A stretch of 42,470 bases of DNA from Candidatus Brocadiaceae bacterium (GTDB lineage Bacteria > Planctomycetota > Brocadiia > SM23-32), in NCBI GenBank assembly GCA_003551565.1, contig PUMZ01000323.1, positions 1-42,470 on the forward strand, read 5' to 3'. This document shows positions 1-42,470 of the stretch, one piece after another. The position numbers and the translations under genes are program-made. Numbering within the stretch: position 1 is the stretch's first letter; every line of letters begins with the position of its first letter. Under the pieces are notes generated by a model. The model saw only the letters and a list, made by a program, of their open reading frames with translations, was not told the DNA's origin and made no database searches.

Positions 1-2011
1 GCTCCTGCACCTGCGCGGCGAGTTCAAAGAGGCGCGCGTTCCGGTCGAGCCAGTCCGACTCGACGAACCAGGCCCGCCCCTTCGGTCCCATTTCCGCGCG
101 CCTTCTGCGCGCCTCCCCGTCCCAGAAGCCGGGAAGATCGTCATCGTGTTCTCTGAGACCGCCCCAGATGGCCTCGTGCAGGCTGCGCCCGCTGATGGTC
201 CCCAGTTTTTCCAGGTCGTCCCGGTCGGGCCAGGCCGCCATCCACGCGGCCATCTGGCGCTCGTCGAGCAGCTCGCGCGCCTGCCCGGCCAGCTCTTCGC
301 CGAGACGCTCGCGCTTCTCATCGTCCTGCAGGGCGTTCTCGATGAAAATGCGCGCCTCGCATTCCTGCCCCGACTCCCGCAGGTTTTCAAAACGGGCGGT
401 GCCGGTGGGCCCGTCCGGGCCGGGCGCCAGAAAATAACTGTTGATGTTGAGCCCGCGCCAGTGATTGTGCGGGTAGCGGGCGTGGACCATGCCGCTGCGC
501 CGGCCGCGGCTGTCGCGGATCACCGACCAGTAATCGCCTCCAAGCCGCCCCAGACCGCGCTGGCGGCTGGTGATGTTGGTTTTAAGGAGCTGGCGCAGGA
601 GCAGGGGGTGGCCGTTGAGCTGTCCGAAACGGCAGAGATAGACCAGCTTTTCCGGAACGGTCCAGCCGTGCTGACGATCGAGCTGCGGATTCACGGAAAA
701 ATGAAGGGGGCGGGCGAAGGCGGCATATGCGATGCTGGCAACCCCGCGCAGCGCCGTGTTGGGCGCCGGATTGTTGCGTATGCGCGGCGGGTGCGCGTGG
801 GAGATCCAGGGCAGATCGCCGGAGATCTCGTTGAAGAACTCCGCTTCCTCGCGGGACGCCTGGGAATCCGAAAGGGTGCCCAGCATCATCACATCCTCCA
901 GCCCCCGCTCGCGCATCAGACTGCGCAGCTCGTCGTAGACCGGCTTCCAGATGTCGTAACTCTCCTCCTCCCAGTAATGGGGCAGGTGTCCCGGCTCGGT
1001 CTCGCCGCTCTGCGGGTCAAGAAATGTGACGGTGAGCCCTTTCTGCACCTGATCCCATCTCCTCTGCGCTTTGAGCTGTTGCTGCTGGGCGTGCGAATGT
1101 GCGTCTTCGTCCACCTCCGGACGTTCCTCCCGGTCTCCGCTGAGGTAGATGTCCCAGGCATAGAGAACCACCTTGTCGATCTCCCCCAGGTTCTCCTGCG
1201 CCACGTCGATGTAGCGCTCGACCACCGCATAATCCGGCTCCAGCGAGCCGTCCTCGCCGCGCACCCACCGGAGCATCGACTCCTTGTTGCCCTGGTTTGT
1301 CTCGCGGAGCAGGTGCACGTACACCACCCGGCTGCCCACCTCGCGGATGCGGCGGAAGCTCTCGCCGATCAGCTCGAAATGCTCATCCGACCACAGCGGC
1401 ACGTCGTATTCCAGTGCGAGCGTATCGGGCGACTGCATCATCTCGATGAGGGTCTTCCAGTCCGCAGGGGCGGGCACGTTCCAGCCGGCCACGTTCAGCT
1501 CCACCTGCACGTGGAGCAATCCCCGCGGCCCGTCGGCCCCGATGCGCAGCTCGCCAACGTAACGTCCCGCCTCCATATCGTCCGGAACCGTGACCGTCAC
1601 CCAGATGCCGGCCAGCGCACGGCCGTCGTGCACGGCGATCTCCTCCGGAGGTTCTTCGAGGAGCACATCGAGGTTGGGGGGGAGGTTTTGTCCGCCCGTC
1701 CACCGGGTCGCGTAACGCACCTGCACCGCATCGTCCGCGCTTCCGGGCATGGGGTTGGGGCCGTCGCCGCCGACCAGTTCGGCCCGGAGGCCGGTCAGCG
1801 GTTCGTCCGATTCCAACGCAATGGCGCCGGAGAAGGTGCCGCCCCGGGCCGCTTCGATGCGCATGGTCTGCAGTCCGCCCCGGTCGGTCTCCCGGAAAGC
1901 ATCGTCCAGCACGTCGTAGTTCCACACCCTGATCCTGGCGGCGGATGCGGCGGTGCATATTCCCAGAAAAAGCACTGCAGCCGTCATTGCCCACAAACGT
2001 TTCCTTTCCAT
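1..2011 (-). CDS. Secreted glycoside-hydrolase-like protein, C-terminus cut by window edge
   Basis: This reading frame is open from an ATG at 2011 down to the left edge (670 codons, no stop), so the C-terminus is missing. It begins with a classical signal peptide: MERKR, a hydrophobic stretch, then an ASA cleavage site at about residue 24. A beta-rich region follows at about residues 25-170. The next part reads like a (beta/alpha)8 region, with phrases such as VVYVHLLRETNQGN, KVVLYAWDIY and LEDVMMLGTLSDS. The final visible part has SIAYAAFARPL and the Trp/Asn/His-rich HNHWRGLNINSYF. This organisation resembles large secreted glycoside-hydrolase-like proteins of the DUF4091/GH123 type, recalled by pattern only. 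I cannot name catalytic residues or the substrate. It lies 81 bases downstream of the GH16 protein on the same strand, so the pair may act on the same polysaccharide. The start is the first ATG before the signal peptide; an imperfect GGGAG lies about 10 bases upstream. Confidence 0.7.
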   Translation of the reverse strand, partial: MERKRLWAMTAAVLFLGICTAASAARIRVWNYDVLDDAFRETDRGGLQTMRIEAARGGTFSGAIALESDEPLTGLRAELVGGDGPNPMPGSADDAVQVRYATRWTGGQNLPPNLDVLLEEPPEEIAVHDGRALAGIWVTVTVPDDMEAGRYVGELRIGADGPRGLLHVQVELNVAGWNVPAPADWKTLIEMMQSPDTLALEYDVPLWSDEHFELIGESFRRIREVGSRVVYVHLLRETNQGNKESMLRWVRGEDGSLEPDYAVVERYIDVAQENLGEIDKVVLYAWDIYLSGDREERPEVDEDAHSHAQQQQLKAQRRWDQVQKGLTVTFLDPQSGETEPGHLPHYWEEESYDIWKPVYDELRSLMRERGLEDVMMLGTLSDSQASREEAEFFNEISGDLPWISHAHPPRIRNNPAPNTALRGVASIAYAAFARPLHFSVNPQLDRQHGWTVPEKLVYLCRFGQLNGHPLLLRQLLKTNITSRQRGLGRLGGDYWSVIRDSRGRRSGMVHARYPHNHWRGLNINSYFLAPGPDGPTGTARFENLRESGQECEARIFIENALQDDEKRERLGEELAGQARELLDERQMAAWMAAWPDRDDLEKLGTISGRSLHEAIWGGLREHDDDLPGFWDGEARRRRAEMGPKGRAWFVESDWLDRNARLFELAAQVQE

Positions 2012-2068
2012 GATTGGATTCTCCCTGATATTTTATTGTTAATCGAGGTTCAATATTCAGTGAACCAT

Positions 2069-2085
2069 CTGCCTGCGGCAGGCAG
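2069..2085. repeat. CTGCCTGC palindrome between the two secreted-enzyme genes
   Basis: CTGCCTGCGGCAGGCAG is a near-perfect inverted repeat (8-bp arms around one G). It sits just after the stop codon of the GH16 gene and before the next gene. The same palindrome with a central A recurs at 7802-7818 and 38515-38531 inside larger repeats. It could form a small hairpin in the transcript but lacks a T tail, so a terminator role is not supported. Confidence 0.55.
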
Positions 2086-2092
2086 GCGTTGG

Positions 2093-4447
2093 TCATTGCT
2101 CGGTGTCGCCGGAGTCCGGCCAGACCGGAGGGTAGTCAGCACGATACTCCTCCCACATCGCAATCCCCAAAGACGTTGGAGCGTTGGGGCCGCGGGGCAT
2201 CCCCCTGTCGCCGGCCGGATCACTGTAGGATGGATCATCAAGCGCCACCCGCATAAACCGGTCGCAGTAATCCAGGAAGGCCCGCCGCACCACATCATCG
2301 GCACAACCCATGATATGCATCGCCAGGGCGGTGTCGACGGACGACGTGTTATTGGTGCGATAGATTGCACTCCAGTGGGCATTGTTCTGCGTGCGTGCGG
2401 TTTCCATCCGGATGCCCCATTCCGGCAGCCCGATCATCTCCTCCGTGTATTCCAAGATCCTGTCCGGCACGTTCCTGTGGTCGGGGTTCCAATCACCGCC
2501 ATCTTCCCGCAGCCCCCCCTGCGTTATGTCGACATCTTCCTGCGTGACATAATCATATTGGCTGTTTTCATCACCCAGCCCGGAATACGTTTCGGCATCG
2601 ACATATTTGTAAATGTCGTCGTCGTCCAGCATCCTGCCTGCAAAAAGGATAGCGGGCAGGTGCCCCTGGAAATGCCCCCCGTTCGGTCCCCATCTCGCGC
2701 CCTGTTCGGCGGCAGCGTAGGTGTCCAGCCCGATCTGCACCAGGCCGATCACCAGATCTTCAATCTCCTCCCGGGGGTAATCCAGAAGCACGTGGAGCAG
2801 CCGGGAGGTGTATGTACGGGACACCTCACGCCCATATATCCCGTTGTTTCCCGGCCTGTACCCCCAGTGCTGGCGTGTCCATGACGTGCTGTGGATGCCC
2901 CACCAGAGTCCTTCCACCGCGCTCACCAGGTCGGACGGATCACTCAAACGCTCCTGCACGGGATCGCGGCTCCTTTGCACGCTCTCCAGCCAATCCCAAT
3001 CAAGGTCATCGGTTGTCCATCGCGGTGCGGCGGGTTCGCCGATAAGATACGAGGGGCGGAACGCGTTCTCCGGCGGCGCCTCCGCCAGAACCGTCAGAAT
3101 CGCTGCACCGGCCATGTGGGGACGTTCTCCGGGGACGTCTTTGCTTTTCGCGGAAATCACGACCTCGTCCGCCGGCACCGAAAGCGGGTTCTCTGCACTT
3201 ATCGGGGAATCATTCGGGAATCCCATGTTCCTGGCGTGGTCGTAGCCGCCGCGGGCGTTCCCGGAATCAAGGGCCTGGTTCGCATCGCGAGGGAGGCGGA
3301 ACATGCATCCGTTCCTGTACCAGTCCTCGTCGGGATCATGCTCGGGCAACGGATCGATATGGGTGATGTCGACCGGGCCCACCACCCACGGATCGCCGTT
3401 GGCGAACCGGCCCACTGTGTAATGGTCGTCAAACGTCCAGGTGATGCCGGACCGGGTCACTCCACTGGATTGATAGATCCTGTCCGGCGGCCATGTTCCG
3501 GCAAAAAGATCCTCATCAACCTCCAGAATAACGATCGTGTCCCCTCCGTCCGAGCCGGATTCAACCTGATCCATCGTTTCCCAGGGCTCCTCTTCAGTGC
3601 CCGGATTGTTGTCATCGCCGCCGGCAGGGTCAACATAGTAGGTCTTTGCGGAGGAATGTTCGCGGAAGCGCACCCAGTCGATGTAGTAATGCAGCTCGGT
3701 GTCCGGCTCGGGCGGGCCCTGAATCCAGTTGCCTGCTCCGCCGTCTTTGGCCGACCAGAAGTTGAACTTGAGCGTGTAGGGTGCATCGATGCGCCCGGGC
3801 TTTTCGTCGTAGTGGTACTCGTAGAGCACGATATCGTCAACAAACCACTGTATGCGTTCTTCGTCGATATCGAAGCCCCAGACGTGGAAGTCGTCGGCCG
3901 GATTGAACGGCAGCTCCACCTGGTCGGCCCAGCTCGCGTAATCGGCGCCGTGAACGGCCAGGTGCACCTCGCTGTGGTCATCGCCGATGTTGACGGTCAC
4001 GAACTCGATGTCGATCTCCTGCCGCGTCATGCCGCCGCCATCGCGCCAGTCGATGGTGTACATCGTCGGGAGAACCCCGTCTTCATCGGGGATCTTCAGG
4101 CGCGCCTCCCAGCGTCCGTAGAGGAAATCGTCGCGGCGCGTCTGGATTGCGGAGCCCTTGAACAGGCCGGTCTCTTCGTAATAGTCGGTGTCGTATTCGA
4201 ACGCAAGAACCAGTTTCTCATCCTGCACGTAAGCGCGCTCGCGGCTGAGCTGACCGCCGTGCTCACGCCAGGTGCCGACCTCCCAGCGCTCGGGATCGAT
4301 CCCGTCGGTCCAATCCTCGTAGAAATCGTATTGTTCGGCTTTCTCGGCAGTCTCATCTCCGTTTACTTCATCACCTTGCGCTGTGAACCCAGGGCCCAGC
4401 AACACCGCCAGAATACAGGCTGCAATCCCGCATCGTTGAATCAACAT
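2093..4447 (-). CDS. Secreted multidomain protein with GH16 (agarase/laminarinase-type) catalytic domain
   Basis: This is a 784-residue exported protein. The ATG at 4447 is preferred over an upstream start at 4513 because GGGAGA lies 7-8 bases before it and a signal peptide (MLIQRC, hydrophobic core, then TAQG) follows directly. Residues about 40-264 form a GH16 jelly-roll domain with the signature EIDIE; E144, D146 and E148 are the expected nucleophile, helper and acid/base. GH16 enzymes hydrolyse beta-linked glucans or galactans such as agar, carrageenan or laminarin; which one cannot be told here. From about residue 268 a short segment (YYVDPAGGDDNNPGT) resembles the N-terminal strand of right-handed beta-helix proteins but breaks off after about 60 residues. 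The last roughly 400 residues look alpha-helical and Trp-rich (EGLWWGIHSTSW, GGHFQGHLPAILFAGRML), like a conserved domain of unknown function in secreted proteins of marine PVC bacteria. No dockerin or sorting signal is visible. Confidence 0.82.
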   Translation of the reverse strand: MLIQRCGIAACILAVLLGPGFTAQGDEVNGDETAEKAEQYDFYEDWTDGIDPERWEVGTWREHGGQLSRERAYVQDEKLVLAFEYDTDYYEETGLFKGSAIQTRRDDFLYGRWEARLKIPDEDGVLPTMYTIDWRDGGGMTRQEIDIEFVTVNIGDDHSEVHLAVHGADYASWADQVELPFNPADDFHVWGFDIDEERIQWFVDDIVLYEYHYDEKPGRIDAPYTLKFNFWSAKDGGAGNWIQGPPEPDTELHYYIDWVRFREHSSAKTYYVDPAGGDDNNPGTEEEPWETMDQVESGSDGGDTIVILEVDEDLFAGTWPPDRIYQSSGVTRSGITWTFDDHYTVGRFANGDPWVVGPVDITHIDPLPEHDPDEDWYRNGCMFRLPRDANQALDSGNARGGYDHARNMGFPNDSPISAENPLSVPADEVVISAKSKDVPGERPHMAGAAILTVLAEAPPENAFRPSYLIGEPAAPRWTTDDLDWDWLESVQRSRDPVQERLSDPSDLVSAVEGLWWGIHSTSWTRQHWGYRPGNNGIYGREVSRTYTSRLLHVLLDYPREEIEDLVIGLVQIGLDTYAAAEQGARWGPNGGHFQGHLPAILFAGRMLDDDDIYKYVDAETYSGLGDENSQYDYVTQEDVDITQGGLREDGGDWNPDHRNVPDRILEYTEEMIGLPEWGIRMETARTQNNAHWSAIYRTNNTSSVDTALAMHIMGCADDVVRRAFLDYCDRFMRVALDDPSYSDPAGDRGMPRGPNAPTSLGIAMWEEYRADYPPVWPDSGDTEQ

Positions 4448-4515
4448 ACATGTTCTCCCGCATTGAAGGTAAACGCAAGCTTTCGAGGTACAATACGTTA
4501 GTCTTCGCAACATGT

Positions 4516-4544
4516 ATGATACCCGATCTGAACTTTTTATTCAA
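4516..4544 (-). promoter_or_regulatory. Putative sigma70-type promoter of the GH16 gene
   Basis: On the minus strand TTGAAT (4539-4544), a 17-base spacer and TATCAT (4516-4521) form a reasonable -35/-10 pair. Transcription would start near 4509, giving a leader of about 60 bases before the ATG at 4447. Confidence 0.45.
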
Positions 4545-4602
4545 ACAAGCGCTCTGCCAGGGCAGCCCCTCCTCATAGGCTGAAGGAGGCGGTCCCGGCA
4601 TT

Positions 4603-4631
4603 TTTACGCAGTTCTTGTTTTTTGATACAAT
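4603..4631 (+). promoter_or_regulatory. Putative promoter of the URO-D family gene
   Basis: TTTACG (4603-4608), a 17-base spacer and TACAAT (4626-4631) lie upstream of the gene starting at 4749. This implies a leader of about 110 bases. The -35 is a weak match, the -10 a good one. Confidence 0.35.
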
Positions 4632-4748
4632 CTAACGACACGATGCGCGCAGGTGCGTGCGTCGCCAGCACAACGCTGGAACGGAACGGAGCATGCCATC
4701 TGCGGCAAATCCTCCGTTGAAAAAAGATTTTGAAACAGGAGATGAAAA

Positions 4749-5759
4749 ATGGAGCGTCGCCAAAGGATTCGCAGGATAATTTCCGGACAGCCTGCTGACC
4801 GATGCGGTTTCTGGCTCGGCAACCCCCACCCCGATACCTGGCCGATCCTGCACGAGTATTTCGGCACCGAAACCGAGGAGGAACTGCGGCGGCAGCTGGG
4901 CGATGATCTGCGCCAGATAAGCCCGCAGTTCTTTGCGGACTACTACAGTGATCCCGAAGGGCGCGGTCTGTTTGCCACAGGGCTCGACAAGCGGGGGAAG
5001 AAGGCCCCCCTGGCGGATTGCGAGGAGCCCGGAGACGTTGATCGGTTCCCGTGGCCCAATCCCGAGAACCTCAATTTCACTTCCTGCCTCAAAGCCCTGG
5101 AGACGGCCGGCGATGTCTACCGGGCCAGCGGTTTCTGGACTCCCTTCTACCATAACGTCATGGATCTTTTGGGTATGGAGAATTACATGATCAAAATGTA
5201 TACCAACCCGGAACTCGTTGAGGCCGTTACGGAGAAAGTCTGCAGTTTTTACTACGAGGCCAACGGGCGTTTTTTTGAGGCGGCCGGCGATAGGGTCGAC
5301 GGTTTTTTTTTCGGCAACGACTTCGGGACACAGCTCGACCTCATTTGCGGACTCGAGCAGTTTGACCGCTTTATTCTGCCTTGGTTCAAACGCTTTACCG
5401 AACAGGCGCATGCATACGGATATCAGGCGATCCTCCATTCGTGCGGCGCCATTTCTAAAGTTATCGAACGGCTGATTGACGCCGGTGTGGACTGCCTGCA
5501 TCCGCTCCAGGCACAGGCCAGGGATATGCATGCCGAAAAGCTCGCGAGGGATTTTAAGGGCCGCATAGCGTTCATGGGCGGTGTTGATACGCAACAGTTA
5601 CTGGTCAACGGCAGTGCGGAAGATGTGCGGGCGGAGGTCGAACGGCTCAAAAAAGTTCTGGGGCCCTGCCTGGTGGTAAGCCCCAGCCATGAGGCTGTCC
5701 TGCCCAACGTTCCTCCCCGGAACCTCGAAGCTATGGCCGAAGCGGTGGCGGAAAGCTGA
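4749..5759 (+). CDS. Uroporphyrinogen decarboxylase (URO-D) superfamily protein, probably not HemE
   Basis: This 336-residue protein belongs to the URO-D/MtaA superfamily of (beta/alpha)8 barrels, which includes HemE and cobalamin- or corrinoid-dependent methyltransferases. Family features are a central HSCG (HSCGAISKVIERLIDAG), the block LHPLQAQARDM, FMGGVDTQ and the C-terminal SPSHEAVLPNVPPRNLEAMAEA. The HemE N-terminal signature (MRQAGRY-like) is absent; here the equivalent region reads CGFWLGNPHPDTW. It is therefore more likely one of the many stand-alone URO-D paralogues than the heme enzyme. The His-Ser-Cys of HSCG resembles the zinc ligands of methyltransferase members, but substrate and partner are unknown and no corrinoid protein gene lies next to it. 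The ATG at 4749 is supported by AGGAGATGAAAA directly before it. It is transcribed towards the heme-precursor cluster and convergent with it. Confidence 0.8.
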   Translation: MERRQRIRRIISGQPADRCGFWLGNPHPDTWPILHEYFGTETEEELRRQLGDDLRQISPQFFADYYSDPEGRGLFATGLDKRGKKAPLADCEEPGDVDRFPWPNPENLNFTSCLKALETAGDVYRASGFWTPFYHNVMDLLGMENYMIKMYTNPELVEAVTEKVCSFYYEANGRFFEAAGDRVDGFFFGNDFGTQLDLICGLEQFDRFILPWFKRFTEQAHAYGYQAILHSCGAISKVIERLIDAGVDCLHPLQAQARDMHAEKLARDFKGRIAFMGGVDTQQLLVNGSAEDVRAEVERLKKVLGPCLVVSPSHEAVLPNVPPRNLEAMAEAVAES

Positions 5760-5841
5760 TGAAATATGCTTCCGGGAAAACCTCCGTGCCGTGGACAGGC
5801 CCCACGTCATCATCTTTATGAAACAGGATACCGGGGGGCGC

Positions 5842-5946
5842 GGCCGAAAAGGTTAAAGATTGCGATTGGCAATGGCATTCAGTCGTCTTCTTCTTGAGCC
5901 CGCGAAACGGGCTACGCTTGAAGCGGCCTTTCAGGCCTTTTCGGCC
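5842..5946. repeat. Pair of 11-bp inverted repeats bounding about 105 bases
   Basis: GGCCGAAAAGG at 5842-5852 is exactly reverse-complementary to CCTTTTCGGCC at 5936-5946. The enclosed 83 bases contain another hairpin at 5897-5913. It may fold as one extended stem-loop after the URO-D gene or be the ends of a tiny non-autonomous element; neither is shown. Confidence 0.45.
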
Positions 5947-6116
5947 AGGCCCCGAGCTTTTCCTGACGCAACGCCGTTGTTTGTTCTGTGCATCCCGGGG
6001 CTGAATCGCCGATCACCTTCGCCTGCATTGCGGGCTGCGTGCCATTCTTTTGCCGGCCTTGAATGCATTGATGGATATTGCAGGGTTCAAAAGCGGTGCG
6101 TACGCACAGGCAGCCG

Positions 6117-6161
6117 GGCGTTTGCTTTCTGCCACATCTGCGCCAGGAGAATGCGTGAAAC
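6117..6161 (-). repeat. Dispersed repeat module 1, copy E
   Basis: On the minus strand this reads GTTTCACGC, a diverged middle, then GCAGATGTGGCAGAAAGC and AAACGCC. It matches the copies at 7754-7799, 11911-11956 and 27411-27460 over about 45 bases. It begins nine bases after the stop codon of cobA/hemD and is one of the more diverged copies. Confidence 0.8.
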
Positions 6162-6169
6162 AAAGCGGG

Positions 6170-7735
6170 CTATCCCTTGCGGACTACGTTGTCCGTCGTC
6201 GCCGTGAGGTGGTGGGCTATGGCCGAAACCAGCCCTTTTGCCGTGTGCTCTTTTGCCTCCACCTTTGGAGGCATCCCGATTTTGTCCAGAGCGCCGCTCG
6301 TGCCGGGGCCGATACTCGCCACGGCCGCACCGGAAGCCGATATCTCCGTGGGGGATATCATGGCGAAAAAATTCTCCACCGTCGAGGCGCTGCTGAACGT
6401 GAGCCATACATCTTCGCCTTGCCCCTCAACCAGAAGCTCTTTCACCAGCTCCATGCCTGTTCCGTCGCGCGCAACCGAGTAGGCTTCCACGGCTTCCACA
6501 TCTGCGCCCCCATCGGAGAGCAGATCCACAAGGCGGGGCGGGGCGATGCCGGAACGGGGGTACAGGATGCTCCGGCCCCGAATCTGTTCCCGCGCGGTCA
6601 GGGTCCCGATCACACCTTCGGTGGTGTAGGTGGGGGGGACAATATCCGCCGAAATGCCGTATTCGTTCAGCCTGCCCGCCGTCTTCGGTCCTATCGCGCA
6701 TACGCTGACGCCGCCGAACCGTCTGGCATCGCCGCCGAGTGCGGAAAGCTGCCGGAAAACCGCATCGACTCCGGCGGAGCTGGTGAAAATGACCAGATCG
6801 AACTCGCCGAGGCGCCGCAGGGCGGATTCCAGCGGTGCCGTGTCGGCGGCCGCCACTGTTTTTATCGCGGGCGCGAGAACCGGCTCCCCGCCGAGAGCAA
6901 GGACGCAGTCAGCCATCTCCCCGGCCCGGTCGGTGGAGCGTGTGATGACAACTTTTTTCGAGAAAAGGGGCAGATTTTCAAACCAGGCTAAAGTTTCATC
7001 CATACCGGCCACCCTGCCCGTGACGAGGATTGCGGGCGGAGCTACGTTGTGCGCTTCGGCCCTGGCGACGATGTTTTGCAGAGAACCCCGGATCGTGCGT
7101 TGCGCAGAGCAGGTGCCGTTTTCGATGATCACTGCCGGCATGGCGGGATTTTTCCCCGCCGATACCAGCGACCGGCAGATCTCGTTCAGGTTGGCGACCG
7201 TCATGTAAAATACGAGCGTACCGCTGAAGTGGGCCAGCGCTTCCCAATCATGTCCGCCGTCGCTATCGGCCGAATCGTGCCCTGTGATCAATGCTGCGGA
7301 CCCGCTCAGGCCGCGGTGTGTGAGGGGAATGCCGGCATAAGCGCATGCGCCCGCGGCGGCGGTGATCCCCGGTACGACCTCGAAGTTCACCCCGGCTTCA
7401 GCCAGGCTCAGTGCTTCTTCGCCGCCGCGCCCGAAGATGAACGGGTCGCCGCCCTTGAGCCTGACGACAAGTTCGCCGGCTTTTGCGCGCCGGATGAGGA
7501 GCGAGTTTATCTGCTCCTGGGTGAGCGTGTGGCGTTTCGGACTTTTACCGGCATAAATCCGATCGGCTTCCGGACGCGCCCATTGCAGGACCTGTCGCGG
7601 GATCAGCCGGTCGTAGACGACAGTGTCGGCTTTTTCCAGAACGTCCCTGCCGCGCAGAGTGAACAGGCGCGGATCGCCCGGTCCTGCGCCGACCAGAAAG
7701 ACCTTGCCGTGGCATTTGGTTTTTTTGTTTGTCAT
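6170..7735 (-). CDS. cobA-hemD: Fused uroporphyrinogen-III C-methyltransferase / uroporphyrinogen-III synthase
   Basis: This 521-residue protein joins two enzymes. Residues about 10-245 are a SAM-dependent SUMT, with the N-terminal VGAGPGDPRLFTLRG, the block VVRLKGGDPFIFGRGGEE and VVPGITAAAGACAYAGIPLTHRG; it methylates uroporphyrinogen III at C2 and C7 to give precorrin-2. Residues about 255-515 are a HemD-type synthase (VVITR near the start, FTSSAGVDAV, VCAIGPKTA, ILYPRSG, LTFSSASTVENFF, ASIGPGTSGAL) that cyclises hydroxymethylbilane. The fusion is known in many bacteria and channels the product towards siroheme or cobalamin. The ATG at 7735 follows AGGG at a suitable distance. It is the last gene of the hem run but is separated from hemC by a 218-base gap filled by a repeat, so it may be transcribed less tightly with the rest. 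No sequence damage is visible. Confidence 0.95.
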   Translation of the reverse strand: MTNKKTKCHGKVFLVGAGPGDPRLFTLRGRDVLEKADTVVYDRLIPRQVLQWARPEADRIYAGKSPKRHTLTQEQINSLLIRRAKAGELVVRLKGGDPFIFGRGGEEALSLAEAGVNFEVVPGITAAAGACAYAGIPLTHRGLSGSAALITGHDSADSDGGHDWEALAHFSGTLVFYMTVANLNEICRSLVSAGKNPAMPAVIIENGTCSAQRTIRGSLQNIVARAEAHNVAPPAILVTGRVAGMDETLAWFENLPLFSKKVVITRSTDRAGEMADCVLALGGEPVLAPAIKTVAAADTAPLESALRRLGEFDLVIFTSSAGVDAVFRQLSALGGDARRFGGVSVCAIGPKTAGRLNEYGISADIVPPTYTTEGVIGTLTAREQIRGRSILYPRSGIAPPRLVDLLSDGGADVEAVEAYSVARDGTGMELVKELLVEGQGEDVWLTFSSASTVENFFAMISPTEISASGAAVASIGPGTSGALDKIGMPPKVEAKEHTAKGLVSAIAHHLTATTDNVVRKG

Positions 7736-7753
7736 TTATACCCTATCCCGTTT

Positions 7754-7940
7754 ATTTCACGCGTGCTCGGTGGTGCAGATGTGGCAGAAAGCAAACGCCG
7801 CCTGCCTGCAGCAGGCAGGTCAACCGCCGTTTGTTAGGGCCGATACACACTGCAGCATCGGAAACCCTGAAGAAAGCTACTCACCGTACTGTTGTTACAT
7901 CCTTTATATTAATAATTGTCTTTGGTTGATGAAATGGGTT
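7754..7940 (+). repeat. Composite intergenic repeat, copy A, inside the hem operon
   Basis: Bases 7754-7799 are module 1 (ATTTCACGCGTGCTCGG, then TGGTGCAGATGTGG, CAGAAAGC, AAACGCC). The 19-base palindrome CCTGCCTGCAGCAGGCAGG follows at 7801-7819. Bases up to about 7940 are a further module that matches 38533-38650, sharing TCAACCGCCG, ACACACTGCAG, GAAACCCTGAAGAAAGC and GTCTTTGGTT. The element fills almost the whole gap between hemC and cobA/hemD. Confidence 0.85.
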
Positions 7941-7953
7941 AAGGTCGGATGTG

Positions 7954-8853
7954 CTATGATCGCATCTCTTCTGCCAGGAAACGCCCCGCTTGGGAGGCGT
8001 CCTGCGCATGCTTAACCTCCGCCTCGGTCTTTTTTCTGATCAGTTTGCCGTTATCCGGGGCAAAAACCATCCCCGCAAGGCACAGTGTGTTATCACTTAT
8101 TATTGCTACCGCTCCGGCAACAGCATGGCAGCCGGCGCCGATGGCGTGGAAGAATGCCCTCTCGGCAGATACGCACAGTCGGGACGGCATGTGATCTATT
8201 GCTGCGCACATATCTCTCATACCGCAGTCGTGCGCACGGGTCTGCACGGCAAGAGCGCCCTGACCCGGGGCGGGGATGAAAGTTTCCAGGGGTAAGATCT
8301 CGGATATTTTACTTTCAAGGCCAAGACGTTTTAAGCCGGCCCAGGCGAGCACCAGACCATCGGCTCCGGTGCGGTGCATTTTCGCGATCCGGGTTGGCAC
8401 GTTTCCCCTGACGCCCTCGACCTGCACATCGCGACGCTGTTCGAGCAACAGCGCGCGGCGCCGTGGGGAGGCGGTCAAAATCTTTGCGCCGGACGGTAGT
8501 TCGTCCAGCCTGCGGGCGTCCCTCGACACGAGCGCGTCGGCCGGGTTTTCCCGTTCAGGCACGGCGGCGAGGAGGAGACCATCGCCGGTTTTCACCGGCA
8601 GGTCTTTGAGGCTATGCACTGCGATGTCGATCTCTTCGTTGAGAAGAGCGCGTTCTATGCGGCCTGTGAACATCCCCGGCTGAGCGGCGGGGGCGGGAGC
8701 CGTAGTGCTGTCGCCATCGCCTTTTGCATTGATAACTACGATTTCTGAAATCAGTTCGGGGAACTTTGCCTGCAGCAATTTTCTCACGTATCCGGCCTGC
8801 CACAGTGCCAGTTGCGAGCCGCGCGTTCCGATCTTTATTGCGGTCTTTTCCAT
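7954..8853 (-). CDS. hemC: Porphobilinogen deaminase (hydroxymethylbilane synthase)
   Basis: This 299-residue enzyme polymerises four porphobilinogens into hydroxymethylbilane, the linear tetrapyrrole used by HemD. The N-terminus IKIGTRGSQLALWQA is diagnostic. Further motifs are HSLKDLP, LTASPRRRALLL, VRGNVPTRIAKM, LAWAGLKRLG and PAPGQGALAVQ. The cysteine in GAGCHAVAG near the C-terminus should carry the dipyrromethane cofactor. The length is close to the usual 300-310 residues. The ATG at 8853 lies inside the 3' end of the precorrin-2 dehydrogenase gene (19-base overlap), which argues for translational coupling. Confidence 0.96.
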   Translation of the reverse strand: MEKTAIKIGTRGSQLALWQAGYVRKLLQAKFPELISEIVVINAKGDGDSTTAPAPAAQPGMFTGRIERALLNEEIDIAVHSLKDLPVKTGDGLLLAAVPERENPADALVSRDARRLDELPSGAKILTASPRRRALLLEQRRDVQVEGVRGNVPTRIAKMHRTGADGLVLAWAGLKRLGLESKISEILPLETFIPAPGQGALAVQTRAHDCGMRDMCAAIDHMPSRLCVSAERAFFHAIGAGCHAVAGAVAIISDNTLCLAGMVFAPDNGKLIRKKTEAEVKHAQDASQAGRFLAEEMRS

Positions 8854-9473
8854 CGCTCTATTGCGTTTCTGAAGGCGTCCGGGTCCCCGTTTTTAATGAG
8901 CAGAGCCGGAGCTTCGGAATCTAAAAAATTCTCCAGTATCCGTTGCCTTTCCGACTGCTGTGGCGGTCCGCAGGATTTGAGGTTCTTCCTCAGTTCCAAG
9001 AGACCGGCCATCAGGTGCCGGTATTCCGGGCCGAATTCGTCTTCAAGCTGCCGGCGTATTCTTCCGGCCATTGCAGGACTTGCGCCGCCGGTTGAGACGG
9101 CGATCTGGAGCAATCCTCTTTTGAGGCGTGCCGGCACGTGAAAGTCGCATAGCCCGGGCCGGTCCGCCACATTGCAGGGGATATTATGTTTCCGGCAGTC
9201 CTGAAAGACCTGCCGGTTGACTTTTTCGCAGTCGACGGCGGAGAAGACGAGCCGTTTATTCCATACATCGTCGGGTTGATATTCCCTTTTAAACAGCACA
9301 ATGGCGCTGTCGGCTGCAAGAGATCCGATCTCGCAACAGCAGTGCGGGGCTACAACGGTTACACATGCCCGGGAATCGAGCAGGTTTTTAACCTTCCGGG
9401 CGGCAACGGCGCCGCCGCCGACCACGAGCACCGGTCTGCCGGTCAGGTCCAGAAATATCGGGTACAGGGTCAT
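8835..9473 (-). CDS. Precorrin-2 dehydrogenase / sirohydrochlorin ferrochelatase (Met8/CysG N-terminal type)
   Basis: This 212-residue protein has an N-terminal NAD-binding Rossmann segment (PVLVVGGGAVAARKVKNLL at about residues 12-30). It continues with VVAP, VFSAVDCEKVN and the family pattern NVADRPGLCDFHVPARLKRG followed by IAVSTGGASPAMAGRIRRQLE. It corresponds to Met8p, SirC or the N-terminal part of CysG, which oxidise precorrin-2 to sirohydrochlorin and, in some members, insert iron. Whether this one chelates metal cannot be read from sequence. The ATG at 9473 overlaps the hemB stop as ATGA, so I prefer it to an upstream start at 9509. With the SUMT domain of cobA/hemD it shows that the cluster feeds the siroheme/cobalamin branch. 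Confidence 0.92.
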   Translation of the reverse strand: MTLYPIFLDLTGRPVLVVGGGAVAARKVKNLLDSRACVTVVAPHCCCEIGSLAADSAIVLFKREYQPDDVWNKRLVFSAVDCEKVNRQVFQDCRKHNIPCNVADRPGLCDFHVPARLKRGLLQIAVSTGGASPAMAGRIRRQLEDEFGPEYRHLMAGLLELRKNLKSCGPPQQSERQRILENFLDSEAPALLIKNGDPDAFRNAIERWKRPQ

Positions 9474-10444
9474 ACTGTCTTTAACGTTTGAATTGCTTCT
9501 TCCGCCCAATAGGATATTATAGCAGCGGCGCCGGCCCTTTTCATTGCGGTCAATGCTTCGATGAAGGCATCGGTTTCATCCAGACGTCCGCACCCGGCCG
9601 CCGATTTAATCATGGAGTACTCACCGCTGACCTGGTAGGCGGCGACCGGCAGGCGGGTGGCGTTGCTCAGATCGAGAAGCACGTCGAGGTACGGCATTGC
9701 GGGTTTAACCATCAGCCAGTCGGCGCCTTCTTTTTCGTCGAGCAGGGCGTCCCTGACGGCTTCCTCTCTGTTTTCCGGCGGCAGTTGGTACCCCGAGCGG
9801 TCACCGAATCCGGGGTTCGACCCCGCGGCTTCCCTGAAAGGCCCGTAAAAAGCGGAGGCAAATTTGGCCGCATAGGACATTATACCTGTGCGGGTGAAAT
9901 TGTTTTCATCAAGCGCCGACCTTACTGCGTCCACCTGGTGATCCATCATGGCTGAAGGCGCCACCATGTCGGCGCCGGCTGCGGCATGAACTGCGGCAAC
10001 ACGTCCGAGGAGACGGACGGAGGCGTCGTTATCGACCTCCCCGCTCGCGGTCAGCACGCCGCAGTGCCCGTGCGTGGTATACCCGCACAGACAGAGGTCG
10101 GTCAGTACGGCAAGTTCGGGTCGCGCGCTCTTTATCGCCCGGATCGCCTCGGGCACGAGACCGTCTTCACGCAGGGCATAGTTTCCGGTGCTATCTTTTG
10201 CTTTTTGCGGCGGGACGCCGAACAGCATGACGGCGGGGCTTTGCAGCGTTTCACACGTCTTTGCGAGAACATCGACGGACATTCGCCTTACGCCCGGCAT
10301 CGCATTGATGTTTTCGGTTTTTCCCGTCCCTCCAATGGCGAAAAGGGGCAGTATCAGGTCATCTGCTGTGAGCGTGGTGCGGCGTGCCAGGCGCCTGATC
10401 GCGCCGGTGCGCCGCCCCCTTCGCATTTTTGTGGCGTGGTTCAT
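9470..10444 (-). CDS. hemB: Delta-aminolevulinic acid dehydratase (porphobilinogen synthase)
   Basis: This 324-residue enzyme condenses two 5-aminolevulinate molecules to porphobilinogen. The zinc-binding cysteine motif DLCLCGYTTHGHCG is intact, so this is a zinc-type rather than a magnesium-only enzyme. The two active-site lysines lie in MSYAAKFASAFYGPF and MVKPAMPYLD, and the substrate-binding YQVSGEYSMI is present. The length is normal for the family. The start ATG at 10444 lies 27 bases after the hemL stop with only a weak purine stretch. The 3' end overlaps the next gene as ATGA. Confidence 0.96.
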   Translation of the reverse strand: MNHATKMRRGRRTGAIRRLARRTTLTADDLILPLFAIGGTGKTENINAMPGVRRMSVDVLAKTCETLQSPAVMLFGVPPQKAKDSTGNYALREDGLVPEAIRAIKSARPELAVLTDLCLCGYTTHGHCGVLTASGEVDNDASVRLLGRVAAVHAAAGADMVAPSAMMDHQVDAVRSALDENNFTRTGIMSYAAKFASAFYGPFREAAGSNPGFGDRSGYQLPPENREEAVRDALLDEKEGADWLMVKPAMPYLDVLLDLSNATRLPVAAYQVSGEYSMIKSAAGCGRLDETDAFIEALTAMKRAGAAAIISYWAEEAIQTLKTV

Positions 10445-10471
10445 GGTGTCTCTATGTTTCCTCTGCCCGTT

Positions 10472-11761
10472 TCAGCCCGTGTTACTGCAAAGCTCAAAAG
10501 CGCGCATGGCTCCTTCCACCGTTTTTTCCACATCCTTTTCCTCATGGGCAATCGAGAGAAAGTTGGTTTCAAATGCCGATGGAGACATATATATGCCTTG
10601 TTTCAGCATTGCGCGAAAAAAGTGAGCGAACGTCTCTGTGTCCTGCTGTTGAGCTCCATTATAGTCAACGGGTGGCAGCGCCGTAAAGAAAAGACTGAAC
10701 ATCGAACCTGTCCGTGACACTTCAACGTCAAGATCAGCTTGCTCGGCGCCTTTCTCAAGACCCCGGCACAGACGTTCGGTCCGTTCCCTGAGTTGTTTGT
10801 ACGGGCGCAACGCTTCCAGTTTGTCTAAGATCGCTATTCCTGCGCTGACCGAGACGGGGTTCCCGGACAGGGTGCCGGCCTGGTAAACATCGCCGTCGGG
10901 AGCAAGATGGTTCATTATCTCCTTTCTGCCGCCAAAGGCGCCGACCGGCATCCCGCCGCCGATGATTTTGCCGAGGCATGTTATGTCGGGCGTGACGCCG
11001 TAGCACTGTTGCGCCCCGCCGTAGGAGAGGCGAAAACCGGTAATGACCTCATCGAATATCAGGACCGCCCCGCAGCGGTCCGCGGCCTCGCGCATCTGTT
11101 GCAGAAACCCATCACGCGGGGGAATGACCCCGCAGTTCGCCATGACGGGCTCGGTGACGATCGCTGCCAGGGAGTCGCCGTGCTCTTTTATGGCATCTTC
11201 AAGCTTCTCAGGATCGTTGAACGGGAGCACGAGCGTGTGCTTGACGAAATCCTCGGGCACTCCCGCACAATCGGGCACGCCGAAAGTTGCGGCGCCCGAG
11301 CCGGCCCGTCCGAGCAGATGGTCGGCATGGCCGTGGTATGCACCTTCAAATTTTACAACTTTGTCCCGGCCTGTATAGCCTCTTGCCAGCCGCACCGCGC
11401 TCATCACCGCTTCCGTGCCGGAATTTACAAGCCGCACCCTGTCGATCGAAGGCACGGCCTCTGCAATCATCCGGGCCAGCTCCACTTCTTTGCGGGTCGC
11501 CGTGCCGAAACTCGTCCCTTTCTGCGCGGCATCGATGATGTTGTCGGTAACGGCCGGGTCGGCGTGCCCGGCTATAAGGGCTCCCCATGACATACAGTAA
11601 TCTATGTAACTTCTGCCCCGTTCATCGGTGATCGATGCGCCTTTCCCGTGGTGCATGAAAACGGGATCGATGCCGATCGATTGGAAAGATCTCACAGGGC
11701 TGTTCACACCGCCGGGGATGTATTTTCTGGCATATTCAAACAGGTTGTCTTTCGTTTGCAT
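10472..11761 (-). CDS. hemL: Glutamate-1-semialdehyde 2,1-aminomutase
   Basis: This 429-residue PLP enzyme makes 5-aminolevulinate from glutamate-1-semialdehyde, so the organism uses the C5 route. Seen motifs are YIPGGVNSPVRSF, SWGALIAGHADP, VNSGTEAVMSAVRLARGYTG, FEGAYHGHAD, LIFDEVITGFR and LGKIIGGGMPVGAFGG, where the lysine binds PLP. The ATG at 11761 is preceded by GGAGAAACGGAT. It is the first gene of the heme-precursor cluster after a 576-base gap rich in repeats. The partner glutamyl-tRNA reductase HemA is not in the window. Confidence 0.96.
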   Translation of the reverse strand: MQTKDNLFEYARKYIPGGVNSPVRSFQSIGIDPVFMHHGKGASITDERGRSYIDYCMSWGALIAGHADPAVTDNIIDAAQKGTSFGTATRKEVELARMIAEAVPSIDRVRLVNSGTEAVMSAVRLARGYTGRDKVVKFEGAYHGHADHLLGRAGSGAATFGVPDCAGVPEDFVKHTLVLPFNDPEKLEDAIKEHGDSLAAIVTEPVMANCGVIPPRDGFLQQMREAADRCGAVLIFDEVITGFRLSYGGAQQCYGVTPDITCLGKIIGGGMPVGAFGGRKEIMNHLAPDGDVYQAGTLSGNPVSVSAGIAILDKLEALRPYKQLRERTERLCRGLEKGAEQADLDVEVSRTGSMFSLFFTALPPVDYNGAQQQDTETFAHFFRAMLKQGIYMSPSAFETNFLSIAHEEKDVEKTVEGAMRAFELCSNTG

Positions 11762-12337
11762 ATCCGTTTCTCCAAAGTTGACTCCCTACCGTCGTTCTCT
11801 GCGCTATCCGTACCTGCCTGCGGGCATGCCGCTGAGAAATACCTGCCCTTTCCGTTTCCGTCACCACCCCTTTGAGTCGCTATTCGATCCTTTCAATAAA
11901 TATCCCGGTTGTTTCACGCGTGCTCGGTGGTGCAGATGTGGCAGAAAGCAAACGCCGCCTGCCTGTGCACAGGCCCGAAGGGCCGATTTCAACAACCTGC
12001 CTGTGCGCCGTGCCTGCACCATCGCATGGCAGGCAGGTTGCACCTGTCTGCGTCGCGGAAGCGACAGGCAGGCGCAGACAGGTAGCCCCGGGCGACCAAA
12101 GGGAGTCCGGGGAAACAGAGAACACGCAATCCAATCAGCCCCGCAAGGGGCGAAACAAAATCCGGCGAAGGTTGTCACGCCCCTCCGGGGCTGGGCGTGG
12201 AAAAGCGCTACAGTTCCCCGCGGCTCGCTCCGTTCACCGCGGGCTATTGTTGTGCCGCCCCTGCCGGAGCTCACCCCAAAAGAGGCCCGGGGCCATGCTT
12301 TCGCTCAAGTCCGCAGGCGGGGTGCAGGAGTTTCGCG
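11762..12337. other. Repeat-rich gap between the diguanylate cyclase gene and hemL
   Basis: I see no gene in these 576 bases. Almost all of it from 11911 is the composite repeat copy B. The remaining 150 bases nearest hemL must hold its leader, but I found no clear -35/-10 pair or known riboswitch core on the minus strand. Confidence 0.6.
11911..12290 (+). repeat. Composite intergenic repeat, copy B
   Basis: Bases 11911-11956 are module 1, nearly identical to 7754-7799. Bases 11970-11993 carry CCCGAAGGGCCGATTTCAAC, also present at 38352-38371. From about 12001 there is an interrupted series of CTGCC/GGCAG and CCTGTC/GACAGG inverted repeats. Bases 12085-12170 contain GAACACGCAAT and GCCCCGCAAGGGGCGAAAC, matching 38411-38456. 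Bases 12253-12289 match 38474-38509. The element ends close to the stop of the diguanylate cyclase gene. Confidence 0.82.
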
Positions 12338-13603
12338 TTACATCTCCTGCGCCTGTCCGCCGGCCCCGGCGACGCGGTTGCGTCCCGCGCTTTTTGCTTT
12401 ATACAGCGCCTGATCGACGTTTCGTATCAGTGAAAGAGGAGTCACTTTAGTTTTCCCCTCCTCATCTTCAGCAATGGCTGCAACCCCAACACTGACCGTG
12501 ATGGCTATGGGGCGGCCATCTTCCGCCGTCAACCTCAGAGCCGCCACTTCCTCCCTGAGCCGGGATGCGATCACAAAAGCGCCTTCAAGGGGGGTGCCGG
12601 GCATGATCACCAGCAGTTCATCTCCGCCAAAACGGGCCGGAATGTCGGCGGAGCGTATGGAGGCTTTAACGGTTTTCGTGACCGCTTGCAGCACGTGATC
12701 ACCGGATAAATGCCCATGGGTGTCGTTGACATCTTTAAAATTGTCAAGATCGATCAGCATTATTGAGAGCGATCGTCTGTAGAGTTGTGCTATCCTCAGC
12801 TCCTCTGCAAGTTTCGAGAGCATGTAACGCCGGTTAAAAATACCCAGCAATCCGTCAAGATTGGCCTGTCCCCAGAGTTTTTTGTGCAACTGCATCTGGC
12901 CCAGGTAACGAACGGTGAGGATACATAAAACAGCCAGTATTATGGGAATGAAAGGGATATTGATGGTCTTGTAAGAAAAAGCCATCGTTACGGCGACCGG
13001 AAACAAAAAAATCGTGGCGAGGATCTCATGCCGGTTGCCCGTCTGCTGCCTCAACTCTTCTTCCGCCCAGCCCGTTTTTTTGTCCAGTGCGCCCAGTATT
13101 TTCAAATAGGCATTGTTCAGCGGTATATGCAGAATGAGGTAGACGAACAGTACCACGCCGCCGAGCAGGAGCATGCGCGTGAAATCTTCATGGGCGATTC
13201 CGGGGATATGCTGCGAGATCAGTTCCATGGCAATGCCGCCGGCGCTGTAAACAAGAGCGTATTGGGCCGTGCGGAAAAGAACCGGTTCTTTAGACCGGCT
13301 TTTGAGAAATCCACCTGTAATGACGGAGGCTGATACCGCTATGGAGACGGCTGTCACGGTGTTGTAAACCAGCATTGTCGCCAGCACGATGCCGAAGCTG
13401 CCCGATATTGTTCTGCCGTGGGGCAGAAGGACATAGTTGAGTTCGACCATGAGCAGGAGGGAAAAAAACAGCATCACGCCCAGGTTGAAGATTTTTTCGG
13501 AAAAATCCTCGTAAGGCGCTTCCATTGCGATGGCTGTTGCAAAGGCAATCGCTCCGAGGCTTGCCAGGGCGCCCAGAAAAAGATATAAATTGGCCTTTTT
13601 CAT
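12338..13603 (-). CDS. Membrane-bound diguanylate cyclase (GGDEF domain)
   Basis: This 421-residue protein has a membrane N-terminal half with about six to eight hydrophobic segments between residues 5 and 235, and a C-terminal GGDEF domain from about residue 248. The active-site loop reads GGDEL at 326-330, a catalytically competent variant seen in active cyclases. The substrate region MLIDLDNFKDVNDTHGH is intact, and an inhibitory site RSAD at 317-320 lies the correct five residues upstream. It should make cyclic di-GMP from GTP and be subject to product inhibition. What the membrane part senses is unknown. It starts 42 bases after gatB on the same strand and may be co-transcribed with it. 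No EAL domain is present. Confidence 0.92.
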   Translation of the reverse strand: MKKANLYLFLGALASLGAIAFATAIAMEAPYEDFSEKIFNLGVMLFFSLLLMVELNYVLLPHGRTISGSFGIVLATMLVYNTVTAVSIAVSASVITGGFLKSRSKEPVLFRTAQYALVYSAGGIAMELISQHIPGIAHEDFTRMLLLGGVVLFVYLILHIPLNNAYLKILGALDKKTGWAEEELRQQTGNRHEILATIFLFPVAVTMAFSYKTINIPFIPIILAVLCILTVRYLGQMQLHKKLWGQANLDGLLGIFNRRYMLSKLAEELRIAQLYRRSLSIMLIDLDNFKDVNDTHGHLSGDHVLQAVTKTVKASIRSADIPARFGGDELLVIMPGTPLEGAFVIASRLREEVAALRLTAEDGRPIAITVSVGVAAIAEDEEGKTKVTPLSLIRNVDQALYKAKSAGRNRVAGAGGQAQEM

Positions 13604-13645
13604 ATTAAGTGCCGATTTGCTTTTGCTTGCGAAAAAGGATGCGAC

Positions 13646-15091
13646 TCAATCGGACATTTCATCCAGTTCTTTCTGGAGAAGCTCCCTGGCCTTTTTCGCG
13701 TCGGCCTGGCCCCGGGTCAGGCGCATGACCTGTCCGACAATGGCGCCGATGGCCTGTTTCTTGCCTCCGCGGTAGTCCTCCACCGCCTCCGGCGCTTCGC
13801 TGATCGCCTGCCGGATAATCGGCGCCAGGTCTTCGGAGTCGCTTATGGCTTCCACCCCCATCTCTTGAACCAGTGCATCGGGCGCCTTGCCGGTCTTTAT
13901 CATCTCCGCCAGCACGTCGCGGGCTGCCCGGGCCGTGATGCGCCCGTTGTCGGTCATCTCGATCAGTTCCCCCAAAGCTGCGGGCGCGACGCTGAAGCCG
14001 GTGATATCGATTTTCCGTTCGTTCAGTGCAGCCATGATATCGTTCATGATCCAGTTGGCGACGCTTTTTGGGCTGTCATAGGCGGCCAGCACGTTCTCAT
14101 AATAATCGGCCAGCTCGCGTTGATCGGTCAGGACCGAGGCATCGTAATCGCTCAGCCCGAACCCGGTGACAAAACGCTCACGGCGCCGCAGCGGGAGTTC
14201 CGGGACCTGACCCTCCAGACGCTTGAGCCACTGTTCGTCAATCTCGTAGCGGATCAGGTCCGGCTCGGGGAAATAACGATAATCATGCGCTTCTTCTTTG
14301 GAACGCATCCGCCGGCTGCATTCCGCTGTTTCGTCCCACAGCCTCGTTTCCCGTTCGATCCGGTCACCCCGGTCAAGCATTTGTGCCTGCCGTTGGATCT
14401 CGTATCTCAGGCAGGCGGAAACGGCTTTCATGGAGTTGAGGTTCTTTATCTCAACGCGCCCGCCCAGTTCGTTCTCGCCGGCCCTGTTGAGGCTGATGGA
14501 GGCTTCAAAGCGCAGCGAACCCTCCTGCATCCGGCAATCGGACACCTCGCTGTAAAGCAATATGCGGCGCAGGGTCTGCATGAAACTCTCGGCCTCCTCA
14601 ACGCTCCGCATATCCGGGGCGCTCACGATCTCCAGCAGCGGCATGCTGGAACGGTTCAGATCCAGAAGACTGTAGGTGGCGCCGGGGTAGTCGACATGCA
14701 TATTTTTTCCGGCATCCTCTTCAAGGTGCACGTTCCATATCCTGATCTTTTTTGTCCCACCGTCCACAGGTATGGAAATATGCCCTTCCACCCCCAGGTT
14801 GCAGTCATTCTGCGATACCTGGTAGTTTTTTGGCAGGTCGGGATAAAAGTAGTGTTTCCGATCGAAGAAAGTGCTTTTGTTGATATGGCACTTCATCGCG
14901 ATCGCCGCCCTGACGGCGAGTTCGAAAGCCTTCTTGTTCATCACCGGCAGCACACCGGGCATTCCCAGGCAGATCGGGCAAGTTTGCGTGTTTGCAGGTT
15001 CTCCGAACCGGGTGCTGCAGCCGCACCACAGCTTGCTATCCGTCAGCAGCTCCGCATGGGTCTCGAGTCCGATAACAATCTCGTATTCCAT
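13646..15091 (-). CDS. gatB: Aspartyl/glutamyl-tRNA amidotransferase subunit B
   Basis: This 481-residue subunit activates the carboxylate of Asp-tRNA(Asn) or Glu-tRNA(Gln) for amidation by the GatCAB complex. The start MEYEIVIGLETHAEL is typical, and the zinc cysteines are present in CGCSTRFG and TCPICLG. Further motifs are YFYPDLPKNYQVSQ, HLEEDAGK, DLNRSSMPLLEIVS and the C-terminal YqeY/GatB tail domain (KKQAIGAIVGQVMRLTRGQADAKKARELL). ATG at 15091 is chosen over 15151 because GAGGG lies a few bases upstream and the conserved N-terminus begins there. gatA and gatC are not in the window, so the complex is encoded at more than one locus. The gene starts 56 bases after rph. Confidence 0.97.
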   Translation of the reverse strand: MEYEIVIGLETHAELLTDSKLWCGCSTRFGEPANTQTCPICLGMPGVLPVMNKKAFELAVRAAIAMKCHINKSTFFDRKHYFYPDLPKNYQVSQNDCNLGVEGHISIPVDGGTKKIRIWNVHLEEDAGKNMHVDYPGATYSLLDLNRSSMPLLEIVSAPDMRSVEEAESFMQTLRRILLYSEVSDCRMQEGSLRFEASISLNRAGENELGGRVEIKNLNSMKAVSACLRYEIQRQAQMLDRGDRIERETRLWDETAECSRRMRSKEEAHDYRYFPEPDLIRYEIDEQWLKRLEGQVPELPLRRRERFVTGFGLSDYDASVLTDQRELADYYENVLAAYDSPKSVANWIMNDIMAALNERKIDITGFSVAPAALGELIEMTDNGRITARAARDVLAEMIKTGKAPDALVQEMGVEAISDSEDLAPIIRQAISEAPEAVEDYRGGKKQAIGAIVGQVMRLTRGQADAKKARELLQKELDEMSD

Positions 15092-15147
15092 GTTTTTTCC
15101 CTCGATATCCGAGCCGAAACGAGCACAGGGCAGCGGCGCCCGGCGGA

Positions 15148-15867
15148 TCAAATCACCAGTTGCTCCCTGACCAGCTTCATCTGTTCGCTTTTCAGTGTTT
15201 CAGAGCCCTTACGGGCCAATTCCAGCAGTTTATCCAGGCTCTCACGTCCGAAAGGGGCGGATTCCGCGGTTCCCTGCAATTCCACAAATTCCCCGCCATG
15301 GGTCATAACGACGTTCATATCAACCGAAGCAGCTCTGTCTTCCGGAGCGGATAAATCCAGCAGGCAGCGGTTCTCAACGATACCGACGCTGACCGCGCAT
15401 ATGCCCTGGACTATGGGTATGACTTCGATCGCCCCCTCATCTTTCAACTTCGCGAGCGCATCGACAAGCGCCATGAAGCCGCCGGTAATGGATGCCGTGC
15501 GGGTGCCGCCGTCCGCCTGCAGCACGTTGCAATCGATCCATACCGTTCGCAGCCCTATCTGAGTCAGGTCAACCGCCTGCCGCAGGCTTCGTCCGATCAG
15601 ACGCTGGATCTCGCTGGTCCGCCCGCTAGCCCTGCCATGCAGACTCTTCCTGTCCGGGTTGGCGCTGGGCAGCATGGCATACTCGGCGGTAACCCACCCC
15701 GTCTGTTTCTGGTGGCAGTGATGCGGAACCCTGTCTTCGATCATGGCTGAGCATACCACGCGGGTATCGCCGGCCTCCACCAGCACCGAGCCCGCGGCGT
15801 ACTTGGTAAAATCTCTGGTAAAACGCAAAGGTCGCATCTCGTCTTCCAGGCGTCCGTCGGTTCTCAT
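15148..15867 (-). CDS. rph: Ribonuclease PH
   Basis: This 239-residue phosphorolytic 3'-5' exonuclease trims the 3' ends of tRNA precursors. Seen motifs are MRTDGRLEDEMRPL, GDTRVVCSAMIE, VTAEYAMLPSAN, GRTSEIQRLIGRSLR and the phosphate-binding block with LQADGGTRTASITGG. The length matches the family. The ATG at 15867 fits AGGGG at a proper distance; a TTG six bases earlier would overlap that site. Its start lies two bases after the stop of the upstream nitroreductase, so the two are probably translated from one message. Confidence 0.96.
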   Translation of the reverse strand: MRTDGRLEDEMRPLRFTRDFTKYAAGSVLVEAGDTRVVCSAMIEDRVPHHCHQKQTGWVTAEYAMLPSANPDRKSLHGRASGRTSEIQRLIGRSLRQAVDLTQIGLRTVWIDCNVLQADGGTRTASITGGFMALVDALAKLKDEGAIEVIPIVQGICAVSVGIVENRCLLDLSAPEDRAASVDMNVVMTHGGEFVELQGTAESAPFGRESLDKLLELARKGSETLKSEQMKLVREQLVI

Positions 15868-15869
15868 TG

Positions 15870-16436
15870 TCAACCCCTTTTCCCGAAAAAATTCAAATGC
15901 AGGATATCTTTCGAAGTCCGCTTGGGCACCTGCGTGTATTCCTCCTTCACCGTTACCTCCCGATCACCATCATTATTGACAGCCTTCACCTTTTCGTCCG
16001 GATAGCCGAGGGCCACAACGAATTCAACCGAATATTTGTCCGGAATGCCCAGCAAGTTCGCCAGTTCGGTCCTGCTGATGGAACCGAACCAGCAACTGCC
16101 CAGCCCCCTGGAATGAGCCGCCAGCAGCATGTACGTCGTCACACTGGCGCAATCGGACACCCCATCAGATTTTTCATCCGAGATGATCACTGCATAGGCC
16201 GTGGGCCTGCTGTCGGCCGGGGGGGGACCCACGGCCGGCAGCCATGCAAGCGTCTCGTAAACCTTGCGGATGTTCTGCGGGTCGTCGACCAGAACAATCT
16301 CCCATTCCTGCCTGTTTGCGGCGGATGGAGCGAACCTGCACATATCGACCACTTCGCACAAGATCTCCCGTGGTACAGGTTTCTGCTGGTACCGTCTTAC
16401 AGATCTGCGTGTCTTTAACGCATCTCCAATATCCAT
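15870..16436 (-). CDS. Nitroreductase family FMN-dependent oxidoreductase
   Basis: This 188-residue flavoprotein has the family N-terminus RRSVRRYQQKPVPREIL and APSAANRQEWEIVLV for FMN contact, and GLGSCWFGSISR followed by a glycine-rich GYPDEK near the C-terminus. Such proteins reduce nitro compounds, quinones or other electrophiles with NAD(P)H, or act in specialised reactions; the substrate cannot be told. The ATG at 16436 follows AGGGAG at a proper distance. It directly precedes rph. A different nitroreductase starts at the right edge of the window. Confidence 0.88.
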   Translation of the reverse strand: MDIGDALKTRRSVRRYQQKPVPREILCEVVDMCRFAPSAANRQEWEIVLVDDPQNIRKVYETLAWLPAVGPPPADSRPTAYAVIISDEKSDGVSDCASVTTYMLLAAHSRGLGSCWFGSISRTELANLLGIPDKYSVEFVVALGYPDEKVKAVNNDGDREVTVKEEYTQVPKRTSKDILHLNFFGKRG

Positions 16437-16553
16437 TGTTGACTCCCTGAAGAAATGTTGACATTCATGCGCAATCGCGGGTATTGAAGGCGGTATCGGC
16501 AGGGCCGGCGATCTCCGCGCTATCCGCTGAAACTTCTTTTGACTGACCGACTG

Positions 16554-18044
16554 TTATTGTCTTTCGCGCCGGCGTTCCAGCACGGCGGAAAGCCGCTTTT
16601 TACTGTAACGTACCCCAATGCTCGATTCACCGCTGTAATGAACTGTGCCGGCTTCCGCGCCCCTGACGGGTTGTACGTATTTGCGCAGCGTATGTATGAC
16701 CCTGACAAAACCCGCACCGCGCATTTTCGAGTAATGAATGGCCAGTTGCGCCCCCTCGAGGAGGGTCTCCTCCGGTATCTCGCGGCCCTTCGGCCTGCGG
16801 ATAATCACATGCGCACCGGGATGGCCCATAACGTGCATCCAGCAATCGTTTCCCCGGGCGATTGAAAACGTCAGCTGGTGGTTCTGCTGCCGGTTGCGGG
16901 CCACAAGTATCTCGAAACCGTTCTCGGATAAAAAACGCCGCGGACCGCCCGCTTCGTCCCGTTGCGGACCGTTCGGCTCCGGGCCGGCCTCACGCAACAG
17001 GTCTTTCACTTCCACGCTGTCTTCGATTTTTTTAAGTTCTTTAAAAGACTTTGTATTATCGAGTGAATCGGAAATCATTTCAAGTTCATTGGATTCTCTC
17101 TCTATCCGATCAAGCCTCTTGCGCAGGGGCATGATGCTGTTTTTCAACCTCTTATAACGCCGGAAAAAACGCTGTATGTTTTCCTGCGGGCTCAGATGCG
17201 GGTCCAGCTCAATGCACCTTTCGGGAGCACCTTCCCGGAAAAAATCCCTGACCGTTACGCTTTTTTGTCCCTTAACCATATCCGGGAGCGCGATTTTCAG
17301 CAATTCACCCTCCCTGCGCACGTCTTCGGCATTTGCGGCTGTTTGCAGATCGGATCCGATCTTGCCGCTCAATCGCCGGAGCTTGACGCGCCTTTGCCTG
17401 ATGCGTTTTTCAAGTTCCCGGTAATGTTTCAAAAATTCGGAGCGTTCTTCGGCGCGCCCATAATGATCTATAATCGCGCGGCTCAGAGAAAGCACATCGT
17501 CGGGATCGTCCTCGGACGCAAACCTGTTCTCCTCCGCCCTCTCGTGCGCCGGCGGCGGCGGCGGCGTTTCGTAACGTCGCCCCGGCATCAAACGTCTCCG
17601 GTCCGAATCACGGGAGAAAAGGCATCCAAGGATCGTATCGGCTGTATCGACCAGAACAATGTTGCTCCCGCCGCCGGTCAGCTCGGCAATAAGACGCAGG
17701 GGCTGTTCTTTCAACAGAGCGTCACGCTTCGTGCAGTGCAGCACCACGACCCTGTCGCCCTCGGCCCACGTCAGTTTTTTTACAGGAGATCCGGTCAGGT
17801 TCTGGCGTAAAACATTGCAGAACCCCCCGGCAGGCGCGCCGGCCGCGGGTCGCGAGGTTAACAGGTGCAGGCGGCTGAATTCCGGATGTGCGTCGATTTG
17901 CAACCAGTACCTCCCGGTCCGGTTGCGGATCTGAAGGACCACACAATGCCGTTCCGGCTGGTCGATACGCACGATCTTGCCCCCCCCAACCAGGGGAGAC
18001 AGACGGGCTGCTACCATCCGTATTTCAGCAGTTGTCAGTGACAT
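16554..18044 (-). CDS. rqcH: Rqc2/RqcH-type ribosome quality control protein (NFACT family)
   Basis: This 496-residue protein has the NFACT layout: an N-terminal NFACT-N domain (about 1-180), a helix-hairpin-helix and charged coiled-coil middle (about 190-365), and a C-terminal NFACT-R RNA-binding domain (about 370-496). NFACT-R shows GFEILVARNRQQNHQLTF, CWMHVMGHPGAHVII and EGAQLAIHYSK. In B. subtilis RqcH binds stalled 50S subunits and adds C-terminal Ala tails, using an Asp-Arg pair in NFACT-N; an AspArg is present here in WAEGDRVVVLH, though its alignment to the catalytic pair is my inference. The protein is shorter than the usual 560-580 residues. The ATG at 18044 has GAGG close by. It was formerly called a fibronectin-binding protein in annotations. 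Confidence 0.88.
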   Translation of the reverse strand: MSLTTAEIRMVAARLSPLVGGGKIVRIDQPERHCVVLQIRNRTGRYWLQIDAHPEFSRLHLLTSRPAAGAPAGGFCNVLRQNLTGSPVKKLTWAEGDRVVVLHCTKRDALLKEQPLRLIAELTGGGSNIVLVDTADTILGCLFSRDSDRRRLMPGRRYETPPPPPAHERAEENRFASEDDPDDVLSLSRAIIDHYGRAEERSEFLKHYRELEKRIRQRRVKLRRLSGKIGSDLQTAANAEDVRREGELLKIALPDMVKGQKSVTVRDFFREGAPERCIELDPHLSPQENIQRFFRRYKRLKNSIMPLRKRLDRIERESNELEMISDSLDNTKSFKELKKIEDSVEVKDLLREAGPEPNGPQRDEAGGPRRFLSENGFEILVARNRQQNHQLTFSIARGNDCWMHVMGHPGAHVIIRRPKGREIPEETLLEGAQLAIHYSKMRGAGFVRVIHTLRKYVQPVRGAEAGTVHYSGESSIGVRYSKKRLSAVLERRRERQ

Positions 18045-18066
18045 ATCCTCTGGAGTCCATTATAAT
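18038..18066 (+). promoter_or_regulatory. Putative promoter of the CooC-like gene, -10 within a palindrome
   Basis: GTGACA (18038-18043), a 17-base spacer and a perfect TATAAT (18061-18066) lie upstream of the gene at 18140. The -10 is centred in the 14-base perfect palindrome TCCATTATAATGGA (18056-18069), which also lies 12 bases upstream of the divergent rqcH start. Confidence 0.5.
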
Positions 18067-18139
18067 GGAATAAAATCGTGATCCTGTAACCGAACCGAAA
18101 GGGGGGCCGGACCGACAGCAGATGGTAAAAGGTGAAAAC

Positions 18140-18904
18140 ATGACCACAAATATTATTGTAACAGGAAGAGGCGGAACTGGAAAGAGCACGTTTGCAACGT
18201 TGGCAGTCAAAGAACTCAAAGGCGCCAGATTGATAATCGATGCCGACCCCGACCAGTGCCTTTCGGCGCTGCTGGGCGTGGACCTGGATGAGGCGGGGAT
18301 CAAAACCGTATCGGAAGCCCTGTTTGAGATACAAAAGGGCGAAACCGATGCGTCGATGGACTCGATGCCTCTACCGGAAAAAGTCGACTACCTGCTCCAG
18401 CTTTCCTGCCTTTACGAATCGCCGGAATTTGATCTGCTGACGCTCGGCGTGAAGTGGACCAGGGGCTGTTACTGTGCACCGAATAACGCCTTGAGAACGC
18501 TTATAACCGAGCTTGCTTCCAACTATGACTACGCTGTTTTCGATTCGCCGGCCGGCCTTGAACATATCAACCGGCGTATAGTGAGCCGCGCCGATGATAT
18601 ATTCGCTATCGTGGACCCTTCCGCGAAAGCCCTGAGAAATGCCGAACATGTCATCGATATTGCAGACACCATCGATTTTTCCTTCAAAAACCTCTACACG
18701 GTGGCCAATTACCGTTTCCCGGAGGATCTTCTCGCAAGCCTTGAAAACATGGACCATTCGCGCTATCTGGGCAAGGTGGAGCACGACGCCCGGGTGGAGA
18801 GCCTTGACTGGTCGGGCGATTCTCTGCTCCGGCTGCCTGCGGACTCACCGGCATGCCGCTCAGTGCGGGAATTGCTGGCGAAAGCAGGCTACAGAACGCA
18901 GTGA
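18140..18904 (+). CDS. CooC-like P-loop ATPase (nickel/CODH maturation type)
   Basis: This 254-residue SIMIBI-class ATPase has a deviant P-loop GRGGTGKST at residues 9-17, a switch/metal region with DADPDQCLSALLG, and Cys110-x-Cys112 in TRGCYCAPN. It also has FDSPAGLEHINRR, the Walker B-like region. The CxC and overall order match CooC, which inserts nickel into carbon monoxide dehydrogenase, and related ParA/NifH-like proteins. No CODH or other nickel enzyme gene is in the window, so its client is unknown. ATG at 18140 is chosen because AAAGGTG precedes it; an ATG at 18122 is also in frame. It is divergent from rqcH and followed by a GC-rich stem and T-rich stretch at 18903-18935. Confidence 0.8.
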   Translation: MTTNIIVTGRGGTGKSTFATLAVKELKGARLIIDADPDQCLSALLGVDLDEAGIKTVSEALFEIQKGETDASMDSMPLPEKVDYLLQLSCLYESPEFDLLTLGVKWTRGCYCAPNNALRTLITELASNYDYAVFDSPAGLEHINRRIVSRADDIFAIVDPSAKALRNAEHVIDIADTIDFSFKNLYTVANYRFPEDLLASLENMDHSRYLGKVEHDARVESLDWSGDSLLRLPADSPACRSVRELLAKAGYRTQ

Positions 18905-18935
18905 GCGGCCTTTCCGGCGGCCCCGCTTTCTTTCG
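18903..18935 (+). terminator. Possible terminator after the CooC-like gene
   Basis: GCGG and CCGC arms with inner GG/CC pairs are followed by TTTCTTTC directly after the stop codon. The stem is short and imperfect, so this is only suggestive. Confidence 0.3.
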
Positions 18936-19151
18936 CCGGCCCGGATTTCTCGGATAATTTTGCAATGATAATGCTTATCTGCTATCAAGATCAACCTTAT
19001 GTCTGCTCCCGGAGATTGACAGGGGTGACTTCCCTCTGATTCCGCAACTGGTTTTTACCGTTCGTATGAAACAAAAGACGCATTTTGCTACAATGGTAGG
19101 TAATGTCCGTTCGCACTGTTGTTCATTACGGCACAAAATTGTGAAATTCCA

Positions 19152-20156
19152 ATGAGTTCAAATTGCAGGAGAGAGAGTCTTTTTCTGGCGTTGGCCTTTG
19201 CCCTCGGGGTTTTGTGCTCCGGTGCGGCTGTTGCTGCTTCCGGCGGCAGCTGGGGGCCCGATACCGGCACCGTTGACTTCTCCACGGCGCATGAGGAGGG
19301 GGCCGAAGAGCAGTTCCGCCAGGCAGTCGCCCTGATAACCTACGGCTATACAAGGCAGGGGATCCGCCGGCTCAAAAGACTGCTCCGGAGGCATCCGGAC
19401 GCCGATTGGACAGCCACCGCCCACTATCACCTGGGGCTGGCCTATTATCAGCGCGGGCAATATAAAGACGCTTTCCGCCATCTCGGCGAGTTTGTTGCAT
19501 CCCGCCCCGGACCGGACAATGTGCGGACCGCTCAGGAATTGCAGTTGGAATGCGCCCTTAATGTGGGCGGGAGAGATCTTGAGAGGACCCGTTCGCTGTT
19601 CGATGAGCTGACGGCCGCGGCGCATGATGCGGATTTCGCGGCCGAATGCCGGTGGCGCTTCGCCGCTCTGGCGTATGAACGGCGACGTTATCACGCGGCC
19701 ATTGATGCATACCTTGAGTTTATTGACAATCATCCGTGGCACGAAAATGCGCCAGAAGCCTGGTTCTACGTGGCTGCAAGCCAGTACGGTATCGCTTTGC
19801 GCATCGAGCGCGGATTGCAGCATTACAGGGACTCCGAAACGGCTCTGGAGGATTTTTTGTCCCATTTTCCCGACCACCAACGGGCCGAAGAGGCGCAAGG
19901 GATGCTGGAGGATATACGCCGCAGGTGGGCCGAGCGGTCCAGACGGACAGCGGATTTCTACCTGAACGTCAGGAATAATCCACACGCAGCGCTCGACTAC
20001 CTCGGGGATATCCAGGACGACCTCCCCGGCACCGGGCCAGCCGGGCATGCGAGGGAGCGTATGGAGGAGATAACAAAGCAATGGCGAACCCCCGCACCGG
20101 GCGGGTATATCCCCCTGCCGCTCGAGGGGATCCGAAGAAACGAACAGGCGGATTGA
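19152..20156 (+). CDS. Exported tetratricopeptide-type repeat protein, BamD/YbgF-like
   Basis: This 334-residue protein starts with a signal peptide (MSSNCRRESLFLALAFALG, then AVAAS). Several TPR-like helical repeats follow from about residue 55 (TYGYTRQGIRRLKRLLRRHPDADWTATAHYHLGLAYYQRGQYKDA; YHAAIDAYLEFIDNHPWHENAPEAWFYVAASQY; DSETALEDFLSHFPDHQRAEEA). Spacing and content resemble BamD or CpoB/YbgF of the outer membrane assembly and Tol-Pal systems. A clear lipobox is not seen; the Cys in LGVLCSG is a poor match. The downstream LptE-like lipoprotein supports an envelope-biogenesis role, but this is inference. ATG at 19152 is preferred to an upstream TTG at 19119 because the signal peptide begins there; the ribosome site is weak. 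Confidence 0.7.
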   Translation: MSSNCRRESLFLALAFALGVLCSGAAVAASGGSWGPDTGTVDFSTAHEEGAEEQFRQAVALITYGYTRQGIRRLKRLLRRHPDADWTATAHYHLGLAYYQRGQYKDAFRHLGEFVASRPGPDNVRTAQELQLECALNVGGRDLERTRSLFDELTAAAHDADFAAECRWRFAALAYERRRYHAAIDAYLEFIDNHPWHENAPEAWFYVAASQYGIALRIERGLQHYRDSETALEDFLSHFPDHQRAEEAQGMLEDIRRRWAERSRRTADFYLNVRNNPHAALDYLGDIQDDLPGTGPAGHARERMEEITKQWRTPAPGGYIPLPLEGIRRNEQAD

Positions 20157-20226
20157 GGAACAACGGAGACACGGATGGTTTCCGGCGCCTCCGTTGGGTG
20201 CGGCGGCGTTTGTTGATCGAAGAATT

Positions 20227-20718
20227 ATGAACATGAAAATTCCACTCCAATCAATCCTGACGGCCTTGTTGCTTTTCTCGATGCACGGGTGCGGTTACAC
20301 GGCCGACAGCCTCATTCGCGATGATATCGGCAGCGTTTACGTGGCCTATTTCCGCAACGATACGCGGCAGCATGGCCTGGAGGTCGACCTGAGGCGGGCG
20401 CTTTCGGAAGAGGTGAGGCTGCACACCGGTCTGACACTTGCGCAAAGGGCGGAGGCAGACAGCATACTCGAGGGCGAGCTCATGGACTATTCCATCATTT
20501 CCACCATGTCCGGGGCCGATGACGAGATATTGATGAAGAGGATCAACGTAGGTATCCGGTACCGCTGGCTTGATGGGCTGAGCGGCCGTGAACTGACGCC
20601 ATGGGGAGAACTGGAGGAGAGCGTGTTGCTGGCCGTGGGGCATCAGGAAGCCGAAGCGGAACGGGCGTTCCGGGAAGTGGCGCAGGCCCTGGTTCAGAGC
20701 CTTGAAAGGGAGTGGTAG
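20227..20718 (+). CDS. lptE: LptE-like outer-membrane lipoprotein
   Basis: This 163-residue protein has a short hydrophobic leader ending in MHGC with Cys22 as the likely lipidated residue, followed by GYT. The phrase GCGYT at the start of the mature part, then IGSVYVAYFRNDTRQHGLEVDLRRALSEEV and ADSILEGELMDYSI, fits the LptE family, which plugs LptD and delivers lipopolysaccharide to the outer surface. The length is typical. The gene lies 70 bases after the BamD-like gene and 113 bases before ftsH. If LptE is correct, the organism makes a lipopolysaccharide-type outer membrane. A weak AAGAA precedes ATG 20227; an ATG six bases later is also possible. Confidence 0.75.
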   Translation: MNMKIPLQSILTALLLFSMHGCGYTADSLIRDDIGSVYVAYFRNDTRQHGLEVDLRRALSEEVRLHTGLTLAQRAEADSILEGELMDYSIISTMSGADDEILMKRINVGIRYRWLDGLSGRELTPWGELEESVLLAVGHQEAEAERAFREVAQALVQSLEREW

Positions 20719-20830
20719 TGGTAACGGAATCGGTCGCCGGAGCTATGGCAACCACCCGGGCCGCCGCTGCATAGGGATGTGAAACGAACAGGACGATCAA
20801 CCCTGTCAGAGAAAAAGGGAGAAGACATAT

Positions 20831-22900
20831 ATGAACGAAGATCCGAGGAAAAACAGAAATAAAAAAGGCGTGCCGCCCCGCTCTGAAGGGCCGCCGCCGC
20901 CGAGGATCGGCAGGCAACTGCTGATATGGATGGTGGTCATAGCCAGCGTGCTGGTCGTGCTCATGGTGTTCCGGCGCACGACCGAGCCGCAGGTGGAGAC
21001 GGTGGATTTGAAGTCGCTTGAGAGGCATATTGAGAATGAAGACATCCAATCGATGGAGATCAAGGATTGGAAAGTGACCGCCGTGCTAACGCCCGATGCC
21101 GCGGCGCGGAGCGAATATGAAAAGATACAGGCAACGGTCAGCCCGGGGTACCGGGACATGAGACTCGAGGCATGGCAGGAAAGACTGCCCGACCGGCCGC
21201 GGGAGATGGTGCTGACCGTCGACGAGGACTCCGCCATATGGCCAATGATCCTCGCAAACGTGCTGCCGATCCTTATCCTGCTGCTCGTGTTGATGTACTT
21301 TTTCAAACGCCAGATGCAGGCGGCCGGCGGAGGTGCGGGCCAATTCCCCTTTTCCAAGAGCAAAGTGGCGATGAACAAACAGGAAAAACCAAAAGTCACT
21401 TTTGAGGATGTGGCCGGAGTTGACGAGGCCAAGGACGAGCTGAAGGAAACGGTCGAATTTCTGAAAAACCCGGAGAGGTTCCAGAAAATTGGCGGTCGGA
21501 CCCCGCGTGGAGTGCTCCTGGTCGGCCATCCCGGCACCGGCAAGACCCTGCTTTCCAAGGCTGTGGCCGGAGAAGCGGGGGTTCCCTTTTTCAGCCTCTC
21601 CGGCTCCGATTTCGTCGAGCTGTTTGTGGGCGTCGGCGCTTCCCGGGCGCGCGATCTGTTCTCCAAGGCCAAAGAGAACCAGCCGTGCATTATTTTTCTG
21701 GACGAAATCGATGCCGTAGGCCGCAAACGCGGCGCCGGACTCGGCGGGGGGCATGACGAGCGGGAGCAGACTCTGAACGCCATCCTCAGCGAGATGGACG
21801 GGTTCGAACGACAGGATGGCATCATCGTTATAGCCGCCACCAACAGGCCGGACGTGCTCGACCCCGCACTTCTGCGCCCGGGACGTTTCGATCGCCAGAT
21901 CGTTGTGGACCTTCCCGACCTGAAAGGCCGCGAGGCGATTCTCAAGGTCCACTCACGCCGCGTGCGGCTGGAGAAGGGAGTGGACCTGAGCGTGATCGCC
22001 CGTGGCACCCCGGGGTTCAGCGGCGCGGATCTTGAAGCGCTTATCAACGAGGGAGCCCTGATCGCAGGCGGACGCGGCAAGGAAAGTGTTGATATCGCCG
22101 ACCTGGAGGAGGCAAGGGATAAGGTGCGCTTCGGACGGCAGAAGAAAAGCAGAGTCATGAGCGATGAAGACAGGAAGATGACGGCATATCATGAGGCCGG
22201 ACACGCCCTCATAGCACTGCTGAACCCGGATGTCGAGCCGCTGCACAAGGTGAGCATCATCCCGCGCGGTATGGCGCTGGGAATGACCATGATCCTGCCG
22301 GAGAAAGATAAATACGGAATGAAAAGACGGGAATGTTTCGGTACACTCCAGATGCAGATGGCCGGACGGGTGGCCGAATCGATTTTTTGTGACGATATCT
22401 CCTCCGGCGCCAAAGATGATATCGAGAATGCGACGAAACTCGCCCGGCGAATGATAACGCAGTGGGGTATGAGCGAGAAAATGGGCGCCGTCAGCTATTC
22501 GGATGAAGAGGAACACGTCTTCCTCGGCAGTGAAATCTCCCGCGCAAGGAAGCACGGGGAGAAGATCGCTCAGCAGATCGATGAAGAAATACACAGATTT
22601 CTGCACGAAGCTCACGAAGAAGCCAAAGCGACGATCCAGAAACACATCGACCAGGTTGAAGATATCGGTGAGGCGCTTCTGAAGCTGGAAACGCTTGATG
22701 AAGAGGATGTGAAACAGATCGTTGAAGGCAAAAGCGCCGATGAACTCGTCAGCGAAAAGCGCGCGCGCAAAGCCGCGCAAGAGGCTGAAAGTTCCACCCA
22801 ACACGCCGCTGAGGGCAAAGATGATAAAGCAGAAGACCTCAGCAAGGAAGAGGATACCGAAACCGGCCCCGCGCCCGCCCCGGCCGGAAGCCCGGCGTGA
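20831..22900 (+). CDS. ftsH: ATP-dependent zinc metalloprotease FtsH
   Basis: This 689-residue membrane AAA+ protease degrades membrane and regulatory proteins as a hexamer. Two transmembrane segments lie at about residues 29-47 and 136-158, with a periplasmic loop between. The AAA domain has Walker A GHPGTGKT (232-239), Walker [10 protein letters not shown] (286-294) and the second region of homology with RPGRFDRQI. The zinc site HEAGH is at 454-458. Walker A carries His where most FtsH proteins have Pro, a substitution that leaves the core GxxGxGKT intact. The C-terminal 60 residues are an acidic Glu/Lys/Ala-rich tail ending [13 protein letters not shown] 20831 follows GGGAGAAGACATAT. It converges with dapA. 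Confidence 0.98.
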
Positions 22901-22945
22901 GGCGCCCCACACGGACCATGGAAAGGCGGAAGAATCTCTATGATA

Positions 22946-22967
22946 CGCCGGGCGGCAACTCCCGGCG
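22946..22967. terminator. Perfect 7-bp GC hairpin between convergent ftsH and dapA genes
   Basis: CGCCGGG at 22946-22952 and CCCGGCG at 22961-22967 pair perfectly around an 8-base loop. There is no T tail on either strand, so intrinsic termination is uncertain, but the convergent position is apt. GCGCAAATGCGC follows directly as a second small palindrome. Confidence 0.35.
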
Positions 22968-23021
22968 CAAATGCGCCGCCGCCGGGGGGATCACCCGCGT
23001 GCCGGGTCGATATGAGCCGGG

Positions 23022-24065
23022 CTACTCATCACCGTAGCACAGCGAATCCAGGAGCGCCGGATCGCTGAGCCGCTCGTCGATATCAACGCCGAAAGCGTTT
23101 GTGATGGGTTGGAAAACCTCCGGATTGTTGCGCTGGACGCTGAGCGCGGCGTCCCGTACAACACCGATGCCCTCTCCCGTCATCTTCCCGAGCGGCCGCC
23201 GGGGCGGGCCGACCTCCATACCCAGCAGATTCATCAGGGTTTTGACCGGGACGGGGTTGCGTGCCTTGCAAAGCCTCGCCCCCCAGGGGCTCTGTTGCCG
23301 GGTTGTTACGGTAACGATTTCCAGCAGCGGCTTGAGGGCGTCGTGCCACTTGCGCCCCTTGGCGATGTCGCCTTCAAGCACGGCCTCCGTCATCTGCTGG
23401 ACGGCTGCGGGCGCTACGTTCGAGATGACGCTGATGACTCCTCCGGCGTTGATTTCTTCGTCCGTCATCGCCAGAAAAGTCATATCGTCGTCTCCGCTGA
23501 GTATCCGCAGCGACGCCCCCGCGCACAGGCGGGTGCGCCGCATATTGTCAGGGTCTCCGCTTGCCTCCTTGACCGTGTTGACGTTATCGTAACGTTCGTG
23601 AAGAAGTGCCAGGTCTTCCGGCAGGAGCTGGGTGCCGCTGCGTCCCGGGATGACGTAAGGGATGATTTCCAGCTCCGGGAATTTCTCCGCAACCGGGCCG
23701 ATATATTCGCGCCTTATCTCCATGGAACTCGGCCCGTTGTAATAGGGCTCCACCAGCAGCACGGCTTCAATGCCGAGCCCGGCGGCATGGGCTGTGCTGC
23801 GCATGGATTCCCGGGTGCAATTGGAGCCGGTCCCCGCTATAGTCGTAAAGCGGTTCTTGGCGAACTCCAGGGTCTTTTCGATCACTTCTGAATGCTCCTC
23901 CCAGTTCAAAGTGGGACTCTCTCCCGTGGTGCCCATTGCGAGAAGACCGCTTACACCGGCGGCAGCCTGGAAATCAACCAGACGGCGGAGCATATCATAA
24001 TCGACTTCCCTGCTTCCATCTCCTTTCATCGGCGTTACCAACGCCGTATAGCAACCCTGAAACAT
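23022..24065 (-). CDS. dapA: DapA-family aldolase, probably 4-hydroxy-tetrahydrodipicolinate synthase
   Basis: This 347-residue protein is a class I (beta/alpha)8 aldolase. It has GTTGES at 45-50, the Schiff-base Lys166 in TVKEASGD, and Tyr137 before IPGRSG, the equivalents of the DHDPS catalytic residues. DHDPS condenses pyruvate and aspartate semialdehyde in lysine and diaminopimelate synthesis. It is about 50 residues longer than the common 290-300 because of an extended C-terminal third (RRPLGKMTGEGIGVVRDAALSVQRNNPEVFQP onwards). The normal YNVPGRT reads YVIPGRSG, so another member of the DapA/NanA superfamily is possible. No other lysine genes are adjacent. The ATG at 24065 has GGGAGAACGTAC before it. 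Confidence 0.85.
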   Translation of the reverse strand: MFQGCYTALVTPMKGDGSREVDYDMLRRLVDFQAAAGVSGLLAMGTTGESPTLNWEEHSEVIEKTLEFAKNRFTTIAGTGSNCTRESMRSTAHAAGLGIEAVLLVEPYYNGPSSMEIRREYIGPVAEKFPELEIIPYVIPGRSGTQLLPEDLALLHERYDNVNTVKEASGDPDNMRRTRLCAGASLRILSGDDDMTFLAMTDEEINAGGVISVISNVAPAAVQQMTEAVLEGDIAKGRKWHDALKPLLEIVTVTTRQQSPWGARLCKARNPVPVKTLMNLLGMEVGPPRRPLGKMTGEGIGVVRDAALSVQRNNPEVFQPITNAFGVDIDERLSDPALLDSLCYGDE

Positions 24066-24240
24066 GTACGTTCTCCCGTGAAATTCGCGGCAACCAGTAG
24101 CGTGAGAATCTCAGTTATTTCCAAAATACAAACTGATATTCCAATTAAAGCGGCTGCATTGGTGGTGAAGTGCAACAATATACGACGGAACGGAAAGTCC
24201 AACGAATACTCCTGCCGACCTCGCGGCGAGGCTGTGAACA

Positions 24241-24269
24241 ACTATAGCCGATTGTGCCGCCCCTGTCAA
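24241..24269 (-). promoter_or_regulatory. Strong putative promoter of dapA
   Basis: On the minus strand a consensus TTGACA (24264-24269), a 17-base spacer and TATAGT (24241-24246) form a near-ideal sigma70-type promoter. Transcription would begin near 24234, leaving a long leader of about 168 bases before the dapA ATG. Confidence 0.65.
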
Positions 24270-24363
24270 GCGGGCTTTCGTGCGCCTTTTCAGGCGCCTT
24301 CATGGACAAGAATCGGCTCCCTTTTTCCTGATGGGTGAAAGATCATCGATAACGATCATACAT

Positions 24364-24392
24364 TTGTGCCGAACACCGTTTTGTGTTATACT
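24364..24392 (+). promoter_or_regulatory. Putative extended -10 promoter of rplU-rpmA-obgE
   Basis: TTGTGC (24364-24369), a 17-base spacer and TATACT (24387-24392), with TG one base upstream of the -10. The start site would be near 24399, about 35 bases before the rplU ATG. Confidence 0.6.
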
Positions 24393-24433
24393 CACCCCGG
24401 AAATGGAACTACTGCAAATGAGGGTTATACAAG

Positions 24434-24769
24434 ATGTATGCCGTAATAAACGACAAAGGCAACCAATACAGGGTAGCGGAAGGCGAGGAGGTTCTGATTG
24501 ACGCTTTAAAGGCGCCGATTGGCGATCTGATAGAATTCGATCATGTCTTGATGGTTGGCGGATGCGAAGATGAGGAACCCAAAATCGGGCGACCGGAGAT
24601 CCAGGGGGCCAGGGTTCTGGCCGAGGTCGTGGCCCATGAGCGCGGTCCCAAAGTGCATACCGTGCGTTTTAAAGGGCCTTCTCAGACGACGATAGGGCAT
24701 CGACAGAACTATACCAGAGTGAAAATAAGCGAAATTCATCCAGATTGGGGAGTGGAAAATGGCGCATAA
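24434..24769 (+). CDS. rplU: 50S ribosomal protein L21
   Basis: This 111-residue protein is L21, which binds 23S rRNA with L20. It starts [20 protein letters not shown], carries a typical middle (VLMVGG), and ends with the conserved [14 protein letters not shown]. The length is slightly above the usual 103 because of a short C-terminal extension ([10 protein letters not shown]). It overlaps rpmA by 11 bases, so the two are translationally coupled, as is usual for the L21-L27-Obg cluster. Confidence 0.97.
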
Positions 24770-25001
24770 AAAAGGACAGGGATCGACCCAGAACGTAACT
24801 GACAGTAAGCCGAAATACCGTGGTGTCAAGCGATTCGGCGGACAGCACGTGCGTGCAGGCAATATCATCGTGCGCCAGTGCGGGACGAAGTTCAAGCCGG
24901 GCCGCAACGTCGGTTGCGGACGCGACTACACCCTGTTTGCTACAAGCGATGGTGTTGTGGAGTTCGGCGCCGGGCGCCGTATTAACGTCACGCCGCAGTA
25001 G
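24759..25001 (+). CDS. rpmA: 50S ribosomal protein L27
   Basis: This 80-residue protein is L27, whose N-terminus reaches the peptidyl transferase centre. It begins [10 protein letters not shown] directly, so no cleavable Firmicutes-type N-terminal extension is present. The body [22 protein letters not shown] and [20 protein letters not shown] is classical. The start overlaps the end of rplU, with GGGGAG at a proper distance. It lies 108 bases upstream of obgE. Confidence 0.98.
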
Positions 25002-25085
25002 CATAACAGCAATGCGTGGTGGCAGAGCGCCTTGAAGTGGGCGGACGAACCGAATCCTTGCGCCCCGCCCCGATCTATCCATTGA

Positions 25086-26164
<1,079 letters not shown>

Positions 26165-26191
26165 ATCAGCGATTTGTCCAAAAGGAGTGGA

Positions 26192-26584
26192 TTGGAAGAA
26201 CAGGGCGTGGTCCTCTTTGCCGTTGCAGCGTTGGTGATCGGGATTGGCGCCGCTGTGAGGAATCTGCGGACAGGAATTATATTTATCGTTCCTTTTATCT
26301 TTCTCATCCGAACACTTTTTTACTCCGGAGGTAGCTATGAGCTTACTGAACATATTGGCCCTTGTTGTGGGAATTATCGCTGTCGTCGTCTATTTTACCG
26401 GCGTGCGCAACAACAAGTCCTGGGGCACACCGGTCTTTGTCTTATCGGCCCTGGCAGCAATCATACTGGTCGTTGTCGAGATGGTAAGGGTCTGGTGAAT
26501 ACGGGCGGGAGAATGCCGGCCCCAAAATGTCCTCTCCAATCGCAGCAGGGAAGAAGGACCCGAATTCACCCCGCCGATGGGTGA
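26192..26584 (+). CDS. Doubtful small membrane ORF overlapping the next gene
   Basis: A TTG at 26192 preceded by AAGGAG opens a frame whose first 45 residues are clearly membrane-like: GVVLFAVAALVIGIGAAV, a short polar VRNLRTG turn, then IIFIVPFIFLIRTLF. After about residue 48 the frame runs out of phase through the whole next gene and looks like non-coding translation to its stop at 26584. Either only the first part is real and a frameshift has removed its stop, or translation of this frame never happens. The hairpin-like two-helix layout with VRN at the turn resembles the following 53-residue protein, so an ancient duplication is possible. Confidence 0.25.
   Translation: MEEQGVVLFAVAALVIGIGAAVRNLRTGIIFIVPFIFLIRTLFYSGGSYELTEHIGPCCGNYRCRRLFYRRAQQQVLGHTGLCLIGPGSNHTGRCRDGKGLVNTGGRMPAPKCPLQSQQGRRTRIHPADG
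26337..26498 (+). CDS. Small two-helix membrane protein (53 residues)
   Basis: This 53-residue protein consists of two hydrophobic helices (ILALVVGIIAVVVYFTG and PVFVLSALAAIILVVVEMV) joined by a polar turn VRNNKSWGT, ending RVW. The strong ribosome site CGGAGG lies six bases before ATG 26337, which is the main reason to accept it as a gene. I do not recognise a family; tiny proteins of this shape are often membrane regulators or chaperone-type subunits, but nothing here says which. It follows obgE and a plausible promoter at 26135-26164, so it may form its own short transcript. Confidence 0.65.
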   Translation: MSLLNILALVVGIIAVVVYFTGVRNNKSWGTPVFVLSALAAIILVVVEMVRVW

Positions 26585-26850
26585 ACGTTGGTGTTGCCTT
26601 GCTTGTTGCTTGCTTCCGGAAGGAAGAGGGAAGGATGGTGCCTGAGGCTGTCCCGCAGGGCTGGGGCAGGTGAAATCGTCCCGTGCATTCCGTAGCTCAA
26701 AGCCGCATGAACCGATCGCGGTTCCGAACGGGAGCCCGGTGCAGGCGCGGAACGCAAGCAGGGAATATCAAATCGTCTGCAAGCCCGCAGGCTCCTCCAA
26801 ACCTCTGCAAAGAGGCCGCATTTCACGGTATATGAGGATGAGGAAGGGAT
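26499..26850. other. Gap without recognised gene
   Basis: These 352 bases hold no convincing coding frame. A purine-rich stretch with TCCGGAAGGAAG (26615-26626) can form a long imperfect stem with the upstream TTGCTTGTTGCTTGC. Several GC-rich short stems follow to about 26780. An uncharacterised structured RNA or leader for the gene at 26851 is possible but not supported by any known family pattern. Confidence 0.4.
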
Positions 26851-27225
26851 ATGAAAGAGAACATGAAAGTCAAGGTCAGATTCAAGCTTGAACAGGAAAA
26901 AGGCAAGGTCCTGCCCATACGCAGAATAGCGGTGGGTGAACTCAAAAAGATTCCTGAGTCCCATTTTGTACCGGAAACTGTGGCAGAGCATTTTATTTTC
27001 CTGGAAGGCAGGAATTTTTTCGTTGAGAAGCACCAGCAAATAGCGGATACAGTGCAGGAAGAGACAAAGCAGATGTTTATCCCGCTTGCGGAAATACGTT
27101 CCATTACCGTCTTGCCGGACGATATCGATATCTATGATATGGAGTATAAGATATCGGGAAACCGGTTGATATGCCAGAGCACAAAACACCAGGTGACATT
27201 GCGTGAAGAGGGGAGGGTGCGGTGA
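26851..27225 (+). CDS. Hypothetical protein, 124 residues
   Basis: I do not recognise this protein. It has no signal peptide or membrane segment and alternates charged and hydrophobic residues (MKVKVRFKLEQEKGKVLPIRR, ITVLPDDIDIYDMEYKI), suggesting a small soluble, mostly beta domain. There are no cysteine pairs or obvious catalytic motifs; single His and Cys residues occur at VEKHQQ, LICQ and TKHQ. The ATG at 26851 is supported by GAGGAAGGGAT just upstream. It stands alone between the small membrane protein and the convergent pgsA gene. Confidence 0.7.
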   Translation: MKENMKVKVRFKLEQEKGKVLPIRRIAVGELKKIPESHFVPETVAEHFIFLEGRNFFVEKHQQIADTVQEETKQMFIPLAEIRSITVLPDDIDIYDMEYKISGNRLICQSTKHQVTLREEGRVR

Positions 27226-27372
27226 GGCAGGCTATCCCGCATGTTTCATAAACCAAAGACATCGTTATGGTATTTTGCTAAGCTTTCCTTCCTAAAAAAG
27301 CGTCTGTATATGGTGTGCATTCTTAATAACTTCAAGAGGTCATGGAAAAACAAAATCGTTTGCCGTACTATT

Positions 27373-27410
27373 AATTCTTTTCATATTCGTTTTCGTTGTT
27401 GAAAAGAATT
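27373..27410. repeat. AT-rich 11-bp inverted repeat next to repeat copy D
   Basis: AATTCTTTTCA (27373-27383) and TGAAAAGAATT (27400-27410) are exact reverse complements around a 16-base T-rich loop. The right arm touches the dispersed repeat starting at 27411. It lies between convergent genes, but the AT-rich stem is not a typical terminator. Confidence 0.55.
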
Positions 27411-27460
27411 GGGCTTTTGCTTTCTTCTGCCGCATCTGCACCACCGAGAACGCGTGAAAC
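27411..27460 (-). repeat. Dispersed repeat module 1, copy D
   Basis: On the minus strand this reads GTTTCACGCG, TTCTCGGTGGTGCAGATG, CGGCAGAAG, AAAGCAAAAGCCC. It matches the copies at 6117-6161, 7754-7799 and 11911-11956 with a few changes. It begins only six bases after the pgsA stop codon, as copy E does after cobA/hemD. Confidence 0.8.
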
Positions 27461-27465
27461 AAGCG

Positions 27466-28071
27466 CTATTGCAGTTGCTGATCCGAATTCCTCATTGCCG
27501 TGACAGCCCCCCTGTTCGAAAGGACATAATCCGCTCCGGAAGCGACGGTCACGAGTGCGACCGGGATCATGACGAGGTAAAACACGAAGGTCCGCATTGC
27601 CATATCAACCGATTCGGGGAAGAGAAAGTAGGCGGACCTGACGGAGAGGAAAATGATGATCCCCGCTCCCTGCACCACCGCCTTGATCTTTCCGCTCTTC
27701 CTGGCGGCAAGCACGACGCCGGAGGAGGCGGCAAATATCCGCACATACGAGACGATAGCGTCGCGATAAAATATGAAGGCGACGATAAGCACCGGCCAGG
27801 GGTGCTCTCTGACCGAGGCTTCGGTGGTAAAGGCGAGGAATATGCTGAACCTCGCCACACTGTCCGCAAGCGGGTCGATCAGTTTCCCCAGCGCGCTGAC
27901 CCGGCCGATATTGCGCGCAACATACCCATCGAGCATGTCGGTTATTTCAAATGCCAGTGCCAGGCCCAGGGCGGCCAGTGCGGCGCCGGTCGAATTGATC
28001 AGAAAAAAAACTATGAAAAGGGGGGCAAGCAGAAGGCGGGAGAGCGTCAGTATATTGGCCAGTTGTGCCAT
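27466..28071 (-). CDS. pgsA: CDP-alcohol phosphatidyltransferase, PgsA-like
   Basis: This 201-residue integral membrane enzyme has the complete CDP-alcohol phosphotransferase signature DMLDGYVAR, then G62, D66 and D70 (D-x2-D-G-x2-A-R-x8-G-x3-D-x3-D). The usual reaction of the PgsA group joins glycerol-3-phosphate to CDP-diacylglycerol to start phosphatidylglycerol synthesis; other polar head groups cannot be excluded. Four to six hydrophobic helices are visible. It is the last gene of the rpsB-tsf-pyrH-frr cluster, five bases after frr, where cdsA is often found instead. The ribosome site is weak, so it may depend on coupling to frr. Confidence 0.87.
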   Translation of the reverse strand: MAQLANILTLSRLLLAPLFIVFFLINSTGAALAALGLALAFEITDMLDGYVARNIGRVSALGKLIDPLADSVARFSIFLAFTTEASVREHPWPVLIVAFIFYRDAIVSYVRIFAASSGVVLAARKSGKIKAVVQGAGIIIFLSVRSAYFLFPESVDMAMRTFVFYLVMIPVALVTVASGADYVLSNRGAVTAMRNSDQQLQ

Positions 28072-28076
28072 GAGTT

Positions 28077-28646
28077 TTATACTTTCATAAGATCTTCGTG
28101 TTTTTCCGCGCGCAGTTTCTCAATCTGCTGCGAATGCCGGTCGGTTATCTCCTGAACTTCCTCGCATGCCCCCTCGCATTCGTCCTCGCTGATCTTTGAA
28201 TCCTTTTTGAGTTTTTCCAGCTCTTTGTTGGCGTCCCGGCGGACATTGCGGATGGCCACGCGAGCGTCCTCGGCCATGTTTTTCACGTGCGCGGCCAGCT
28301 CCACCCTGCGCTTCTCACTGAGTCCGGGGATGTTTAACCGGATAACCCTGCCATCGCTTTGCGGGTTGATCCCTATATCGCTGGCCTGGATGGCCTTGAC
28401 CATAGGCTCGAGGACGGACGGATCATAGGGTTTGATAACAATGAGTTGTGGATCCGGTACCCCGATATTGGCAAGCTGGTTCAGCGGGGTCGGGGAACCG
28501 TAATAATCAACCCTTATCGTTTCGACAATCGCGGGATTGGCAGTGCCGGCGCGCAGACGTTTGAGCGAGTCGGCATAGACCCCAACCGCCTTATCCATCC
28601 TGTCTTCAGCATCCAACAATATTTCATCAAGATCCATTTTTGTCAT
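28077..28646 (-). CDS. frr: Ribosome recycling factor
   Basis: This 189-residue protein splits post-termination ribosomes together with EF-G. Family marks are the N-terminal DAEDRMDKAVGVYADSLKRLRAGTANPAI, YYGSPTPLNQLANI, IKPYDPSVL and the C-terminal RRDANKELEKLKKD. The length is normal. The ATG at 28646 lies inside the end of pyrH in a different frame (20-base overlap); an in-frame ATG three codons later is an alternative start. The coupling suggests a polycistronic message. Confidence 0.97.
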   Translation of the reverse strand: MTKMDLDEILLDAEDRMDKAVGVYADSLKRLRAGTANPAIVETIRVDYYGSPTPLNQLANIGVPDPQLIVIKPYDPSVLEPMVKAIQASDIGINPQSDGRVIRLNIPGLSEKRRVELAAHVKNMAEDARVAIRNVRRDANKELEKLKKDSKISEDECEGACEEVQEITDRHSQQIEKLRAEKHEDLMKV

Positions 28647-29364
28647 GACCTATAAAAGTACCTACGGAGTCCCCCGAAATGGCACGCTGCAGATTTCCTT
28701 CCTCCCCGAAATTGAAAACCCTGACCGGCATACCATGATCTCTGCACAGGGCGATGGCAGAATAGTCCATTATAGCAAGCTTGCGGTTCAAAATGTCCTC
28801 ATAGGTTAAAGACGCGAAAAACTCCGAAGAACCGTCCGTTTCGGGATCCGCGGAGTAGACGCCGTCAACCCTGGTTGCTTTCAATACAACCTCCATCCCC
28901 AGCTGCACCGCCCTGAGCGCCGCGGCGGTATCGGTCGTAAAGAACGGATGGCCGGTGCCTCCGGCGAGTACGACCACGCCACCCCTGTCCAGTTCTTCCT
29001 GACACCGGTCGGGATCGAAGCCCCCGACAACGTTCGTTATGGGCAGGGCGCTGCAAATATGAGTTGTTAGACCGCATTCCTCCAGTTTCTGGCAAAGCGC
29101 CAGACCGTTGACCATGGTCGCCACCATCCCGGCGTTGTCGGCCTGCATGCGGGAGGCGCCGTTGCCCCCGCCGAAACCGGATCCACGGATGATGTTTCCC
29201 GCCCCCGGGACGACGGCCAGGGCACAGCCGGCCCGTGCGGCCGCGGCAATCTCACCGGCTATGTACCTCAGTTGCCGCTGATCGAAACCCGCTCCGTTCA
29301 CGCCGGCAAAGGCATTGCCGCTGAGTTTGAGCAAAACCTTACCGTAACGGCTCGCGGCACACAT
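28627..29364 (-). CDS. pyrH: UMP kinase
   Basis: This 245-residue enzyme phosphorylates UMP to UDP. It has the amino-acid-kinase fold with KVLLKLSGNAF at the N-terminus, VVPGAGNIIRG, the DNAGMVATMVNGLAL region, GTGHPFFTTDTAAALRA and a C-terminal MPVRVFNFGEEGNLQRAI. ATG 29364 is preferred over 29406 because GGGGAG precedes it and the conserved start follows. It lies 103 bases after tsf and overlaps frr. Confidence 0.96.
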   Translation of the reverse strand: MCAASRYGKVLLKLSGNAFAGVNGAGFDQRQLRYIAGEIAAAARAGCALAVVPGAGNIIRGSGFGGGNGASRMQADNAGMVATMVNGLALCQKLEECGLTTHICSALPITNVVGGFDPDRCQEELDRGGVVVLAGGTGHPFFTTDTAAALRAVQLGMEVVLKATRVDGVYSADPETDGSSEFFASLTYEDILNRKLAIMDYSAIALCRDHGMPVRVFNFGEEGNLQRAISGDSVGTFIGHDKNGS

Positions 29365-29467
29365 ACGCTCCCCTCGCCTGTTGAAATGTCTGCACCCGGC
29401 ATGCATCCTGATCCAGCTGTTGAAACTCTCTCACCGCGGGTAAAATCGGAGTCCTTGAATCGCCGCC

Positions 29468-30067
29468 TTACGTTGCCGTCTCGCCGACCTCCATGCGGAC
29501 GAACCGGGCAAGCGTGATTTTCTCGCCGATCTTGCCGATTGTGCGGTCAATGAGTTCGCCGATCGAGACCGAATCATCCCGAATCCAACCCTGATCCAGA
29601 AGGCAGTTCTCCGCAAAAAACTTCTCGAGCTTCCCTTCCACGATTTTTTCGACAACGTTGTCGGGCTTGTCCTTGACCTGGTCTCTGTATATTGCTTTCT
29701 CCTCTTCAAGCCGGTCCTCCGGGATGTCATCCCGGCCGACAGCCGACGGATTCATGGCGGCGATCTGCATACATATTTCCCGGCCGAGTTGCTGGAACTC
29801 CTCATTGCGGGCCACGAAATCGGTCTCGCAGTTCAGTTCTGCCATAACTCCTATTTTTGCGTCGGGGTGAAGGTACTGAAAGATGACCCCTTCGTTGGCG
29901 GTCCGGCTGCTCTTTTTCTTCTCCGCTTTGGCGATACCCTTCTTGCGAAGCACCGTCATGGCCTCTTGCTGATCGCCTCCGGTCTCTGTCAGCGCCTTCT
30001 TGCAATCCATCAGACCGGCGCCGGTTTTCTCTCTCAGTTCCCGAACCTCTTCGGCAGAAATAGACAT
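29468..30067 (-). CDS. tsf: Translation elongation factor Ts
   Basis: This 199-residue protein exchanges GDP for GTP on EF-Tu. The N-terminal UBA-like part VRELREKTGAGLMDCKKALTETGGDQQEAMTVLRKKG and the TDFVARNEEF motif are clear. It is the short form (about 200 residues) lacking the second core repeat and coiled-coil insertion of E. coli EF-Ts, as found in several other phyla. It lies 36 bases after rpsB; AAAGGAG precedes the ATG at 30067. Confidence 0.97.
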   Translation of the reverse strand: MSISAEEVRELREKTGAGLMDCKKALTETGGDQQEAMTVLRKKGIAKAEKKKSSRTANEGVIFQYLHPDAKIGVMAELNCETDFVARNEEFQQLGREICMQIAAMNPSAVGRDDIPEDRLEEEKAIYRDQVKDKPDNVVEKIVEGKLEKFFAENCLLDQGWIRDDSVSIGELIDRTIGKIGEKITLARFVRMEVGETAT

Positions 30068-30103
30068 ACCCCAAAATCTCCTTTGCTGTGGTGTTTATAG
30101 CTT

Positions 30104-30973
30104 TTATTCCGACTCTGATTCACTGACGGGTGCTGGCCCCGCTTTGTCCTCCTCATCGTTGGAACCCCCGGCCGGCTGCACCTGCTGCTTTTCATCCCCT
30201 TCCGCTCCGCCGGCACTGTCATGGACGCTTTCGCGCTCTTTGGCGGCTTTTGCGTCGTCCTCCTTTTTCTCTTTCTCCACTTTTGCCCGCTCCCTGCCCC
30301 GCAGTACGGCGTCCGCCATTTCGCGCGTGAATATTTCAATGGAACGGATCGCATCATCGTTGGCGGGGGCGGGAATGTCCACCTGTTCCGGGTCGGCGTC
30401 GGTGTCCAGCCATGCAACGGTCGGAATATGCAATTTGATCGCGTCACGCACGGCGATATCCTCTTTCCGGGGGTCCACCACGACAAGCAAACCCGGCAGG
30501 CCGTCCATATCCCTGACGCCGCCGAGGTTGCGTTTTATCTTGCGGGCTTCGCGCCGGAACGAAGATATCATCTTCTTGCTGAAGTCATTGATCCTGCCGG
30601 TCCGCTCCAGCTCCTCCAGCTCCTCCAAACGCTGCAAGCGGCTCCTGATCGTCTGATAATTTGTCAGCAGCCCGCCCAGCCACCTCTCGACGACATAGGG
30701 CATGCCGCAGCGTTCGGCCTCTTTGCGTGTTATCTGGCGCGCCTGCCGCTTGGTTCCGACAAAAAGCACATACTCACCTCGCCTGGCAATCTCCTCGACC
30801 ACCTTGCCGGCGGTGATCAGCCCCCGCAAGGTCTCCTTGATATCAATGATATGGATCAGATTGCGTTTCTTCAGTATATAGGGCGCCATCTTCGGATTCC
30901 ACCTGCTGCTGCGGTGCCCGAAATGTACGCCCGCTCCGATCAATTCTTCCAGATTTGCATTTACCGGTGTCAA
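30104..30973 (-). CDS. rpsB: 30S ribosomal protein S2
   Basis: This 289-residue protein is S2. It shows LIGAGVHFGHRSSRWNPKMAPYI, FVGTKRQARQI, VVERWLGGLLTNYQTI and VVVDPRKEDIAVRDAIKL. After about residue 225 it has an extra charged, low-complexity tail of about 60 residues (KVEKEKKEDDAKAAKE, ending SESESE), as in some PVC and related phyla. The start is a TTG at 30973 with GAGGAG at the right spacing; no in-frame ATG exists near the conserved N-terminus. A leader of about 100 bases from the promoter at 31081-31109 may carry autoregulatory structure, since S2 represses its own operon in known bacteria. Confidence 0.96.
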   Translation of the reverse strand: MTPVNANLEELIGAGVHFGHRSSRWNPKMAPYILKKRNLIHIIDIKETLRGLITAGKVVEEIARRGEYVLFVGTKRQARQITRKEAERCGMPYVVERWLGGLLTNYQTIRSRLQRLEELEELERTGRINDFSKKMISSFRREARKIKRNLGGVRDMDGLPGLLVVVDPRKEDIAVRDAIKLHIPTVAWLDTDADPEQVDIPAPANDDAIRSIEIFTREMADAVLRGRERAKVEKEKKEDDAKAAKERESVHDSAGGAEGDEKQQVQPAGGSNDEEDKAGPAPVSESESE

Positions 30974-31080
30974 ACGATACTCCTCAAAATTATCATAGTT
31001 CTATAGTTAAACGTCTTTACACTTGTTTCCGCTTGCCGCTTCCGCTGTGTAAAAAAAAACGCCCACCCATACAGCCGGAT

Positions 31081-31109
31081 ACTATAATTAAATTTCGATG
31101 TTTTGTCAA
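31081..31109 (-). promoter_or_regulatory. Strong promoter of the rpsB-tsf-pyrH-frr operon
   Basis: On the minus strand consensus TTGACA (31104-31109), a 17-base spacer and TATAGT (31081-31086). The predicted start near 31074 leaves a leader of about 100 bases before the TTG start of rpsB. Confidence 0.7.
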
Positions 31110-31155
31110 ATTACCGCCACATCTCCAGGCGCCCGGGCTTTCCGTCGGTCTTCTC

Positions 31156-31184
31156 TTGCACTTTCCGGGGCTGAAAGCTAATAT
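31156..31184 (+). promoter_or_regulatory. Putative recG promoter
   Basis: TTGCAC (31156-31161), a 17-base spacer and TAATAT (31179-31184) lie about 170 bases before the recG start. The match is good but not unique in this AT-richer gap. Confidence 0.45.
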
Positions 31185-31354
31185 AGATGTTGCCTCCATT
31201 GTGTCCGGCGGGGCAAGCAGCGGCGATTATGCCCCGCAAACCCAGGCGCCGGTATATAATCACAGAAGCACCCTGTACCCGCCGGGGGTAAGAACAACAG
31301 ACGTAACGGAAAAGGAGGGCCGGATATTTCGTAGTGCGCGATGATAAAGGAATT

Positions 31355-33442
31355 ATGACGGCAAACCATAACATGTCGCCCCTCTTTAAGAAACTCACCT
31401 GCTTAACGGGCGTGGGACCGTCGAAATCCCGGCTCCTGGCACGCCTGGGTCTGCATAACGTCTACGACCTCCTGTTCCACATACCGCGGAACTACGAAGA
31501 CCGGCGGCGCATCACCCCCATCCGGGATATCCGTGAGGGTGAATATGCCGTGGTGTCGGGCCGTGTATCGGACGTCAATTTCAAAAGGATCCGTTCCCGC
31601 CAGCGCATGCTCGAGGTCTTCGTATCGGACTCTACGGGCATGATTCAGCTGACCTGGTTCCATGCGCGGCCCTCCTGGGCGGAGAGTTTCCAAAAGAAAA
31701 ACACGGTTACAGCATACGGTAAAGTGCAGTATTACGGCGGGCCGCAGATGGTGTCGCCGGTCTACACCACTGCCCCCAATCCGGAGCAGTCCGCCGAATT
31801 CGGCTGCATCCTGCCTGTTTATCCTCTGACCGAAGGGTTGTCGCAGAAGTTTTTCCGGCGCATCATGCGTGAGGCCCTGACTGCCGCAGCCGAAGTTGCC
31901 GATGCCGTCCCCCACCCCCTGGCACGGGCGAAAAGTTTCACAAACAAAACAGAGGCAATACGCAACGTGCATTTCCCACCCTCGCTGGCAACCGCCGAAC
32001 ACGCCCTGCGGCGTCTGGCGTATGAGGAATTGCTGGTTTTCCAGGCGGCCCTTGCCCTGCAAAGGAGGACGATCAAGGATGCGAAAGGGTTCAATTTCAA
32101 AACCGGCCGGAACGTTGAGCAACGCATTCGCCGCCTCTTTCCCTTCCGTTTCACCGATGCACAAAACAAGGTTGTCGGTGAGTTGTGCAGGGACCTGCGT
32201 TCGCAACGTCCCATGCACCGCCTGCTCCAGGGGGACGTTGGCTGCGGCAAGACGGTGGTAGCCGTCTATGCACTCCTGTCGGCCCTGGCGGAGAGGAGCA
32301 AGGGGCATCAAACGGCGTTCATGGCGCCGACCGAGGTGCTGGCCGAACAGCACTACCTGACACTCCAGGAACTCCTGGACGGAACGGATGTGCGCATCAT
32401 GCTGCTGAAAGGGAGCGCGAAGCCCGCCGAAAGGCGCGAGAAACTCCAGCGTATCGCCGAGGGCCGTGTCGATCTGGTGGTGGGAACACATGCGCTGATC
32501 CAGAAGGATGTCGCGTTCAATAAGCTGGCGCTGGCGGTGATCGACGAACAGCACCGGTTCGGCGTGCGCCAGAGACTGGAGCTCGCACAGAAGGGGCGAC
32601 GGCCGGATGTGCTGCTGATGACCGCTACGCCGATACCGCGCACCCTGACACTCGCGTGTTTCGGAGATATGGATGTGAGCGTTATCGACCGGATGCCCCC
32701 CGGCAGGCGCGAGGTCAATACCCGACTGCTCGGTGAATCGCACTGGAAAGAGGCATATCAGGAGGCACTGAGCGAATTAAAGACTGGAGGACGTGTTTTT
32801 GTCATCTTCCCGCTGGTCGAGACAAATCACGAACTGGATCTGTCAAGCGCAACCGACGCCTACCGGGTGCTGAGCAACGGCATCTTCAAAGATTATCCAT
32901 GCTGCCTGATGCACGGACGGATGAGCGCGGAGACCAAACGGGAGACCATGCGGGGATTCCGCAACGGCGATTACCGGGTTATGGTGGCCACCACCGTGGT
33001 GGAAGTCGGTATCGATGTGGCGGAGGCCACCGTCATGATTGTACAGCACGCCGAACGACTGGGGCTCTCGCAGCTCCATCAGCTCAGGGGGCGCATAGGA
33101 CGTGGCGGACGCCCGGGATTCTGTTTCCTGCTCGCTTCCGACCCGACCGAGGATGCACGCCGGCGCCTTGAGGTGCTCTGCAATACCAACGACGGGTTCA
33201 AAATCGCCGAGGCCGACCTGAAACTGCGCGGCCCCGGCGAGCTGTTCGGTACGCAGCAAAGCGGCATGCCCGAACTGCGATGTTATGATTTCTCCGACCT
33301 TCCTCTCCTGGAAGAAGTGCGGAACGATGCATTTGAATTGATAGAAAACGATCCCGGACTCGACCGGCAGGACAATCAGCTCCTTAAAAAAGCGATCCGG
33401 CAGGGTTACGCGGGGCGCTTTGCTCTGGGCGGGATGGGATGA
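31355..33442 (+). CDS. recG: ATP-dependent DNA helicase RecG
   Basis: This protein of about 695 residues remodels stalled replication forks and Holliday junctions. The N-terminal wedge with an OB fold (DLLFHIPRNYEDRR, GRVSDVNFKRIRSRQRMLEVFVSD) precedes the helicase core: Walker A GDVGCGKT, MAPTEVLAEQH, DEQHRFGVRQR, LLMTATPIPRTL, then the second domain with VFVIFPLVE, MHGRMSAETKRETMRGF, VATTVVEVGIDV and HQLRGRIGRGGRPGFC. The C-terminal TRG-type motif region (AEADLKLRGPGELFGTQQSGMP) is complete. ATG 31355 has AAAGGA close upstream; a GTG at 31334 and an ATG at 31373 are alternatives. Confidence 0.97.
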   Translation: MTANHNMSPLFKKLTCLTGVGPSKSRLLARLGLHNVYDLLFHIPRNYEDRRRITPIRDIREGEYAVVSGRVSDVNFKRIRSRQRMLEVFVSDSTGMIQLTWFHARPSWAESFQKKNTVTAYGKVQYYGGPQMVSPVYTTAPNPEQSAEFGCILPVYPLTEGLSQKFFRRIMREALTAAAEVADAVPHPLARAKSFTNKTEAIRNVHFPPSLATAEHALRRLAYEELLVFQAALALQRRTIKDAKGFNFKTGRNVEQRIRRLFPFRFTDAQNKVVGELCRDLRSQRPMHRLLQGDVGCGKTVVAVYALLSALAERSKGHQTAFMAPTEVLAEQHYLTLQELLDGTDVRIMLLKGSAKPAERREKLQRIAEGRVDLVVGTHALIQKDVAFNKLALAVIDEQHRFGVRQRLELAQKGRRPDVLLMTATPIPRTLTLACFGDMDVSVIDRMPPGRREVNTRLLGESHWKEAYQEALSELKTGGRVFVIFPLVETNHELDLSSATDAYRVLSNGIFKDYPCCLMHGRMSAETKRETMRGFRNGDYRVMVATTVVEVGIDVAEATVMIVQHAERLGLSQLHQLRGRIGRGGRPGFCFLLASDPTEDARRRLEVLCNTNDGFKIAEADLKLRGPGELFGTQQSGMPELRCYDFSDLPLLEEVRNDAFELIENDPGLDRQDNQLLKKAIRQGYAGRFALGGMG

Positions 33443-33582
33443 TAGACTGGTTCCTCCGCCATTTCAGCGCATGCCCGTACCCGCGATGAAAAACATTGCA
33501 CAGGATTTTGGCGAGTGGAACGTTTATTATGGTAGTCAACGTGTTGTTCGCACATCTTTGTTTTTGTTACGGGAGGTGGAAA

Positions 33583-34185
33583 ATGTCAGCATTACGTCAG
33601 TTGTCAGGAGTGTTTGTCTGTGCGTTGATCGGGATAGCTCTTGCAGCCGGAAACATGACATGGGCCGGTGAAAACGGCGAAGAAGGGCCCGAGGTCCGGG
33701 ACGCCGTTGAGGCGGAGGAAGAGGATGTCCGCGCTCGCCTCGACCAGAGGCGGCGGGAAGCCCTGGAAAGGCTCCAGCGCGGTGAACGGCAGCGCACACC
33801 CGGCCTTGCCGCACTGCTTGCCTCCGAAGCGGTCGATGTTGCGGTCTCCGAGGAGGATGAGGACGGCAGTGTGACGCTTACCCTGTCTTCTGAGGATGAG
33901 GAGCTTCTCCAGCAGGTACGCCGCTCTGTGGAGCAATTGCTTGCGCAGCGGGAGCAAAGAGAGGCAAGACAGGAAGAAGCAAGACGCCAGGATGATGCGC
34001 GCGATGCCGTCAGGGAACGCCTGCGCGATCGCGGCGATATGGATGATGCCGAAAGGGAAGAACTGCGGCAAGAGCGCCGCCGGCGCCTCGAGGAACGGCT
34101 GGAAGGGATGGACGAGGAAACGCGGCAGCGTTTCGAAGAGCGGATGGAACGGATGCGCGAGCGCCGCGGAGGGCGAGGTGAATAG
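33583..34185 (+). CDS. Exported Arg/Glu-rich coiled-coil protein, unknown function
   Basis: This 200-residue protein starts after a very good ribosome site (GGGAGGTGGAAA), which decides for ATG 33583 over upstream in-frame starts. The N-terminus is a signal peptide or anchor (ALRQLSGVFVCALIGIALAAG, then MTWAG). The rest is highly charged and helical: an acidic stretch, a short hydrophobic patch TPGLAALLASEAVDVAV, an acidic segment EEDEDGSVTLTLSSEDEE, and a long Arg/Glu/Gln coiled coil to the end. I do not recognise a family. Its last roughly 48 residues (from MDDAEREEL through DEETRQRFEERMERMRERR) resemble the tail of the GspC-like protein encoded next. That suggests a functional link such as shared interaction or recent exchange of tails. 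Confidence 0.75.
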   Translation: MSALRQLSGVFVCALIGIALAAGNMTWAGENGEEGPEVRDAVEAEEEDVRARLDQRRREALERLQRGERQRTPGLAALLASEAVDVAVSEEDEDGSVTLTLSSEDEELLQQVRRSVEQLLAQREQREARQEEARRQDDARDAVRERLRDRGDMDDAEREELRQERRRRLEERLEGMDEETRQRFEERMERMRERRGGRGE

Positions 34186-34227
34186 CAGAATTAGCACCTG
34201 CGCTTAACTTTGCTGTTCTTTGCCGTC

Positions 34228-34256
34228 TTGACACGCGATCTGTTTCAGGCGATAAT
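34228..34256 (+). promoter_or_regulatory. Putative promoter of the GspC-like gene
   Basis: Consensus TTGACA (34228-34233), a 17-base spacer and GATAAT (34251-34256). The start near 34263 gives a leader of about 140 bases, so this gene can be expressed separately from its upstream neighbour. Confidence 0.6.
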
Positions 34257-34401
34257 ACACTGATGGTGTTGCCTCTGGCAACAGGTGACAGGCCGCGGTG
34301 GGCCGGGCAGGATGCAGGGGGTGAATATACAGGAGTCTTGCTCTGCAGAAGTCCCGGCCCGGCGGCAAGGTGTTTCTCTGGATACTTGCAGGTCAAATAT
34401 T

Positions 34402-35205
34402 ATGAGAATAACAACCCGGAAGACCTGGGGGCAAGTGTTGCTTGTGGTGAATATGTCGCTTCTGGCGGGATTGCTGTTTCTTCTCCTGAGGCCGTTTCCC
34501 GCACCGCATGATGCCGGGGCCGGCGAACCCTCTTCTCAGAGCGCCGTTGGGCATCAGGAATCTTCCGACACAGCCTTTTCGCATGGCTATGCTCCGGTGC
34601 CCACGGTGGAAGACTATGAGGCCCTTGCAGCAAGCGATCTTTTCGGGATCGGCCGTTCCGATACCCAATCCGCGGAGGTCGATGAGGTCGAACGGGCCGA
34701 AGAGGAATATACGCCGCCCCCCTTGCAACTGTTGGCCACCGTGGCGGGGCGCGGTCCGATTGCCCGGGCGGTCGTACTGAACCCGGACGGTGGGGGCGAG
34801 CAACGTCTGAAGGTCGGCGATACGATAGCCGGAGCGACCGTTCAGCGGATCGGTCCCAGGAGCATTACTCTCGCACGGGACGATCAGCTGTATGAGATCG
34901 GTATGGATTTTACAGGGGAGACCGGCGCTTCCGGCAGGGGGAGGCCCGAAGAAAGCGCAAGAGCGGTTACGGTGGAAACCCTTATTATCGGCAGGGGGGG
35001 GGAAGTTACACATTCTTCAACAGCCGAGGCGTCGGAAGCACCGGCGCGGGCAGCCCGGGGCCGGTGGGCGGAGATGGACGCAGACGAGCGCCGGGAGGCC
35101 ATGCGCCGAAGGTATGAAAGGGCGCTGGAGAATGCAGACCCGGAAACCCGGCGGCGGATCGAGGAAAGGATACAGCGCGCCGGGGAACGGATGCAGGAGC
35201 GGTGA
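34402..35205 (+). CDS. GspC-like type II secretion HR-domain protein with Arg/Glu tail
   Basis: This 267-residue bitopic inner-membrane protein has one transmembrane helix at about residues 11-29, then a proline/acidic linker. DYEALAASDLFG and an HR-type beta domain lie at about 105-168 (LQLLATVAGRGPIARAVVLNP, LKVGDTIAGATVQRIGPRSITL, LYEIGM). That order is that of GspC/PilP-type proteins, which link the inner-membrane platform to the outer-membrane secretin. A PDZ domain, present in many GspC proteins, is absent. Instead there is a charged tail (about 220-267: EMDADERREAMRR, DPETRRRIEERIQRAGERMQER) similar to that of the preceding protein. No gspD, gspE or other secretion gene is in the window. 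ATG 34402 is placed just before the basic residues that precede the helix; longer in-frame starts exist back to 34285. Confidence 0.72.
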   Translation: MRITTRKTWGQVLLVVNMSLLAGLLFLLLRPFPAPHDAGAGEPSSQSAVGHQESSDTAFSHGYAPVPTVEDYEALAASDLFGIGRSDTQSAEVDEVERAEEEYTPPPLQLLATVAGRGPIARAVVLNPDGGGEQRLKVGDTIAGATVQRIGPRSITLARDDQLYEIGMDFTGETGASGRGRPEESARAVTVETLIIGRGGEVTHSSTAEASEAPARAARGRWAEMDADERREAMRRRYERALENADPETRRRIEERIQRAGERMQER

Positions 35206-35239
35206 ACGGGCGCGCCGGGGGTACTTCGCCCGCAGTTCA
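35203..35239. terminator. Hairpin built from the two convergent gene ends
   Basis: TGAACGGGCG (35203-35212) pairs with CGCCCG (35227-35232) and GTTCA (35235-35239) with a two-base bulge. The outer arms include the stop codons of the GspC-like gene and of argS. There is no T run, so factor-independent termination is unproven. Confidence 0.4.
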
Positions 35240-36982
35240 CATCCTTTCAGGAGCCTTCATTCCGAGCAGGCGCAGTCCGTCGGCGATGACGTTTCTTACC
35301 GCATCAACAAGGAACAGGCGGGCGTTCCGGGTTTCTTCGTCATCGCACAGGACGCGTTTCTCCGGCTCTTTCATCCCGAGGCTGTAATAGGAGCTGAACA
35401 GTTTGCAGAGTTCCAGCAGGTAATTGGCGATTATCGACGGCTCCCTTTTATCCGCCGCCTGGTCGATGCGCAACGAGAAATCTTCCAGAGTCCGTACCAG
35501 CTTCCATTCCTCGGGCAGCCGGAGCAGCGAGCAATCCGCCTGCTCCGTCACCCCGGCGCCTGATTTGCGCAGTATGCTGCACAGCCTGGCATGTGCGTAT
35601 TGGACGTATGGCCCCGTGTCGCCCTGGAAGTCCAGCATTCTGTCCCAGTCGAATACGACGTCTTTGGTTCGCCTCACCGCCAGGTCGCTGAACATCACCG
35701 CACCGGTTCCGATCATGTCTGCGAGCTCCTCGAGGTCGGTCTGGGGCGGGAGCTTGCCGGCGTTTTCTTTGATCTTCTCTTTTGCCTTTTCGATACCGTT
35801 TTTGAGCACATCTTCCAGCAGCACCACCTCGCCGGTTCGCGTGCTGCCGACATTGGCCTTGCCGGTCTTCGGGTCCGGAAACTTCAGCAGTCCGAAATCG
35901 ATATGCTCGATCCTTCCGGCCCAGTCGTAACCCATTCTGGAAAGGACGGCCCGGAGCTGCTGGAAATGCAGTTTTTGTTCCCCCCCGACCACATAGAGGC
36001 AATGTTCGAACCGGTAATTGGTCCACCGGTACTCGGCGGCGCAGAGGTCCCTGGTCGAATAGAGCGTTGTGCCGTCCTTTTTCTGGAGCATCAGCGGCGG
36101 CAGATCGTCCGTGTCGAGCCGGGCGATTATCGCATCTTCGCTATCGGTGGCGATCCCTTTGGTCCTGAGCCGTTCCAGCAGGTCCCCGGCCATGGTCAGA
36201 TAGAAACTTTCGGGCATGTAAGCATCGAACTCGATGCCGAGCATCGCATAGATCCGTTCGAATTCGGCCACACTTATTTTTTTAAACTGTTTCCACAACA
36301 CAGTAGCATGCGGATCGCCGTTTTCGAGGCGCTTGAAGGCGTTCCTGGCCAGGTCCGCCAGTTCGGGCTTCTCTTCGGCCTCCCGGCTGAAGCGGACGTA
36401 GAGTTCCTGCATGTCGGAAACCGAAGCGTCCTGGGCGGAGATATCACCGTAGCGTTCGAAGGCGGCGATCAGCTTGCCGAAACTGGTGCCCCAGTCTCCC
36501 AGGTGGTTGATTCCGATGCACCGGTAGCCGCAGGCCTCAAAGATTCTGTAGAGGGATCGGCCTATGATGGCGGAGCGGAGGTGATGCACTCCGAGATGTT
36601 TGGCGATATTCGGGCTGGAGTAGTCGATGATGACGGTCTTCCCTTTGCCCGATTTGGAACGGCTCCGAACGAAACCTTCCTGGCAGATATTGCTCAATAT
36701 TTCACGATAAAGGGCCGCCCGGTCGAGAAAAAAGTTCACATAAGGCCCCGCCGGCTCGACGGTTTTGACGTCCTTCGGCGGTGAAATTTCGCGGGAAAGC
36801 GCGGTTGCAATCGCCGCAGGCGATTTTTTCATGTCTTTTGCAAAGGGAAAACACGGCAGGGCGTAATCGCCCATCCCGGGCTCCGGAGGCGCCTTGAGCA
36901 TCGCTTCGATCGGGCCGTTCTCAATGGGCAGGTGCCGGCTCAGGCAGTCAGCAATCTCTTTCTTGATTGAATTCATGGGCAT
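35237..36982 (-). CDS. argS: Arginyl-tRNA synthetase
   Basis: This 581-residue class I synthetase charges tRNA(Arg). It has the N-terminal additional domain (PEPGMGDYALPCFPFAKDMKKSP, EPAGPYVNFFLDR), the signature region SSPNIAKHLGVHHLRSAIIG where the usual HIGH box appears as the divergent GVHH at about 131-134, and NHLGDWGTSFGKL. It continues with the LKFPDPKTGKANVGSTRTGEVVLL region replacing KMSKS, and the anticodon-binding DALR domain with GPYVQYAHARLCSIL. Divergent HIGH boxes are known in this enzyme family. It lies 45 bases after prs. No clear ribosome site precedes ATG 36982; the ATG two codons later is an alternative. Confidence 0.96.
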   Translation of the reverse strand: MPMNSIKKEIADCLSRHLPIENGPIEAMLKAPPEPGMGDYALPCFPFAKDMKKSPAAIATALSREISPPKDVKTVEPAGPYVNFFLDRAALYREILSNICQEGFVRSRSKSGKGKTVIIDYSSPNIAKHLGVHHLRSAIIGRSLYRIFEACGYRCIGINHLGDWGTSFGKLIAAFERYGDISAQDASVSDMQELYVRFSREAEEKPELADLARNAFKRLENGDPHATVLWKQFKKISVAEFERIYAMLGIEFDAYMPESFYLTMAGDLLERLRTKGIATDSEDAIIARLDTDDLPPLMLQKKDGTTLYSTRDLCAAEYRWTNYRFEHCLYVVGGEQKLHFQQLRAVLSRMGYDWAGRIEHIDFGLLKFPDPKTGKANVGSTRTGEVVLLEDVLKNGIEKAKEKIKENAGKLPPQTDLEELADMIGTGAVMFSDLAVRRTKDVVFDWDRMLDFQGDTGPYVQYAHARLCSILRKSGAGVTEQADCSLLRLPEEWKLVRTLEDFSLRIDQAADKREPSIIANYLLELCKLFSSYYSLGMKEPEKRVLCDDEETRNARLFLVDAVRNVIADGLRLLGMKAPERM

Positions 36983-37027
36983 GCAGACAAAAAAGGGAAA
37001 AACGTTCTACCGGCGGGACGACGGCGC

Positions 37028-38110
37028 TCAGGAAAACAGCTCGCTCTGAATGCCGAACAGGAAGTTGGGTTGCTCGAAAATCTGGGTCACGGATTTGCCG
37101 GTGTGTATGTTGCGGATGGCGGCTGCGAGCAACGGCGCTGTGCTGACGACCTTGACGAAATCGTCGTTCTGTTTCAGGGGCGGCAGCGTATCGGTGGTGA
37201 TCACCTGCTCAACACCGGTGTCCCTGATGCGTTCGATCGCCCCGCCGGCAAAAACACCATGGACGCATGAAACGTAAGATACAGCCAGATTAAAGCGGTT
37301 TTTCAACGCCTCGATCGCGCTCGTCATTGTGCCCCCGGTCAATATCTCATCGTCGAAGATCGCCACCCGCTTTCCTTTGATCTCTTCAATTCCGATGACA
37401 TTTCTTATCTCCGGGTCCTCTTTATCTTTCCAGCGCCTTTTATCACAGACAGCGAGCGGACACCGGAGCATCTCGGCATACTTTGTGGCCCACTTAACAC
37501 CTCCGGCATCGGTCGCAAGCACCGCGAGCCGCTCGCTATCGCTGTTTTTCCGGAAATGACTGGCGATCAGGGGATTTGCATCCAGCTGATCGCAAGGAGT
37601 CGGGACAAATCCCTGGATCTGCAGCGCATGCAGATTCACCGTCAACACGCGGTCCGCCCCGGCATCTTTCAGCAGTTGTCCCATCAGCCGCGCGGTGATG
37701 GAAATGCGCGGTTCATCCTTTTTGTCGCTGCGGGCATAGGGGTAATAAGGGGTGACCACCGTTATCCGGCCCGCCGAGGCGCCCCGCAGGGCGTCGACCG
37801 TGATGAGAAGTTCCATGATATTTTCCGAAAGGCTCAGCTCGCAAACGTCTTCAGGATCGACTTTCGCGGGATTGACGCCCGTGGGCGCATGCCATGATGA
37901 GGCGGCGGTCTGGACCAGAAAAACATCGGCGCCACGGACGCTTTCAGTGATTTTGACTTTCAGGTTTTCGTTGGCGAACTTGATGACTTCGGGTTCAAAA
38001 AGACTCAGCCCCTGCATCCCGGGGAACTGCTTTAAGACGTTCAGTATTCTGCTGCCAAGGTAATAGCTTGTCCGCCCGGTAAAGAGCATCAAACGATCGT
38101 ATGTTTCCAT
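37028..38110 (-). CDS. prs: Ribose-phosphate pyrophosphokinase (PRPP synthetase)
   Basis: This 360-residue enzyme transfers pyrophosphate from ATP to ribose-5-phosphate to give PRPP for nucleotide, histidine and tryptophan synthesis. It has RITVVTPYYPYARSDKK (the usual PYFGYARQD region, altered), VNLHALQIQGF, VLATDAGGVKWA, AVCDKRR and the PRPP loop FDDEILTGGT in place of the common DDMIDTGGT. It is about 45 residues longer than the standard 315, with small insertions throughout. These differences suggest a divergent subfamily, but substrate sites are intact. ATG 38110 is set by AGGTGG upstream and the start of homology; an in-frame extension to 38266 runs through the promoter. It likely forms an operon with argS. 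Confidence 0.92.
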   Translation of the reverse strand: METYDRLMLFTGRTSYYLGSRILNVLKQFPGMQGLSLFEPEVIKFANENLKVKITESVRGADVFLVQTAASSWHAPTGVNPAKVDPEDVCELSLSENIMELLITVDALRGASAGRITVVTPYYPYARSDKKDEPRISITARLMGQLLKDAGADRVLTVNLHALQIQGFVPTPCDQLDANPLIASHFRKNSDSERLAVLATDAGGVKWATKYAEMLRCPLAVCDKRRWKDKEDPEIRNVIGIEEIKGKRVAIFDDEILTGGTMTSAIEALKNRFNLAVSYVSCVHGVFAGGAIERIRDTGVEQVITTDTLPPLKQNDDFVKVVSTAPLLAAAIRNIHTGKSVTQIFEQPNFLFGIQSELFS

Positions 38111-38173
38111 GGCGCCACCTCGGTGGAATGTTCGGTAAAAAAAATAAAAAAAACGCAACCGGAAGACATCAAG

Positions 38174-38202
38174 ATTATATCGGAAAAGATTTATTTTTCC
38201 AA
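38174..38202 (-). promoter_or_regulatory. Putative prs-argS promoter
   Basis: On the minus strand TTGGAA (38197-38202), a 17-base spacer and perfect TATAAT (38174-38179). The start near 38167 gives a leader of about 56 bases to ATG 38110. Confidence 0.6.
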
Positions 38203-38347
38203 TGAAATGACTGCCGGCGCTTTGAAGCCGGCAGGTGCTGGCGCTCTTTAGCCCGCTTAATATCACGCGTTCTTTCAGGTATAGTACTGGTGAAATGGCA
38301 GGAAAAACTATAAAGTATAAAAAATACTATGCGCCTGCGCGGGGTGC

Positions 38348-38650
38348 GCTGGCCCGAAGGGCCGATTTCAACAATAGGCCCGGGCTCCCTCTGGTCGCCC
38401 GGGGAAACGGAGAACACGCAATTCAACCAGCCCCGCAAGGGGCGAAACAAAATCCGGATGCGAAGGTTTGTCGCCGCCCCTGCCGGGGCTCACCCCAAAA
38501 GAGGCCCGCAGGGTCTGCCTGCAGCAGGCAGATCAACCGCCGTTATGTCCGGCGCCGGTACACACTGCAGAACCTGAAACCCTGAAGAAAGCGACTTATC
38601 ATACTGTTGTTGCATCGTTTATTTTAACTACCGTCTTTGGTTTATGAAAT
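38348..38650 (+). repeat. Composite intergenic repeat, copy C
   Basis: From 38352 it carries CCCGAAGGGCCGATTTCAAC, then CCCGGGC/GCCCGGG arms around a short core. GAACACGCAATTCAACCAGC, CCCGCAAGGGGCGAAACAAA and CCGCCCCTGCCGGGGCTCAC follow (shared with copy B). It continues with the palindrome CTGCCTGCAGCAGGCAG (38515-38531) and about 120 bases shared with copy A. It lacks module 1 at its left end. Confidence 0.82.
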
Positions 38651-38786
38651 ACGCGGATTAGCGTTGATACGGGTGTTGTCGGCGACCTCTTCCATTTGTC
38701 AACATGGATGTTTATTGTTAACCTTATGGTAAAGTTTGCGGAGATGATTTGCAAATTTTCTCATTCTTTTCTCTGGAGGAGAACAA

Positions 38787-39671
38787 GTGAACGGATGCGA
38801 AGATCACAACCTGCCCTGCCTCGCAGTATCCGCTGAAACGATTCCCCAGGCCTGGGAGGAGGCGGTTCTGGCCGTATATCGACGTGGCGCGTCCGTAAGG
38901 ACCGAATACGATTCTGAGGGCGATCCGCCGAGCCTCGACGCCACGGTGATGGTGGAGGTCCGGCGGCCGCTGGGGGAACCCAGGATCCACAAGAACTTTC
39001 CGGGCGGACCGGTCGAGCTTGAAACCTACCGCCGGGAGGTGCTCGACGGCATCCACGACCACTGGATCAATCCGGATGAGGGGAAGTGGACATATACATA
39101 TCATCAGCGGCTTTTTGCTTACAAACCGCTCGAAAACGCTTCCGGCCACAAGGCGCGGGACGGCTTTCGGCCCGTTGATCAGATAGAACAAATGATCGAT
39201 AAACTGGCGCAGACCGCTTATTCCCGCCGGGCGCAAGCCATCACCTGGATACCGCACATGGATCCCTCCACCGACGATCCGCCCTGCCTCCAGCGCATCT
39301 GGGCGAGGCTCCTGCAGGGGGCGGGGGACGAACTTGTGCTGAACCTGAACACTCACTGGCGCTCACGCGACCTCATTAAAGCATGGTTTATGAATGTGTT
39401 CGCCCTGACCGATCTGCAGCGATGGATGGCCGCGAAGATCGGAGAAAAAATTGCAAGCCCCGTATCGTGCGGACGCTACGTTGATATCTCGGATTCGTTG
39501 CATATCTACGGCAGTTACCGCTCGAAAGCCCTCGAAGAGGAGGTCGAGAAGATGGAAACCTCGCCCTGCACGGATCGGGCCTGGGACAGTTCAAAGCTCC
39601 AGCCCATTTTTGAAGAAGCCTATGACAACCTTGAAAATGACCCCGATTTCTACTCGAAAGGCAGCCGCTGA
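38787..39671 (+). CDS. Thymidylate synthase family protein, divergent (archaeal-like subgroup)
   Basis: This 294-residue protein matches the ThyA fold by its key residues: catalytic Cys167 in DDPPCLQRIW, an Arg-Arg pair in YSRRAQAITW, R192-S193-x-D195 with N203 in HWRSRDLIKAWFMN, and H239 with Y241 in SLHIYGSY. ThyA methylates dUMP with methylenetetrahydrofolate; related enzymes hydroxymethylate pyrimidine nucleotides, so the exact substrate is not settled. The overall sequence (WTYTYHQRLFAYKP, SKALEEEVEKME) is far from E. coli ThyA and resembles a subgroup found in archaea and assorted uncultured bacteria. The start is GTG 38787, supported by GGAGGAGAACAA. No thyX, folA or dcd lies beside it. 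Confidence 0.75.
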   Translation: MNGCEDHNLPCLAVSAETIPQAWEEAVLAVYRRGASVRTEYDSEGDPPSLDATVMVEVRRPLGEPRIHKNFPGGPVELETYRREVLDGIHDHWINPDEGKWTYTYHQRLFAYKPLENASGHKARDGFRPVDQIEQMIDKLAQTAYSRRAQAITWIPHMDPSTDDPPCLQRIWARLLQGAGDELVLNLNTHWRSRDLIKAWFMNVFALTDLQRWMAAKIGEKIASPVSCGRYVDISDSLHIYGSYRSKALEEEVEKMETSPCTDRAWDSSKLQPIFEEAYDNLENDPDFYSKGSR

Positions 39672-39676
39672 CCCCC

Positions 39677-39712
39677 GTTTCCACGGCCCGGGCCGAACGC
39701 GGGCCCGGAAAC
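39677..39712. terminator. Strong stem-loop after the ThyA-like gene
   Basis: GTTTCC and GGCCCG arms pair with CGGGCC and GGAAAC with a small bulge, giving a 12-bp GC-rich stem starting six bases after the stop codon. It is followed by six As rather than Ts, so it is a stable hairpin but not a canonical intrinsic terminator. Confidence 0.45.
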
Positions 39713-39733
39713 AAAAAATGCATTGCAATTCTG

Positions 39734-39762
39734 TTGATTGCATGCTCAGGATGGTGTAAGAT
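39734..39762 (+). promoter_or_regulatory. Putative promoter of the secreted hypothetical gene
   Basis: TTGATT (39734-39739), a 17-base spacer and TAAGAT (39757-39762) lie about 150 bases before the start at 39920. Confidence 0.4.
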
Positions 39763-39919
39763 AAAGATTATGGACAGGGGAGAATGGGATGCGGGAGTTG
39801 CGGTCGTGCGGGTGCGATCTTTCAGCAAACCGAAAAAACTTTTCTTATTCTTCCCGCCCTGGGACTTGCGAAATTGTTGCTGCCTTGTTACTTGTTTCCT
39901 TAGATTCCGGAGAACGGAA

Positions 39920-41050
39920 ATGATCGGAAAAGACGATATGAATGGAGCGGAGAAGCGAACGATTACGTGTTGCCGCACTTTTTTTGCGTTGCTGGCGATT
40001 TCCATGCTCAGCGCGTTCGTACCGGTGGCAATGCTTGAAACGGGAGGTTGGAGTTGCTTCAGGACCGCCGCGGTATTGCACGCTGACGAGACGCCACAGC
40101 AGTCCTTACTGTCCTCTGTGCCGTCCGGCACCGACCTGGTCGTAGCGATCGATCTCGAACGTTTGCTGGAAGTGGGTTTTGTCCGCGAAGGGCTGAGTGA
40201 AGCGAGGGAAGAGGCGGATATGGAAGAATTGCAGGAGCTTCTCGAAAAGTACGGCATGGAGCTGGAAGACATCGGCAAGGAGTTGGTTCTGTTCGCCGAC
40301 GAAGACAGTGACGAAGGCGGTCTTTTTGGAGTTGTTCTGCGCACTGCGATCGAGGAAGCGAAATTCAAGGAGATACTTGAAGCAGAATCTGAAGAAGAGG
40401 AGGCATTCAACTACGAAACCATAGAAGTCGGGGGTTACGGAGCTTACCTTTTGACGGAGTACAGGAAGGGCGGCTTGTCCGGGCAAGCGGATTCGGCGCC
40501 GGGTCAAATGATGCCGGAAAGTGCAGCGGTCGTTTATCTCGCTCCGGACCAAATGCTGCTGACCGGCGGGGCGCATATTGAAGGGGTTATCGAAAGCATT
40601 GGAGGGGGCCGCAACCTTGACGGGCATCCGCACCCGCGCATGCAGGATATCGATACCGGAGCTCTGGTGTGGGGCGTTTACGAGAGGGCGGACAAAGATG
40701 CTGTCCCGGCGGAGGACGGAGAGAACTTTTGGGAGGGAGTCATAGGGTTAAACTTCGACGTTAACCTGACCGGCGAGGACCAGCAGGACTTTCGATTCCG
40801 CCTCAGCACGGAATCTGCCAGCGCCGGGAGCGCAAGCAACATGCATCAGCAGACCGTTATGCTCTCCCAGCTGATGCTGCCGATGTTTTTTCAGGACGAC
40901 CCCGATATGGCCCAGAAGCTCATGGAAGCCATAGAGATCGAGTTATCCGGCCGGGAGGTCAATTTCAGCGTTTCTCTTGAGCGCGAATTGATCGAAGCTC
41001 TGAGGAAGTTTACAGAAGCGCAGCAACAACAGCAGCAGGAAGATCGGTAA
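39920..41050 (+). CDS. Exported hypothetical protein, 376 residues
   Basis: I do not recognise a named family with certainty. The start at 39920 follows GGAGAACGGAA and gives a long signal peptide (KRTITCCRTFFALLAISMLSAFVPVAML) with cleavage possibly near VLHADE. The mature part begins SVPSGTDLVVAIDLERLLE, a pattern reminiscent of DUF3352-type secreted proteins. It continues with alternating acidic helices and beta segments (ELVLFADEDSDEGGLFGVVLR, NYETIEVGGYGAYLL, VVYLAPDQMLLTGG, HIEGVIESIGGG) that look like two similar alpha/beta halves. The C-terminus is a Gln-rich tail QQQQQQED. No catalytic motif is visible, so a binding or structural role is as likely as an enzyme. Confidence 0.7.
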   Translation: MIGKDDMNGAEKRTITCCRTFFALLAISMLSAFVPVAMLETGGWSCFRTAAVLHADETPQQSLLSSVPSGTDLVVAIDLERLLEVGFVREGLSEAREEADMEELQELLEKYGMELEDIGKELVLFADEDSDEGGLFGVVLRTAIEEAKFKEILEAESEEEEAFNYETIEVGGYGAYLLTEYRKGGLSGQADSAPGQMMPESAAVVYLAPDQMLLTGGAHIEGVIESIGGGRNLDGHPHPRMQDIDTGALVWGVYERADKDAVPAEDGENFWEGVIGLNFDVNLTGEDQQDFRFRLSTESASAGSASNMHQQTVMLSQLMLPMFFQDDPDMAQKLMEAIEIELSGREVNFSVSLERELIEALRKFTEAQQQQQQEDR

Positions 41051-41104
41051 GGGCGCCCCGGCAAGGCCCCTGGATTGACGCACCTGTTCAACAGAAGGAT
41101 CGGT

Positions 41105-41130
41105 GCGCCGGTAGCTCAGTGGACAGAGCA
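41105..41130 (+). other. 5' half of a tRNA gene (remnant)
   Basis: GCGCCGG, TA, GCTC, AGTGGACA, GAGC, A is a textbook acceptor strand plus D arm of a tRNA, resembling tRNA(Arg) or a similar tRNA. After base 41130 the sequence leaves tRNA entirely: there is no anticodon arm, T arm or matching 3' acceptor downstream. It is in frame with the HU-type gene and sits exactly where that gene's missing N-terminal helix would be. Confidence 0.8.
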
Positions 41131-41137
41131 GAATGAA

Positions 41138-41398
41138 ATGACCCGGGTGGAAGCAAGTATAGTTATTCAGAGTGTTCTGGATCAGGTGACCGCCGAACTA
41201 TCCGATGGCAACCGGCTGGAACTGCGTGATTTCGGCGTCCTGGAACCCCGGGTGCGGAAAGGACAGGACAATGCTCGAAATCCGAGAACGGGCGAAACGG
41301 TTGCCACAGACGGCAAAGTAACGGTGGGGTTTAAGCCTGGTAAGAAGATGAAGCGGGACATCCAGAACTGCCTGGGTACATTGAAAGGGCAAGGCTGA
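41138..41398 (+). CDS. HU/IHF-family DNA-binding protein, N-terminally truncated
   Basis: The visible 86 residues from ATG 41138 contain the HU core: MTRVEASIVIQSVLDQVTAELSDGNRLELRDFG, the DNA-binding arm region ARNPRTGE, and FKPGKKMKRDIQN. Ordinary HU proteins have about 20 residues before this point (a first helix with a motif like KSELIxxIA). Here that helix is missing and the upstream bases are a tRNA 5' half that reads in frame as APVAQWTEQNE. There is no ribosome site before ATG 41138. The gene may therefore be a broken copy, or be translated from a non-standard start. The conserved arm residues suggest it was functional until recently. An assembly join at 41131 would produce the same picture. 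Confidence 0.7.
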   Translation: MTRVEASIVIQSVLDQVTAELSDGNRLELRDFGVLEPRVRKGQDNARNPRTGETVATDGKVTVGFKPGKKMKRDIQNCLGTLKGQG

Positions 41399-41494
41399 AG
41401 TTTTGACGGGCAGGGAAAATGGTGGCTGATAAATACCGGGAATTATGAGAACACAACCGCTTTTCAAAGATAATGACATTTCAGCCCGTAAAAT

Positions 41495-42017
41495 TCAAGC
41501 CAGCTTATCGCGGTAAATGCGCCATTCGGGCATTACATCTTCAAGCATTGCCTTGAAACGTTCGTTGTGTCGGCGTTCAAAGAAATGGAGCATCTCATGC
41601 ACCAGCATATAATCAAGACAACCGTCCGGCTTCTGTATCAGCCACAAATTTAACCATATGCGCCCTGCCTTCGGATTACATGAACCCCACCGCGTTTTCA
41701 TTTTTTTTGACCCTGCACTCCTCCACGTCAACCCCTAACCTGCCTTCCCACTTTGCCACCGCATCCGGAATTCGCTCCTTGAGCCTCTCCCTGTACCATT
41801 CGATAAGGATATGCTCGCGCTTTGCGCTGGCAGTGCCCGGCCTGACCCGAAGCTCTAACGTCCCGTCTGATAAATTCACTGACGGCGAACTGTTTTCCTC
41901 TATGACATGCAGGCGATAGCCCTTTCCGCGATAGTAATGGGTTTCGCCCGTTACTATTCTCCGGTGGTGAGGTATGATCAGAAATCTTACATTGAAACTC
42001 CGCCGATAATAGCAAGT
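41495..42017 (-). pseudogene. YgjP-like (DUF45) zinc metallopeptidase, frameshifted and missing its 5' end
   Basis: Reading on the minus strand, one frame (from about 42017 to 41705) gives VTGETHYYRGKGYRLHV, LSDGTLELRVRPG, ILIEWYRERLKERIPDAVAKWEGRLGV. The other frame (to 41495) gives MKTRWGSCNPKAGRIWLN, DYMLVHEMLHFFERRH and MPEWRIYRDKLA. Together these match the YgjP-like metallopeptidase order, with zinc motif HEMLH and a third His in ERRH. The two frames join at a run of eight As (T run at 41701-41708 on the plus strand); one A fewer would restore a single frame. Upstream the frame hits a stop at 42018-42020 without a good start codon, so about 40 N-terminal residues are absent. A sequencing error could explain the A run but not the missing N-terminus. 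Confidence 0.75.
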
Positions 42018-42108
42018 TCACAACCGCTCCATAACTGAAGGATACAGGTTGCGGGTTACCTTTTCACGTCAGTCCAAATCTACGGTTATATTTACGGCAG
42101 GATCTGTC

Positions 42109-42136
42109 TTGACAAAAAGCGTTCATCCTCTACAAT
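42109..42136 (+). promoter_or_regulatory. Promoter of the right-edge nitroreductase gene
   Basis: Consensus TTGACA (42109-42114), a 16-base spacer and TACAAT (42131-42136). The start near 42143 gives a leader of about 52 bases before ATG 42195. This is among the best promoter matches in the window. Confidence 0.65.
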
Positions 42137-42194
42137 ATATTACTCAATAGCGGGGTGAATGTAAAAATAAACAACTCATTACAGGAGTATGCTT

Positions 42195-42470
42195 ATGGAT
42201 TTTTTTGATGTGGTAGAAAAACGTGCAAGTGTTCGGTCGTTCTCTCCGTGCGAGGTCAGTGATGAGGAACTGGAGCGCATTCTGGACGCCGGCCGAAGGG
42301 CACCATCCGGAAATAACGTTCAGCCATGGGAGTTTATCCTGATAAAAGATCCGAATACCCTGGAAAAACTGGGGAAGGTTCAGGGATGTATTGCCCAAGC
42401 AAGTGCGGCTGTTGCGGTAGTGGTTGACCAGCAGGCTACGCGTTTCTGGATAGAAGACGCTTCTGCCGCC
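42195..42470 (+). CDS. Nitroreductase family protein, partial (N-terminal 92 residues)
   Basis: The frame begins MDFFDVVEKRASVRSFSPCEVSDEELERIL, followed by AGRRAPSGNNVQPWEFILI and a region ending AVAVVVDQQATRFWIEDASAA at the window edge. The RxSVRxF and APSGxNxQPWEF patterns are the FMN-binding signatures of the nitroreductase family. It differs clearly from the nitroreductase at 15870-16436, so the two are paralogues from separate subgroups. ATG 42195 follows AGGAG at a seven-base distance. The substrate is unknown. Confidence 0.88.
   Translation, partial: MDFFDVVEKRASVRSFSPCEVSDEELERILDAGRRAPSGNNVQPWEFILIKDPNTLEKLGKVQGCIAQASAAVAVVVDQQATRFWIEDASAA

Follow-up and report, generated by a model that had tools for sequence, protein, structure and literature searches.

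In GspC proteins, the 2P region is variable: it forms a PDZ domain in EpsC and OutC and a coiled coil or a single helix in XcpP, and it is absent in LspC (PMC12369372, PMC11981180). GspC proteins with helical C-termini are already known. The 2P region is thought to dock substrates (PMC11981180); for substrate recognition in type II systems, still an unsettled matter, this variable C-terminal region is one candidate site. As for the genetic background, ectopic gene conversion that homogenizes related sequences within a genome is described for the mtrA paralogues and the genes for RF1/RF2 (PMC4632066, PMC4530459).

The window analyzed here, a stretch of 42,470 nucleotides from a Candidatus Brocadiaceae bacterium, contains two adjacent genes, A and B (Table 1). 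Gene A encodes a small, probably exported protein, gene B encodes an additional, PDZ-less GspC, and both proteins end in a homologous Arg/Glu-rich hairpin. A GspC paralogue and a neighboring exported protein with the same hairpin make a simple, testable pair. Below, G000 denotes the window's own genome, G001 a sister species, and G002 a third species of the same genus.

Organization of the Locus

Table 1. Genes and features of the A–B locus (positions in the window).
Feature	Position	Strand	Description and basis
Gene A	33583..34185	+	ORF, 200 aa; exported-looking; a small domain (beta hairpin and helix) precedes a long helical C-terminus rich in Arg/Glu
Likely Sec signal peptide of A	33583..33666	+	Assigned by visual inspection of A and its orthologues; the likely cleavage site lacks a lipobox
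Small domain of A	33805..33942	+	Beta hairpin and start of a long helix; motif like GVTLxLSSxDxE
Tail of A	34039..34182	+	C-terminal Arg/Glu helical hairpin; AlphaFold model; resembles the B tail
Sigma-70-like promoter between A and B	34228..34256	+	TTGACA-17-GATAAT, 11/12; consensus scan
Gene B	34402..35205	+	ORF, 267 aa; PDZ-less GspC paralogue
N-terminal transmembrane helix of B	34423..34485	+	Helix 8–28 in the model; the sequence here is hydrophobic
HR (homology region) domain of B	34726..34902	+	Six strands, 109–167 in the model; Foldseek; PDB profile
Tail of B	35074..35202	+	C-terminal Arg/Glu helical hairpin at the position of the PDZ/2P region; homologue of the A tail

The ORF coordinates of both genes and the tail sequences quoted in the preliminary description proved exact on re-check. 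The pair is preceded by recG on the same strand and followed by argS on the opposite strand. The ArgRS of the window shares 71% identity with that of a Planctomycetota MAG and 62% with that of a Brocadiaceae MAG, which places the organism among the planctomycetes, probably close to the Brocadiia; a search of named genomes with B gave no match. Since a sigma-70-like promoter is located between A and B, co-transcription of the two genes is not required. The search against Rfam found no RNA element between them. In the sister species, the corresponding intergenic region (L017:5185-5256) carries a GC-rich hairpin, GCCGCCGGCCC...GGGCCGGCGGC, then GATTTTAG; this hairpin, which is possibly a terminator or an attenuator, is absent from the output of the consensus scan.

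Gene A

Orthologues of A are present in both G001 and G002. Their candidate cleavage sites, located by eye, lie between AVA and GDD in G001 and between AMA and EEG in G002, and protein A is probably exported by the Sec pathway. The AlphaFold model of A contains two strands (residues 84–91 and 97–103), a long helix (106–151), and the two tail helices (155–175 and 178–196, pLDDT about 92). Profile searches, including those against Pfam and NCBIfam, assigned A to no known family, and Foldseek detected no significant structural neighbor. In multi-domain relatives of A, the matches to DUF2218 and Flg_hook were weak and lay under the cut-offs of these families.

The two genes had been put forward as the best candidate for an undescribed pair, and for A this requires correction: it is not wholly new, since other proteins of the genome and of the family contain its small domain. 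Similar stretches were found in exported-looking proteins encoded by three other contigs of the same genome (C53, C65, and C173). The domain also occurs in two further genomes of the family, G005 (L045) and G006 (L044), apparently in three copies per exported-looking protein; these proteins carry a motif like DGVxxxxTSDDPE and match no significant Pfam family. The A profile aligns with almost the full length of the C53 paralogue, including the tail. Next to this paralogue (L041:2558-5646), which has a longer, repeated charged tail, lie the gene of an ECF sigma factor and a short gene of the anti-sigma type, both on the same strand. In the C65 protein (L040:2358-3997), the A-type domain is fused to another exported N-terminus; the gene after it shows a weak STN match and begins with a near-identical signal-peptide sequence. 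The shared start may be another sign of local gene-end duplication, perhaps a frequent process here.

Gene B Encodes an Additional GspC

The single N-terminal transmembrane helix of B, a feature of GspC proteins, aligns with that of canonical GspC, and B is 30–34% identical to the canonical copies. The structural model of B has low to moderate confidence. In a Foldseek comparison, its HR domain was similar to the GspC HR structure 3oss_C (probability 1.00, TM-score 0.79 by target, E=0.13); PilP (2y4y, 2ivw) and LspC were matched as well, with E-values that are not significant alone. The PDB profile match to LspC reached 3.9e-6 with an alignment that includes B. The Pfam family T2SSC matched B at 4.5e-5 and 23.8 bits against a curated cut-off of 27, and the score for the G001 orthologue was 25.3 bits, or 27.1 when its neighbors in frame are counted. 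The NCBIfam model GspC_delta gave 2.1e-7 and 31 bits, below its equivalog cut-off of 150, which the canonical GspC of this genome misses too (119.6). The assignment of a GspC-type HR domain in the preliminary description is thus borne out by the structural and profile comparisons, with both family scores for B lying below cut-off.

No PDZ match was found in B of either the window species or G001, whereas the canonical copy has one. B neither adjoins gspD nor lies within a T2SS cluster. The canonical gspC with the PDZ domain is located on contig C305 of the same genome and is followed by gspD, gspE, and gspF (the last two named from sequence). Among 11 relatives, two T2SSC matches per genome occur only in G000 and G001. 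Given the support for the HR domain and the presence of the canonical PDZ-bearing gspC on C305, B is an additional, PDZ-less GspC beside the canonical gspC-D-E-F set. Its 2P region is predicted to form a helical hairpin (helices 227–244 and 247–266) with a weak hydrophobic face. The genome also contains six secretin genes (L005–L010).

Similarity of the Two Tails

The tails of A and B are Arg/Glu helical hairpins of about 45 residues each. They align well, as had been reported, with a BLOSUM62 score of 93, and the match runs to the ends of both proteins. None of 5000 composition shuffles reached this score (mean 44, sd 6.5, maximum 75). According to the hydrophobic moment, seven of the eight tail helices analyzed are no better than shuffled sequences, and the helices are not clearly amphipathic.

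When the B tail alone was compared with its own genome, the leading non-self matches were the tail of an efflux membrane-fusion protein (E=0.0055) and the A tail (E=0.024). A non-circular profile was built from two A tails, those of the window and G002, with the converted G001 copy (see below) left out. In the window genome, the B tail was the only non-self match of this profile at E<=0.05 (20.1 bits, E=0.0023). Across 294 planctomycete genomes, unrelated charged helices scored up to 23.7 bits with the same profile, so that the worry about composition is fair and the window alone leaves some doubt; the weight of the similarity within the window lies in the matching gene being the adjacent one.

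As for other envelope proteins of the genome, where a search for the tail had been proposed, the membrane-fusion protein was matched by the B tail alone; with a profile of only A and B tails it obtained 19.4 bits, under the background of charged helices (up to 24.5 bits), and it was rejected as a third bearer of the tail, although it is retained as a lead. The link had looked attractive in single searches and with a profile that included the membrane-fusion protein itself. This MacA/HlyD-like protein, encoded in a TolC-MFP-MacB-like operon, ends in repeated helices of the DPExRERxLERL type that resemble the A and B tails, and such an end is found in all three species (L020:4746-6719 on contig C70 of the window genome, L050 in G001, and L126 in G002).

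Distribution of the Pair and Gene Conversion in the Sister Species

Of the two other species in the genus, one confirmed the co-occurrence of the two genes in relatives: in G001 (L017), A is again directly followed by B, despite flanking genes that are not recG and argS. In G002, A with its tail is present and B was not detected in an assembly that is about 83% complete. No such pair was detected beyond the genus. The orthologues of A and B differ at 55–63% of aligned residues, yet both tails have been kept after the species split. Since A carries such a tail in all three species, as does a full-length paralogue of A, the A tail is the more widespread one, and B probably gained its hairpin from A.

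In G001, the last 121 nt of A and B are 93% identical at the DNA level (blastn E=3e-49), and the similarity ends at the stop codons. The final 33 codons contain three mismatches in 99 nt, none of them at third positions, and codons for the same residue are identical in 30 of 31 cases. In the 21 tail codons just upstream of the converted end, this holds for 5 of 10, and the corresponding identity between orthologues of different species is 31–41%. When the mismatches were permuted 20,000 times, a clean stretch as long as this never arose. The genomes of all three species of the genus yielded no other copy.

As judged from the DNA, gene conversion has recently overwritten part of a tail that the two genes of G001 already shared. 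Four residues are present in the G001 A tail and in both B tails and are missing in the window and G002 versions of the A tail; this single indel weakly suggests that B was the donor in the conversion.

Interpretation and Alternatives

The identity of the G001 tails at the DNA level and at synonymous sites indicates that the tail homology is not compositional, which settles the concern on this point raised in the preliminary description. That the tails are merely two unrelated Arg/Glu helices is very improbable, and for G001 this reading is already refuted. The B tail does obtain fewer bits from the A-only profile than the best unrelated helices of planctomycete genomes; against this stand the shuffling result, the position of the sole non-self match in the adjacent gene, and the extension of the match to the end of both proteins. 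The chief rival of a docking model is neutral exchange, a substantial possibility short of even odds. According to it, the Arg/Glu helix is a low-complexity, recombination-prone coding segment, each tail is a soluble charged helix without a joint function, and two similar GC-rich stretches less than 1 kb apart would have given rise incidentally to both the shared tail and the conversion in G001. Such an explanation fits the similar-scoring charged helices in many unrelated planctomycete proteins, the low amphipathicity of the tail helices, the presence of A without detectable B in G002, and the near-identical signal-peptide starts of the C65 neighbors, which point to gene-end duplication as a possibly frequent event. 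It accounts less readily for the retention of both tails despite the divergence of the orthologues, for a pair that stays together while its flanks change, and for a tail that in B occupies the place of a functional domain.

It is also conceivable, if unlikely, that each tail binds a common third partner (the cell wall, a membrane surface, a secretin, or an assembly-platform protein), so that A and B would be co-localized without contact. A without B in G002 would then be accounted for, as would the tail of a similar type on the efflux membrane-fusion protein in all three species; however, the link to the latter protein lies under the charged-helix background, and the analysis pointed to no particular partner.

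The preferred reading is a docking model, to which we assign a probability of about 0.4. In it, B is a second, PDZ-less GspC with a single helix in the inner membrane; a flexible linker leads through the periplasm to an HR domain of the type that binds the N0 domain of a secretin, and a hairpin homologous to the end of A forms the 2P region. The tails of A and B would associate in the periplasm by like-with-like packing of helices, and the HR-bearing B could keep A, alone or in a complex, at a secretin. Gene conversion has since re-matched the tails in one lineage or more, and conversion together with selection would maintain their compatibility. The preliminary description had proposed a docking or assembly role for a shared tail next to an HR domain; of this, the homology, the HR domain, and the position of the tail in place of 2P stand, and the docking role itself, which we infer, is plausible. 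Against docking speak the promoter between A and B, the occurrence of A without detectable B in G002, the detection of the pair in a single genus, and the small hydrophobic face of the tails, and a single conversion event in G001 can be chance. The more specific proposal of a GspC paralogue and a small exported partner with the same homotypic docking hairpin, matched by conversion and serving as a dedicated accessory dock or substrate dock on a type II-like secretion system, is rather doubtful.

Comparison with Known Systems

PDZ-type GspC proteins (EpsC, OutC, PulC, and here the C305 copy) resemble B in having an N-terminal transmembrane helix, a periplasmic linker, and an HR domain. In contrast to them, B has no PDZ domain, lies outside the gsp cluster as an extra copy, and ends in an Arg/Glu hairpin common to its neighbor. 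To our knowledge, XcpP-type GspC and LspC are each the only GspC of their system, and we know of no report of a helix that they share with a neighboring gene. Like B, these proteins combine a transmembrane helix and an HR domain with a 2P region that is helical or absent (PMC12369372, PMC11981180), and LspC is the best PDB profile match of B; unlike them, B occurs alongside a PDZ-type GspC. The literature searched yielded no case of an additional GspC with a C-terminus that is homologous to that of an adjacent exported protein and has been homogenized with it by conversion. PilP of type IV pili has an HR-like fold similar to that of B (Foldseek 2y4y, 2ivw). PilP is a lipoprotein, whereas B possesses a transmembrane helix and a charged tail and has no pilMNOQ neighbors. 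As for gene conversion, the events described for mtrA and RF1/RF2 concern related sequences, whereas the conversion between A and B acts on the 3' ends of adjacent genes that are otherwise unrelated; conversion between such tails is an unusual genetic trace of possible matching.
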